The notes under the pieces are model-generated. The model was not told where the DNA came from and ran no database searches. It worked only from the letters and a program-made list of their open reading frames with translations. Positions 1 through 64,000 of a stretch of 64,000 nt of DNA are shown in pieces. Position 1 is the first letter of the stretch, and the number at the start of each line of letters is the position of its first letter. Origin of the DNA: Nitrogeniibacter mangrovi (lineage in GTDB: Bacteria; Pseudomonadota; Gammaproteobacteria; Burkholderiales; Rhodocyclaceae); assembly GCF_010983895.1 (NCBI RefSeq), contig NZ_CP048836.1:3534001-3598000 (forward strand), given 5' to 3'. Made by a program: the position numbers and the translations under genes.

Positions 1-789
1 GCGCTTGTTCCGACGGGTGCGATAGCCCTTCGTCGGCTGACCCCACGGGCTCACCGGATGGCGACCACCGGAAGTCCGGCCCTCACCACCACCGTGCGGG
101 TGGTCGATCGGGTTCATGACCACGCCACGAACCGTCGGACGCACGCCACGCCAGCGCTTGGCGCCGGCCTTGCCGAGCTTGCGCAGGCTGTGTTCGCCGT
201 TGCCGACTTCACCCACGGTGGCACGGCATTCGACATGCACGCGACGGATCTCGCCGGAGCGCAGACGCAACTGAGCGTAACTGCCTTCACGCGCCAGCAA
301 CTGCACCGAGGCACCGGCAGAACGCGCCAGCTGAGCACCTTTGCCCGGCTGCATTTCGATGCAGTGGATCACGGTACCGACCGGAATATTGCGAATCGGC
401 AGAGCATTGCCCGGCTTGATCGGCGCTTCCGAACCGCTCATGATCTGCTGCCCGACCTCCAGGTAGCGCGGCGCAACGATGTAGCGACGCTCACCATCGG
501 CGTAGCACACCAGCGCGATGTGCGCCGACCGGTTCGGATCGTATTCGATACGCTCGACCGTCGCCGGAATATTGTCCTTGTTGCGACGGAAGTCGACCAC
601 ACGGTAGTGCTGCTTGTGACCACCACCCTGGTGGCGCACAGTGATGCGGCCCGCATTGTTGCGGCCAGCACGCTTGCTCTTTTTCTCAACGAGACCGGCA
701 AAGGGCTTGCCCTTATGCAGATCCTTGTTGACGACCTTGACGACAGCACGACGGCCAGCGGAGGTCGGTTTGACTTTTACCAACGCCAT
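1..789 (-). CDS. rplB: 50S ribosomal protein L2 (C-terminus cut by window edge)
   Basis: L2 is a primary 23S rRNA-binding protein needed for subunit association and peptidyl transfer. The frame opens at the ATG at 789 ([14 protein letters not shown]) and runs open to position 1, giving 263 codons of the roughly 275 usual in the family, so only the last residues and the stop are missing. The conserved C-terminal [14 protein letters not shown] signature is visible, followed by the basic tail. It lies 7 nt after rplW in the leftward order rpsJ - rplC - rplD - rplW - rplB, the start of the S10 operon, which certainly continues beyond the left edge. Identity is certain. Confidence 0.97.
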
Positions 790-796
790 GACTCAA

Positions 797-1102
797 TCAC
801 TCCCCTGCCGCAAAGTTGATTTCTTGGCCGGGCTGCAGGCACACAAACGCCTTCTTCCAAGCCTTGCGCCGACCCATGATGCGGCCGAAGCGCTTCTCCT
901 TGCCCTTGACGTTGGCGATCTGAACCGATTTCACCTTGACGTCGAAGAGCTGTTCGACCGCCGCCTTGACTTCCGGCTTGGTCGCATCGGAAGCCACACG
1001 GAACACGATCTGCTCGTTCTTGTCGGCAACGTAGGTTGCCTTTTCCGAGATCTGCGGGGCGAGCAGCACCTGGAGCAGACGCTCTTGCTGAAGCTGGCTC
1101 AT
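797..1102 (-). CDS. rplW: 50S ribosomal protein L23
   Basis: L23 lines the polypeptide exit tunnel and docks trigger factor and SRP. The 101-residue product ([20 protein letters not shown]...) has normal family length and the conserved K-x-V-x-x-V-N/A core near residue 60. A GTG at 1108 would add two residues, but the ATG at 1102 is preferred: a full AGGAGG lies 7 nt before it, while the same Shine-Dalgarno abuts the GTG. The ATG also overlaps the rplD stop as ATGA, a translational-coupling arrangement typical of this operon. Confidence 0.95.
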
Positions 1103-1719
1103 TGCCACACCTCCTGCATCTTGGCCAGCGCACCCTTGGTCACGACGACCTGCGGGAAACGCACCAGCGACACCGGATCCGCCTCGGAAACATCCAGCAC
1201 CAGCACATCGCGCAGATTGCGCGACGACAGGAACAGGTTTTCGTTCAGATCATCGGTAATCACGAGAACCGACTCCAGCCCCATGCCCTTGAGCTTTCCC
1301 GCCAGGAGCTTGGTCTTGGGAGCCTCGAGCGAGAAATCCTCAACCACACTGATACGCCCCTGACGCGCCAGCTCCGACAGGATCGAAGCAACACCCGCAC
1401 GGAACATCTTGCGGTTGATCTTCTGGCTGAAGTTTTCGTCCGGGGTGTTCGGGAAGATCTTGCCACCCCCACGCCAGATCGGGCTGGACGCCATACCGGC
1501 ACGGGCGCGACCCGTCCCCTTCTGACGCCACGGCTTGCGCGTGGATTTCTGCACCTCGGCGCGACCCTTCTGCTTACGATTGGCAGAACGGGCATTGGCC
1601 ATGTAGGCCACCACCACCTGGTGCACCAGCGCCTCGTTGAATTCGCGACCAAACAGCGCGTCGGAAACCTGAACGGTTTCTGCGGACTGACCTTGGTCGT
1701 TAAGAAGCTTCAGTTCCAT
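1099..1719 (-). CDS. rplD: 50S ribosomal protein L4
   Basis: L4 binds 23S rRNA and has an extended loop reaching the exit tunnel. In enterobacteria it also represses the S10 operon. The product starts [11 protein letters not shown] and has about 206 residues, the normal length. The loop region (about residues 45-95) carries the expected basic GTGRARAG-type stretch. An alternative GTG sits one codon upstream at 1722. The ATG overlaps the rplC stop as TGATG, and a GGGGG run a few bases upstream acts as ribosome binding site. The stop overlaps the rplW start. Whether L4 regulates this operon here is unknown, although a hairpin lies upstream of rplC. Confidence 0.96.
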
Positions 1720-2354
1720 CACGCCCCCTTCACGGCCGGTCGCACGACCACATTGCCGCCCTTGGCACCCGGAACCGCACCCTTGATCAGCAGCAGCTGA
1801 CGCTCGGCGTCCACACGGATGATTTCGAGGTTTTGCGTCGTGGTGCGCACAGCACCGAGATGACCCGCCATACGCTTGCCCGGAAAAATGCGACCAGGAT
1901 CCTGCGCCTGACCGATGGAGCCGGGCGCACGATGCGACAGGGAGTTACCGTGCGACGCACGGTTGGACGAGAAGTTGTGGCGCTTGATCGCACCGGCAAA
2001 ACCCTTACCGATGGACGTCCCCACAACGTCGACTTTCTGGCCGACCTCAAAGAGCTCAACCGTCAGCGCGTCACCCGGCTTGACATCCGGCAACGCATCG
2101 ACACGAAACTCCTGGAGCAGACGACTGGCTTCAACACCCGCCTTGGCAAGATGACCGGCGAGCGGCTTGCCCACACGGCTAGCCCGGCGCTTCCCAAAGG
2201 CCACCTGAACGGCCACGTAGCCGTCGGCTTCCTCGGTCTTGATCTGGCTAACGCGGTTGTCGGACATGTCAAGCACCGTCACCGGGATGGTTTGACCATC
2301 CTCGGCAAAAATGCGAGTCATGCCGACCTTGCGACCAACAAGGCCTAGACTCAT
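1719..2354 (-). CDS. rplC: 50S ribosomal protein L3
   Basis: L3 is an early 23S rRNA-binding assembly protein close to the peptidyl transferase centre. The 211-residue product begins [16 protein letters not shown] and contains the conserved internal [16 protein letters not shown] stretch and the GKRMAGHLG motif, so length and motifs fit the family. It is separated from rpsJ by 108 nt holding a hairpin whose loop is a perfect -10 hexamer, so it may have its own control. Its stop overlaps the rplD start, implying coupled translation of rplC-rplD-rplW. Confidence 0.97.
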
Positions 2355-2417
2355 TTTATTCTCCTAAACCCGGTTACGATTGACCGGGACCGATATTAAT
2401 TTGCGCGAAAAACGCAA

Positions 2418-2437
2418 AGGCCGGATTATACCGGCCT
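2418..2437 (-). promoter_or_regulatory. hairpin with TATAAT loop between rpsJ and rplC
   Basis: A 7-bp perfect inverted repeat (AGGCCGG / CCGGCCT) encloses six bases that read TATAAT on the minus strand. The hexamer is a perfect -10 sequence, but the best -35 candidates 17-18 bp upstream match poorly (TTGTGT). It is either an internal promoter for rplCDWB or an attenuator/processing hairpin. I cannot decide between them. Confidence 0.4.
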
Positions 2438-2462
2438 GATTGCGCCAAACACAAGCCCTTGA

Positions 2463-2774
2463 TTACTGCAACTTGATTTCCACATCGACGCCCGCGGGCA
2501 GGTCGAGCTTCATCAGGGCATCCACGGTCTTGTCCGTCGGATCGACGATATCCATCAGGCGTTGATGGGTGCGAATCTCGAACTGGTCACGAGAGGCCTT
2601 GTTGACATGCGGCGAACGCAGCACGTTGTATCGCTCGATGCGCGTCGGCAGGGGCACGGGGCCACGAACCACGGCGCCGGTGCGCTTGGCGGTGTCCACG
2701 ATTTCGATTGCCGACTGGTCGATCAAGCGGTAGTCGAAGGCCTTGAGGCGGATGCGGATTTTCTGGCTTTGCAT
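2463..2774 (-). CDS. rpsJ: 30S ribosomal protein S10 (NusE)
   Basis: S10 is a 30S head protein and, as NusE, a partner of NusB and NusG in antitermination. The 103-residue product begins [19 protein letters not shown] and ends [11 protein letters not shown], both matching the family. It is preceded by a GGAAAAATC ribosome-binding region and, 10 nt farther up, by a terminator-like hairpin after tuf. It lies between tuf and rplC, the usual betaproteobacterial junction of the str and S10 operons. Confidence 0.97.
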
Positions 2775-2783
2775 GATTTTTCC

Positions 2784-2816
2784 AAAAAGAGCAAGGGCGG
2801 CCGACCAAGGCCGCCC
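2784..2816 (-). terminator. terminator-like hairpin between tuf and rpsJ
   Basis: An 8-bp GC-only stem (2795-2802 with 2809-2816, 6-nt loop) is followed on the minus strand by TTGCTCTTTTT. It is probably a partial terminator that lowers S10-operon readthrough from tuf. The offset T tract makes full termination less certain. Confidence 0.55.
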
Positions 2817-2826
2817 GGTAACGGGA

Positions 2827-4017
<1,191 letters not shown>

Positions 4018-4050
4018 TGTTGCTTCCTTGATTTCCTGAAATATCGAAAA

Positions 4051-6144
4051 TTACTTGGCGTTAATCACTGCATCGGCGACGTTCTTCGGCGCCTCGGAAT
4101 AGTGCTTGAACTCCATGGAATACGTCGCCCGCCCCTGCGTCAGCGAGCGCAGAGAAGTGGCATAACCGAACATCTCGGCCAGCGGCACCTCAGCGCGAAT
4201 GCCTTTCATGTCCCCAGCAATGTCGTCCATGCCCTGGACGATGCCGCGGCGACCCGAGAGGTCACCCATCACGTTCCCCATGAATTCTTCCGGCGTCTCC
4301 ACTTCGACAGCCATCATCGGCTCAAGCAGCACCGGGCTGGCTTTGCGCATGGCATCTTTGAACGCCATCGAGCCGGCCATCTTGAAGGCGTTTTCGTTCG
4401 AGTCCACGTCGTGGTAGGAACCGTCGAACAGCGTCACCTTGACATCGACCACCGGGAAGCCGGCGAGCACACCATTCGGCAACGTATCCTGGATACCACG
4501 ATCCACGGCCGGGATGTATTCACGCGGCACGACACCACCCTTGATGGCATCGACGAATTCGTAGCCCTTGCCTGCCTCGTTCGGCTCCAGCTTGATCCAG
4601 ACGTGGCCGTACTGACCGCGACCGCCGGACTGCTTGACGAACTTGCCTTCCTGCTCGACGGTCGAACGAATGGCTTCGCGATAGGCCACCTGAGGAGCGC
4701 CGACATTGGCTTCGACGTTGAACTCACGCTTCATACGATCGACGATGATCTCGAGGTGCAATTCACCCATACCGGAGATGATGGTCTGACCGGACTCTTC
4801 GTCGGTACGCACGCGGAAGGACGGATCCTCCTGAGCCAGACGCGACAGGGCGATACCCATCTTTTCCTGATCGCTCTTGGTCTTCGGCTCGACGGCGACG
4901 TGAATCACCGGATCCGGGAACTCCATGCGCTCGAGAATGATCGGCGCCGAGGGATCGCACAGGGTTTCACCCGTCGTCACTTCCTTCAGGCCCACGGCCG
5001 CAGCGATGTCGCCGGCACGCACTTCCTTGATTTCCTGACGATCGTTGGCGTGCATCTGCAACAGACGGCCAATCCGCTCTTTCTTGACCTTGACGGAGTT
5101 GAGCACCGTATCGCCGGAATTCACGACACCGGAATAGACGCGAATGAAGGTCAGCTGACCCACGAACGGGTCGGTCATCAGCTTGAACGCCAGCGCCGAG
5201 AATTTCTCCTCGTCGCTCGACTTGCGCACCGCCTCGTTGCCATCGTCGTCAATGCCATGCACCGGCGGCACTTCCGTCGGATTGGGCATGAACTCGATGA
5301 CGGCGTCCAGCATACGCTGCACACCCTTGTTCTTGAACGCGGTACCACACAGCATCGGCTGAATCTCGCAAGCGATGGTGCGCTTGCGCAGGCCCGCAAC
5401 GATCTGCTCTTCGGTCAGCTCGCCACCCTCGAGGTAGGCATCCATCAGCTCTTCATCAGCCTCGGCAGCCGCCTCGACCATCTGCTCACGATACTCTTCG
5501 GCCTTGTCGGCCAGCTCCGCAGGAATGTCGACGTAGTCGAACTTGGCCCCCATGGAAGCCTCATCCCAGATGATGGCCTTCATCTTGATGAGGTCGACCA
5601 CCCCCTGGAAGTGCTCTTCCGCACCGATCGGCAGCACGACAGGCACCGGGTTGGCCTTCAGGCGCGTCTTCATCTGCTCGACGACCTTGTAGAAGTCGGC
5701 ACCCTGGCGATCCATCTTGTTCACGAACGCAAGGCGCGGCACCTTGTACTTGGTCGCCTGGCGCCACACCGTCTCGGACTGCGGCTGAACACCACCCACG
5801 GCGCAGTACACCATGCACGCCCCATCAAGCACGCGCATCGAGCGCTCCACCTCAATGGTGAAGTCCACGTGCCCCGGCGTGTCGATGATGTTGATGCGAT
5901 GCTCCGGCAGGGACAGATCCATACCCTTCCAGAAGCACGTCGTGGCCGCCGACGTAATCGTGATACCGCGCTCCTGCTCCTGCGCCATCCAGTCCATGGT
6001 GGCCACGCCATCATGCACTTCACCGATCTTGTGATTCACACCGGTGTAGAAAAGGATACGCTCGGTCGTCGTCGTCTTGCCGGCGTCGATGTGCGCGGAA
6101 ATACCGATATTGCGGTAGCGCTCAATGGGAGTTTTGCGGGCCAC
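4051..6144 (-). CDS. fusA: Elongation factor G
   Basis: EF-G is the GTPase of ribosomal translocation. The 697-residue product begins [22 protein letters not shown] and shows the G1 motif [10 protein letters not shown] (about residues 17-26), the DTPGHVDF G3 motif and the NKMD G4 motif, then domains II-V. Length is normal. It lies between rpsG and tuf. A strong hairpin plus T5 in the 104-nt gap after rpsG suggests that fusA-tuf expression is uncoupled in part from rpsLG. Confidence 0.98.
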
Positions 6145-6204
6145 GGTAGTTGTCCTGCCTAGTTAAATTGCACGAAATGCGCAATTTTCGAACCAATCGA
6201 TGAC

Positions 6205-6233
6205 AAAAAGTCGAGCCCCACCAAGGGCTCGAC
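6205..6233 (-). terminator. intrinsic terminator between rpsG and fusA
   Basis: A perfect 9-bp stem (6210-6218 with 6225-6233, loop TTGGTG on the minus strand) is followed directly by TTTTT on the minus strand, the standard rho-independent layout. As fusA follows 60 nt later in the same direction, it must act as a partial terminator, or fusA has its own promoter. Confidence 0.75.
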
Positions 6234-6248
6234 CCAAAGATGTACAGC

Positions 6249-6737
<489 letters not shown>

Positions 6738-6752
6738 TTATTGAACCAACAA

Positions 6753-7130
6753 TCAAGCTTGCTTCGGACGCTTGGCGCCATACTTGGAACGCGACTGCTT
6801 GCGATCCTTGACGCCCTGCAGATCGAGGGAACCGCGCACGATGTGATAGCGCACACCCGGCAAGTCCTTCACACGACCACCACGGATCAGCACCACGGAG
6901 TGCTCCTGCAGGTTGTGCCCCTCACCACCAATGTACGAGATGACCTCGTAACCGTTGGTCAGGCGAACCTTGGCCACCTTTCGAAGCGCGGAGTTCGGCT
7001 TCTTCGGCGTCGTGGTGTAGACGCGGGTGCACACGCCACGCTTTTGCGGGCAGGCTTCCAGCGCCGGAACGTTGCTTTTCACAACGGCGGATTTCCGCGG
7101 CTTGCGGACGAGCTGATTGATTGTTGGCAT
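6753..7130 (-). CDS. rpsL: 30S ribosomal protein S12
   Basis: S12 sits at the decoding centre, and changes in it give streptomycin resistance. The true start is the ATG at 7130 ([12 protein letters not shown]), giving 125 residues as usual for the family. A GTG-started extension to 7148 would add six residues that no family member has. The conserved [11 protein letters not shown] and [12 protein letters not shown] motifs, which hold the residues linked to streptomycin response, are present and look wild type. A strong promoter and an attenuator-like hairpin lie just upstream. Confidence 0.98.
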
Positions 7131-7146
7131 AGCTTGAGAATTTCCC

Positions 7147-7179
7147 AAAAAACCGAGGCAGCCCCCAGGGCCGCCTCGG
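7147..7179 (-). terminator. rpoC terminator / rpsL leader attenuator
   Basis: A 7-bp outer stem (7153-7159 with 7173-7179), extended by an inner 4-bp helix, is followed on the minus strand by TTTTTT. This is a textbook intrinsic terminator, but it lies between the promoter at the rpoC end and the rpsL start codon 17 nt downstream. It can therefore terminate rpoBC mRNA and also attenuate the str operon. Confidence 0.72.
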
Positions 7180-7235
7180 GCGGTTTATTCCGGCTGCGAC
7201 TGACTACGATTGGCCAGTCTACATAAAGAGGCCGG

Positions 7236-7261
7236 ATTTTACCGCTGGTTTCGTTAAATGG

Positions 7262-7265
<4 letters not shown>
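7236..7265 (-). promoter_or_regulatory. sigma-70 promoter of the rpsL-rpsG (str) unit
   Basis: On the minus strand TTGACC (7265-7260) and TAAAAT (7241-7236) are 18 bp apart, each matching five of six consensus bases. The -35 overlaps the rpoC stop codon. Start of transcription would be near 7229, giving a leader of about 100 nt that contains the terminator-like hairpin before rpsL. Confidence 0.65.
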
Positions 7266-11542
<4,277 letters not shown>

Positions 11543-11581
11543 GTATCACTCCATCCGATTGAGCATGTGAGCACAATCGGC

Positions 11582-15715
<4,134 letters not shown>

Positions 15716-15807
15716 AGATGCTCCGGGTAGCGTTCAGACGTGGGAAGACAGGAGACAATGTGCTTGGTTCAAAGCACGCTCTCTTCTGGCTTCAGAAAAG
15801 GACGAAA

Positions 15808-15836
15808 GGGCTGGCACCCTTCACAGGCGCCAGCCC
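15808..15836 (-). promoter_or_regulatory. rplL-rpoB intergenic hairpin (likely attenuator)
   Basis: An 8-bp stem (15808-15815 with 15829-15836) lies 17 nt after the rplL stop and is followed on the minus strand by TTTCGTCCTTTTC. Its place matches the known attenuator that makes L7/L12 more abundant than beta in other bacteria. The weak T tract fits partial termination. Confidence 0.5.
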
Positions 15837-15853
15837 CGCATGCCGACGGGATC

Positions 15854-16234
15854 TTACTTGATCTCGACGGTCGCGCCAGCTTCTTCCAGCTGCTTCTTGA
15901 GGCCTTCGGCTTCGTCCTTGGCCACACCTTCCTTGATGGTCTTCGGAGCGCCGTCGACCATGTCTTTGGCTTCCTTCAGACCCAGGCCGGTGGCGGAACG
16001 CACGACCTTAATGACCTCGACTTTCTTGTCGCCGACAGCGGCCAGAACCACGTCGAACTCGGTCTTCTCTTCGGCGGCCGGGGCGGCACCGCCAGCAGCC
16101 GGGGCAGCCACGGCCACGGCAGCGGCAGCGGCGCTCACGCCGAATTTCTCTTCCATTTCCTTGATCAGTTCGGACAGTTCCAGAACGGACATGGAAGCGA
16201 TGGCTTCAAGGATGTCTTCTTTGCTGATTGCCAT
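15854..16234 (-). CDS. rplL: 50S ribosomal protein L7/L12
   Basis: L7/L12 forms the ribosomal stalk that recruits and activates translational GTPases. The 126-residue acidic protein starts [17 protein letters not shown], has an Ala-rich hinge (about residues 36-55) and the conserved C-terminal domain ending [11 protein letters not shown]. It follows rplJ, its anchor on the ribosome, by 62 nt and is the last gene before the attenuator in front of rpoB. Confidence 0.98.
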
Positions 16235-16296
16235 TTTGATACTCCTGATATCGAATCACTCGCCTTCATCAAGCGAAGGCAGAATCTTTGAAAAAG

Positions 16297-16821
16297 TTAT
16301 GCAGCCTCTTTCTGGTCACGGACCGCTGCGAGCGCACGCACGAACTTGGAGGGCACCTCATTGAGCGTCTGGACAAACTTGGCGACCGGCGCCTGCATCG
16401 TGCCGAGCAGCTTCGCGAGCAGCTCTTCACGACTCGGCATGGTGGCCAGGGCGTTGACACCGGCTTCATCCATGATGAAGTTGGGCATCGCCCCCGCCTT
16501 GACGACGAGTTTGTCATTGTCCTTTGCAAAGGTCTTGAGCACCTTGGCAGGCGCCACCGGATCTGCGGACATACCGTAGATCAGCGGACCCACCAGCTGG
16601 TCGGTCAGACCTTCGAAAGGCGTGCCGGCAATGGCACGACGCGCAAGGGTGTTCTTCAGCACGTGCAGGTAAACGCCCGCTTCACGCGCCTTGGCGCGCA
16701 GCTCGGTCAGCTGACCCACTTCGAGACCACGGTACTCGGCGATGATGATTACCTGGGCGTTCGAGACTTGCTCGTTCACCTCGGCAACTACCGCCTTCTT
16801 ACCTTCAAGATTGAGACCCAC
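16297..16821 (-). CDS. rplJ: 50S ribosomal protein L10
   Basis: L10 anchors L7/L12 dimers to 23S rRNA and, as the L10-L12 complex, represses its own mRNA in well-studied bacteria. I choose the GTG at 16821 ([15 protein letters not shown], 174 residues): it gives the conserved family N-terminus, and GGGAG lies 6 nt before it. The ATG two codons upstream (16827) directly abuts that GGGAG, and a GTG at 16851 would add a non-family extension. The long 287-nt upstream leader is consistent with autoregulation. Confidence 0.93.
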
Positions 16822-17108
16822 GGTCATCTCCCACTGAATGGTTGCTCCCACCCCGATGCGACTGGGACGGGATCATCGCGGCGACCGTCATACAGGAGAT
16901 CAAGCCAACTCAGGTCGAAACCTGACAAGAATCCTGATTCGGGCTACGCCATCTACGCTGGGCCCGGCAACACGTGGCTGACGGATTTGAGGTCGTTTCG
17001 GGCCATGCTGGCACGGACGACCCCCAGCGGTCTTGGACAACCTGCGGCCCACGAGGAGCCGCAGCCCAAAGTTCCGCACCGCCCGGCGGGCGATGCGGAA
17101 ATGCTTCA
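16822..17108 (-). promoter_or_regulatory. rplA-rplJ leader (putative L10 leader RNA)
   Basis: This is a 287-nt gap inside an otherwise tightly packed operon. On the minus strand it opens with a long hairpin (17072-17084 with 17088-17100, one mismatch) followed by a second perfect 7-bp hairpin (17042-17048 with 17058-17064), then structured sequence up to rplJ. Position and length match the L10(L12)4-binding leader known in other bacteria. The kink-turn itself was not identified. Confidence 0.5.
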
Positions 17109-17807
17109 TCAAGCGTCAGCGACGCTCGACGGCTCCACGCGCAGGCCAACCCCCATGGTGCTGGAGACGGCCATGCGACGCAGATAGAGACCTTTTGCAG
17201 AGGCCGGTTTGGCCTTGTTGAGCGCATCGATCAGCGCCTGGGCATTGGTGCGCAGGGCATCAACGCCGAACGAGGCGCGGCCGATGGTGGCATGCACGAT
17301 ACCGGCCTTGTCGGCACGGTATTGCACCTGACCCGCCTTGGCGTTCTTGACGGCGGTCTCGACGTCCATGGTCACGGTACCGACCTTCGGGTTCGGCATC
17401 AGACCGCGCGGACCGAGGATCTGGCCCAGCGCGCCGACCACGCGCATCGCGTCCGGCGTGGCGATACACACGTCGAAATCGATGGTGCCGCCCTTGATCT
17501 GTTCGGCCAGATCGTCAAAACCGACGATATCGGCACCCGCCGCCTTGGCAGCTTCGGCCTTGTCGCCCTGGGCGAACACGGCCACACGCACGCTCTTGCC
17601 GGTCCCGGCAGGCAGGACGACCGAGCCGCGGACAACCTGATCGGATTTGCGCGGATCGATGCCGAGGTTCACGGCCACATCCACCGACTCGTCGAATTTG
17701 GCGGTCGCCAAATCCTTGATCAGGGTGAGCGCCTCGTCGAGCGGGTACACCCGGGTGCGATCGATTTTTTCGCGGATCGCCTTAACGCGCTTGGAAAGCT
17801 TTGCCAT
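17109..17807 (-). CDS. rplA: 50S ribosomal protein L1
   Basis: L1 forms the mobile stalk at the E site and in E. coli represses the rplKA mRNA. The 232-residue product starts [15 protein letters not shown] and contains the conserved [15 protein letters not shown] segment (about residues 132-146), with normal length. The gap to rplK is only 2 nt, so the two are one translational unit. It is followed by the long structured leader of rplJ. Confidence 0.98.
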
Positions 17808-17809
17808 GA

Positions 17810-18241
17810 TCAGACCCCCTCAACCGTCACGCCCATGCTGCGGGCGGAACCTGCGATCGTACGCACCGCCGCTTCCAGATCAGCCGCCGTCAGATCGGGC
17901 TGCTTGGTCTTGGCGATTTCTTCCACCTGGGCACGGGTGATCGAACCGACCTTGTCGGTGTGCGGGCGCGGGGACCCCTTGTCGATCTTGGCGGCCTTCT
18001 TGATCAGGATCGACGCCGGCGGCGTCTTCATGATGAAGGTGAAGCTCTTGTCGCTGAACGCGGTGATCACCACGGGAATCGGCAGGCCCGGCTCAAGGCT
18101 CTGGGTGCGAGCATTGAAGGCCTTGCAGAATTCCATGATGTTCAGACCGCGCTGACCCAGCGCGGGACCGACCGGAGGACTCGGGTTGGCTTTGCCTGCA
18201 GGGATCTGCAGCTTGATATAGCCGATGATTTTCTTTGCCAT
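17810..18241 (-). CDS. rplK: 50S ribosomal protein L11
   Basis: L11 forms the GTPase-associated centre and is needed for RelA activation and thiostrepton binding. The 143-residue product starts [25 protein letters not shown], with the proline-containing N-terminal domain typical of the family and a C-terminal RNA-binding domain ending [11 protein letters not shown]. It lies 85 nt after nusG, with a hairpin in between, and 2 nt before rplA. Confidence 0.98.
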
Positions 18242-18270
18242 TGCGGCTCACTCCTGTGATGAGTACAAAC

Positions 18271-18292
18271 GCGCCGGCGATTTCGCCGACGC
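18271..18292 (-). terminator. hairpin between nusG and rplK (possible partial terminator)
   Basis: A 9-bp stem with one G-T wobble (18271-18279 with 18284-18292, loop AAAT on the minus strand) is followed by GTTTGT. It is placed to separate secE-nusG from rplKAJL. The short T tract makes termination uncertain. Confidence 0.4.
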
Positions 18293-18326
18293 TCCTCGTT
18301 GCCGCGCGCGCGGCGCGGCCTGCGAA

Positions 18327-18860
18327 TCAGGTCTTTTCGACCTGACCGAATTCCAGCTCGACCGGCGTGGCGCGACCGAAGATGGTCACCGACACGCGCA
18401 GCTTGCTCTTCTCGTAGTTGACGTCTTCGACGGAACCATGGAAGTCGGTGAACGGACCTTCCTTGACACGAACGACTTCGCCCACTTCGAAGAGCACCTT
18501 CGGACGCGGCTTTTCCACGCCCTCCTGAATCTGGCTCATGATCTTCTCGACCTCCTTTTCGGAGATCGGCGTCGGCTTGGTGGCGGTACCGCCAACGAAG
18601 CCGGTCACACGCGGCGTGGACTTGACCAGGTGCCAGGTCTCTTCGTCCATGTCCATTTCGACGAGCACGTAGCCCGGAAAGAACTTGCGCTCGGAGATGC
18701 TCTTCTGGCCGCCCTTCATCTCGACGACCTCTTCGACCGGCACCAGCACCTGTCCGAATTTGTCCTGCATACCCGACCGTGCGATACGGTCAAGCAGGGT
18801 GCGCTGAACCGACTTCTCGAAGCCGGAGTAGGCGTGAACGACGTACCAACGCTTGCTCAT
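18327..18860 (-). CDS. nusG: Transcription antitermination/elongation factor NusG
   Basis: NusG binds RNA polymerase and links it to Rho or to ribosomal S10. The chosen ATG at 18860 gives 177 residues ([16 protein letters not shown]), the standard N-terminus. An upstream in-frame ATG at 18872 would add four unusual residues and overlap secE. The NGN domain occupies about residues 4-115 and the C-terminal KOW domain starts near residue 125 ([11 protein letters not shown]). It is 2 nt from secE, with GGAAG as ribosome binding site. Confidence 0.97.
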
Positions 18861-18862
18861 GA

Positions 18863-19210
18863 TCACTTCCATCCCAGAACGATGTCATACAACACCCATT
18901 CCAGACTCTTGTCCGTGACCCAAAGAAAGACAGCCATGGCAACGACGAAGGCAAAGACGATCCCCGTCATCTGCACGGTTTCCTTGCGCGTCGGCCAGAC
19001 TACCTTCTTGGTTTCGACAACCGTTTCACGAAGGAAGACGGCAAACCGGCGCCCAGGCTCGGTGAACCAGGCGATGGACGCACCCGCGATCACACCGGCC
19101 AGAACGACCAGCACGCGCAACACGAGCACCTGCTCCGAGAGCAGGTAGAATCCGGCCACGCCAGCCGCGATGAGAATCAGCGCCAGCGCAAACTTGAGCT
19201 TGTCAGCCAT
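18863..19210 (-). CDS. secE: Preprotein translocase subunit SecE
   Basis: SecE stabilises the SecY channel in the inner membrane. The 115-residue product has three predicted membrane segments (about residues 7-25, 29-48 and 83-105) and the conserved amphipathic region with the [11 protein letters not shown] motif just before the last segment. This is the three-span form known in E. coli. It lies between tRNA-Trp and nusG, the normal bacterial secE-nusG pairing. Confidence 0.96.
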
Positions 19211-19236
19211 TCAGGTCCAACGATTCAGAAACAATA

Positions 19237-19312
19237 TGGCAGGGGCAGAGGGAATCGAACCCCCAACCTTCGGTTTTGGAGACCGACGCTCTGCCAGTTG
19301 AGCTATACCCCT
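19237..19312 (-). tRNA. trnW: tRNA-Trp (CCA)
   Basis: The 76-nt gene folds as a cloverleaf with acceptor stem AGGGGTA/TGCCCCT, anticodon CCA in the loop CTCCAAA, T-loop TTCGATT, discriminator G and an encoded 3' CCA. It lies between tuf and secE, its standard position in many betaproteobacteria. Confidence 0.97.
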
Positions 19313-19326
19313 GCAGCAGAGACTAC

Positions 19327-19356
19327 AAAGCGCCCCGTCGGGGGACAGGGCGCTTT
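19327..19356 (-). terminator. hairpin between tuf (second copy) and tRNA-Trp
   Basis: A perfect 9-bp stem (19327-19335 with 19348-19356, GC-rich loop) with A/T ends lies directly after the tuf stop. It resembles an intrinsic terminator whose T residues are within the stem. It may act as a partial terminator or as an RNA-processing boundary before tRNA-Trp. Confidence 0.45.
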
Positions 19357-19379
19357 TGCGTACCCGTTCGGGTGCGCGA

Positions 19380-20570
<1,191 letters not shown>

Positions 20571-20639
20571 ATCGCTACCTCTGTACGAAATTCGGAGTAC
20601 GCGCTGTTCGATTCACACCGACCACATCGAGTCGAGGCG

Positions 20640-20714
20640 TGGTGCCCATGGGCAGGATTGAACTGCCGACCTCTCCCTTACCAAGGGAGTGCTCTGCCAC
20701 TGAGCTACATGGGC
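20640..20714 (-). tRNA. trnT: tRNA-Thr (GGU)
   Basis: The 75-nt gene has acceptor stem GCCCATG/CATGGGC, anticodon loop TTGGTAA with anticodon GGT, T-loop TTCAATC, discriminator A and encoded CCA. It is the last of three tandem tRNAs before tuf. Confidence 0.97.
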
Positions 20715-20730
20715 GTACCATCAAAAACTC

Positions 20731-20804
20731 TGGAGCGGGTGAAGGGAATCGAACCCTCGTCGTAAGCTTGGAAGGCTTCTGCTCTACCATTGAGCTACAC
20801 CCGC
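20731..20804 (-). tRNA. trnG: tRNA-Gly (UCC)
   Basis: The 74-nt gene has acceptor stem GCGGGTG/CACCCGC, anticodon loop CTTCCAA with anticodon TCC, T-loop TTCGATT and encoded CCA. The first anticodon-stem pair is a G-A mismatch, but all other helices are complete and the position between tRNA-Tyr and tRNA-Thr is standard, so it is very likely functional. Confidence 0.95.
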
Positions 20805-20884
20805 GTACAACGCTGCGACCCTTTGTACCGCCCGCCTCGTCAAAGGCTTTTGCCTTCTTCGACGCAGTCAAACCTGCATAAATC

Positions 20885-20969
<85 letters not shown>

Positions 20970-20984
20970 ATCGAGAAGCGCCGC

Positions 20985-21013
20985 ACTATAGCCCTTCGAC
21001 CCGGGCGTGTCAA
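20985..21013 (-). promoter_or_regulatory. strong sigma-70 promoter of the tRNA-tuf-secE operon
   Basis: On the minus strand a perfect TTGACA (21013-21008) is followed after exactly 17 bp by TATAGT (20990-20985) and a very GC-rich discriminator (GCGGCGC). This layout is typical of stable-RNA promoters subject to stringent control. Start of transcription would be near 20978, just before tRNA-Tyr. Confidence 0.85.
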
Positions 21014-21199
21014 ACCCTTTCAAGAAAAAGATGCGCCGTCCGACGCCGTGGCTGAAGGGCCGGGGGCGAATCAGGGTATGCCGGGATTGTTTTGCGCCGC
21101 AGGCCGTCTAAGCTGGTGTGGCACGCGAACCTGTGCGCCGGGCTCACAAGGCCCGGTCGAGCTGCACCGAGAAAAACACGATTTTTTTTGGAGACTCTC

Positions 21200-24100
21200 A
21201 TGGTCACTCCCGCCTCTGTTGCGGCCCCGAAGATCGACTTCACCCTCGACGACAAGTACACCCTGCGCTCCGGCCGCGTCTATCTGACCGGCTATCAGGC
21301 ACTGGTACGTCTGCTGCTGATCCAGCGCGAACGCGATCAGCGCGCCGGCCTCGACACCGCCGGCTTCGTGTCGGGCTACCGGGGCTCTCCCCTCGGGGGT
21401 CTGGACCAGACGCTATGGAAGGCCAAGGCGCACCTGCAAGCCCACGACATCGTGTTCCAGCCGGGCATCAACGAGGATCTGGCGGCCACCGCGGTGTGGG
21501 GCTCGCAGCAGGTCAATCTGTCGCCCGAGGCCCGCGTCGATGGCGTTTTCGCGCTCTGGTACGGCAAGGGGCCGGGTGTCGACCGCAGCGGCGACGCCTT
21601 TCGCCATGGCAACGCAGCGGGCAGTTCGCGCCATGGTGGCGTGCTGGTGGTGGCCGGCGACGACCATGCGGCCAAGTCCTCGACCTTCCCCCACCAGACC
21701 GATCACTTCTTCAAGTCGATGATGATGCCGGTGCTGGCCCCAGCCGGCGTTCAGGAGTACATCGATTTCGGCGTCCACGGCTATGCGCTGTCACGCTATT
21801 CGGGCTGCTGGGTGGCCTTCAAGGCGCTGGCCGACACGGTGGAGACGTCCGCCTCGGTGGACGTGGATCCGGATCGGATCGAGGTCAGGATCCCCACCGA
21901 CTTCGCCCTGCCACCGGACGGGCTCAACATCCGCTGGCCCGATCCGGCCCTGGTGCAGGAGCGGCGCCTGCTCAACTACAAGCTGTACGCGGCGCTGGCC
22001 TACTGCCGCGCCAACCGGCTCAACCGCGTGGTGATCGACTCGCCCTCGCCCCGCCTGGGCATCATCACCAGCGGGAAGAGCCACCTGGACGTGCGCCAGG
22101 CCTTCGACGACCTGGGCATCGACGAGGCGCTCGCCGCCCAGATCGGTATCCGCCTCTACAAGGTGGGCATGGTCTGGCCGCTCGAAGCAGAGGGCGTGCG
22201 CCAGTTCGCCGAAGGCCTCGAGGAGATCCTGGTGGTCGAAGAGAAGCGCCAGCTGCTCGAATACCAGCTCAAGGAAGAGTTGTACAACTGGCGCGAGGAC
22301 GTGCGCCCGCGAGTGGTCGGCAAGTTCGACGAGAAGGGCGAGTGGGCGCTGCTGCCGCATGGCGACGGCACCGTCGATCACGGCGAATGGCTGCTGCCCG
22401 CGGCCGGCGAACTGACCCCGGCGATGATCGCACGCGTGATCGCCGCCCGCGTGGCACGATTCTTCACCTCGGACCGGATCAAGTCCCGGCTGGCTTTTCT
22501 CGAGGCCAAGGAACAGGCACTGGCCGCGCGCAGCCTCGCCATCGACCGGGTTCCGACCTTCTGTTCGGGCTGCCCGCACAACACCTCGACCCATGTGCCC
22601 GAGGGCAGCCGCGCCCTGGCCGGCATCGGCTGCCACTACATGGTCACCTGGATGCCCGAGCGGCGCACCGGCACCTTCACCCAGATGGGTGGCGAAGGCG
22701 TGCCCTGGGTGGGCCAGGCACCGTTCACGAAAGAACGCCACATCTTCGCCAACCTGGGGGACGGCACCTACGCCCACTCCGGCCTGCTCGCCATCCGCCA
22801 GGCCGTCGCCGCCGGCGTGAACATCACCTACAAGATCCTCTACAACGACGCCGTGGCCATGACCGGCGGCCAGCCGGTGGAAGGCCAGCTCTCGGTGCCC
22901 AAGATCGTGCGCCAGCTGCAGGCCGAGGGGGTCGGCCAGATCGTGGTGGTCACCGACGGCACCCCGCGCGCCTACGGCCCGGCCGACCTGCCCCACGTGA
23001 CCCTGCGCCACCGGGACGAGATGGACGCCATCCAGCGCGACCTGCGTGAATGCCCGGGTGTGACCGCACTCATCTATGACCAGACCTGCGCCGCCGAGAA
23101 GCGGCGCCGGCGCAAGCGCGGCGCCTTCCCCGATCCGGCACGACGGGTGTTCATCAACGAAGCGGTCTGCGAGGGTTGCGGCGACTGCGGCGTGCAGAGC
23201 AACTGCATGTCCATCCTGCCGGTGGAGACCGAATTCGGACGCAAACGCCAGATCGACCAGTCGTCCTGCAACAAGGACTATTCCTGCCTCAACGGCTTCT
23301 GCCCGAGCTTCGTCACGATCGAGGGCGGTGCGCTGCGCAAGGGCACCGCCCTCGATGCCGAGCAACCGGGCGCCGCCGACCTGCCCGCGCCGTCGCTGCC
23401 GGACACGGCCACCCCCTACGGCATCATGGTCACCGGCGTCGGCGGCACCGGCGTGGTCACCATCGGCGCGCTCATCGGCATGGGGGCGCACCTGGACGGC
23501 AAGGGCGTGACGGTGCTCGACATGACCGGCCTGGCCCAGAAGGGTGGCTCCGTATTCAGCCACATCCGCCTTGCCGACCACCCGGACGACCTGCACGCGG
23601 TGCGCATCGCCGCCGGTGAAGCCAACGCCGTCATCGGCGGCGACGTGGTGGTCACCGCCAGCACCGAGGCGCTGGCCAAGATGGCCACCGGACGCACTCG
23701 AGCGATCATCAACTGCACCGAGACACCGACCTCCGATTTCACCAAGAACCCCGACTGGCAGTTCCCGCTCGAGAAGATGGAGGCGGCCGTCCGCCAGGCC
23801 ATCGGCGACGAGAACAGCGATTTCCTCGACGCCACCGCGCTGGCCACCCGCCTCATGGGCGACGCCATCTTCACCAACCTGTTCCTGCTCGGCTTCGCCT
23901 GGCAAAAGGGCATGGTGCCGGTCAGTCACGCGGGCCTCATGAAGGCGGTCGAACTCAATGGCGTCGCCGTCGACATGAACAAGCGCGCCTTCCTGTGGGG
24001 CCGACGTGCCGCGCACGACCCCGAGGCCGTACGCCGCATCGCCCATCCCCCCGAGCCGACGCCGCTGCATCCGCCCGGCGTGGACGAGATCGTCGAGCGG

Positions 24101-24739
24101 CGTGCCGCCGCGCTGACCGCCTACCAGGACGCCGCCTACGCCGAACGCTATCGGCGCCTGGTCGCCCGCGTCCGGGCTGCCGAAGCCCCCTTCGGTACCA
24201 CCCGGCTGACCGAGGCCGTGGCGCGAAACTACTTCCGCGTGCTCGCCTACAAGGACGAGTACGAGGTGGCGCGGCTGTTCGCACGGGACGACTTCTGGCA
24301 ACAGCTGCGTGCCACCTTCGAAGGTGACTACACGGTGAACTTTCACCTGGCCCCACCCCTGGTGTCGCGCATGAATCCGGTCACCGGGCGTGTCCCCAAG
24401 CGCAGCTACGGCCCCGGCATGATGCGGGTGTTCCGTCTCCTCGCGCGCTTCAAATGGCTACGCGGCACCCGCTGGGATCCGTTCGGCCGCACCGAGGAGC
24501 GCCGCGCCGAGCGGGCGCTGATCCGCCAGTACGAGGACGACCTCCACGAGGTGCTCGACACCCTCAGCTTCCTGCGCCACAAACAGGCCGTGGCCATCGC
24601 CAGCTGGCCCGAACCGATTCGCGGCTACGGCCATGTGAAGATGGCCAACATGACGCGCGCGCTGGCCGAGCGCGAGCATCTGCTGGCCCGGTGGCGGGCG
24701 CCGACAGACGCGCAGAGCGCCGCGCAGGAAGCCGCCTGA
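21200..24739 (+). CDS. Indolepyruvate:ferredoxin oxidoreductase, fused subunits
   Basis: This enzyme family decarboxylates aryl-pyruvates (from aromatic amino acids) to acyl-CoA with ferredoxin as electron acceptor. The 1179-residue protein fuses what are separate IorA and IorB subunits in archaea: an N-terminal pyrimidine-binding region (about 1-330), a TPP-binding region around residue 520 (GDGTYAHSG), a cysteine cluster around residues 656-700 (CEGCGDCG, later CNKDYSCLNGFC) for Fe-S binding, and a gamma-type domain from about residue 740 (VTGVGGTGVVT). The ATG at 21200 has GGAGA 7 nt upstream. An upstream in-frame start would add residues without family match. The exact substrate is not provable from sequence, but aromatic 2-oxoacids are likely. 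It reads away from the tRNA operon. Confidence 0.92.
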   Translation: MVTPASVAAPKIDFTLDDKYTLRSGRVYLTGYQALVRLLLIQRERDQRAGLDTAGFVSGYRGSPLGGLDQTLWKAKAHLQAHDIVFQPGINEDLAATAVWGSQQVNLSPEARVDGVFALWYGKGPGVDRSGDAFRHGNAAGSSRHGGVLVVAGDDHAAKSSTFPHQTDHFFKSMMMPVLAPAGVQEYIDFGVHGYALSRYSGCWVAFKALADTVETSASVDVDPDRIEVRIPTDFALPPDGLNIRWPDPALVQERRLLNYKLYAALAYCRANRLNRVVIDSPSPRLGIITSGKSHLDVRQAFDDLGIDEALAAQIGIRLYKVGMVWPLEAEGVRQFAEGLEEILVVEEKRQLLEYQLKEELYNWREDVRPRVVGKFDEKGEWALLPHGDGTVDHGEWLLPAAGELTPAMIARVIAARVARFFTSDRIKSRLAFLEAKEQALAARSLAIDRVPTFCSGCPHNTSTHVPEGSRALAGIGCHYMVTWMPERRTGTFTQMGGEGVPWVGQAPFTKERHIFANLGDGTYAHSGLLAIRQAVAAGVNITYKILYNDAVAMTGGQPVEGQLSVPKIVRQLQAEGVGQIVVVTDGTPRAYGPADLPHVTLRHRDEMDAIQRDLRECPGVTALIYDQTCAAEKRRRRKRGAFPDPARRVFINEAVCEGCGDCGVQSNCMSILPVETEFGRKRQIDQSSCNKDYSCLNGFCPSFVTIEGGALRKGTALDAEQPGAADLPAPSLPDTATPYGIMVTGVGGTGVVTIGALIGMGAHLDGKGVTVLDMTGLAQKGGSVFSHIRLADHPDDLHAVRIAAGEANAVIGGDVVVTASTEALAKMATGRTRAIINCTETPTSDFTKNPDWQFPLEKMEAAVRQAIGDENSDFLDATALATRLMGDAIFTNLFLLGFAWQKGMVPVSHAGLMKAVELNGVAVDMNKRAFLWGRRAAHDPEAVRRIAHPPEPTPLHPPGVDEIVERRAAALTAYQDAAYAERYRRLVARVRAAEAPFGTTRLTEAVARNYFRVLAYKDEYEVARLFARDDFWQQLRATFEGDYTVNFHLAPPLVSRMNPVTGRVPKRSYGPGMMRVFRLLARFKWLRGTRWDPFGRTEERRAERALIRQYEDDLHEVLDTLSFLRHKQAVAIASWPEPIRGYGHVKMANMTRALAEREHLLARWRAPTDAQSAAQEAA

Positions 24740-24772
24740 ACCCGGAAAAGCGGCGGATTTCACACCCACTCG

Positions 24773-24798
24773 CGGGCATCGGCGCGGGTCGATGCCCG
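24773..24798 (+). terminator. hairpin after the indolepyruvate oxidoreductase gene
   Basis: A perfect 9-bp stem (24773-24781 with 24790-24798) lies 33 nt after the stop codon, followed by TTAGG only. It may be a weak terminator or a 3'-end stabilising structure. Confidence 0.35.
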
Positions 24799-24823
24799 TT
24801 AGGATGGCGACATCGTCATCCTG

Positions 24824-25648
24824 ATGCGAGCCGCGATCGTGCCCGTGTTGCGTTTGCTGCTGGCCCAGGCGGCCGGCTGGCTGCTGCTGTTCGCCCTGCT
24901 CCGGCTCGGCGCCCCGGTGACCGGCCTTCCGCTGGCGCTCGTCCAGGGCACCCTGGCCGCCGCCGTGGCCCATCTGCTGCGCGCCGAACGCTGGTGGCTG
25001 GCGCTGCACCTGGGCTTCACGCCATTGATCTGGCTCGCGAGCCAACTGGCCATTGCACCGGGCTGGTATCTAGCCGCCTTCGTGGTGCTGGCCGTTTTCT
25101 ACTGGACCAGCTTTCGCTCCCGCGTGCCCCTGTTCCTCAGCAACCGGCGCACCGTGGACGCCCTCGCGGCGCTGCTGCCACGCGACGACGTCCGGCTACT
25201 CGACGCCGGCGCCGGCACCGGCTCGGCGCTGCGCCCGCTCGCGCGCCGCTTTCCCCGCGCCCACCTCACCGGCATCGAAACCGCCCCCGGCCCGTGGCTG
25301 ATCGGGCGCCTGCTGTGTGCCGGCCAGGCGAACCTGCGCTGGCTGCGCGGTGACTTCTGGGCGCACGACTGGGCACCCTACGACGTGGTCTACGTGTTCC
25401 TCTCGCCGGTGCCGATGCCCGAGGTGTGGCGCAAGGCCTGCGCCCAGATGCGCCCGGGCAGCCTGCTGGTGAGCAACAGCTTTGCGATCCCCGGGGTCGA
25501 GCCGGTGCGCACCGTCACCCCGCAACAGACCGGCGGGCGGCCCCTGTACCTCTACGAAATCGGTGCGCCGTGCACTGCCAAAAGCGGCGAAAAGGGAGAA
25601 AAAACCCGGTCACTTCCCGCCACGCCCCCGCGCGCATCGTCACCATAA
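24824..25648 (+). CDS. Membrane-anchored class I SAM-dependent methyltransferase
   Basis: The 274-residue product has a hydrophobic N-terminal half with about three to four membrane segments (residues 8-28, 35-55, 62-76, 78-97), then a Rossmann-fold methyltransferase domain with motif I LLDAGAGTGSALRPL (about residues 125-139) and a later acidic GIET motif. The substrate is unknown; the domain resembles small methyltransferases annotated only by fold. It lies 84 nt after the oxidoreductase gene and 43 nt before a ParA-like gene, all rightward. There is no sign that it belongs to either pathway. A short basic/polar tail follows the catalytic domain. Confidence 0.75.
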   Translation: MRAAIVPVLRLLLAQAAGWLLLFALLRLGAPVTGLPLALVQGTLAAAVAHLLRAERWWLALHLGFTPLIWLASQLAIAPGWYLAAFVVLAVFYWTSFRSRVPLFLSNRRTVDALAALLPRDDVRLLDAGAGTGSALRPLARRFPRAHLTGIETAPGPWLIGRLLCAGQANLRWLRGDFWAHDWAPYDVVYVFLSPVPMPEVWRKACAQMRPGSLLVSNSFAIPGVEPVRTVTPQQTGGRPLYLYEIGAPCTAKSGEKGEKTRSLPATPPRASSP

Positions 25649-25691
25649 TGGTCACCATGCGGCCACACCGCCGCGCACCGGAAACACCCCT

Positions 25692-26408
25692 ATGGCTGAC
25701 ATCATCTGCATCATCGGAAACAAGGGCGGCACCGGCAAGACCTCGCTGTCGCACATGCTCTGCCAGGGCCTGGGCCTGCTCGGCCAGCGCTCTGCCTGCG
25801 TGCTCACCGACACCGCGCGCGAACCGTTGCGGCCCGAAGGGCGGCGCTACGTGACGGCCGACGCCCGCACCCCCGAAGCCCTGGCCAAGGTCGCCGACAA
25901 GCTGCGCGCCCTGGACGGCTGGCTCGGCGTCATCGACGGCGGCGGCAACCGCCCCGAGGTGGACCGCAAGCTCTACGCCCTGGCCGACATCGTGCTGCTG
26001 CCGTTCCGCGAATCCCACGAGGACATCCGCACCGTGCTCGCCGATCTGGAACGCTTTCCGCGCGCCTATGCCCTGCCCTCCCAGTGGCCGACCAACCCTT
26101 GGGCGCGCGAGGCGGCGGACCGAAGCGTCGCCCAGCTGATGGGCGCCTACCGCCACCGCATCCTGCGGCCGGTCAACAGCCTGTCCGCATCCAAACTGCT
26201 GTTGCAGAGCGAGGTCCCGGATCAGCTGCCGACGCAGCTGGCCAACAGCTGCCGGCGGCTGGCGCGCCAGATGCTCGAGGTGCTGGAGATCGAATACGCC
26301 GATGTGATGGACGAGCCCGAATCGGGCACGATGGCGTCGGCGGCGGACAGCGAAGAAGGCCTTGCGCGCACGGACACCCTGGCGGCGCTCGCAGGCGGCA
26401 CCCACTGA
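25692..26408 (+). CDS. ParA/MinD-like P-loop ATPase, solitary
   Basis: The 238-residue protein opens with a deviant Walker A, GNKGGTGKTS (residues 9-18, signature lysine 11 and Walker lysine 16), which defines the ParA/MinD family of dimerising ATPases. The region where a catalytic aspartate normally precedes proline (switch II) reads VIDGGGNR near residue 80, so switch II is atypical. No HTH domain and no parB- or minE-like neighbour is present, so chromosome partition is not indicated. The C-terminus is polar and low in complexity. I selected the ATG at 25692 because the Walker motif then lies at the N-terminus, as in short ParAs. The cargo is unknown. Confidence 0.75.
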   Translation: MADIICIIGNKGGTGKTSLSHMLCQGLGLLGQRSACVLTDTAREPLRPEGRRYVTADARTPEALAKVADKLRALDGWLGVIDGGGNRPEVDRKLYALADIVLLPFRESHEDIRTVLADLERFPRAYALPSQWPTNPWAREAADRSVAQLMGAYRHRILRPVNSLSASKLLLQSEVPDQLPTQLANSCRRLARQMLEVLEIEYADVMDEPESGTMASAADSEEGLARTDTLAALAGGTH

Positions 26409-26424
26409 CGTCCTGATGCATCAT

Positions 26425-26442
26425 CGGGGCGGGGTCGCCCCG
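26425..26442. terminator. short GC hairpin between convergent genes
   Basis: A perfect 7-bp stem (26425-26431 with 26436-26442) lies in the 47-nt gap between the converging ParA-like and response-regulator genes. There is no T tract, so its role as a terminator is tentative. Confidence 0.3.
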
Positions 26443-26455
26443 AGGTCCGTAGCCC

Positions 26456-27085
26456 CTACAGCCGTGCCCCGTGGCGGGTGATGACCAGCACTGCCTGGGC
26501 GCGGTTGGTCACGTTGAGAGCACGGAAGATCGCCGACATGTGCACCTTCACGGTGCCCTCCGACAACCCGAGCAGATCGGCGATTTCACGGTTGGTCTTG
26601 CCCTGGGCCAGCAGCTCCATGACCCGCGTCTGCGCCGTGGTCAGACCGAAACGTTCCTGGATCGGCGCGCCCCCCCGGCGACGGGCACTGCCCGCCTCCT
26701 CCTTGGGCGTGTAGATGCCACCATCGAGCACGATGCGGATCGCATCGAGCAGTTCCTCGCTTGAGCAGGACTTGGGCACGAAACCGGAGGCGCCGGATTT
26801 CATCGCGCGCTGGATCGACGCGCTGTCGTCCAGGGCCGAGACGACGATGGCCGGCAATTCCGGGAAGCGCTTGGCGAGAATCCCGAGCAGCGAAAAACCG
26901 TTCATGTCCGGCAGCATGAGATCGATGACGGCCAGGTCGCGATCCGGATTGCGCTCCAGCTCCTCGAGGGCCTCGTCCGCCGTCTTGACGCCGACGCATT
27001 CGACCTGCTCGTCCAGGCGCTGCAGGGTCTGCGCCATGGCTTCACGCACCAGCACGTGGTCCTCGACCACCAGAATTCTCGTCAC
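26456..27085 (-). CDS. NarL/FixJ-type response regulator
   Basis: This two-component transcription factor has a receiver domain (about residues 2-120) with the acidic pair E8-D9, phospho-acceptor D55 (VIDLMLPD) and conserved lysine (FVPKS), then a LuxR-type HTH (about residues 142-205, LTTAQTRVMELLAQGKTNREIA). I prefer the GTG at 27085 (209 residues): GGAGG lies 7 nt upstream and the receiver begins immediately. The longest frame starts at ATG 27157 and adds a 24-residue Ala/Thr-rich stretch without a good ribosome binding site. It is divergent from the TonB receptor - binding protein - hybrid kinase genes, and the kinase at 30,324 is its likely partner (inference). Confidence 0.88.
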   Translation of the reverse strand: MTRILVVEDHVLVREAMAQTLQRLDEQVECVGVKTADEALEELERNPDRDLAVIDLMLPDMNGFSLLGILAKRFPELPAIVVSALDDSASIQRAMKSGASGFVPKSCSSEELLDAIRIVLDGGIYTPKEEAGSARRRGGAPIQERFGLTTAQTRVMELLAQGKTNREIADLLGLSEGTVKVHMSAIFRALNVTNRAQAVLVITRHGARL

Positions 27086-27368
27086 GACACCGCCTCCGAT
27101 CAATTCGGCGTGCTGCGAAGGGGTGGGTGCAGCAGCTGTCAGATTCATCGCATTCATTCCGAAAGCATAGCACGACAGCCGTTCCGACCGCGTACCACGT
27201 CATCACTCCGATACCGGCATGTACACAGAAACCGAGCATACCTGAGCGCGGCAAAAATGACATCGGAAAAGTCCGCGCCGCGGGGGCGATGAGACACCGG
27301 TCCCGACGCTGGTTTCACGGCGCGATCCGGGCAACAATGCAACGGTTCGAAACCGCTCCGCCGCCCTT

Positions 27369-29390
27369 ATGCGACAACGACTCCTGCCCCATCTCGCGCT
27401 GATCGGCATCGGCTGCGCCGGCCCGGTATTCGCCGCCGCGCCGGTCACCTCGGAACTGGCCCTGTTCGGCGACGTCCCAGTGGTCCTTTCCGCGGCCCGT
27501 CTGATCCAGCCACTCAACGACGCCCCGGGCGCGGTCACCGTGATCGACCGCGACATGATCCGCGCCTCGGGCGCGCGCGATGTGGCCGAACTGCTGCGCT
27601 TCGTGCCCGGCATCCAGATCGGTCGCGCCAACGGCGCCACGCCGCTGACCAGCTATCACGGCCTGTCGGACGACGCCCCCCGACGCATGCTGGTCCGGGT
27701 GGACGGCCGCTCGGCCTATTCGCCCTATTTCGTCAGCGGGATCGAGTGGGCCAAGATCAGCGTGGACATCGACGACATCGAACGCATCGAGGTGTTCCGC
27801 GGCACCAACGCCGCCGCCTACGGCAGCAACGCCTTCCTCGGCGTTGTGAACATCATCACCCGGCCGGCGGCGGAAACGCCGCGCCTGCGCGCCCGCATCA
27901 CCGAAGGGGCGAACGGCCTCCACGAGCGCATGGTGTCGATACGCCAGCGACTCGGGGACGCCACCGCGCGCCTGACCCTCGGTCAGCAACGCGAAGACGG
28001 CCTCGACGGCCTCAACGACAGCTACCGACATCAGCGCGCCGACGCCCGCGTGGACTGGCAGCTCGGTGCCCTGGACACCGTGGAGTTCCATTTCGGCTTC
28101 GTGGACACCCGCGCCGGCAAGGGTGTCGCCGACAGCGTGACCGACCCCGAGCGCACCGTCGACAGCTACACCGGTTTCGGCGAAGTCCGCTGGCGGCGCC
28201 AGCTGAACACCGACGACGAGATCAAGCTCACCTATTTCCACCAGGAGGAACGGGCCGAGGACCCGGGCTTCTTCATCCCCTCCCTGTCGTCCTACCTGGG
28301 CGTGCCATCCGCGGTGCTGCTGGCGGTCTACGGCATTCCCGTCGGCACCTACGTCGATGGTGCCCAGCACACCCGTGCCCTGCGCGACGATCTGGAATTC
28401 GAGCACCTGATCCATCCGGGGCCGGACGACCGCATCGTGTGGGGCGCGGGCCTGCGCAGCGACCGGGTCGCCTCGCAACGCGTCTTCAACACCCGCGACG
28501 ACATCGACATCCGCAACACGCGCCTGTTCGCCAACCTGGAGCATCGCCAGGGCCGCGCCTGGACCTTCAACGCTGGCGCCCTGCTCGAAGACACCGACGC
28601 CGCCGGCCCCCGCTTCTCGCCCCGACTGGCCGCGAACCTGCACCTGACCGACCGCACCACCGCCCGGGCCGCGTGGAGCCGCGGCTACCGCAACCTCACG
28701 CCGTTCGAACGCCGGGCCGACGTGCGCTATGCCGAAGCCCTCGGCGGCGTCGTGCTGTTCCAGTCCTTCCAGCCTTCGGGCGAGTTGCCGCCGGAACGGG
28801 TCACCACGCGGGAACTGGGCCTGCGGCATGAATCGGCCGACCACCAGAGCAACATCGACCTGCGTGTCTATGTCGAACAGATCCGGGACATGATCCGCCG
28901 CGACACCGCCACCAGCAACATCGTCCCCGCTCCGCCGCTGAACCACGACGGCGAGGCACCGAAATACATCGGCGGCGGCGCAGCCGACATTCATGGCACC
29001 GAACTGTCATTTCTATATCGTTCGACACATGACACATGGATCGGGGGGCACTATGCTTACACCCATTTGAAAAGCAACGATCCGCCCGCCGAACTCAGTG
29101 CCCCACACCATGCCTTTGCCTTATTCGCGTCGATCCGGCTGCCTCACGACTGGCAGATGAGTGTCCAGCATGGATTCGTGGGGGGCATGAGCTGGTACGA
29201 CAGCGATCCGGAAGATACGGTCCGCCCCTATCACTACAGCAGTGCCCGCATTGCCAAACGCTGGCGCGCCGGCGTCTCCAGCGCCGAGCTGGCGGTGGGC
29301 ATGGACCGGATCGGGGGCGGCGTCAGCGACTTCCACCAGGATCTCGTCCGCCCGCCCGAGGGCTACGTCACCCTCAGGCTGACCTACTGA
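27369..29390 (+). CDS. TonB-dependent outer-membrane receptor
   Basis: The 673-residue protein has a signal peptide (cleavage near residue 23, after PVFAA), a plug domain (about residues 45-160, with DAPGAVTVIDRDMIRASGA and GSNAFLGVVNIITR signatures) and a C-terminal 22-strand barrel ending in the aromatic residue of VTLRLTY. Such receptors import siderophores, cobalamin, metals or sugars. The ligand is not evident, and no cobalamin riboswitch or Fur box was recognised upstream. The start ATG at 27369 lacks a strong Shine-Dalgarno. It is the first gene of a rightward set with a solitary periplasmic binding protein 13 nt downstream and a hybrid kinase, so it may deliver or sense the ligand of that system. 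Confidence 0.9.
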   Translation: MRQRLLPHLALIGIGCAGPVFAAAPVTSELALFGDVPVVLSAARLIQPLNDAPGAVTVIDRDMIRASGARDVAELLRFVPGIQIGRANGATPLTSYHGLSDDAPRRMLVRVDGRSAYSPYFVSGIEWAKISVDIDDIERIEVFRGTNAAAYGSNAFLGVVNIITRPAAETPRLRARITEGANGLHERMVSIRQRLGDATARLTLGQQREDGLDGLNDSYRHQRADARVDWQLGALDTVEFHFGFVDTRAGKGVADSVTDPERTVDSYTGFGEVRWRRQLNTDDEIKLTYFHQEERAEDPGFFIPSLSSYLGVPSAVLLAVYGIPVGTYVDGAQHTRALRDDLEFEHLIHPGPDDRIVWGAGLRSDRVASQRVFNTRDDIDIRNTRLFANLEHRQGRAWTFNAGALLEDTDAAGPRFSPRLAANLHLTDRTTARAAWSRGYRNLTPFERRADVRYAEALGGVVLFQSFQPSGELPPERVTTRELGLRHESADHQSNIDLRVYVEQIRDMIRRDTATSNIVPAPPLNHDGEAPKYIGGGAADIHGTELSFLYRSTHDTWIGGHYAYTHLKSNDPPAELSAPHHAFALFASIRLPHDWQMSVQHGFVGGMSWYDSDPEDTVRPYHYSSARIAKRWRAGVSSAELAVGMDRIGGGVSDFHQDLVRPPEGYVTLRLTY

Positions 29391-29403
29391 CCCCGCCGCC
29401 CGG

Positions 29404-30327
29404 ATGCGTCGCGCCTGGATCCGCCTCCTGCTGCTCTTGGCCACCCTGACGGGTGCGATGCCCTATGCCCGGGCCGCGGACACCCTGCTGGTGCTCAGCG
29501 ACGGCGCCCCCGCCTACGAGCAGACCGCGCGGCGCATCAAGGACCGGCTGGCCGAATCGCGCCCGTCGGTGTCGGTCGAATCGGTACCCATCGCGCAGAT
29601 CACCTCGGCGCTGCTCGCCCGCGCCACCCTGGTCGTCACCATTGGCACCCGGGCCGCCGAAGTCGTGGTCGGACGCCACCAGCCCGACCGGCTCATCTGT
29701 GCGCTGCTGACCCACCAGACCTACACCCGCCTGCCCCGCGTGCGCTCAGGGGCGCAGCGCAGCGCGGTGTACATCGACCAGCCGGCCTCGCGCCAGCTGG
29801 CGCTGATCCGCGCCGCGCTGCCCGGCACCGAACGCATCGCCATGGTGTTCAGTGCCGCCTCACGGACCTACGTGGACGACATGCAAACGGTCGCCAACGA
29901 CGCTGGCATCACCCTCCGGAGCGCCCTGATCGACGAGGACACGCCGCTGTACAACGCCCTGCGGGACGTGCTCGATCCCGACGGCGTGCTGGTGGCCGTA
30001 CCCGACACCTCGGTCTACAACAACTTCACCATCCAGAACATTCTGCTGACCGCCTACCGTGAGCGCACGCCGGTGATCGGCTTCTCGCCTGCCTATGTAC
30101 GCGCCGGTGCCATCCTGGCGGTGTATTCGACCCCCGAGCAGGTCGGTGACCAGGTCGCGCGGGTGGTCGACTCCGCGCTATCGGGCAACCCGCTGCCGGC
30201 ACCGGCCTATCCGGTTCGCTTCTCGGTCAGCACCAACCCGCACGTGGCGCGCTCGCTCTCGCTCGAACTGCCGACGCCGGGTGCGCTCGAAGCGTCGATC
30301 CGGCGCACGGAAGGCGACCAGCCATGA
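29404..30327 (+). CDS. Periplasmic binding protein, ABC_sub_bind (TrpX-like) family
   Basis: The 307-residue protein has a signal peptide (about residues 1-25, ending YARAA) and the two-lobed fold of the ABC_sub_bind family, whose better known members bind tryptophan or related small molecules. Notable is the absence of any permease or ATPase gene nearby. Instead its stop codon overlaps the start of a hybrid histidine kinase (ATGA), implying coupled translation and a role as sensory ligand-binding partner of that kinase rather than transport (inference). It lies 13 nt after the TonB-dependent receptor gene. The ligand cannot be told from sequence. Confidence 0.8.
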   Translation: MRRAWIRLLLLLATLTGAMPYARAADTLLVLSDGAPAYEQTARRIKDRLAESRPSVSVESVPIAQITSALLARATLVVTIGTRAAEVVVGRHQPDRLICALLTHQTYTRLPRVRSGAQRSAVYIDQPASRQLALIRAALPGTERIAMVFSAASRTYVDDMQTVANDAGITLRSALIDEDTPLYNALRDVLDPDGVLVAVPDTSVYNNFTIQNILLTAYRERTPVIGFSPAYVRAGAILAVYSTPEQVGDQVARVVDSALSGNPLPAPAYPVRFSVSTNPHVARSLSLELPTPGALEASIRRTEGDQP

Positions 30328-32252
30328 TTCGTAATTGGGGAGTGCGCGCCCGGGTGGTGCTGGTGGCGGTGGCGCCGGCCATCGTGCTCGGCGCGTTCAT
30401 GATCGCCTACTTCACCCACCTGCGTCTGGCCGATCTGGAGCAAGCCTACTCCGACCGTGGCCGTGCCCTTGCCCGCCAGGTCGCCACCGCCACCGAGTAC
30501 GCGGTGTTCGCCAACAACATCGAGGACCTGCAACGCCTGCTCGACACGTCCCTGCGCGAAGAAGGCGTGCTCGGCGTCCTCGCCGTCGATGCCAGTGGCC
30601 GCGCCCTGGCCCGCGCCGGTCGCGTCGAACCGCCCCCAGCCTCCGCGCCGGTAAGCGCCGCCTCGCAGCAGGGGCTCGCGCAGACGGTCCGCTTCTTCGA
30701 GCCGATCGAGCCGGTCCGCCTCAATATCGGCGAATCCGGCTTCGACAATGGCACCAGCCTGGCCCAGCACCCCCTCGGCGGGATCATCATCGACATCTCC
30801 AACACCCGGCTCAACGAGCAACGCGACCAACTCCTCAATGCCGGCGCCAGCGCCCTGCTGCTGGTCCTGATCGGCAGCGTGCTGCTGGCCATCCGCATGA
30901 GCCAGGGGGTCAGCGAGCCGATCCGCGACGTGGCGCGCATCGTCGCGCGCATCGGCGCCGGCCACCTCCACGACCGCGTCCGGGTGTCCGGCGGCGGCAG
31001 CCTGCAACGGCTCGGCCAGGGGGTGAACGAGATGGCCGAACGGCTCCAGTCGGCCCATCGGGAAATGATGCAGCGGATCGACGAGGCCACTGCCGAGTTG
31101 CGCAACCGCACCGACGAGGCGGAACGGGCGGACATGGCCAAGTCGCGCTTCCTTGCCGCGGCCAGCCACGACCTGCGCCAGCCCATGCACGCGCTAGGGC
31201 TGTTCATCGCCGAACTGGCGGAGCATCCCCACCCGCCCGAGACCCATCGCCTGGTGCGCCAGATCCAGGCCTCCGCCGAGGCCATGGAGAATCTGCTCGA
31301 CTCCCTGCTCGACATCTCGCGCCTCGATGCCGGCGCCCTCGAACCCAAGATCGTGGCCAGCCCGCTGCAGCCGATCCTCGACCGCATCGACAACGACTTC
31401 CAGATCTGGGCCGAGGAGCGCGGTCTGCGCCTGCGGGTCCGCCCCTGCGCCGCCTGGATCCGCACCGACCCGCTACTGTTCGAACGCATCCTCTCCAACC
31501 TGGTCAGCAACGCCATCCGCTACACCCCCAGGGGCACCATCCTCATCGCCTGCCGCCCCGACGGCGACCAGCTGCGCGTCGAGGTGCGCGACAGCGGCAA
31601 GGGCATCGACACCGACAAGCAGGAAGTGATCTTTCAGGAGTTCGTCCAGCTCGACAATCCGGAACGGGCCCGCACCAAGGGGCTCGGCCTCGGCCTGGCC
31701 ATCGTGCGCCGCCTCACCCTGCTGCTCGGGCACACCCTCATGCTGCGCTCACGGCCGGGCCACGGCTCCGTGTTCGGGGTGCGCGTCGAGCGCTGCGCGC
31801 CGCAGACCGAGCCGGACATCGCGCCGGCCGAGCGCCCGCCCGGCACCCTCGACGGCACCCGCGTCCTCGTGGTGGACGACGATCCGCTCGCGCTCGCCAG
31901 CCTCGACAGCCTGCTGGCCGCCTGGGGCTGCGAGGTCACCGCCGCCAGTTCCCTCGGCGAGGCCCTCGCCCTCCTCGACCCGACCCGTCCGCCCGAGGTG
32001 CTCATCACCGACTATCGCCTCCAGGGCCACCAGACCGGGCTGGAGGTGATCGAGCGCATCGCGGCCCTGGTGGGCTACCGCCTGCGCAGCATCCTCATCA
32101 CCGGCGACACCGGCAGCGACGTCATCAACCGCGCGCGCGCCGCCAGCCTCCCCATCCTGCACAAGCCGGTCCGCCCGGCCAAGCTGCGGGCGGTCATGCA
32201 ACGCCTGCTCAGCCAGCGTGACGAAGAGACCGAAACGGAGAAGCGCGGCTGA
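30324..32252 (+). CDS. Hybrid sensor histidine kinase/response regulator
   Basis: The 642-residue inner-membrane protein has a first membrane segment (about residues 10-31), a periplasmic domain of roughly 140 residues, a second segment (about 175-193), a HAMP linker, a coiled-coil, a HisKA box with phospho-acceptor H282 (SHDLRQP), a HATPase domain with N box (LVSNAIRYTP) and G boxes (DSGKGID, GLGLGLAIV), and a C-terminal receiver with D563 (ITDYRL). The internal receiver suggests a phosphorelay or feedback control. The start overlaps the upstream binding-protein gene by 4 nt. The divergent NarL-type regulator at 26,456 is the obvious output partner. The stimulus is unknown, but the gene order points to a ligand held by the binding protein. 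Confidence 0.88.
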   Translation: MIRNWGVRARVVLVAVAPAIVLGAFMIAYFTHLRLADLEQAYSDRGRALARQVATATEYAVFANNIEDLQRLLDTSLREEGVLGVLAVDASGRALARAGRVEPPPASAPVSAASQQGLAQTVRFFEPIEPVRLNIGESGFDNGTSLAQHPLGGIIIDISNTRLNEQRDQLLNAGASALLLVLIGSVLLAIRMSQGVSEPIRDVARIVARIGAGHLHDRVRVSGGGSLQRLGQGVNEMAERLQSAHREMMQRIDEATAELRNRTDEAERADMAKSRFLAAASHDLRQPMHALGLFIAELAEHPHPPETHRLVRQIQASAEAMENLLDSLLDISRLDAGALEPKIVASPLQPILDRIDNDFQIWAEERGLRLRVRPCAAWIRTDPLLFERILSNLVSNAIRYTPRGTILIACRPDGDQLRVEVRDSGKGIDTDKQEVIFQEFVQLDNPERARTKGLGLGLAIVRRLTLLLGHTLMLRSRPGHGSVFGVRVERCAPQTEPDIAPAERPPGTLDGTRVLVVDDDPLALASLDSLLAAWGCEVTAASSLGEALALLDPTRPPEVLITDYRLQGHQTGLEVIERIAALVGYRLRSILITGDTGSDVINRARAASLPILHKPVRPAKLRAVMQRLLSQRDEETETEKRG

Positions 32253-32348
32253 AGCGCAGGATGCTGCCGTGCACCATGCTTCCGCACCGCGTCTGCGCTA
32301 GGATCGAACCTGAAACCACCCAACCACCGGCCTTACGGGAGCATCGCC

Positions 32349-33026
32349 ATGTCGCAGGAATCTCACTCCGATCCGCTCGAATTCGTCCGCAACATGTGGA
32401 ACGGCATGGGCTTCTCCCTGCCGGGCATGGTCACCCCCACCGTCGATGTCGATGAGCTTGACAAGCGCATCGCCGACATGAAAGCGGTCGAGGGCTGGCT
32501 CAAGATGAACCTGAACATGCTGCAGATGACCATCCAGGGGCTGGAGATGCAGCGCGCCACCCTGATGACCCTGCGCCATATGGGCGACGCGGCGCGCCGC
32601 CAGGCGGAAACATCCACCGACCCGGGCGATGGTGAAACGTCGAATCCCTTTGCCGGCTGGCCGTGGATGGGGCAGGCCGAGACCGCGACGCCGGACGGTG
32701 ACGCCGCCGAGGCCGACACCGCCAGCGACGATGGCGCCGAGGCGGCGGCCCATGCCGCCAACGCCTTCGCCTCCGCCGCCGCCGCCGCGACCAACGCCGC
32801 CGCCAACGCCGCCATGTGGCCCTGGCAGTTGATGGGCGAGCCGGCCGCCGACGCCGCGCCGGCCGCCAAGCCGCGCACCGCAAAGAAGAAGCCCGCCGCG
32901 CCGCGCAAGAAGCCCGCCGCCAGCCCCTCGAGCGCCCCGCGCAAGCGGACCCCCACGAGCACTGCCAAGAAGAGCGGTACCACCGGCACCCCCCGCACCC
33001 GCCGCGCGCCGGCCAAGAAAGCCTGA
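32349..33026 (+). CDS. phaM: PhaM-like polyhydroxyalkanoate granule regulatory protein
   Basis: PhaM (known in Ralstonia) activates PHA synthase PhaC and tethers PHA granules to the nucleoid. The 225-residue product has the conserved N-terminal domain (DPLEFVRNMWNGMGFSLPGM) followed by a helix around residues 38-78 resembling phasins, an Ala/Asp-rich middle, and a histone H1-like C-terminus (about residues 175-225) with repeated Ala-Lys-Pro blocks expected to bind DNA. No other pha gene is in the window, so the PHA link rests on family similarity. It is convergent with the AEC permease gene, with only 16 nt between the stops. Confidence 0.8.
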   Translation: MSQESHSDPLEFVRNMWNGMGFSLPGMVTPTVDVDELDKRIADMKAVEGWLKMNLNMLQMTIQGLEMQRATLMTLRHMGDAARRQAETSTDPGDGETSNPFAGWPWMGQAETATPDGDAAEADTASDDGAEAAAHAANAFASAAAAATNAAANAAMWPWQLMGEPAADAAPAAKPRTAKKKPAAPRKKPAASPSSAPRKRTPTSTAKKSGTTGTPRTRRAPAKKA

Positions 33027-33042
33027 GCCCGCGGCGCGGCCC

Positions 33043-33939
33043 TCAGCCGCGCACCAGGGCCAGCCAGCACGCCATGGTGGGCATGGCGGCCAGGGTGGTG
33101 GCCGAAATCAGCCAGGCCACGCCCGGGCCGTCGCCGCCCATGCGCGTCGCCAGAATGTAGGCCGACGACGCCGAGGGGAGCGCGGCGAACAGCACCAGCA
33201 CGCCCCGCGCCACCCCGTCGAGCCCGGCCACGCCGGTGATCGACCACGCGATCGTCGGCAGGGCCAGCAACTTGACCGCCGCGATCCACACCGAGCCGCC
33301 CCAGTGCCCGCCCACCCGGCCCCAGCGCAGGGCGGCCCCCACCGCCAGCAGCCCGAGGGCGATCGATGCATCGGCCAGGCGGCCGAGAAAGGCCGCCGCC
33401 GGCACCGGCAGCGACAGGCCGGCGGCATTGAACAGCAGCCCCGCGAGGGTCGCCAGGATGAGCGGGTTGCGCATCAGCTCGCGCCCGATCCGCCCCTGAC
33501 CGTGGCGCGCCAGCACGCTCACCGCCATCACGTTCGCGAACGGCACCATGGTCCCGCACAGCACCCCCATGGTCGCCAGCCCGGCGGCACCGAACACCTG
33601 GCCCGCCACCGCCATGCCGATATAGGTGTTGAAGCGGTAGGCGCACTGCAGGCGTGAGGCGAAGCTCATCGGCGCCAGCCCCATCCAGCGCCGCGGCAGC
33701 CACCCCAGCACGAAACCGCTCACCATCACCGCCAGGCCCGAGAGGAACAGCGGCAGCGTCGTCTCCAGCGAGATCTCGACACGCGCCAGCGCCCCGAACA
33801 GCAGCGCCGGGAAGAGAACGAAATACACCAGGCGCTCGAGGCCGGCCCACAGGTCGTCGCCGAAGCCGCCATGCCGGCGCAGCAGCACGCCGAGCGCAAT
33901 GAGCGAGAAGTCCGGCAACAGAAGCAACACGGTATCCAT
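33043..33939 (-). CDS. AEC family (auxin efflux carrier-like) permease
   Basis: The 298-residue product is very hydrophobic, with about ten membrane segments, and carries the AEC family layout of two five-helix halves with a conserved central NPLILATLAGLLFN stretch. Bacterial members such as MdcF are linked to malonate or other organic-acid transport. The substrate here is unknown. The start at 33939 (MDTVLLLLPDFSLIALG) places the first membrane segment at the N-terminus. Longer in-frame starts add a soluble stretch that looks non-coding. It is divergent from the ferritin-like gene. Confidence 0.8.
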   Translation of the reverse strand: MDTVLLLLPDFSLIALGVLLRRHGGFGDDLWAGLERLVYFVLFPALLFGALARVEISLETTLPLFLSGLAVMVSGFVLGWLPRRWMGLAPMSFASRLQCAYRFNTYIGMAVAGQVFGAAGLATMGVLCGTMVPFANVMAVSVLARHGQGRIGRELMRNPLILATLAGLLFNAAGLSLPVPAAAFLGRLADASIALGLLAVGAALRWGRVGGHWGGSVWIAAVKLLALPTIAWSITGVAGLDGVARGVLVLFAALPSASSAYILATRMGGDGPGVAWLISATTLAAMPTMACWLALVRG

Positions 33940-34065
33940 GCACGCAAGCATACCCACGGCGGCACCCGCCGCAATGCGTAGCTTCCGCATCCACTGGGCG
34001 TGCTCGGCCGTACAGGAGGCAGGACGGGCCACCCCGGCCCGCCATCAACGACCAGGAGACTGATC

Positions 34066-34653
34066 ATGAATCACAAGGACATGAACGCCTCGATCCAGCG
34101 TGTGGAACGCCGCCTCTTCCTCAAGTCCGGCAGCCTGTTCGCGCTCGGCGCCACCACCGCGCTCGGCCTCGCGGCGCCGGGACGGGCGCTGGCCGCCAAG
34201 GGCAAGATGAACGAAGCCGACGACATCGCCATCCTCAACGTCGCCCTCGGCCTGGAATACCAGGCCATCGCCGCCTACCAGGTCGGTGCCGAATCCGGTC
34301 TGCTGAAAAAACCGGTGCTCGACGTGGCGGTGGGTTTCCAGGGCCATCACAAGGCCCATGCCGACATCCTCGCGGGCACCATCGAGAAGCTCGGTGGCCG
34401 CGCGGTGATGGCCAAGCGTGCGTCGGACTATCAGTTCCCGGTCGGCGACCTGAAGAACCAGGCGGACGTGCTGCGCTTCGCCGCCGGCCTCGAAAAGGGT
34501 GCCGCCAGCGCCTACCTGGGCGCGGTGCCGAAGTTCGCCAACCGCGACCTGGCCAAGGCCGCCGCCAGCATCCTCGGTGACGAGACCATGCACTGGGCGG
34601 TGCTGCTCAACGCCCTGGGGGAAGATCCGGTGCCCGCCGCCTTCATCGCCTGA
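34066..34653 (+). CDS. Tat-exported ferritin-like domain protein
   Basis: The 195-residue product begins with a twin-arginine signal (RRLFLKSGSLFALGATTALG, about residues 15-34, cleavage near ALAAKG) and continues with a four-helix ferritin-like domain in which E/H residues recur at helix positions (EYQAIAAYQ, HHKAHADIL, DETMHWAVL). Proteins of this type are found in periplasms and may bind a metal pair, but their function is not established. AGGAG lies 7 nt before the ATG. The gene ends in a strong intrinsic terminator and seems monocistronic. Confidence 0.8.
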   Translation: MNHKDMNASIQRVERRLFLKSGSLFALGATTALGLAAPGRALAAKGKMNEADDIAILNVALGLEYQAIAAYQVGAESGLLKKPVLDVAVGFQGHHKAHADILAGTIEKLGGRAVMAKRASDYQFPVGDLKNQADVLRFAAGLEKGAASAYLGAVPKFANRDLAKAAASILGDETMHWAVLLNALGEDPVPAAFIA

Positions 34654-34671
34654 CCGCCTGCCTCACGTCGC

Positions 34672-34700
34672 AAACAAGGCCGCGCTCCGCGGCCTTGTTT
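34672..34700 (+). terminator. intrinsic terminator of the ferritin-like gene
   Basis: A perfect 13-bp stem (34672-34684 with 34688-34700, loop CTC) with an A/T base is followed by further T residues on the plus strand. It lies 19 nt after the stop codon. The A-rich left arm would also let it work for the converging anti-sigma gene. Confidence 0.8.
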
Positions 34701-34728
34701 TGTTCATGGCGACAATCCCCCGAGCGGA

Positions 34729-35412
34729 TCAGCCCGGCGCCACCGCGCCGACGAGAATCACCGGACCGGTCGGCGCGCCAGTGGGCGAACCGCCGGGCGG
34801 TTCCACCGACACCGCCAGTTTCACCCCCGCGCCGAGACGGTCGCGCAGCGGCGCCGGCACCGCGACCCGGCCGCCGAGCTCGCCGAGCACCGCCATCGAC
34901 CGCGGCGCCGAGCCGTCGGCCGGCAGGAGCCACAGCTCGAAGCTCTGGCCGGGCCCGGCCTGCACGGTGCGCGTGGAGGTGAGCTGCAACCAGCGCCGAT
35001 CGGACGACATGGCCACGCTGAGCCGGGCCTGCCCCGTCGTACTGGCGAGGGTCGCCAGCGGCGCCATGGCCGGCTCGAACGAGACGAGGGCGACGCCGCT
35101 CCACACGACCAGGGCGGTCGTGGCCGCGAGCGCCCAGCCGCGCCACAGGCCGACGCGCGCATACCAGGGGGTGCGATATCGATGCAGCGACAGGTCGCGC
35201 GCGATGCGCTGCCAGAGTCGGGCGTCGGGTTGCATGCGCTCGGCCTCCGCGGGTTGGGGGATGACGACATTGCGCCAGCTCGCCAGACGGCTGGCCACCA
35301 GGGGTTCCTGCGCCAGGGCACGCTCGAACCGCCGCCGGGCGGCGCCCTGCAGGGTGCCGAGCAGGTACTCGCCGCACAGCGCGTCCAGATGGGGGGAGGG
35401 GCCGAGCCTCAT
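34729..35412 (-). CDS. Anti-sigma factor, RskA family
   Basis: The 227-residue product has a soluble N-terminal zinc-less anti-sigma region (about residues 1-80, LCGEYLLGTLQGAARRRFE), one membrane segment (about 93-112) and a periplasmic RskA-type domain (about 125-225). It is expected to hold the ECF sigma factor at the inner membrane until a signal releases it. Its start overlaps the sigma gene stop as ATGA (35409-35412), so the pair is translationally coupled. The signal and regulon are not evident from the window. An exported ferritin-like gene converges from the left. Confidence 0.85.
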   Translation of the reverse strand: MRLGPSPHLDALCGEYLLGTLQGAARRRFERALAQEPLVASRLASWRNVVIPQPAEAERMQPDARLWQRIARDLSLHRYRTPWYARVGLWRGWALAATTALVVWSGVALVSFEPAMAPLATLASTTGQARLSVAMSSDRRWLQLTSTRTVQAGPGQSFELWLLPADGSAPRSMAVLGELGGRVAVPAPLRDRLGAGVKLAVSVEPPGGSPTGAPTGPVILVGAVAPG

Positions 35413-35984
35413 GAGGGCGACCCCGAACAGGATTCGACGCAGCTCTTCAGGCTGCGCAGGCCGCGACGGACCCAGGACTTGATGGTGCCCAGCGGCGCGG
35501 ACAGATGCCGCGCCAGTTCCCCGTGGCTCAGCCCGTGCAGGTAGGCCAGCACCAGCGCCTGGCGCTCGCTGCCCTTGAGTTCGTCGAGGCAGTCGCGCAG
35601 CCAGTGGCGCATCTGCCGCTGCCCCTCGGCCGCCTCCGCCGAATCCGCCCAGTCGAACTGGGTGTCGATGAGCGCCTCCACATCCTCCACCATGGCCACG
35701 CGCGCCACGTCGGCGCGGCTGACCACGTCGATGGCGCGGTTGCGCACGATGGTGGCCATCCAGGCCACCGGCCGGGTGGCGCTGGCGTCGAAGCGTCCGG
35801 CCTCGTGCCAGAGCTTCACGAAGGCGTCGTGGAGCACCTCTTCGGCCAGCTCCCGCCGCCCGGTGATCTTGAAGGCCACCGCCATCAGCACCGGCGCGGT
35901 CAGTTGGTAGAGCTGCTCGAAGGCTTCGGCCTCCCGGGCCGCGCTGCGCAGGATCAGGCGGCGGATCAATCGGTCGTCAAGCAT
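35409..35984 (-). CDS. ECF RNA polymerase sigma factor (SigK/RpoE-like)
   Basis: The 191-residue protein contains sigma region 2 (about residues 22-90, with LAEEVLHDAFVKLWHEAGRF) and region 4 (about 130-185, with LAYLHGLSHGELARHLSAPLGTIKS), the two-domain form of ECF sigma factors. The start at 35984 (MLDDRLIRRLILRS) was chosen because longer frames add low-complexity arginine/glycine-rich residues. It is cotranscribed with an RskA-type anti-sigma factor, which suggests a response to an envelope or oxidative signal (inference). The gap to the CoA-racemase-like gene upstream is only 38 nt, so some readthrough from that operon is possible. Confidence 0.88.
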   Translation of the reverse strand: MLDDRLIRRLILRSAAREAEAFEQLYQLTAPVLMAVAFKITGRRELAEEVLHDAFVKLWHEAGRFDASATRPVAWMATIVRNRAIDVVSRADVARVAMVEDVEALIDTQFDWADSAEAAEGQRQMRHWLRDCLDELKGSERQALVLAYLHGLSHGELARHLSAPLGTIKSWVRRGLRSLKSCVESCSGSPS

Positions 35985-36022
35985 GGTTGTTTTCCCGGCG
36001 CGTGGGATGCGCCGCATGGACT

Positions 36023-37165
36023 CTACGGTCGAGTCGTGGATCTGGATGCACGCGCACGCAATTCCTGTCCATCTGCGTCGAGCGCCGGCGCGCGCCGGGC
36101 CCCGGCGAGGTCCACCCCGGCCAGCCCGAAGGGCGGCGCGCACTGGGGCCGGCCGGCCACCGTGCCGACCATGCCGCGGGCCGCGATCTGGGCATTCGCG
36201 AGCGCCTCGTCAAGACGCAGCACCGGGGTCACGCAGCAGTCGACGGCGTCGAACACGGCGGTCCACTCGGCCTGCGTCCGGGTGCGGAACAGGCGTGCGA
36301 GTTCCTGACGCGCATAGGCACCGCGCTCGCCCTCGCACAGATGGTAGGGCTCCAGGTCGGGCCGGCCGAGGGTGCGACAGGCCAGCTGCCAGAACTTGAG
36401 CTCCAGCGCCCCGACGGCCATGTAGCGCGCGTCCCGGGTGGCGTAGACGCCGTAGCAGGGCACGCCGCCGGTGAGCAGATCCTCGCCGCGCGCGCGCGGT
36501 GCGCCGTCGGCCCGCACCTGGGCCATGGGAAAGATGTTGTGCGCCAGCGCCGCATCGGTCATGGCCACGTCGAGGTAACGGCCCTGGCCCCGGGCGCGGG
36601 CGTCGACCAGGGCGGCGAGCACGCCGACCAGGGGCGTGAGCGCCCCACCGAGCAGGTCGGCCACCTGCAGATTGGACAGGGCGGGCGCCTCGCCGGCGGC
36701 GCCCATCTGGTCGAGCACGCCGGCATAGCCCAGGTAGTTGATGTCGTGGCCGGCGCGCTGCGCATAGGGCCCGGTCTGGCCGTAGCCGGTGATGCTGCAG
36801 TACACCAGCGTCGGGTTGCGCGCCGCCAACGTGGCGTAGTCGAGCCCGAGCCGGGCCATCACCCCCGGGCGGAAGCCTTCGAAGAGCACGTCGGCGCCGT
36901 CGACCAACCCGAGCAGCACCTGCCGGTCGGTCGCGTCCTTGAGATCGAGCTCGAGGCTCTTCTTGTTGCGATTGACGAGTTCGAAGAAATGGCTGACCGG
37001 GCCGTCCATGGCGCCCATGACGCGGGCGTAGTCGCCACCGGGCGGCTCGACCTTGACGACCTCGGCCCCCAGGTCGGCCAGGTGCATGGTCGCCATCGGG
37101 CCGGGCAGCAGCCGGGTGAGGTCGATGACGGTGACGCCCTCGAGCGGGCGGGGGGGATGGGGCAT
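36023..37165 (-). CDS. CoA-transferase family III protein, alpha-methylacyl-CoA racemase-like
   Basis: Family III enzymes move CoA between acids or racemise 2-methylacyl-CoA. The 380-residue protein has the GHDINY motif with D141 and a GALE motif with E255, residues matching the catalytic Asp and Glu of alpha-methylacyl-CoA racemases, so racemase is the better guess than transferase. I chose the ATG at 37165 (MPHPPRPLEGVTVIDLTRLLPGP), which matches the usual family N-terminus. Its place 47 nt after a PaaK-like ligase and downstream of liv and acyl-CoA ligase genes suggests it acts on a CoA thioester formed by them. Confidence 0.82.
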   Translation of the reverse strand: MPHPPRPLEGVTVIDLTRLLPGPMATMHLADLGAEVVKVEPPGGDYARVMGAMDGPVSHFFELVNRNKKSLELDLKDATDRQVLLGLVDGADVLFEGFRPGVMARLGLDYATLAARNPTLVYCSITGYGQTGPYAQRAGHDINYLGYAGVLDQMGAAGEAPALSNLQVADLLGGALTPLVGVLAALVDARARGQGRYLDVAMTDAALAHNIFPMAQVRADGAPRARGEDLLTGGVPCYGVYATRDARYMAVGALELKFWQLACRTLGRPDLEPYHLCEGERGAYARQELARLFRTRTQAEWTAVFDAVDCCVTPVLRLDEALANAQIAARGMVGTVAGRPQCAPPFGLAGVDLAGARRAPALDADGQELRARASRSTTRP

Positions 37166-37212
37166 GGGGACTCCCGCGGTTGGTGCCGCCGCCCCGTCAG
37201 GATCGGTGGACC

Positions 37213-38442
37213 CTAATCGTAGCGGCGGATGTCGTCGATGATCTTGCCGTCGTTGGGCAGCGTGCCCGGGGCCATGAAGCGCACTTCGCCGCGCAGCTTG
37301 GTGGCCTCGCGCAGGGACTCGATCAGCGCGTCGTGCAGGCCCACGCTGCCAGTCGCCTCGCACTGCAGGGTCATGCGGTCGGTCAGGTCGGGATTGTCCA
37401 CCACCAGGCGCGCGCGCGCCACCTCCGGATGGCGCTTGAGCACCGCCGCGACCTGGCCCGGATGCACGAACATGCCCTTGACCTTGGTGGTCTGGTCGGC
37501 GCGCCCCATCCAGCCCTTGATGCGGGCGTTGGTGCGACCGCAGGGGCTGGCGCCCGGCAGCATGGCGGACAGGTCGCCGGTGCCGAAACGGATGAGCGGG
37601 TAATCCGGATTGAAGGTGGTGACCACCACCTCGCCCACCTCCCCCTCGGGTACCGGATCGCCGGTGCCGGGGCGGACGATCTCCACCAACACGTCCTCGT
37701 CGATGACCAGGCCGTCGCGGGCCGGCGTCTCGTAGGCGATCAGGCCGATGTCGGCGGTGGCGTAGGCCTGATAGGCGGCGATGCCCCGCGCCAGGAGCGC
37801 ATCGCGCTGGCTGGGCGGGAAGGCCTCGCCGGAGACGAAGGCCTTGGTGAACGGGATCGCCATGCCGGCCTCGTCAGCCTTCTCGATGAGGATGCGCAGG
37901 AACGAGGGCGTGCCGGTGTAGGCGTTGGGCTGCAGATCGCGGATCGCCTCGAGCTGCTGCTCGGTCTGCCCGACCCCGCCGGGGAACACCGAGCAGCCCA
38001 GCGCATGGGCGGCGGTCTCCATCATCGAGCCGGCGGGGGTCATGTGATAGGCGAAGGTGTTGTGCACCAGGTCGCCCTCGCGAAAGCCGGCGGCATGGAA
38101 GGCGCGCGCCAGACGCCAGTAGTCGGGGCGGGCGCCCTCGGGTTCGTAGATCGGCCCCGGCGAAGCGAACACGCGGGCGCATCGACGCCCCCAGGTCACG
38201 GCGGCGAAGCCGCCGAACGGGCGCGCGCCCTTTTGCAGTTCGAGCAGGTCGGACTTGCGCGTCACCGGCAGCGCCGCCAGCGCCTCGCGGGAGGTGATGG
38301 TCGCCGGATCGACGTCGGTCAGCAGCTGCGCGAAGGCCGCCGTGTGCGCCCGGGCATGGCCGATCTGGGCCGGCAGCCGGGCCAGCAGTTCGCGTTCGCG
38401 CTCGGCGGGGTCACGGGTTTCTCGCTCGTCGAAATGGCTCAT
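37213..38442 (-). CDS. PaaK-like AMP-forming aryl-CoA ligase family protein
   Basis: The 409-residue protein resembles phenylacetate-CoA ligase in length, in the TGTPSFLRILIEKADEAG segment (about residues 170-190), the FGTGDLS motif and the GR.DQTTKVKGMFVHP hinge region. The Ser/Thr/Gly-rich ATP loop normally reading SSGTTGKP is replaced by FASPGPIYEPEG near residue 92, so nucleotide binding may differ or the protein may use a divergent loop. The start at 38442 has AAGGAA 7 nt upstream. It is the gene after livF in a leftward set that also contains a long-chain-type acyl-CoA ligase, so it likely activates the imported acid. The substrate is not proven. Confidence 0.82.
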   Translation of the reverse strand: MSHFDERETRDPAERERELLARLPAQIGHARAHTAAFAQLLTDVDPATITSREALAALPVTRKSDLLELQKGARPFGGFAAVTWGRRCARVFASPGPIYEPEGARPDYWRLARAFHAAGFREGDLVHNTFAYHMTPAGSMMETAAHALGCSVFPGGVGQTEQQLEAIRDLQPNAYTGTPSFLRILIEKADEAGMAIPFTKAFVSGEAFPPSQRDALLARGIAAYQAYATADIGLIAYETPARDGLVIDEDVLVEIVRPGTGDPVPEGEVGEVVVTTFNPDYPLIRFGTGDLSAMLPGASPCGRTNARIKGWMGRADQTTKVKGMFVHPGQVAAVLKRHPEVARARLVVDNPDLTDRMTLQCEATGSVGLHDALIESLREATKLRGEVRFMAPGTLPNDGKIIDDIRRYD

Positions 38443-38486
38443 GGTGATTCCTTTGTTGCTTGCGTGCCGCGCCTCTTGTTTCTCGC

Positions 38487-38519
38487 GTAGCCCGGATGCA
38501 GCGCAGCGGAATCCGGGAT
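38487..38519. repeat. REP-like palindromic element (GTAGCCCGGAT... type)
   Basis: The 33-nt element begins GTAGCCCGGATGCAGCG and ends AATCCGGGAT, with an inverted repeat CCCGGAT/ATCCGGG (38491-38497 with 38511-38517). From general knowledge, this is a dispersed repeat seen in intergenic regions of several proteobacteria. A second hairpin (38616-38623 with 38639-38646) lies in the same 220-nt gap between livF and the PaaK-like gene. Confidence 0.6.
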
Positions 38520-38662
38520 CTATCCTCACAATGAATCACATCGTCCCCGGCGTCGCTTTGCTCGCCCGGGCGACGTTTGCAGCCGCGATGATCGCTCCAG
38601 GGCGTCAGCACGGCGCGTCTGGCAAGGCGCGCAACGCCGCCAGACGTGGCGTGGTGGCGCCG

Positions 38663-39499
38663 TCACGACAGCCAGCGCTTGCGCCGGCGATAGTGCTTCA
38701 CATCCCGGAAGCTCTTGCGCCCCTCGCCCGACAGGCCGAGGTAGAACTCCTTGACGTCCTCGTTGTTGGCCAGGTCCTTGGCATCCCCTTCCATGACGAT
38801 GCGGCCGGATTCGAGGATGTAGCCGAAGTCGGCGTAGCGCAGCGCCACCATGGTGTTCTGCTCCGCGAGCAGGAAGCTCACCGACTCCTTGCGGTTGAGA
38901 TCCTTCACGATCTCGAAGATCTCCTCGACGATCTGCGGCGCCAGGCCCATGGAGGGCTCGTCGAGCAGCACCATCTCGGGGTTGGCCATGATGGCGCGGC
39001 CGATGGCGCACATCTGCTGCTCGCCGCCGGAGGTGTAGCCCGCCTGGGAGGCGCGGCGGGTCTTCAGGCGCGGGAAGTAGTCGTAGACCATCTCCAGGGT
39101 GCGCTTGATGCCGGCGTGGCCGTCGGGGCGGGTGTAGGCGCCGGTGAGCAGGTTCTCCTCGATGGTCAGGTGCTCGAAGCAGTGGCGCCCCTCCATCACC
39201 TGGATCACGCCCTTGCGCACCAGGTCGGCCGGGGTCATCTGGTCGATGCGGCGGCCCTTGAACTCGATGTTGCCCTTGGTCACGTCGCCGCGCTCGGCGC
39301 GCAGCAGGTTGGAGATGGACTTGAGCGTGGTGGACTTGCCCGCGCCGTTGGCCCCCAGCAGGGCCACGATCTTGCCCTTGGGCACCTCGAGCGAGACCCC
39401 CTTGAGCACGAGGATCACGTGGTCGTAGATGACCTCGATGTTGTTCACGCTCAGGTAGGGCGCGGCTTGCGTTGTCGTTTCGGCGGTGGCGGTATGCAT
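38663..39499 (-). CDS. livF: Branched-chain/aromatic-acid ABC transporter ATP-binding protein LivF
   Basis: This is one of the two ATPases of a Liv-type importer. The 278-residue protein has Walker A GANGAGKST (residues 49-57), an ABC signature in the form TSGGEQQM, Walker B MVLLDEPSMGL and the H-loop region. It matches the LivF class (HCFEHLTIEENL segment). A C-terminal extension of about 25 basic residues (HYRRRKRWLS) is unusual for LivF. The start at 39499 (MHTATAETTT) has AGGA upstream; a longer frame is unlikely. It follows livK, separated by 154 nt with a strong hairpin. Confidence 0.9.
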   Translation of the reverse strand: MHTATAETTTQAAPYLSVNNIEVIYDHVILVLKGVSLEVPKGKIVALLGANGAGKSTTLKSISNLLRAERGDVTKGNIEFKGRRIDQMTPADLVRKGVIQVMEGRHCFEHLTIEENLLTGAYTRPDGHAGIKRTLEMVYDYFPRLKTRRASQAGYTSGGEQQMCAIGRAIMANPEMVLLDEPSMGLAPQIVEEIFEIVKDLNRKESVSFLLAEQNTMVALRYADFGYILESGRIVMEGDAKDLANNEDVKEFYLGLSGEGRKSFRDVKHYRRRKRWLS

Positions 39500-39591
39500 T
39501 CGGATCGTCCTGCCAGCGTTGACTCGGGGCGCCGGCTTGGCGGCGCGTGGAAGAGAAGGTCGGCGCAGGGCACGGTGGAGCATGCCCTCGG

Positions 39592-39618
39592 CCGACCTCC
39601 CCGGATCGGGGAGGTCGG
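39592..39618 (-). promoter_or_regulatory. 12-bp hairpin between livK and livF
   Basis: A perfect 12-bp GC-rich stem (39592-39603 with 39607-39618, loop ATC on the minus strand) lies 36 nt after the livK stop without a T tract. Such structures after a binding-protein gene often protect its mRNA 3' end and raise its level above that of downstream genes. A weaker repeat (39558-39565 region with 39588-39596) may compete with it. Confidence 0.45.
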
Positions 39619-39653
39619 GGGCGTCGCGGCACCGCGACGCCCGTCCGGGCGGA

Positions 39654-40976
39654 TCACATCTCCTTGCTGCAGTCGCGCGGGGTGATGCCCTTCTCCTTGG
39701 CGTAGGCGGCGGCGGAGGCCTCGATCATCGGGCGCACCACGCCGCGATCGGCCTCGACCCAGTCGGTCACGACCTTCCACTGGTTGCCGTCCCAGGTCTG
39801 GAACTTGACCTTGCCGGACCCCTCGTGGTCCTCGCAGCTGACCTTCAGGTGCGGCATGAAGCCGGACGCCCCGAGTGCCTTGAGGCGGGCGGCATCGATG
39901 TCCAGGTGCTCGAAGCCCCAGCGCACCTGCTCGCCGGTCAGGGCCTTGCCCTCGCCGAACTTCTTCTGCGCGGTGCGCAGCGCCTCCACCATGATGATCC
40001 CGTGCACCACACCGCGGTTGTAGAGCACCGAGCCGACCAGATCCTTCTTCTCCATGTTGCCGTGGCCCTTGGCATAGACGTGCTGCTCGATGTCCTTGAT
40101 GACCGGATAGCCGGCGCCGGCGACGTTGAAGCCGGCGGCGGTGTAGCCCTTGGCCACGCTGCCGGCCGGAATCACGTCCTCCTCGGAGCCGGACCACCAC
40201 ACGCCGACGATCTTGTCACGCGGGTAGCCGGTCTTGGCGGCGGTCTTGATGGCGGTGGAGTTCATCACTCCCCAGCCCCACAGGATCACGTAGTCCGGGC
40301 GCTCCTTGCGGATCTGCAGCCACTGGGCCTGCTGCTCGTTGCCCGGGTGGGCCACGGCGATCTTGACCACCTCGAAGCCATGCTTCTCGGCCAGCTTGTC
40401 CATGATCGCGTGGGACTCCTTGCCATAGGCGGAGTCGTGGTAGAGCAGGCCGATCTTCTTGCCCTTGAGCTTGTCCATGCCGCCGGCCTTCATGCCGATG
40501 TACTTGACGATGGCGGAGGCCTGCGACCAGTAGGTGGTGATGAGCGGGAACACCCACGGGAACACGCGGCCGTCGGCGGCATCGGTGCGGCCATAGCCGA
40601 TGGTGACCAGCGGGATCTTGTCCTCGGCGACCTTGTCGATCACCGAGTAGGTGATGCCGGTCGACAGCGGCTGGAAGCTGGAGTTGCCGGTCTCCCCCTT
40701 GTTCTTGAGGCGCTCGTAGCACTCGACGCCGCGGGCGTTGTTGTATTCGGTCTCGCACTCTTCCCACACCAGCTTGACGCCACCGACGCCGCCGTCGCGG
40801 TCGTTGACCATCTGCATGTAGTCGATCCAGCCGCCGTACAGCGAAGCACCGTTCGCGCCGTAGGGCCCGACCCGGTAGCTGGGCAGACCGATGAACTGCT
40901 CGGCCGAGTAGGCTGCTGCGGATCCCAGCAGGCCGGCGATGGCGGCGCCGAGTACAACCGTTTGCTTGAGCTTCAT
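39654..40976 (-). CDS. livK: Liv-type ABC transporter substrate-binding protein
   Basis: The 440-residue protein has a signal peptide (about residues 1-25, AAAYSAEQF) and the periplasmic binding protein type 1 fold of the LivJ/LivK family, with the TYWSQASAIVKYIG and GKKIGLLYHDSAYGK segments. Members of this longer subgroup (about 420-450 residues) in aromatic-degrading betaproteobacteria often lie next to CoA ligases, which suggests an aromatic or other organic acid rather than leucine as ligand (inference). It lies between livM and livF. Confidence 0.88.
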   Translation of the reverse strand: MKLKQTVVLGAAIAGLLGSAAAYSAEQFIGLPSYRVGPYGANGASLYGGWIDYMQMVNDRDGGVGGVKLVWEECETEYNNARGVECYERLKNKGETGNSSFQPLSTGITYSVIDKVAEDKIPLVTIGYGRTDAADGRVFPWVFPLITTYWSQASAIVKYIGMKAGGMDKLKGKKIGLLYHDSAYGKESHAIMDKLAEKHGFEVVKIAVAHPGNEQQAQWLQIRKERPDYVILWGWGVMNSTAIKTAAKTGYPRDKIVGVWWSGSEEDVIPAGSVAKGYTAAGFNVAGAGYPVIKDIEQHVYAKGHGNMEKKDLVGSVLYNRGVVHGIIMVEALRTAQKKFGEGKALTGEQVRWGFEHLDIDAARLKALGASGFMPHLKVSCEDHEGSGKVKFQTWDGNQWKVVTDWVEADRGVVRPMIEASAAAYAKEKGITPRDCSKEM

Positions 40977-41045
40977 GGATGTCTCCTCTCTTTATTGATG
41001 TGTCGCGCGTCTAGCGAGTCAGGTGACCGTCCCGGAGGGTTCGGT

Positions 41046-42113
41046 CTAGTGCGGGAACGGCCACAGCCGCAGTTTTTCCTTGCCGATCTGCCACAGGCGC
41101 GCGAGCCCGTGCGGTTCGACGATCAGGAAGAAGATGATCAGCCCGCCGAAGACGATGAGCTGAAGATTCGAAACGAAGCTGGCGGACACCAGGTCCCCCA
41201 GCACCACCGGCACGAAGTTGTCCAGGAAGATCGGCAGCAGCACGATGAAGGCCGCCCCCAGGAAAGAGCCCATGATCGAGCCGACCCCGCCGATGATGAT
41301 CATGAACAGGATCTTGAAGGACAGATCCAGGTTGAAGCCCTCGGGCTCCACGGTGCCGATGTAGGCGTAGGCGTAGAGCGCGCCGGCCACGCCGCAGTAG
41401 AAGGAGGACACCGCAAAGGCCAGCAGCTTGGTGCGCATCAGGCGGATGCCGATCACCTCGGCCGCCACGTCCATGTCGCGCACCGCCATCCACATGCGCC
41501 CGGTGGTCGAGCGCACCATGTTCTTGGCCAGCAGCGCCATGACCACGACGATGGCCAGGGTCAGGAGGTATTTCGACTCCGGACTCTCGAAGGTGTAGCC
41601 GAAGATCTCGATCGCCTGCGCGGTGATCACCCCCGAGGACGAGTAGTTGGAGAACCACTCCACCTTCACCAGTACCCAGACGATGAAGAACTGCGCCGCC
41701 AGCGTCGCCACCGCGAGGTAGAAGCCCTTGATGCGCAGGCTGGGCAGGCCGAACAGGATGCCCACGATGGCCGCGCACACCCCGCCCAGGATGAGCGCCA
41801 GGATGAAGGGCATGCCGTCGATGCGCAGGATGACGTTGTAGGCGCCGAAGGCCCCCACCGCCATGAAGGCCGCCGAACCGAGCGAGAGCTGACCGGCGTA
41901 GCCGGTGAGGATGTTCAGGCCGATGGCGGCGAGCGAGAAGATGAGCACCGGGGTGATGATGGCCTTGAGCCAGTACTCGTCGGCGATCAGCGGCACCACC
42001 AGGGCGAAGACGCCGATGAGCAGCGCGATGCCGATGCGGTCCTGCGCGATCGGGAAGATCTGCTGATCGGCCTCGTAGGTGGTCTTGAACTGACCGGCTT
42101 CACGGTAAAGCAT
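41046..42113 (-). CDS. livM: Liv-type ABC transporter permease LivM
   Basis: The 355-residue inner-membrane protein has 8-10 predicted membrane segments and the LivM signatures LNILTGYAGQLSLGSAAFM (about residues 70-88) and IIGGVGSIMGSFLGAAF. I chose the ATG at 42113 (MLYREAGQFKTTYEADQ) because GGAGA lies 7 nt upstream; a longer frame to 42149 runs back toward the repeat region. It forms the permease with LivH, from which it is separated by 224 nt holding two REP-like repeats. Confidence 0.9.
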   Translation of the reverse strand: MLYREAGQFKTTYEADQQIFPIAQDRIGIALLIGVFALVVPLIADEYWLKAIITPVLIFSLAAIGLNILTGYAGQLSLGSAAFMAVGAFGAYNVILRIDGMPFILALILGGVCAAIVGILFGLPSLRIKGFYLAVATLAAQFFIVWVLVKVEWFSNYSSSGVITAQAIEIFGYTFESPESKYLLTLAIVVVMALLAKNMVRSTTGRMWMAVRDMDVAAEVIGIRLMRTKLLAFAVSSFYCGVAGALYAYAYIGTVEPEGFNLDLSFKILFMIIIGGVGSIMGSFLGAAFIVLLPIFLDNFVPVVLGDLVSASFVSNLQLIVFGGLIIFFLIVEPHGLARLWQIGKEKLRLWPFPH

Positions 42114-42175
42114 GGGTTGTCTCCGGACGCATTCGTCTAATCGATTCAATCAACATCACAATCGCTCCCCACCCG

Positions 42176-42246
42176 CCGCCGGGCCGCCCCAAGGCGGGTG
42201 ACCGCCCCTCGGGGGGCAGCGCCGGGGGCGAAGCCCCAAGCGTGGG
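42176..42246. repeat. direct repeat copy A (REP-like, GC-rich)
   Basis: The 71-nt unit starts CCGCCGGGCCGCCCCAAGG and ends CCCCAAGCGTGGG and is rich in G/C inverted repeats. A second copy lies 84 nt downstream with small indels. It occupies the livH-livM gap. Confidence 0.75.
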
Positions 42247-42259
42247 GGGCCCACCACTC

Positions 42260-42334
42260 CCGCCGGGCCGCCCCAAGGCGGGTGACCGCCCCCTCGGGGG
42301 GGGGCAGCGCCGGGGCGCCAGCCCCAAGCGTGGG
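42260..42334. repeat. direct repeat copy B (REP-like, GC-rich)
   Basis: The 75-nt second copy of the unit at 42,176 shares its ends and nearly all of its interior, differing mainly in G-run length and in a GCGCCAGC versus GCGAAGC stretch. It ends 4 nt before the livH stop codon. Confidence 0.75.
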
Positions 42335-42337
42335 TGC

Positions 42338-43264
42338 TCACACCCTGTCAATGTGCTTCTCGCCGAACAACCCCTCGGGGCGAACCAGCAGGAAACCCAG
42401 CGCCAGCATGTAGGGGAACCAGGACTCGATGCCGCCGCCCACCATCGGGCCCACATATACCTCCGCCAGCTTCTCCGACGCGCCGATGATCAGCCCCCCG
42501 ACGATGGCACCCGGCACCGAGGTGAAGCCGCCCAGGATCAGCACCGGCAGCGCCTTGAGCGCGGTGTAGGTGAGCGCGAACTGCACCCCGTTGCGGGCGC
42601 CCCAGATCATGCCGGCCACCAGGGCCACGAAGCCGGCCACGCCCCACACGATGGCCCAGATGTGCTTGAGCGGAATGCCGATCGACAGCGCCGCCTGGTG
42701 ATCGTCGGCCACCGCGCGCAGGGCGCGGCCGATGCGGGTGTACTGGAAGAACAGCGCCAGCACCGCCACCAGCACGCCGGCGGCGACCGCCGCGAACACG
42801 TCGAAGCTCGAGACCAGGATGTTGAACTTGTCCATCAGGGTCTCGACCGGGACGTCCTCGATGCCCAGATCCAGCCCGCGCACGCTCGCGCCCCAGATGC
42901 CCTGGGCGATGCCCTCGACCAGATAGCTCAACCCGATGGTGGCCATGAACAGGGTGATGGGCGGCTGGTTCACCAGCGGCCGCAGCACGATCTTCTCGGT
43001 GAGGATGCCCAGCACGATCATGCTCGCCAGGGCAAGGACGAAGGCGAGCCAGAACACCGCGGTGCCACCGGCCTCCAGGCCGGTCCAGCCGGGCAGGACC
43101 TCCATGAAGCCGACAAAGGTCAGCGCGGCGAAGAACACCATGGCGCCCTGGGCGAAGTTGAACACGCCCGAGGCCTTGAAGATGAGCACGAAACCGAGGG
43201 CCACCAGCGCGTAGAGCACGCCGGAGAGCAGGCCGCCGATCAGGACTTCGAAAAAGAATTGCAT
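42338..43264 (-). CDS. livH: Liv-type ABC transporter permease LivH
   Basis: The 308-residue inner-membrane protein has about eight membrane segments and the LivH features GGLLSGVLYALVALGFVLIFKASGVFNFAQG (first 45 residues, in part) and GGFTSVPGAIVGGL near residue 265. It pairs with LivM as the channel of the importer. It starts 21 nt after livG and its stop lies next to the second REP-like repeat. Confidence 0.92.
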   Translation of the reverse strand: MQFFFEVLIGGLLSGVLYALVALGFVLIFKASGVFNFAQGAMVFFAALTFVGFMEVLPGWTGLEAGGTAVFWLAFVLALASMIVLGILTEKIVLRPLVNQPPITLFMATIGLSYLVEGIAQGIWGASVRGLDLGIEDVPVETLMDKFNILVSSFDVFAAVAAGVLVAVLALFFQYTRIGRALRAVADDHQAALSIGIPLKHIWAIVWGVAGFVALVAGMIWGARNGVQFALTYTALKALPVLILGGFTSVPGAIVGGLIIGASEKLAEVYVGPMVGGGIESWFPYMLALGFLLVRPEGLFGEKHIDRV

Positions 43265-43285
43265 TGCGTGTCTCCCTCCGGGCGC

Positions 43286-44068
43286 TCAGTGGGACGTGCC
43301 CAGGTAGGCGGCAATCACTTCCGGATTGTTCTTCACCTCGTCCGGTTCGCCATCGCCGATCTTCTTGCCGTAGTCGAGCACCACCACCCGGTCGGAGATG
43401 TCCATCACCACGCCCATGTCGTGCTCGATGAGCACGATGGTGGTGCCGAACTGGTCGTTCACGTCGAGGATGAAGCGACACATGTCCTGCTTCTCCTCCA
43501 CGTTCATGCCCGCCATGGGTTCGTCGAGCAGCAGCATGGAGGGCTCGGCGGCCAGCGCGCGGCCCAGCTCCACCCGCTTCTGCAGGCCATAGGGCAGGCG
43601 GCCCACCGGGGTCTTGCGGATGCTCTGGATCTCGAGGAAGTCGATCACCTCCTCCACCTTGTGGCGGTGTTCGATCTCCTCGCACCGCGCCGCGCCCCAG
43701 TGCAGGGCGTGCTGCAGGAAGTTGCACTTCATCTTCAGGTTGCGCCCGGTCATGATGTTGTCGAGCACGCTCATGCCCTTGAACAGGGCGATGTTCTGGA
43801 AGGTGCGGGCGATGCCCTGCGAGGCGGCCATGTAGGGCTCCATCTCGCGACGCACCTCGCCATGGAAGGTCACCTGCCCTTCCTGCGGGTGATACACCCC
43901 GTTGATCACGTTGAGCATGGAGCTCTTGCCGGCGCCGTTGGGGCCGATGATCGAACGGATCTCGTGCTCGCGCACGTCGAAGCTGATGTCGGTGAGTGCC
44001 TTGACGCCGCCGAAGGAGAGCGAAATGTTCTCCAGGTTCAGGATGACGTCGCCGATTTCCCGTGCCAT
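43286..44068 (-). CDS. livG: Liv-type ABC transporter ATP-binding protein LivG
   Basis: The 260-residue ATPase has Walker A GPNGAGKSS (residues 42-50), the LivG-type signature region LPYGLQKRVELGRAL, Walker B MLLLDEPMAGMN and the H-loop histidine (IEHDMGVVM). It is typical of LivG in length and in the long insert after Walker A. It lies 9 nt downstream of the acyl-CoA ligase gene and 21 nt upstream of livH, so ligase and transporter are one operon. Confidence 0.92.
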   Translation of the reverse strand: MAREIGDVILNLENISLSFGGVKALTDISFDVREHEIRSIIGPNGAGKSSMLNVINGVYHPQEGQVTFHGEVRREMEPYMAASQGIARTFQNIALFKGMSVLDNIMTGRNLKMKCNFLQHALHWGAARCEEIEHRHKVEEVIDFLEIQSIRKTPVGRLPYGLQKRVELGRALAAEPSMLLLDEPMAGMNVEEKQDMCRFILDVNDQFGTTIVLIEHDMGVVMDISDRVVVLDYGKKIGDGEPDEVKNNPEVIAAYLGTSH

Positions 44069-44077
44069 GTCCTCTCC

Positions 44078-46042
44078 TCAGGCAGCAGGCCGGGCGGCCT
44101 GGGACGCGAAGGTCTTCACGTCGACAATGCGCAGGTCGGCCGAGATCTTGCCCTGGCGACCATCCTCGTACTTCACCTCGGTCTCGATGTACTGGTGCGT
44201 CTTGTCCGAGAACAGGGCCTCGATCAGTTCGCCGTACTTCTCCGAGATGAACTTGCGGCGCACCTTGCGGGTCCGCGTCAGCTCGCCGTCGTCGGCGTCC
44301 AGCTCCTTGTGCAGGATGAGGAAGCGCCGGACCTGCGATTCGCTCATCATCGGGTCGGCGGCGAGCTGGGCATTGATCTCCTCGACGCATTCGCGGATGA
44401 GCGCATACACGGGCTCCTGGGCGGCCAGGTCGGTGTAACCCGAATAGGCCAGGCCACGACGCTCGGCCCAGTTGCCCACCGCTTCCAGGTCGATGTTGAT
44501 GAAGGCGGTCACGTAGTCGTGCCCGTTGCCGAAGGCCACCGCCTCCTTGATGTGCGAGAAGAACTTGAGCTTGTTCTCGATGTAGTTGGGCGCGAACATG
44601 GCGCCGCTGGTGAGCTTGCCCACGTCCTTGGCGCGATCGATGATCTTCAGATGGCCATCCTCGTCGAAGAAGCCGGCATCCCCGGTGAGGAAGTAGCCGT
44701 CCTCGTTGAGCGATTCGGCGGTGGCGTCGGGCCGCTTGTAGTAGGCCTTGAGCAGCATCGGCCCCTTGACCAAGATCTCGCCGTTGTCCGCCAGCTTCAC
44801 CTCCACCCCCGGCGCCGGCTTGCCCACCGAGTCGAGCTTGATCTGGCCGTCCGGCTGCAGGCACACGTAGGCGCAGGTCTCGGTCTGGCCATAGAGCTGC
44901 TTGAGGTTGATGCCGATGGAGCGGTAGAAGCGGAACAGGTCCGGCCCGATGGCCGCGCCCGCCGTATAGGCGACGCGGATGCGCGAGAAGCCGAGCACGT
45001 TCTTGAGTGGGCCGTAGATGAGCAGGCTGCCCAGGGCGTACTTGAACCGGTCGCCGGTCGACACCGGTTTGCCGTCCAGCATGTCCGCCCCGCAGCGCCG
45101 GGCCACGTCCATGAAATAGGCGAACAGCTTGCGCTTGATCCAGCCGGCGTCCTCCATGCGGATCAACACCGTGGTGAGCAGGTTCTCGAAGATGCGCGGC
45201 GGTGCGAAGTAATAGGTGGGCCCGATCTCGCGCAGGTCGGTCATCACCGTCTCGCCCGACTCCGGGCAGTTGATGGTGAAGCCGGCGACCATGGCCTGGG
45301 CGTAGGAGAACAGGTGGTCGCCCACCCACGCCATGGGCAGGTAGGAGAGGATGTCCTCGCGGTCGGTGAGCTTGTCGAACTGCTGGCCGCCCCGGGCCGA
45401 CTCGATGAAGGCTCGGTGGGTCTGGCACACGCCCTTGGGTTTGCCGGTGGTGCCCGAGGTGTAGAGCATCACCGAGATGTCGTTGGCCTCGCCCTTGTCG
45501 ATCTCGCCGTCGAGGAAGTCGGGCTGGTTGCGGTCATGGTTCTCGCCCATGGCGATCAGCTCGTCGAGCCCGAGCAGGAAGGTGTCGGCATAGTGGCGCA
45601 TGCCGCGCGCGTCGTCGTAGATCACATGCTCGAGCACCGGCGCATCGCCTTTGATCTCGAGCATCTTGTCCACCTGCTCCTGGTCCTCGACCACGGCGAA
45701 ACGGATCTCGGCGTCCTGGAGCACGTAGACCATCTCCTCGGCCACCGCGTCCTGGTAGAGCAGGACCGGAATCCCGCCCAGACACTGGCAAGCGGCCACC
45801 GACCAGTACAGCCGGGGCCGGTTGTCGCCGATGATGGCGAGGCGATCGCCGCGCCGGAATCCCAGCTCCGCCAGGCCACAGGCGATCGCCCTCACCTCCC
45901 GGGCCACATCGGCCCAGGTGTAGGTCTGCCAGATCCCGAATTCCTTCTCGCGCATGGCGGGACGGTCCGGCCGGGTGCGCGCATGCTGCATCAGCAGGCG
46001 CGGGAACGTGTCCAGCGCAGCCTGAGCCTGGGGGTCTGACAT
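44078..46042 (-). CDS. AMP-forming long-chain-type acyl-CoA synthetase
   Basis: The 654-residue protein belongs to the ANL superfamily: AMP-binding loop YTSGTTGKPKG (about residue 190), the YGQTE motif, the GDAGFFDEDGHLKI motif with the ATP-binding Asp and the hinge IDRAKDVGKL. It resembles FACL/FadD-type ligases (AMP-dependent synthetases) in length and domain order. The start at 46042 (MSDPQAQAALDTFPR) has AGGAGA upstream; a longer frame adds an implausible tail. It heads the leftward livGHMKF - PaaK-like - racemase-like gene set, suggesting activation of the imported acid. The acid is not known. Confidence 0.9.
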   Translation of the reverse strand: MSDPQAQAALDTFPRLLMQHARTRPDRPAMREKEFGIWQTYTWADVAREVRAIACGLAELGFRRGDRLAIIGDNRPRLYWSVAACQCLGGIPVLLYQDAVAEEMVYVLQDAEIRFAVVEDQEQVDKMLEIKGDAPVLEHVIYDDARGMRHYADTFLLGLDELIAMGENHDRNQPDFLDGEIDKGEANDISVMLYTSGTTGKPKGVCQTHRAFIESARGGQQFDKLTDREDILSYLPMAWVGDHLFSYAQAMVAGFTINCPESGETVMTDLREIGPTYYFAPPRIFENLLTTVLIRMEDAGWIKRKLFAYFMDVARRCGADMLDGKPVSTGDRFKYALGSLLIYGPLKNVLGFSRIRVAYTAGAAIGPDLFRFYRSIGINLKQLYGQTETCAYVCLQPDGQIKLDSVGKPAPGVEVKLADNGEILVKGPMLLKAYYKRPDATAESLNEDGYFLTGDAGFFDEDGHLKIIDRAKDVGKLTSGAMFAPNYIENKLKFFSHIKEAVAFGNGHDYVTAFINIDLEAVGNWAERRGLAYSGYTDLAAQEPVYALIRECVEEINAQLAADPMMSESQVRRFLILHKELDADDGELTRTRKVRRKFISEKYGELIEALFSDKTHQYIETEVKYEDGRQGKISADLRIVDVKTFASQAARPAA

Positions 46043-46132
46043 ACCCGTCTCCTCTCCTCCGTTATGGGTGACCGCCGGTGGGCGGCCGGGGCATCGAGGC
46101 CCTCGTTGGAGAAGGAGTCTGGCAAGCCACCT

Positions 46133-46171
46133 TTGCGCAACTTCTTCGCAAATGTACGCAATTGTGACAAT
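46133..46171. promoter_or_regulatory. palindrome cluster upstream of the ligase-liv operon
   Basis: In the 169-nt gap before the ligase gene lie a perfect TTGCGCAA (46133-46140) and a perfect ATTGTGACAAT (46161-46171), with CGCAA repeated between them. Such symmetrical sites are the usual form of operators for TetR-, GntR- or MarR-type repressors of acid-CoA genes. No such regulator gene is adjacent, so the assignment is tentative. Confidence 0.4.
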
Positions 46172-46211
46172 CAAGAAATCGCGCCGATGCCTCCGTCGCA
46201 CCGAGGCCCGG

Positions 46212-47123
46212 TCACCCCTCGCGATCGCCGGTATAGCGCTGCCGAAAGGCCGCCGGCGTCACCCCGGTCATGCGGCGAAAGAACTTGACGAAGTTGGTCG
46301 GCTCCGAAAAGCCCAGCGCATGCCCGATGGTCGCCACCGGCGTATCCGCATGGGCCAGCAGACGCTGCGCTTCGAGCGTCACCCGCCGATCGATGACCTG
46401 TTTGGCGCTGCGCCCTTCCATGCGAAGACAGGCCCGACTCAGCGTGCTGGCGGCATACCCCAGCCGCACCGCGTAGTACTGCAGGCTGTGTTGCGCGCGA
46501 AAGCCTTGCTCCAGGGCATCGACAAACAGGCGATAGGGGCCTTGTGTCACGCCGGCGCTTTCCGATATTGCCCCGGTCGCGGCATGGCATTTGGCCAGCT
46601 GCAGCATGACCACCAGCAACTCGTGCCGTACGAGCTGCACGTCGCGCTCGCTGCCGTCGTAACGCGCGAAATCGGCCTCCAGACCCGCCGCACTGTCGCC
46701 AACCCGAGCGTGCCCGGGCCCGTCGAGCCAGGCATGCGTCGGCCATTGATCGAGCAACAGCAGATCACGCTCGCGCCGCGCATCACCCACCGCGGTGTTC
46801 TGCGGCAACGCGACCGGCGACACCAGCGCCAGCATGCCCCCGTAATCCCCCTCGAGATGCCATCGCTGAACCTGCCCGGGCCGGACGAAGATCACCGCCC
46901 CCGGCCCCAGGGGGTAGTCGACGAAATCCACCGTGTGACGCCCCGAGCCGTCGGACACCAGCATCAGCATGAAGAAGTCCACACGCTCCGGCTGGGCCAT
47001 CACCCCGGCATCCACACGCTGCCGGAGGCGGGCCGGGCTCATCAGTTCGATCCCCAGCCGCTCAAGCGCTGGATTGTGGAAAGCGACATACCGAAACGGC
47101 GGCTGGACATCCACGCCGCTCAT
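46212..47123 (-). CDS. AraC family transcriptional regulator
   Basis: The 303-residue protein has an N-terminal cupin-like sensing domain (about residues 15-170) and a C-terminal AraC double HTH (about 200-300) with the second-helix signature ATIGHALGFSEPTNFVKFFRRMTGVTP, the best conserved part of the family. It is divergent from the exported NTF2-like gene, with a 174-nt shared intergenic region, and is therefore its likely regulator. The inducer is unknown. It lies just behind the ligase-liv operon, but its 3' end faces that operon, so it need not control it. Confidence 0.88.
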   Translation of the reverse strand: MSGVDVQPPFRYVAFHNPALERLGIELMSPARLRQRVDAGVMAQPERVDFFMLMLVSDGSGRHTVDFVDYPLGPGAVIFVRPGQVQRWHLEGDYGGMLALVSPVALPQNTAVGDARRERDLLLLDQWPTHAWLDGPGHARVGDSAAGLEADFARYDGSERDVQLVRHELLVVMLQLAKCHAATGAISESAGVTQGPYRLFVDALEQGFRAQHSLQYYAVRLGYAASTLSRACLRMEGRSAKQVIDRRVTLEAQRLLAHADTPVATIGHALGFSEPTNFVKFFRRMTGVTPAAFRQRYTGDREG

Positions 47124-47297
47124 GGCCGAACCCGCTCGATCAATCCAGCGGGCGCCAATCCATCAGACGCTCGATTTTGACCATTGAAACGCACCATACG
47201 ACCTGCCTGATCAGCACGCAAATATCCAGAATATGGCTCATTAGAACCAATAACCCGACAAATCACCAAGCACATTCAAGCTGCCAAGGAAACGAAA

Positions 47298-48170
47298 ATG
47301 ATCACTTCATGCATCCAGCACCTGGGTCGTGCCGCCGTGCTCTCCGCGTGTCTCACGAGCGCCGCCACTGCCGCCACCCCCACCCCCGCCCCCTCAACGG
47401 AGAAACCCATGTCCAATACCGAAAAAGTCGTCGCCCTGCTCAAGAGCATCGAAACGGGTGACACCGCCCCCGTGGCCTACATCAACCCCGCCCGCTACAC
47501 CCAGCACAATCTGGCGGTCGGTGACGGCCTGGCCGGCTTCGGCGCGGTGCTTCAGGCGCTGCCGCCCGGCAGTGCCCGCGTCAACACGGTGCGCGCCTTC
47601 GCAGACGGGGATTACGTCTTCACCCACACCGAATACAACTTCTTCGGCCCCAAGATCGGCTTCGATATCTTCCGCTTCGACAACGGACAGATCGTGGAGC
47701 ATTGGGACAACCTGCAGGTCACGCCCGAGGCCCCCAACCCGTCGGGCCGTTCGATGATCGACGGCCCCACGCAGAGCGAAGCCCTGGAGAAGACGGAAGA
47801 GAACAAGGCGCTGGCACGGCAGTTTGTCGAAGACATTCTGATCGGCGGCAAGATGGCCCAGCTTCAGCAGTACTTCGACGGCGACCACTACATTCAGCAC
47901 AACCCGCAGATCGCCGACGGGCTGAGCGGCCTCGGCGCCGCGCTTGAGGCCATGGCCAAGCAAGGCATCCAGATGGAATACGACCGGATCCACAAGGTGC
48001 TTGGCGAAGGCAACTTCGTGCTCGCGGTCAGCGAAGGCTCGCTGGGCGGCACCCATACCGCGTTCTACGACCTCTTCCGCATCGCCGATGCCAGGATCGC
48101 CGAACATTGGGATGTCATCGAAGCCATCCCGCCGCGCGCCGAGTGGAAGAACGACAACGGCAAGTTCTGA
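47298..48170 (+). CDS. Exported protein with two tandem NTF2-like (SnoaL-type) domains
   Basis: The 290-residue product has a signal peptide (about residues 1-25, ending SAATAA). Its two halves resemble each other: residues about 43-150 and 165-285 both contain the pattern YxQHNxxxxDGLxGxGAxLxA, a run of GxxVxAxxxG, and a FDIFRFxxGxIxEHWD signature (first copy FDIFRFDNG, second YDLFRIADA). That makes it a tandem duplication of the SnoaL/NTF2-like fold, in which H/D residues often form a catalytic or binding pocket. The function is unknown. It is divergent from an AraC regulator and ends in a GC hairpin. Confidence 0.8.
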   Translation: MITSCIQHLGRAAVLSACLTSAATAATPTPAPSTEKPMSNTEKVVALLKSIETGDTAPVAYINPARYTQHNLAVGDGLAGFGAVLQALPPGSARVNTVRAFADGDYVFTHTEYNFFGPKIGFDIFRFDNGQIVEHWDNLQVTPEAPNPSGRSMIDGPTQSEALEKTEENKALARQFVEDILIGGKMAQLQQYFDGDHYIQHNPQIADGLSGLGAALEAMAKQGIQMEYDRIHKVLGEGNFVLAVSEGSLGGTHTAFYDLFRIADARIAEHWDVIEAIPPRAEWKNDNGKF

Positions 48171-48195
48171 GCCCTCCGGTTCCGGGTCGTTCACC

Positions 48196-48224
48196 GCGCC
48201 CCGGAGCCCACGCGGCCGGGGCGC
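48196..48224 (+). terminator. GC hairpin after the NTF2-like gene
   Basis: A perfect 9-bp stem (48196-48204 with 48216-48224) lies 25 nt after the stop codon. No T tract follows, so it is a weak terminator candidate. Confidence 0.35.
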
Positions 48225-48355
48225 CCGCGGGCGGCGCTCCCGGCCATTGAAACGTCATCATCGGCAACACACGTCCTGATCAGCCGGCGCTGACACGCGA
48301 ACGGGCGAGAAACTGGGTAAAGTTGGGCTGACAGCCACTCGACCCGATCCGCCGC

Positions 48356-49387
48356 ATGCGCCCTCGCCACATCATCCGACTGCTGCTCGTTCCCATCCGC
48401 GCCGCCATCAAGACGCTCTCGGACCGCTGCACCACCTACGCGGCGGCACTGGCCTACTACTCGGCCTTTTCGCTCGCCCCGATCCTGGTGCTGGCGGTCT
48501 CGGTGGCCGGCCTGTTCTTCGGGGAAAAAGCCGCCAGCGGCCGCATCGTCGGCGAGCTGCAATCGCTGATCGGGCCCGATGGCGCGGCACTGGTCCAGCG
48601 CCTGATTGCCGCCAGCGCCCAGTCGGGCGACGGCCTGATGGCCACGCTCATCAGTACCGGCGTCATGCTGCTCGGTGCCACCGGCCTGTTCATGCAGATG
48701 GGCCACGGCTTCGAAGCGGTCTTCGGCCGTCCCAACCAATCGCGCGCCGCCTGGGTGAACCTGCTCATGGCCCGCCTCAAGGGCCTGACCGTGGTGTTCG
48801 GCATCGGCTTTCTGCTCATGGTCTCGCTGGTGGCCAGCGCCGCCATCGTGGCGGTGGGCGAGTTCGCCACCCGCGGCATGACGGCCCTGTTGTGGCTGGC
48901 CTCCATCCTGCAGCTGGCCATCACCATCAGCCTGCAGAGCGTCATGATCGCCATCCTCTACCGGGTGCTCATTCCGGCGCGCCTGACCAAGAAATCGCTG
49001 CTCGCCGGCGCCATGGTCACGGCGGTACTGTTCGAGGTGGGCAAATGGGGCGTCGGCCTTTACATGGGCCGCGCCGGGCTGGACAGCACCTTCGGGGCCG
49101 CCGGCTCACTGGCGGTCATTCTGGTGTGGGTCTACTACGTGTCGCTGATCCTGCTTTACGGCTCGGAGATCACCTACCAGCTCGACCGCCTCGATCGCAT
49201 CGATGGGCGGATCATTCGCCATCCGAAGAAAAAACAGCGCAAGGCCGATGTGGCCGCGGCAAGACAGCGCCAGGTCGCCGACGCGCTGCGCGCGGACGAA
49301 AACACGCCGGAGCTGCTCAAGCCCACCGCCGCCCGACCGCTCACCCCGGCCGTAAAAGCCCGGGAGCAGGTCAGCCCGGACGCGTGA
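48356..49387 (+). CDS. YihY/BrkB family inner-membrane protein
   Basis: The 343-residue protein has six predicted membrane segments within residues 25-265 and the YihY/BrkB signatures TYAAALAYYSAFSLAPILVLAV near the start and the GAAGSLAVILVWVYYVSLILLYGSEITY stretch near residue 250. The C-terminal 75 residues are cytoplasmic, basic and polar. The old name ribonuclease BN for this family is wrong; its true role is unknown, with suggested links to transport or virulence. It precedes the MotA-like gene by 56 nt. Confidence 0.88.
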   Translation: MRPRHIIRLLLVPIRAAIKTLSDRCTTYAAALAYYSAFSLAPILVLAVSVAGLFFGEKAASGRIVGELQSLIGPDGAALVQRLIAASAQSGDGLMATLISTGVMLLGATGLFMQMGHGFEAVFGRPNQSRAAWVNLLMARLKGLTVVFGIGFLLMVSLVASAAIVAVGEFATRGMTALLWLASILQLAITISLQSVMIAILYRVLIPARLTKKSLLAGAMVTAVLFEVGKWGVGLYMGRAGLDSTFGAAGSLAVILVWVYYVSLILLYGSEITYQLDRLDRIDGRIIRHPKKKQRKADVAAARQRQVADALRADENTPELLKPTAARPLTPAVKAREQVSPDA

Positions 49388-49443
49388 CGCATCCAACGAA
49401 ACCGGGGCCGCCAACTGCGCTAGACTGAACGCCATCGCCCACG

Positions 49444-50529
49444 ATGGAGTCGACGCCGATGGAGCCCCAGGTGTTCACCCGGCCCGCCCGGGCCACGACA
49501 TGGATGAGCCTGTTTCTCGCCCTGGTCGCCGCACTGGCGGCCATTCTGGCGCCGCAGCTGGCCGATGCCTTCCTGGCCAACATCGCCTTCAACAGCCTGA
49601 TCCTGCTGGTGCTCGCGGTGGGCATCGGCGTCAATCTGCGCCAGGTGTGGCGACTGCAGCGTGAAGTGCTGTGGGTGGACGATTTCGCCCGGCGGCCCGA
49701 CGCACCGGCCTCGAGCGCCCGGGCGGTGTTGCTGGCACCGATGGCGCGCCTGCTCAGCTCTCGCGAGCGCGGCCGCTTCCATCTCTCGCCGGCCTCCATG
49801 CGCTCCATTCTCGACAGCGTGCAGATCCGCCTCGAGGAACAGCGCGACCTGTCCCGCTACCTCATCGGCCTGCTCATCTTCCTCGGCCTGCTCGGCACCT
49901 TCTGGGGGCTGCTCGCCACCATCCGCTCGGTGGGCGACATCATCGGCTCCATGAGCGGGGGCGCCGATCCGGTCGCCATGTTCGATGCCCTCAAGACCCG
50001 GCTCGACGCGCCCCTGTCGGGCATGGCCACCAGCTTCTCCACCTCCCTGTTCGGGCTCGCCGGCTCGCTCGTGGTGGGCTTTCTCGACCTGCAGTCGGGC
50101 CATGCCCAGAACCGCTTCTACAACGAGCTGGAGGAGTGGCTCTCGCACATCACCCGCCTGCCCGGCGGCGCCCTCGGCGAGGGCGAAGGCGGCAGCGTGC
50201 CGGCCTATGTTCAGGCGCTGCTGGAACAGACCGCCGAGAGCCTCGAGCGCATGCAGCGCTCCGCCTCCGAGGCGGACCGCGAACGGCGCCAGACCAGCGA
50301 ACAGCTCGGTGAGCTCAACAGCCAGCTCAACCGCCTGGCCGACCTGCTCACCCGCGAGTCGCGCGATCTGGTCGCCATGACCGAGTCGCAGGACGAGCTG
50401 CGCGGCTTCATCCGCCAGATGGCCCAGCACCCGGCCCAGGCCAACGCCCTGTCCGAAGACATCCGCGCCGAACTGCGCCTGCTCTCGCGCACCATCGCCG
50501 CGGCCCTCGACGGACGCAAGGCCGACTGA
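49444..50529 (+). CDS. MotA/TolQ/ExbB-like proton channel subunit with coiled-coil tail
   Basis: The 361-residue inner-membrane protein has about four membrane segments (residues 18-38, 42-62, 140-160, 190-215); the third and fourth carry the MotA/TolQ/ExbB-type residues (LIFLGLLGTFWGLLATI and GMATSFSTSLFGLAGSLVVGFL). After residue 250 a long charged helix (about 250-345) predicts a coiled coil. Its stop overlaps the start of the MotB-like gene by one base (TGATG), so the two are made together, like stator units. No flagellar, tol or exb gene is near. An alternative start ATG at 49459 would remove five residues. Confidence 0.82.
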   Translation: MESTPMEPQVFTRPARATTWMSLFLALVAALAAILAPQLADAFLANIAFNSLILLVLAVGIGVNLRQVWRLQREVLWVDDFARRPDAPASSARAVLLAPMARLLSSRERGRFHLSPASMRSILDSVQIRLEEQRDLSRYLIGLLIFLGLLGTFWGLLATIRSVGDIIGSMSGGADPVAMFDALKTRLDAPLSGMATSFSTSLFGLAGSLVVGFLDLQSGHAQNRFYNELEEWLSHITRLPGGALGEGEGGSVPAYVQALLEQTAESLERMQRSASEADRERRQTSEQLGELNSQLNRLADLLTRESRDLVAMTESQDELRGFIRQMAQHPAQANALSEDIRAELRLLSRTIAAALDGRKAD

Positions 50530-51635
50530 TGGCCGCCCTGTCGCGCCGCCGCCGGACGCTCGACTTCTGGCCGGGCTTCGTGGACGCGCTCGCCGCGCTG
50601 CTGATGGTGATGATCTTCGTGATCCTCATCTTCACCATCGGCCAGTTCGTGCTCAGCGACGCGGTCAGCGGGCGCGACCGCGCCATCGCCCGCCTCAACG
50701 CCGATCTGGCCACCCTCGCCAAGCAGCTGAGTCTGGCCACCGACGCCCGCACCCAGGCCGAGGCCCAGCTCGCCGAGCTGTCGGCGAGCCTGGCCCAGGC
50801 GCAGGGCAGGCAGAAGCAGCTCACCCTCGACCTGCAGCAGTCCGAATCGAAACGCCAGTCCGCCGAAGAGGACGCGGCCCGGCTGGTCAACGACATCGCC
50901 GCGCTGCAACGCCTCAAGGCCGATCTCGAGGCCGAGGTGGCGCGCCTGGGCACCGCCCTCGACACCAGCGAGGGCAAGCTCAAGGAGCAGAGCGAGGTCT
51001 CCGAGCGGGCGCTGGCCCAGGTGGAATTGCTCAATCGCCAGCTGGCCGCCGTACGCACCCAGCTCGAGACCCTGAACAACGCCCTCGATGCCGCCAAGGC
51101 GGCCGCCCGCGACAAGGACCTGAAGATCGAGGCACTGGGCAAGGAGCTCAACCTCGCCCTCGCCCAGAAGGCGCGCGAGCTGGCGCGCTACCGCTCCGAG
51201 TTCTTCGGCCGCCTGCGCGAAGTGCTGGGCCAGCGCGACGACATCCAGATCGTCGGCGACCGCTTCGTGTTCTCCAGCGAGGTGCTGTTCGACAGCGCCT
51301 CGGACGCCGTCTCCGACAGCGGCCGCCAGCAACTGGCGCAACTGGCCACCACGCTCAAGACGCTCGCCAGGGAGATCCCCGACGACGTGCCCTGGGTGCT
51401 GCAGGTGGACGGCCACACCGACCGCCGCCCCATCCACACCGAGCGCTTTCCCTCCAACTGGGAGCTGTCCACCGCGCGCGCCATCGCCATCGTCAAGTTC
51501 CTGCGCGACCGGGGCATTCCGGCCAACCGGCTCGCCGCCACCGGCTACGGCCAGTTCCATCCGCTCGACCCGCACGACACCGCGGCGGCCTACGCCCGCA
51601 ACCGGCGCATCGAGCTGAAGCTCACCGCCCCGTGA
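50529..51635 (+). CDS. MotB/OmpA-like peptidoglycan-binding stator subunit with coiled coil
   Basis: The 368-residue protein has one N-terminal membrane segment (about residues 15-42, FWPGFVDALAALLMVMIF) with an aspartate (D19) at the place of the proton-binding residue of MotB-type stators, a coiled coil of about 180 residues (45-225), then a C-terminal OmpA domain (about 235-368) with the peptidoglycan-binding features DGHTDRRP and NWELSTARA...RRIELKL. The coiled coil is far longer than in flagellar MotB. With the MotA-like gene it forms a non-flagellar, proton-driven module of unknown task. Confidence 0.84.
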   Translation: MAALSRRRRTLDFWPGFVDALAALLMVMIFVILIFTIGQFVLSDAVSGRDRAIARLNADLATLAKQLSLATDARTQAEAQLAELSASLAQAQGRQKQLTLDLQQSESKRQSAEEDAARLVNDIAALQRLKADLEAEVARLGTALDTSEGKLKEQSEVSERALAQVELLNRQLAAVRTQLETLNNALDAAKAAARDKDLKIEALGKELNLALAQKARELARYRSEFFGRLREVLGQRDDIQIVGDRFVFSSEVLFDSASDAVSDSGRQQLAQLATTLKTLAREIPDDVPWVLQVDGHTDRRPIHTERFPSNWELSTARAIAIVKFLRDRGIPANRLAATGYGQFHPLDPHDTAAAYARNRRIELKLTAP

Positions 51636-51675
51636 CGCGCTTGGCCGAGCGCAACGGCATGATGAGAGGTACCGC

Positions 51676-52041
51676 ATGACCTACGAACTCGTGTGGGAAC
51701 CCCGCGGGGCCTACAAGCACTTCAGTGGCGTGGTGACCGCCGACGAATTCTTCGGCTCCATCGTCCAGTTCCAGAACCATCCCGACTTCGACACCGCCGA
51801 ATACAGCATCAACGACTTCAGCGATGTGGACGACTTCGAGATCCTCGACAAGGACGTGCGCCGATTCACCGCCTACGGCGCTGGCGCCGCGCTCACCAAT
51901 CCGCACCTCAAGATCGCCATCGTCGCCCGCGACGACAGGGTGCTGCGCCATGTGGCCACCTACCGCGACACCGGCCTGGCCCCCTTCCCCCTCGAAGTCT
52001 TCGACACCGTCGCCGACGCGCGCCGCTGGATCGGACGCTGA
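51676..52041 (+). CDS. Conserved small cytoplasmic protein of unknown function
   Basis: The 121-residue soluble protein (MTYELVWEPRGAYKHFSGVV) is acidic and has alternating helix and strand propensity, with a central DFSDVDDFEILDKDVRRFTAYGAGAA stretch in part. It may resemble the SpoIIAA/STAS-like fold by eye only (residues 8-110), but I do not claim the family. GAGAGG lies 6 nt before the ATG. It follows the stator-like pair by 40 nt in the same direction and may belong to that operon. Confidence 0.6.
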   Translation: MTYELVWEPRGAYKHFSGVVTADEFFGSIVQFQNHPDFDTAEYSINDFSDVDDFEILDKDVRRFTAYGAGAALTNPHLKIAIVARDDRVLRHVATYRDTGLAPFPLEVFDTVADARRWIGR

Positions 52042-52191
52042 GCTGGCACGAACTGGCGCCGACCGGGCGCCGCTTTCTATACTGCAGTGGAGTCGCGAGA
52101 CTCGAACGACAACAGCACTCTCGCCAGGGAGCGGCGCCTCGGCCACACGCCGGGGCAGTGAAACGCAAGCCAGCAAGGAGGAGTGACTGAC

Positions 52192-52389
52192 ATGAAGACC
52201 GTCACCGCGGCATACAGCACGGCGGACGCCGCCCGCAACGCCATGGACGAGCTGCTCGCCGATGGCATCGACCGGGAAAAGATCTTTCTCGACACCGCCA
52301 AGGCCGAGGTCAAGGTCATGATCCCGGACACCATCGAACGCGAGATCGCCGAGATCCTGAACCGGCACCAGCCGACCACCATGCACTGA
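52192..52389 (+). CDS. Small protein of unknown function (65 residues)
   Basis: The product MKTVTAAYSTADAARNAMDELL... shows a beta-alpha-beta pattern (about residues 2-40) with similarity by eye to the N-terminal fold of small general-stress proteins; this is weak. The AGGAGG at 52,176-52,181 serves either the ATG at 52192 (10-nt spacing) or a GTG at 52183 (too close), so the ATG is preferred. The gene is short but has normal codon use and a strong ribosome binding site, so it is probably translated. Confidence 0.55.
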   Translation: MKTVTAAYSTADAARNAMDELLADGIDREKIFLDTAKAEVKVMIPDTIEREIAEILNRHQPTTMH

Positions 52390-52463
52390 GCCGGCACGGC
52401 CGATCCGGAACGCAATCGGATCGGCCGTGGCGAGCCCCCGCCACGGATACCCCCCACGCCCGA

Positions 52464-53021
52464 ATGCGCGCCTCACTCACCGACTGGCTGATCCGGCATT
52501 CGAGCGGCCGCCTCGCCCTGGCGGCGCTGGCCGCCACCGTGCTGTTCATGCTGACCGTGGTGCCCGCGGGCGACGCCAAGGTCGCCGTGCACGCCGGCAC
52601 GGCCGGCCAGCCCGACACCTCGCTCCACTACACCGCGCAGGACCTGTACCGGATGGCCGGGCAGCTCGGCGCCGCAGGCCGGAGCGCCTACCTGGCGTCG
52701 CGCCTGGCCGGTTTCGACCTGTGCTTTCCCGCGCTCTACGGTGCCGGCCTGGCGCTGGCGCTGGGCTGGCTGGCCCGCGCCTTCGCCCCGGCGTCCGCTT
52801 GGCGGTGGATTCCCCTGCTGCCACTGGCAGCCGCACTCGCGGATTACCTGGAAAACGCCGCCGTCGCGCTGGTGATGCTGCGCTATCCGGCGCCCACCCC
52901 GGTCATCGACCAGCTCGCCGGGGGGCTGACCGCGCTCAAGTGGGCACTGGTCGGCGCGAGCCTCGTGGCGATCGTGGCCAGCGGCGTGTTCCGGCTCGCC
53001 CGAGGGCGATCGGACCCCTGA
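52464..53021 (+). CDS. Unknown inner-membrane protein (four predicted segments)
   Basis: The 185-residue product has hydrophobic segments at about residues 17-37, 85-105, 115-135 and 155-175, with a polar loop of about 45 residues after the first, predicted outside. No family is recognised. The gene is convergent with nirN and the stops are 7 nt apart, leaving no room for a separate terminator. Confidence 0.6.
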   Translation: MRASLTDWLIRHSSGRLALAALAATVLFMLTVVPAGDAKVAVHAGTAGQPDTSLHYTAQDLYRMAGQLGAAGRSAYLASRLAGFDLCFPALYGAGLALALGWLARAFAPASAWRWIPLLPLAAALADYLENAAVALVMLRYPAPTPVIDQLAGGLTALKWALVGASLVAIVASGVFRLARGRSDP

Positions 53022-53028
53022 TCCACGC

Positions 53029-54588
53029 TCAGTGGCTGGTGCCTTCGGACAGTCGCGTCTTGTTGAACACGTTGTACTTGCCGATGGGCTTGGAGGCCGG
53101 CAGGCGCTTGATCTCCTTCCACGTGCTCGCGTCGTAGAAGATGATCGCGCCGTCCTGCTCCATGAGGCTGGCGATGACGTAGCGGCCGTTGCGGTCGAAC
53201 TCCACATGGGCGAGCGTCTTGCCCGGCTCGCGCACCTGGCCGACGATCTCGAAGGTCTCCTTGTCGAGGATCTGCAGGGTGTCGTGATGGCTGGGGCTCA
53301 TCATGGAATCGATCCAGGCATAGCGGGACTTTTCGTGGCTGCGCATGAAGAAGCCCGGCCCCAGGGTCTTCACCTCCTTGAGCACCTTCCAGTCGGCCAT
53401 GTCGATGATGCTGATCTTGCCTTCCTTGAGGTTGGGCGAGGCCATCACGGTGCGCCCATGCCAATGCCAGGTGATGCCCGAGCCCAGGTGCGGCATGCCG
53501 CTGATGTCCAGGTCGGCGACCTTGCGGCGGATGTCGAGATTGACCACCTGGCCGCGACGGGTCTTGCGCGCGGTGCCCATCACCTCGGTGTAGTCCTGGG
53601 TGAAGAAGAAATCGTCGAGCACGTCGTCGAGCACCGTGCGGCGCGGGTTCAGGTAGCCGGGGATGAAGCCGCCTTCCTGGTACTGGTAGTCATGCACGTA
53701 GCCGGCGGCGATCGGCTCGGCCTTGGGGTCGTAACTGATCTCCCACACCTCGGGCACGTCCTTGAGCGCGGCCACGAAACTCTTGCGCGGCGCGGCGTCG
53801 TACACCGCCGAGACCCGCGAGCTCTTCTTGCCGTCCTTGTCCTTCACCTCGATGACCTTGAGCAGGTTCAGCTCGCCGTCGAGCAGCACCAGGGTGCGCG
53901 GCAGGTAATTGGCCACCGCCACCACCTTGCCGTCCTCCGACACCGCCACGTTGCGGGTGTTGATGCCGGCGCGCACTTCGACCACCGGGGTCAGGTTCCA
54001 GATGTCGTACTTGGTGATCCAGCCGTCGCGCGAGGCGAAATACACGAAGCGCCCGTCGGCGGTGAACTTCGGCCCGCCGTGCAGGGCATAGCGCGAGGCG
54101 AAGCGGTGGATGCGCTCCATCTTGTCGCCGTCGAGCACCGAGACATGGTGGTCGCCCTGCTCCACCACCAGGAACACGTTGAGCGGGTCGGCATCGAAGA
54201 CCGGCTTGTTCGGCAGCCGGGTGTCGTCCACATGCACGATGCGCGAGGCGCGGATCCGGTCCTCGCCCCAGGGCGGGATTTCGCCGGTGTCGGTGTAGAT
54301 CCACTTGGCGAGCGCGTCGATCTGCTCGCCCGAGAGCACCTGGCCGAAGGCCGGCATCTGGGTCGCGGTGCGCCCCTCGGCAATCACCGTTCGCGCCGCC
54401 GCCGGCTTGAGCCGGGCCAGGTTCTCGGGCAGCAGTGCCGGGCCCATCTGGCCGAGCCGGTCGGCGCCGTGGCAGCGGGCGCAGTGCTGCGCGAACAGCG
54501 CCGCGGGGTCGGCGGGCGCCTCGGCCTTGGCGAAGGCCGCGAACACGGAGATGGCCACCAGCACGACCACATGAATCAGTGTCTGCAT
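53029..54588 (-). CDS. nirN: NirN, periplasmic cytochrome with heme d1-type propeller
   Basis: NirN oxidises dihydro-heme d1 and hands heme d1 to NirS in the periplasm. The 519-residue protein has a signal peptide (cleavage after about residue 22), a cytochrome c domain with CARCH (C36, C39, H40) and a Met ligand in MPAFGQ, then the eight-bladed d1-type propeller (about 120-519). Compared with NirS the propeller has HLGSGITWHWHG in place of the [11 protein letters not shown] segment, as expected for NirN and not a second reductase. It starts 10 nt after nirJ, so nirJ-nirN are one unit. No later nir gene follows. Confidence 0.9.
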   Translation of the reverse strand: MQTLIHVVVLVAISVFAAFAKAEAPADPAALFAQHCARCHGADRLGQMGPALLPENLARLKPAAARTVIAEGRTATQMPAFGQVLSGEQIDALAKWIYTDTGEIPPWGEDRIRASRIVHVDDTRLPNKPVFDADPLNVFLVVEQGDHHVSVLDGDKMERIHRFASRYALHGGPKFTADGRFVYFASRDGWITKYDIWNLTPVVEVRAGINTRNVAVSEDGKVVAVANYLPRTLVLLDGELNLLKVIEVKDKDGKKSSRVSAVYDAAPRKSFVAALKDVPEVWEISYDPKAEPIAAGYVHDYQYQEGGFIPGYLNPRRTVLDDVLDDFFFTQDYTEVMGTARKTRRGQVVNLDIRRKVADLDISGMPHLGSGITWHWHGRTVMASPNLKEGKISIIDMADWKVLKEVKTLGPGFFMRSHEKSRYAWIDSMMSPSHHDTLQILDKETFEIVGQVREPGKTLAHVEFDRNGRYVIASLMEQDGAIIFYDASTWKEIKRLPASKPIGKYNVFNKTRLSEGTSH

Positions 54589-54598
54589 GACGGTGGCC

Positions 54599-55795
54599 TC
54601 AGGCGACGCGACGCGGATAGGGCGTCACGCCAAGGCGCTCGCCCCGGGCGTCGGCGGCCAGACCGATCTCGTCGTCGTCCAGGTAGCAGGCCGGATCTTC
54701 CTGCCAGGCGTCACCGGTGAGCTGCTGGGCGCGCACCCGGGTGTTGCCGCCGCAGATGTCGAAGTGGGCACAGCCGCCGCAGCGCCCCTTCACCTGTCGT
54801 GGCCGCGCCTTGAGCCCGGCCATGAGCGGGTCGGTGGTGTCGGCCCAGATCTCGCCGAACGGGCGCTCCTTGACGTTGCCGAGGGTGTGGTGCCACCACA
54901 TGGTGTCCGGATGGACCTTGCCCAGGTTGTCGATGTTGGCCACGTTCACGCCGCTGGCGTTGCCGCCCCACTGCACCAGCTTGGCACGGATGTGCTCGGC
55001 CTTGTCGGGGAAGCGCGCCGCCACCCACTTGAGGAAATACACCCCGTCGGCATCGTTGTTGCCGGTGGTGAACTCGCGCACCCGGCCGTCCTGCACATCC
55101 TGCCAGCAGGTCTCGAAGAGCAGGTCCATGGCCCAGCGGGTGAGCTGGTGCTGGGCGTCGTCCTTGCGGTTCTTGTTGCCGCGCCCGGCATAGTTCAGGT
55201 GCGAGAAGTAGAAGCGGTCGATGCGCTCGTCCGCGGTGAGCTGGAGCAGGCGCGGCAGATCCTCGGCATTGTCCTGGGTCATGGTGAAGCGCACCCCCAC
55301 CTTGACGCCCAGGTCGCGACACATCCGGATCCCGGCGAGCGACTCGTCGAAGGCCCCTGCCTTGCGCCGGAAGCGGTCGTGGGTGTCGGCGATGCCGTCC
55401 AGGCTCACGCCCACGTAGTTGAAGTCCACCGCCGCGATGCGCTCGATGTTGGCCTCGGTGATCAGGGTGCCGTTGGACGACAGCGCCGTGTAGAAGCCCA
55501 TGGCCTTGGCGCGATGGGCGATCTCGAAGATGTCCGGGCGCAGCAGCGGCTCGCCGCCGGAGAGGATCAGCACCGGCACCCGCGCGGCCTTGAGGTCGTC
55601 CATGACCGAGAACACCTGCGCGGTGTTCAGCTCGCCGGGAAAGTTCGTGTCCGCCGAGATGGAATAGCAGTGCTTGCAGGTCAGGTTGCAGCGGCGGATC
55701 AGGTTCCAGATCACCACCGGACCGGGCAGGTCGCGGCGCGGGCCCACGGGGGTGGGCTCGACCAGTTCATGCATGTATTGGGAGAGGCGAAACAT
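54599..55795 (-). CDS. nirJ: NirJ, radical SAM heme d1 biosynthesis enzyme
   Basis: NirJ replaces the propionates on rings A and B of the siroheme-derived precursor with oxo groups using radical SAM chemistry. The 398-residue protein has the radical SAM motif CNLTCKHC (C36, C40, C43), the GGEP loop (SGGEPLLRPD) and a C-terminal cysteine cluster (CGGCAHFDICGG and a later Cys) for a second Fe-S centre, as in SPASM-type enzymes. The start at 55795 (MFRLSQYMHELVEP) has AGGAG 8 nt upstream. The 114-nt gap upstream holds a good FNR/DNR-type box, so the gene likely has its own promoter. Confidence 0.93.
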   Translation of the reverse strand: MFRLSQYMHELVEPTPVGPRRDLPGPVVIWNLIRRCNLTCKHCYSISADTNFPGELNTAQVFSVMDDLKAARVPVLILSGGEPLLRPDIFEIAHRAKAMGFYTALSSNGTLITEANIERIAAVDFNYVGVSLDGIADTHDRFRRKAGAFDESLAGIRMCRDLGVKVGVRFTMTQDNAEDLPRLLQLTADERIDRFYFSHLNYAGRGNKNRKDDAQHQLTRWAMDLLFETCWQDVQDGRVREFTTGNNDADGVYFLKWVAARFPDKAEHIRAKLVQWGGNASGVNVANIDNLGKVHPDTMWWHHTLGNVKERPFGEIWADTTDPLMAGLKARPRQVKGRCGGCAHFDICGGNTRVRAQQLTGDAWQEDPACYLDDDEIGLAADARGERLGVTPYPRRVA

Positions 55796-55853
55796 GCCGG
55801 GGACTCCTCGAAAACGTTGGGACGATTGTCGCCCGTCCGACAAGGGCCCTGCG

Positions 55854-55867
55854 TTGATTGGGGTCAA
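55854..55867 (-). promoter_or_regulatory. FNR/DNR-type box upstream of nirJ
   Basis: TTGATTGGGGTCAA has half-sites TTGAT and GTCAA with N4 spacing. Its centre is 65.5 nt before the nirJ start, exactly the distance of the nirC box. On the minus strand GACAAT (55830-55825), 23 nt after the box, is a fair -10 in the spacing of activator class II sites. Confidence 0.7.
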
Positions 55868-55909
55868 ATGCAGCCGGGGTTGCCGTGCCGTGCCGCGACG
55901 CGCCGCGCC

Positions 55910-56401
55910 TCAGTCTTTCAGGCGCAGGCCGGTCTTCTTGAGGATCTTCGAGCTGAACAGCACATCCCAGCCTTGCAGCGCGTCGCCGAGCAGGTCGGCG
56001 ATGCGGTCGGCATGGCGGAGCACCTCGGCGCGGTCATGGGCATGGACCATGGCGAACAGGTTGTAGGGCCAGTCGGGCCGGTGGCGGGGGCGGTGGTAGC
56101 AGTGGGTGACGAAGGGCAGCGCGCCGACCTGTTCGCCGAGCGCGTCGATGCGCGCGTCGTCCACGTCCCACACGGTCATGCCGTTGGCGGCGTAGCCGAG
56201 GGCGTAGTGGTTGGGCACCGCGCCGATGCGGCGGATGAGGCCGGTTTCGAGCATGCGCGCCAGACGCGCCTGCACCTGGGCGGCGTCGATGCCCAGCTGC
56301 GCGGCGAGCCCCTCGTAGGGGCGCGACACCAGCGGCAGCCCCCCCTGGGTGGCGAGGATGAGGGCACGGTCGAGGGGGTCGAGCGGATCGGTCGGGCTCA
56401 T
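55910..56401 (-). CDS. nirH: NirH, siroheme decarboxylase subunit
   Basis: NirD, NirL, NirG and NirH together remove two acetate side chains of siroheme to give didecarboxysiroheme. The 163-residue protein has the Lrp/AsnC-like winged N-terminal domain (about residues 8-60) and the C-terminal RAM-like domain with the YHRPRHRPDWPYNLFAMVHA active-site region (in part), and ends in the NirH-like SSKILKKTGLRL tail. Its ATG overlaps the nirG stop as ATGA (56398-56401). Confidence 0.88.
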   Translation of the reverse strand: MSPTDPLDPLDRALILATQGGLPLVSRPYEGLAAQLGIDAAQVQARLARMLETGLIRRIGAVPNHYALGYAANGMTVWDVDDARIDALGEQVGALPFVTHCYHRPRHRPDWPYNLFAMVHAHDRAEVLRHADRIADLLGDALQGWDVLFSSKILKKTGLRLKD

Positions 56402-56868
56402 GCGGAGAGCTTCATCTCGACGAAGTATTCACGCAGCTTCGGGAACGGATAGACCGGCAGCCCGGTGTCGGCCTCGATGCGTGCCACCGCGGCGTCGATC
56501 CCCTCGGGCGTCTCGGTGGCGAGCACGAACCACATGTTGAAGCGGTGCTCGCGGCGGTAGTTGTGGGCCACTTCGGGCAGCGCATTGACCTGCTCGGCGA
56601 CCGCATCGAAACGGGCCTCGGGCACCGCCATGGCCGCGAGCACGAACTTTCCGCCCATGCGCTCGATCTGGTACATGGGGCCGAAGCGGGTGAGCACGCG
56701 GGTCTCGAGCAGCTCGCGCAGGCGCACGAGCAAGGCGTCCTCGCTGATCCCCAGGCCGGCGGCGACGTCGCGGTACGGCGTATCGGTGAGCGGGAATCCC
56801 CCCTGCATGGCGTTGATGATGCGCCGGTCGAGCTCGCTCAGCTCGGCGCGCGCCTGGCGCTCAGCCAT
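56398..56868 (-). CDS. nirG: NirG, siroheme decarboxylase subunit
   Basis: The 156-residue Lrp/AsnC-fold protein is one of the siroheme decarboxylase subunits. The winged-helix part spans about residues 8-65 (LSELDRRIINAMQGGFPLTD) and the C-terminal half has the NYRREHRFNMWFVLA segment typical of NirG, with the histidine and arginine expected to handle the substrate. The start at 56868 overlaps the nirDL gene end by 8 nt, and the stop overlaps the nirH start. A longer frame to 56946 would lie entirely inside nirDL and is unlikely. Confidence 0.88.
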   Translation of the reverse strand: MAERQARAELSELDRRIINAMQGGFPLTDTPYRDVAAGLGISEDALLVRLRELLETRVLTRFGPMYQIERMGGKFVLAAMAVPEARFDAVAEQVNALPEVAHNYRREHRFNMWFVLATETPEGIDAAVARIEADTGLPVYPFPKLREYFVEMKLSA

Positions 56869-57892
56869 GAACGGCCTCGCGGGCATAGCGGGCGCCGCAC
56901 TGCTTGAAACGCCGGGTGGAAAACAGCACCGACGCCGGGTAGCCATCGAGGCCGCAGTCCTGGCGGATCGCGTCGAGCCGGGCCTGCACCGAGGCCCGGT
57001 CGTGGCCGTGGATCATGCAGTAGAGGTTGTAGGGCCAGTCGGTGCCGGCGCGCTCGCGCCGGTAGCACAGGTTCACCCCGTCGGCCGCCGCCAGCCGTGC
57101 CCCCAGCGCATCGACGGCGGTATCGGGCACATTCCAGACGCACATGGCATTGGCGCGGTAGCCCAGTTCGTGATGACGCACCACGACCCCGAACCGCTTG
57201 AGGACGCCGCTGTCGAGCCAGGCGTGCAGCTGCTCGAGCACCGCGCCCTCGCCCAGGCCGGCCTGCTGCGCGAGGCGGGCGAAGGGGCGGGTGACGAGCG
57301 GCAGGCCACCCTGCAGGGCCGCCACCAGCTGCGTCTGCGCCGCGCTCAGTTCGACCGCCTGCACCACGCGCTGCGGCGCGGCGCTCACGGCGCGGCGGCC
57401 GTGGATCAGGTCGAAGCCCAGATCGATGTGATATTCGGCGCGCAGCGGCAGGGCGATGACCGGGCAGCCGGTGTCGCGCCGGATCTCGCGCAACACGCGC
57501 GCCAGTGCCACCGCGTCGGGCGCGGTGACCACGAACCACAGGTTCCAGTCATGCTCGCGCGCATAGTTGTGGTTGACCTCCGCATGCGCACTGACGAGCG
57601 CGGCAACCCGTTCGAGCGCGTCCGCCGGTGCCCGCAGCGCGGCGAGCGTGCTCGCCCCCACGCGCCGTGGCGAGAACACCGGGCCGACTCGGCTGACGGT
57701 CCCGTCCGCAATCCAGCCGGCGAGACGATCGAGCACCGCGCGCTCGCTCTGGCCGGTCTCGCGTCCGAGGCGCGCGAAGGGCCGGGTCACGAGCGGAAAG
57801 TCGCGCTGGTAGCCGTTGAGCAGCGCCAGCGCCGCGTCGGGCAGCGCCGGGGCCGCTCGGGGCGACAGGGCCGCGGGGGTGGCGAGCAGCAT
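56861..57892 (-). CDS. nirDL: NirDL, fused siroheme decarboxylase subunits
   Basis: The 343-residue product is two Lrp/AsnC-fold units in one chain. The N-terminal NirD-like unit (about residues 15-165) contains NYAREHDWNLWFVV, and the C-terminal NirL-like unit (about 180-343) contains CYRRERAGTDWPYNLY and the SVLFSTRRFKQCGARY end. In Pseudomonas aeruginosa NirD and NirL are separate proteins that form a complex. Fused forms are known in other denitrifiers. The ATG at 57892 has GAGGG 7 nt upstream. It starts 10 nt after nirF and overlaps nirG. Confidence 0.88.
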   Translation of the reverse strand: MLLATPAALSPRAAPALPDAALALLNGYQRDFPLVTRPFARLGRETGQSERAVLDRLAGWIADGTVSRVGPVFSPRRVGASTLAALRAPADALERVAALVSAHAEVNHNYAREHDWNLWFVVTAPDAVALARVLREIRRDTGCPVIALPLRAEYHIDLGFDLIHGRRAVSAAPQRVVQAVELSAAQTQLVAALQGGLPLVTRPFARLAQQAGLGEGAVLEQLHAWLDSGVLKRFGVVVRHHELGYRANAMCVWNVPDTAVDALGARLAAADGVNLCYRRERAGTDWPYNLYCMIHGHDRASVQARLDAIRQDCGLDGYPASVLFSTRRFKQCGARYAREAVHG

Positions 57893-57902
57893 GGCGCGTC
57901 CC

Positions 57903-59087
57903 TCAGAAGCCGATGCGACTGGCGCGATCGGTGAAAAAGATGCCCGACGGCGCGTTGGCCGGCAGCACGGTGCGCGGCGCGAAGGTGGCGGTGTCATAGA
58001 CGGTGACCCGGTTCGAATCGCGCGCCGACACCCACACCTCCTCGCCGCGCGGGGTGAATTCCATGTGCAGCACCGCCTTGCCCGGCTGCAGCGTCTTGAT
58101 CACCTGGAGCGTCGGCACGTCGATGACCTGCACCCAGCCGTTGTCGGGGAAGGCGAAGTTCACCCACACCTGGCGAGCGTCCGGCCGCGCCATGACGAAC
58201 ACCGGCTGGCTCTTGACCGGGATGTGGGCAGCTTCGGTCCAGGTGCGGGTGTCGATCACCAGCACCTCGTGATGCCCCACCGCGGGCAGGAAGGCATAGT
58301 GGCCCGCGAGCGCCCAGCCGCGCAGGTGCGGCATCTTGTAGACCGGCAGCTTCTGCTCGCCGCGCCCATAGCCTTCGAGGATCTTGCGCACGCCCTTTTC
58401 CGGGTGCCACAGGTCGAGCAGGGCGATGCCGTCCTCGCCGAACAGGCCGGCCAGATAGTAGCGCCCATCGGGCGTGACCAGCCCGTCATAGGGGTTCTTC
58501 CCGGCCTTGTAGCGCTGGGTGGTCGGATGCTTCGGGTCGGAGAAATCGGTGACCCAGATCTCGCCGGCATCGAACAGGGCGTAGGCGAATTTCTGCCCCG
58601 GCAGGTCGGCCAGGCCGACCACCTTGGAGAACTTGCCCGGCGCGTATTCGGCCGGCACCTCGGAGACCGGCTCCAGGGTGTCGGCGTCGAAGGCCCTGAT
58701 GCCGCCCGGCGTGTAGTTCTGTGCCACCACCAGTGAGCCGTCCTGGGAAATGGAGCCGCCGATGGAATTGCCCGCCTGGATGATGCGCTTGGCGATGGTC
58801 TGGGTCAGCAGGTCCACCTTGGTCAGGCCACCGTCGCGGCCGAACACGTAGGCATAGCGTGCATCGCGCGAATAGGTGGCATGGGCGTGGGACAGGTCGC
58901 CCAGGCCGGTGACCCGGCCCAGACTGGTGCGATGGGTGTTGTCCACCACCTGCACGGCGCCGCTGGCGCGTTCGATGACGATCCCCAGGTCACCGGTGCC
59001 GCGCAGTGCCGGGGTGTGGGCACAGCCGGCCAGCAAAGCGAGGGCGGCGGCAGCGGCCAGCGCGCGAAATGGGTGACGCAGATTCAT
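57903..59087 (-). CDS. nirF: NirF, heme d1 biosynthesis lipoprotein
   Basis: NirF binds heme d1-type precursors in the periplasm and is required for heme d1 formation, acting before NirN. The 394-residue protein has a lipoprotein signal with lipobox LLAGC (C22), so it is expected to be membrane-anchored, and a d1-type beta-propeller (about 35-394) related to NirS but without a cytochrome c domain. I chose the ATG at 59087 (MNLRHPFRALAAAAALALLAGC), which overlaps the nirC stop as ATGA. Confidence 0.9.
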   Translation of the reverse strand: MNLRHPFRALAAAAALALLAGCAHTPALRGTGDLGIVIERASGAVQVVDNTHRTSLGRVTGLGDLSHAHATYSRDARYAYVFGRDGGLTKVDLLTQTIAKRIIQAGNSIGGSISQDGSLVVAQNYTPGGIRAFDADTLEPVSEVPAEYAPGKFSKVVGLADLPGQKFAYALFDAGEIWVTDFSDPKHPTTQRYKAGKNPYDGLVTPDGRYYLAGLFGEDGIALLDLWHPEKGVRKILEGYGRGEQKLPVYKMPHLRGWALAGHYAFLPAVGHHEVLVIDTRTWTEAAHIPVKSQPVFVMARPDARQVWVNFAFPDNGWVQVIDVPTLQVIKTLQPGKAVLHMEFTPRGEEVWVSARDSNRVTVYDTATFAPRTVLPANAPSGIFFTDRASRIGF

Positions 59088-59446
59088 TGCCCGGACTCCT
59101 GGCGTGCGATGTGGGGGAAGCCCTGGCGCAGCCGGGCGACGATCCATTCGGCCTCGGATTCGCTCACGAAGCGCGACCAGCCCGGCATGGCGGTGCCCGG
59201 CCGGCCGTTCATGATGACCGCCACCAGCGACGCGGCGGGCTTGTGGGCCAGGGCCTCGGGCAGCAGGGAAGGCCCCAGGCCGCCCTTCAGGGTCATGCCA
59301 TGGCAAGAGCCACAGTCCTGACGCACCATGCTGATGATCTCGACGCGGCGCTCGCCCTGCGGTTCCGCCCGGGCCGTGCCCACGGCCAGGGCCGTGATGC
59401 CGATCAGCACCGCGACGTGCAACAGCGCGATCCGGTCCACTTTCAT
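59084..59446 (-). CDS. nirC: NirC, small periplasmic c-type cytochrome
   Basis: NirC can donate electrons to NirS and is often linked to heme d1 maturation. The 120-residue product has a signal peptide (about residues 1-27), heme motif CGSCH (C45, C48, H49) and a likely axial Met in AMPGW. It begins at 59446 with AGGAG upstream (MKVDRIALLHVAV). A good FNR/DNR-type box and a hairpin lie between it and nirM, so it probably begins a separate unit. The alternative name, cytochrome c55x, would be equally apt. Confidence 0.85.
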   Translation of the reverse strand: MKVDRIALLHVAVLIGITALAVGTARAEPQGERRVEIISMVRQDCGSCHGMTLKGGLGPSLLPEALAHKPAASLVAVIMNGRPGTAMPGWSRFVSESEAEWIVARLRQGFPHIARQESGQ

Positions 59447-59504
59447 GTCCAACTCCTCGGTCGAATGCTGATGCACACGGTACCGGGGTGAGACACGCGC
59501 AGCC

Positions 59505-59518
59505 TTGACAAACGTCAA
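59505..59518 (-). promoter_or_regulatory. FNR/DNR-type box upstream of nirC
   Basis: TTGACAAACGTCAA is perfectly symmetrical (TTGAC/GTCAA, N4) and fits the TTGAY-N4-RTCAA site of the CRP/FNR family. Its centre is 65.5 nt before the nirC ATG. It overlaps by 2 nt the hairpin behind nirM. The best -10 at suitable distance (TACCGT) is poor, so activation, if any, depends on the regulator. Confidence 0.65.
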
Positions 59519-59540
59519 AGGGGGGCCGAAGCCCCCCTTT
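59517..59540 (-). terminator. intrinsic terminator-like hairpin after nirM
   Basis: A perfect 10-bp stem (59517-59526 with 59531-59540, loop TTCG on the minus strand) lies 23 nt behind the nirM stop. The A/T pairs at its base and the TTT within the stem resemble a terminator. Its T tract is short, so it may pass some transcripts on to nirC. Confidence 0.6.
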
Positions 59541-59563
59541 GATATTGCAGTCGAGCATTCAGC

Positions 59564-59890
59564 TCAGAGCGACAGGATCCACTTGATGATCGTGTGCAGC
59601 TCTTCGTCGGTCACGCGCGATTCGGGGTTGGGCGGCATCGGGATCTGGCCCCACACGCCGGCACCGCCTTCGCGGACCTTCTTGAACAGATGCGCCTCGG
59701 CATCGGCCTGACCCTTGTACTTGGCAGCGACTTCCTTGTACATCGGGCCCATGCGTTTCTGGTCGACCGCGTGACAGGCCGAGCAACCGACCTCCTGATA
59801 CAGGGTCGCGCCATCGGCGGCATGGCTGGCGGGTGCCGCGAGCAGGCCCACCAGGGCGAGCGGTGCGAGTTTGAGCATCGTTTTCTTCAT
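59564..59890 (-). CDS. nirM: NirM, cytochrome c551/c552-type electron donor
   Basis: NirM is the usual small soluble periplasmic electron donor of NirS. The 108-residue product has a signal peptide (about residues 1-24), heme motif CSACH (C36, C39, H40) and the class I motif GQIPMPPNPE with the axial Met, the hallmark of c551-type cytochromes. It follows nirS with an 86-nt gap that contains a GC hairpin. Confidence 0.92.
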   Translation of the reverse strand: MKKTMLKLAPLALVGLLAAPASHAADGATLYQEVGCSACHAVDQKRMGPMYKEVAAKYKGQADAEAHLFKKVREGGAGVWGQIPMPPNPESRVTDEELHTIIKWILSL

Positions 59891-59920
59891 AGTGTCCCTC
59901 TCCGATTCAGACGAAACGAC

Positions 59921-59941
59921 GCCCGGCCTCGCGAGCCGGGC
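59921..59941 (-). promoter_or_regulatory. hairpin between nirS and nirM
   Basis: A perfect 7-bp stem (59921-59927 with 59935-59941, 7-nt loop) lies 35 nt behind the nirS stop without a clear T run. It could protect the nirS 3' end or act as a weak terminator, lowering nirM relative to nirS. Confidence 0.4.
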
Positions 59942-59976
59942 GCCATGCTGCTTTTTACCACAAGCCGCGCGTGCGG

Positions 59977-61818
<1,842 letters not shown>

Positions 61819-61875
61819 TTAGGGGGCCGCTCATTGATAAAGTCGAGCCAACAACGAACCGGACGGAGAAAATCC

Positions 61876-62814
61876 ATGGCGAGCCTCGAATACCAAGCGT
61901 GCATACCCGTGCGGGAAGGCGACGCGTTGCCGCTCGTCATGAAGCGGGTCGTCGAACGGCTCCAGGCGCGCGGCACCCGCCTGCGCCCGGTGCCGGGCGC
62001 GATGGTGCCCGAAGCGGGCACGAAGCCCCAGGCCGCGCGGCCGGCATCCGGTCAGGTCAGCCTGGTCGGCGCCGGCCCCGGCGATCCGGAGCTGCTCACG
62101 CTGCGCGCCGCCCGGCTCATCAGCACCGCGGACGCCGTGGTCTACGACCATCTCGTGGGCGCCGACATCCTCGGCCTGATCCGCGACGACGCCGAACGCA
62201 TCTACGTGGGCAAGGAAGCGGGCAACCACACCCTGCCGCAGGAACAGATCAACCAGCTGCTGGTGCGCCTCGCGCAGGCCGGCCGGCAGGTGGTGCGCCT
62301 CAAGGGCGGCGACCCGTTCATCTTCGGGCGCGGCGGCGAGGAGATCGAGGAGCTGGTCGAGGCCGGCGTGGCCTTCGAGGTCGTCCCGGGCATCACCGCG
62401 GCATCGGGCATTTCCGCCTATGCGGGTATCCCGCTCACCCACCGCGACCATGCCCAGTCCTGTACCTTCGCCACCGGCCACCTGAAAAACGGCACCGCCA
62501 ATCTGGACTGGCGTTCGCTCGCCCGCCCCAACCAGACGGTGGTCATCTACATGGGGGTCGGCGCCCTGCCCGAGATCGCGCGCCAGCTGATCGCCCACGG
62601 CGTGCCGGCCGACATGCCCGCCGCGGCGGTCCAGAACGGCACCCGCGCCGATCAGCAGACGGTCGTCGCCACACTCCAGAGCCTGCCCGCCGCCCTCAAG
62701 GCGGCCGGACTCAAGCCGCCCTGCCTGCTGATCATCGGCACCGTCGTGACCCTGCACGAGCGGCTCGGCTGGTTCGAACAGGCGGCGTCGACCTCCATCG
62801 GCGCCGCTGCCTGA
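61876..62814 (+). CDS. nirE: NirE, S-adenosylmethionine:uroporphyrinogen III C-methyltransferase
   Basis: NirE makes precorrin-2 from uroporphyrinogen III, the first committed step to heme d1. The 312-residue protein has an N-terminal extension of about 55 residues and then the SUMT fold with [18 protein letters not shown] (about residues 56-73), [15 protein letters not shown], and [10 protein letters not shown]. The SUMT core is normal in length. The start at 61876 has GGAG 7 nt upstream. It is divergent from nirS, so the first enzyme of the pathway and the end consumer of heme d1 share one control region. Confidence 0.93.
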
Positions 62815-62875
62815 GCGTCGGAGCGTCGGAGCGCCGGCCACCGCGCAACCTCCCCCGCCATCGCGCGCCTCCCAC

Positions 62876-62889
62876 TTGTCCCGCATCAA
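62876..62889 (+). promoter_or_regulatory. degenerate FNR-like site upstream of the cytochrome c5 gene
   Basis: TTGTCCCGCATCAA has one perfect half-site (ATCAA) and one weaker (TTGTC). No -10 fits the usual distance, and the gene starts 220 nt later, so this is only suggestive. Confidence 0.3.
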
Positions 62890-63069
62890 GGCGCCCCGGC
62901 CTCGATAAACCGAGGATGCAGGGGCCGTGGACTATCATGGCAATGATCGTCATCGCCGGCACGTGATGTGCCGCTCGATTGGCGACTCCGGTTCAGGCCC
63001 GGGTGGATGGCAATCGCCCTGGGCCGATCCGGCCGGCGGCACCGCCGCCGACATGTCGTTCATTTTGAC

Positions 63070-63087
63070 GGGCACCCGCCGGTGCCC
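63070..63087 (+). promoter_or_regulatory. leader hairpin before the cytochrome c5 gene
   Basis: A perfect 7-bp stem (63070-63076 with 63081-63087, loop CGCC) lies 23 nt before the start codon. A second palindrome, CGGCAC-N5-GTGCCG, lies at 62957-62973. The 295-nt gap between nirE and this gene contains nothing else that I can support. Confidence 0.35.
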
Positions 63088-63109
63088 ACCCAACCCATGG
63101 AGAGATCTC

Positions 63110-63565
63110 ATGCGCATGACCCTGATTCCGTCCTTGCTGCTCGTCGGACTGCTCGCCGCCTGCGGCAAGGAAGAAGCCCCGCCCGCACCGCCGGCCACGA
63201 AAGCGCCGGCCGCCGAAGCGCCTGCACCGAAAGCCGAAGCCCCCGCTCCGGCGCCCAAGGCAGAAGCCCCCGCACCCAAGGCGGAAGCGGCGGCACCGGC
63301 CGACATGGCATCTGCCGATGGCCAGAAGGTCTACAAGGCCACCTGTTTCCTCTGCCATGGCTCCGGCGCCGGTGGCGCACCGCTGTTCGGCAACGCCGCC
63401 GAATGGGAACCGCGCATCGCCCAGGGCAAGGACGTGCTGTACAAGCACGCCATGGAAGGCTTCACCGGCGAAAAAGGCATGATGCCGCCGCGCGGTGGCA
63501 ATCCGAAGCTCACCGACGAAGAGATCAAGGCGGCCGTGGATTACATGGTGTCCAACGCCAAGTAA
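63110..63565 (+). CDS. Cytochrome c5-like lipoprotein with Ala/Pro/Lys linker
   Basis: The 151-residue product has a lipobox LLAAC (C18), then an approximately 45-residue linker of repeated APKAEAPAPK-like units, and a class I cytochrome c domain (about residues 67-151) with CFLCH, GEKGMMPPRGG with the Met ligand and the AVDYMVSNAK C-terminus, which is the cytochrome c5 pattern. The linker would let the heme domain reach partners across the periplasm while anchored in a membrane. GGAG precedes the ATG. Its link to denitrification is by position only. Confidence 0.85.
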   Translation: MRMTLIPSLLLVGLLAACGKEEAPPAPPATKAPAAEAPAPKAEAPAPAPKAEAPAPKAEAAAPADMASADGQKVYKATCFLCHGSGAGGAPLFGNAAEWEPRIAQGKDVLYKHAMEGFTGEKGMMPPRGGNPKLTDEEIKAAVDYMVSNAK

Positions 63566-63596
63566 GACCGACGACGGGGTGTGCCCCCGTCGCCGC

Positions 63597-63638
63597 CCAT
63601 GAAAACGGGGAGGCCTCAGGGCCTCCCCGTTTTCATGG
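63597..63638. terminator. bidirectional intrinsic terminator
   Basis: A perfect 19-bp stem (63597-63615 with 63620-63638, loop TCAG) has four A residues on the left arm and four T residues on the right. It lies between the converging cytochrome c5 gene and the unknown gene and would end transcripts from both sides. Confidence 0.8.
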
Positions 63639-63652
63639 CGCCCCCCTGGCGC

Positions 63653-64000
63653 TCAGCCCGCGGCGAGCAGGGGGTCGGCCAGCAGCGCGTCGATCAGGGC
63701 GCGCAGGTTGTCCTTCGGGTCGGCGCCGCAGCGGGTGAGCGGGTCGGCGTGCACACCACCGTCGGCACCATGCAGGTGATTGGGCCGGGTGGCCAGGTCC
63801 GCATGGACAGGGGCGGTGTCGATCGCCAGTTGCCGGCCATCGACGCACCAGCCGAAGGCGTAGGCATCGGTGGCGGCATAGCGGACCTCCAGGCGCACGC
63901 CATTGGTCAGGCTCACGATCAGGGCGTCCTGCATGAGCTGCGGGGCGCCGTCCAGGCAGGGACCGAATTCGGTGGCGAGCCACTCGGCCAGTTCGAGGTG
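63653..64000 (-). CDS. Unknown protein (N-terminus beyond the window)
   Basis: The frame runs in from the right edge without a stop (116 codons seen) and ends at 63653. The visible part is soluble and mixed in charge; an ATG at 63934 is present in-frame but the reading frame is open up to the edge with normal codon use, so the true start is probably outside. No family is recognised. The gene ends 15 nt from the bidirectional terminator. Confidence 0.5.
   Translation of the reverse strand, partial: HLELAEWLATEFGPCLDGAPQLMQDALIVSLTNGVRLEVRYAATDAYAFGWCVDGRQLAIDTAPVHADLATRPNHLHGADGGVHADPLTRCGADPKDNLRALIDALLADPLLAAG

Follow-up and report, generated by a model that had tools for sequence, protein, structure and literature searches.

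In LuxP-LuxQ, TorT-TorS and NspS-MbaA, which lack a permease, a soluble periplasmic binding protein (SBP) is combined with a kinase or a c-di-GMP enzyme that spans the membrane. The YfiBNR system consists of the lipoprotein YfiB, the DUF4154 protein YfiR and YfiN, a diguanylate cyclase with a CHASE8 domain. Stimulation of receptors by SBPs has been reviewed as a mechanism (PMC9602780), and YfiBNR was published as a periplasmic repressor system (PMC2837407). The locus described here lies in a window of 64,000 nucleotides from Nitrogeniibacter mangrovi, by which we mean the whole stretch of DNA analysed. It resembles the first group in that its SBP gene adjoins that of a receptor with a periplasmic domain, no permease is present and the SBP fold matches LuxP; in contrast to these systems, however, it combines a PF04392 SBP and an sCache_4 domain with a dedicated TonB-dependent receptor (TBDR) and interchangeable outputs. 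With YfiBNR it shares the division into an outer-membrane part, a periplasmic protein and an inner-membrane transducer, although these are a TBDR, a PF04392 protein and an sCache_4 sensor, and the pairing of DUF4154 with CHASE8 is absent. Like FecA-FecR-FecI, it ties a TBDR to signalling, but the receptor has no N-terminal signalling domain, and neither FecR nor a sigma factor occurs among the scanned neighbours. By analogy, we file the cassette as an SBP-stimulated receptor with a dedicated TBDR added. Open-licence papers, to which our literature search was confined, gave no description of such a cassette, whether by gene set, by PF04392 with GGDEF, by DUF4154 with TonB, or under PA1612. The locus comprises the following features (RR, response regulator; HK, histidine kinase).

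26456–27157, minus strand: NarL/LuxR-type RR, 233 aa (open reading frame list and Pfam)
27158–27368, no strand: divergent intergenic region between RR and TBDR, 211 nt (open reading frame coordinates)
27369–29390, plus strand: TBDR, 673 aa (open reading frame list and Pfam)
29404–30327, plus strand: periplasmic SBP, PF04392, 307 aa (open reading frame list and Pfam)
30324–32252, plus strand: hybrid HK, 642 aa (open reading frame list and Pfam)

Gene order, strands and distances agree with the preliminary description of this DNA: the TBDR and SBP genes are separated by 13 nt (29391–29403), the SBP stop and the kinase start overlap by 4 nt, and RR and TBDR genes diverge. Both promoters are expected in the region between the latter, where no consensus promoter, convincing terminator or clear operator was seen. 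That a permease and an ATPase are missing, as had also been claimed, held true in Pfam for the scanned neighbours, so that of the parts of an ABC importer the window has the PF04392 periplasmic protein and neither a linked permease nor a linked ABC ATPase. ParA-like and PhaM genes flank the locus. The gene adjoining the RR (25548–26408) encodes a ParA/MinD-like P-loop protein with weak Pfam matches only.

The SBP matches ABC_sub_bind (PF04392, E 2e-15) and carries a Sec-type signal peptide; no lipobox was seen. Its AlphaFold model (pLDDT 95.3) shows a two-lobed binding-protein fold, and its closest PDB entries are 3lft (with L-Trp), 3lkv and 6hni, followed by LuxP in complex with LuxQ. The window SBP thus has the Pfam family and fold of the TrpX-type ABC binding proteins (3lft, 3lkv, 6hni) but forms a separate clade, lacks permease and ATPase, and has replaced the ligand-region motifs: TGxSD and DN, common to these amino-acid binders, are YLDQP and PDP in the window family. 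From this replacement it follows that its ligand likely differs from that of the solved amino-acid binders. The motifs of the SBP are strongly conserved among its relatives. It belongs to no known NCBIfam equivalog and matches TrpX weakly only.

In the kinase, Pfam places a periplasmic sCache_4 domain (residues 34–163) between two transmembrane segments (5–33 and 169–197), followed by HAMP, HisKA, HATPase and REC. The catalytic residues are intact (His282 in HisKA, Asp563 and Lys614 in REC). Residues 1–262, modelled at pLDDT 89, form a long helix and a sheet of the Cache-type sensor form, with WalK, LapD-type and DctB/CitA sensor domains as nearest PDB matches. The C-terminal part aligns with NF041832 (NahK/ErcS) over its full length (1–370 of 370) at 373 bits, where the cut-off is 400; by this curated score, the kinase is a near relative of the NahK/ErcS family and not a member. 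The TBDR has a signal peptide, a TonB-box-like VPVVLSA, plug and barrel, and Pfam finds no N-terminal STN signalling domain. It scores highest in its genome with the profile of the triad TBDRs (752 bits, runner-up 502); the closest solved structure by sequence, the colicin I receptor CirA, is distant. The RR consists of Response_reg and the GerE helix-turn-helix and is hence of NarL/LuxR type, with Asp79 and Lys129 intact.

To place the locus among its relatives, we rely on an SBP search in 300 genomes of the order, 78 of which had a match at E<=1e-5; the 62 places at E<1e-30 were fetched with their flanks (loci L033–L094). An sCache_4 transducer lies downstream on the same strand in 61 of these 62 relatives, the arrangement of an SBP-stimulated receptor, and this adjacency of SBP and sensor exceeds chance. 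The 4-nt overlap of both genes recurs in 44/62. A TBDR is found directly upstream of the SBP in 47/62 and within two genes in 52/62; the other 10 have none in the fetched stretch, some of which stop at contig edges, and there the receptor is therefore dispensable or unlinked. The preliminary description had named two outcomes that would speak against it, a fixed permease or ATPase partner of the SBP and absence of the genes from related genomes, and neither came about for the three-gene core. It had, however, counted the RR as part of a four-gene set. Of the 16 kinase-type loci other than that of the window, only three (L037, L075, L083) have an RR homologue (38%) nearby, and no GGDEF locus among the relatives has one at the same score. 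We hence rejected the RR as a fixed member; it is an optional neighbour of the core, although in the window itself it is a likely partner of the kinase. The earlier proposal of a periplasmic ligand sensor is supported in its transporterless form, with the SBP coupled to the kinase and the TBDR included in the unit, but not as an exact set of four. The exchange of output domains, a second triad in the host genome and the extension of the module to Pseudomonas, all described below, go beyond that proposal.

Some loci deserve separate mention. The SBP neighbour at L094 is a DEAD-box gene, so this locus was dropped as a transducer locus, and our sensor profile includes this one DEAD-box row. At L033, L044, L045, L047, L057 and L073 an SBP-GGDEF pair stands with no TBDR in the fetched stretch; at L044 and L045 it adjoins genes for a methyltransferase, RNase H and an exonuclease-domain protein, and ExbB, ExbD or TonB, considered as upstream genes of TBDR-less loci, were ruled out by this identification. 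In L081, an SCO1/SenC gene (5938–6528) lies directly 5′ of the SBP-GGDEF pair, and a convergent TBDR gene follows downstream. L230 (genome G452) has a TBDR-SBP pair without an adjacent sensor; genes for prephenate dehydratase and for a NarL-type regulator lie in its vicinity.

The relatives join the input of receptor, SBP, sCache_4 and HAMP to GGDEF, GGDEF-EAL or other kinases. Among the 63 downstream proteins including that of the window, Pfam found sCache_4 in 62 (the sole exception being the L094 protein), HAMP in 60, GGDEF in 44, EAL in 27, HATPase in 18, HisKA in 17 and REC in 17. The outputs of the 61 sCache_4 transducers are GGDEF in 44, a hybrid kinase in 16 and HATPase only in one, i.e., c-di-GMP enzymes are commoner than kinases. 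In a tree of 111 SBPs, built by a quick maximum-likelihood method and with some long branches, the output labels, which are taken from sequence motifs, require 11 changes for HK and 13 for GGDEF, and well-supported branches force at least five and at least seven changes, respectively. One recent switch separates L036 and L061 (GGDEF) from L049, L051 and L054 (HK). As the same input is found on various outputs, the output domain is interchangeable, and it is the input that is conserved as a unit.

A profile search of 398 genomes of the phylum extended the set of relatives to other classes and families. Most of the strong matches there have the triad or an SBP-sensor pair, and the same gene order and overlap recur across several families and classes. 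Scanning genome contigs with a single protein or with the wide alignment A1 gave nothing, and the Pseudomonas alignment gave matches; a plasmid search yielded two weak Massilia matches. Five consecutive PF04392-like genes occur in L110 (3544–10513) and also in L108; in L110 the gene of a sensor-like protein comes next. In Pseudomonas, TBDR, SBP and kinase stand together with a single kinase reading frame in 77 of 80 named loci, or in 79 if two split kinases are counted; sCache_4, HAMP, HisKA, HATPase and REC were confirmed by Pfam in one of them. This triad sits between gpsA and fabA-fabB (L208, L223–L225, L245). The receiver of its kinase shares 73% identity with the solved receiver of PA1611 (7c1j), and in the 6.6 Mb genome G679, which retains the complete triad, the receiver is 96% identical to that of PA1611. 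A PA1612-PA1611 operon upstream of fabAB has been described (PMC3462791). On these sequence grounds we identify the Pseudomonas kinase as the PA1611 orthologue; PA1613 is probably the TBDR and PA1612 the SBP, because the triad order is kept at the gpsA/fabAB locus and in G679. PA1611 (PMC3462791, PMC7467158, PMC4866733) is GacS-like and reportedly feeds HptB and binds RetS; that it opposes RetS within the Gac/Rsm network is reported in PMC4866733. The open-licence papers gave no description of its input, and those parts of the PA1611 literature that we considered make no mention of its neighbours in this role. Unlike its Pseudomonas relatives, the window kinase does not qualify as a PA1611 orthologue, given its ParA-like and PhaM flanks and its NahK/ErcS-like C-terminal half; it also differs from PA1611 in the NarL-type regulator nearby.

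We consider it probable that the locus is a two-membrane ligand-sensing cassette, in which the TBDR would admit a ligand, the SBP would bind it and dock on sCache_4, and the output would thereby be switched. The ligand that the TBDR may bring into the periplasm would be scarce or bulky. Since the SBP has no permease partner here, we propose that it delivers the ligand as a signal, and docking on the kinase sCache_4 domain is suggested by the near-obligate adjacency, the gene overlap and the likeness to the LuxP fold. Movement could then pass through the second transmembrane segment to HAMP and on to HisKA, HATPase and REC, a domain order that is itself observed. In N. mangrovi, the divergent NarL-type RR might be the transcriptional output. 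The two triads of the host genome and the Pseudomonas loci also favour this reading. Against it stand the 10 loci with no TBDR in the fetched stretch, the rarely linked RR and the TBDR-SBP pair of L230, and the SBP might still serve a permease encoded elsewhere.

The SBP could alternatively be an adaptor of the YfiR type that contacts the transducer directly to repress or activate it; its cleft would then hold no small ligand, and the TBDR or the state of the envelope would control the SBP. Besides the precedent of the periplasmic repressor in YfiBNR (PMC2837407), a further cluster of the host genome brings this to mind. The genome has only two PF04392 proteins, both inside TBDR-SBP-sCache_4 triads, and in addition a YfiR cluster:

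G000:C1:414708–425190 (L112): second triad, with a TBDR of 704 aa, an SBP of 322 aa and a transducer of 1501 aa
L247:1284–11057: third cluster, with TBDR, TBDR, YfiR (DUF4154) and CHASE8 hybrid kinase, then a REC-PAS-GGDEF-EAL protein

The 1501-aa transducer reads sCache_4-HAMP-HisKA-HATPase-REC-Hpt-GGDEF-EAL. The YfiR-CHASE8 cluster has two related TBDRs, and such a TBDR adjoins 19 of 28 sampled DUF4154 loci of the order, most of them with HK or GGDEF genes. Yet the SBP keeps both lobes of its fold, and its motifs are strongly conserved, which a pure adaptor would hardly require; we regard this reading as unlikely. That the SBP instead serves an unlinked ABC permease, with the kinase merely regulating uptake genes, seems highly improbable to us: PF04392 is a family of ABC substrate-binding proteins, and six relatives (L104–L107, L109, L111) do lie beside ABC ATPase signatures, but these six form one clade of their own with full support. 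Near the 62 relatives, an ABC signature was seen only at L043, as an unchecked motif match, and at L054, inside the TBDR itself; moreover, through all switches of output the SBP stays with the sensor and never with a permease. Finally, if the genes were neighbours by chance, or in a loose arrangement that serves no joint function, this could account for the loose linkage of the RR and the lack of a TBDR at some loci. Such a reading is scarcely credible, though, against the same order and overlap across several families and classes, the two triads in one host and the Pseudomonas loci, and for SBP and sensor it is already refuted.

Beyond the ligand-sensing cassette itself, we may speculate, tentatively and at somewhat less than even confidence, about a general class of two-membrane receptors. 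It would combine a TBDR devoid of a signalling domain with an exchangeable adaptor, either a PF04392 SBP with sCache_4 or YfiR with CHASE8, and with exchangeable outputs that include the PA1611 branch of Gac/Rsm, and it would sense an exogenous ligand pumped in by TonB. The cassette itself makes probable signal receptors of a family, PF04392, that is annotated as ABC substrate-binding proteins, and it would link TonB-dependent uptake with control by c-di-GMP and phosphorelay. PA1611, the opponent of RetS in the lifestyle switch of the Gac/Rsm network, gains a concrete and testable candidate input.
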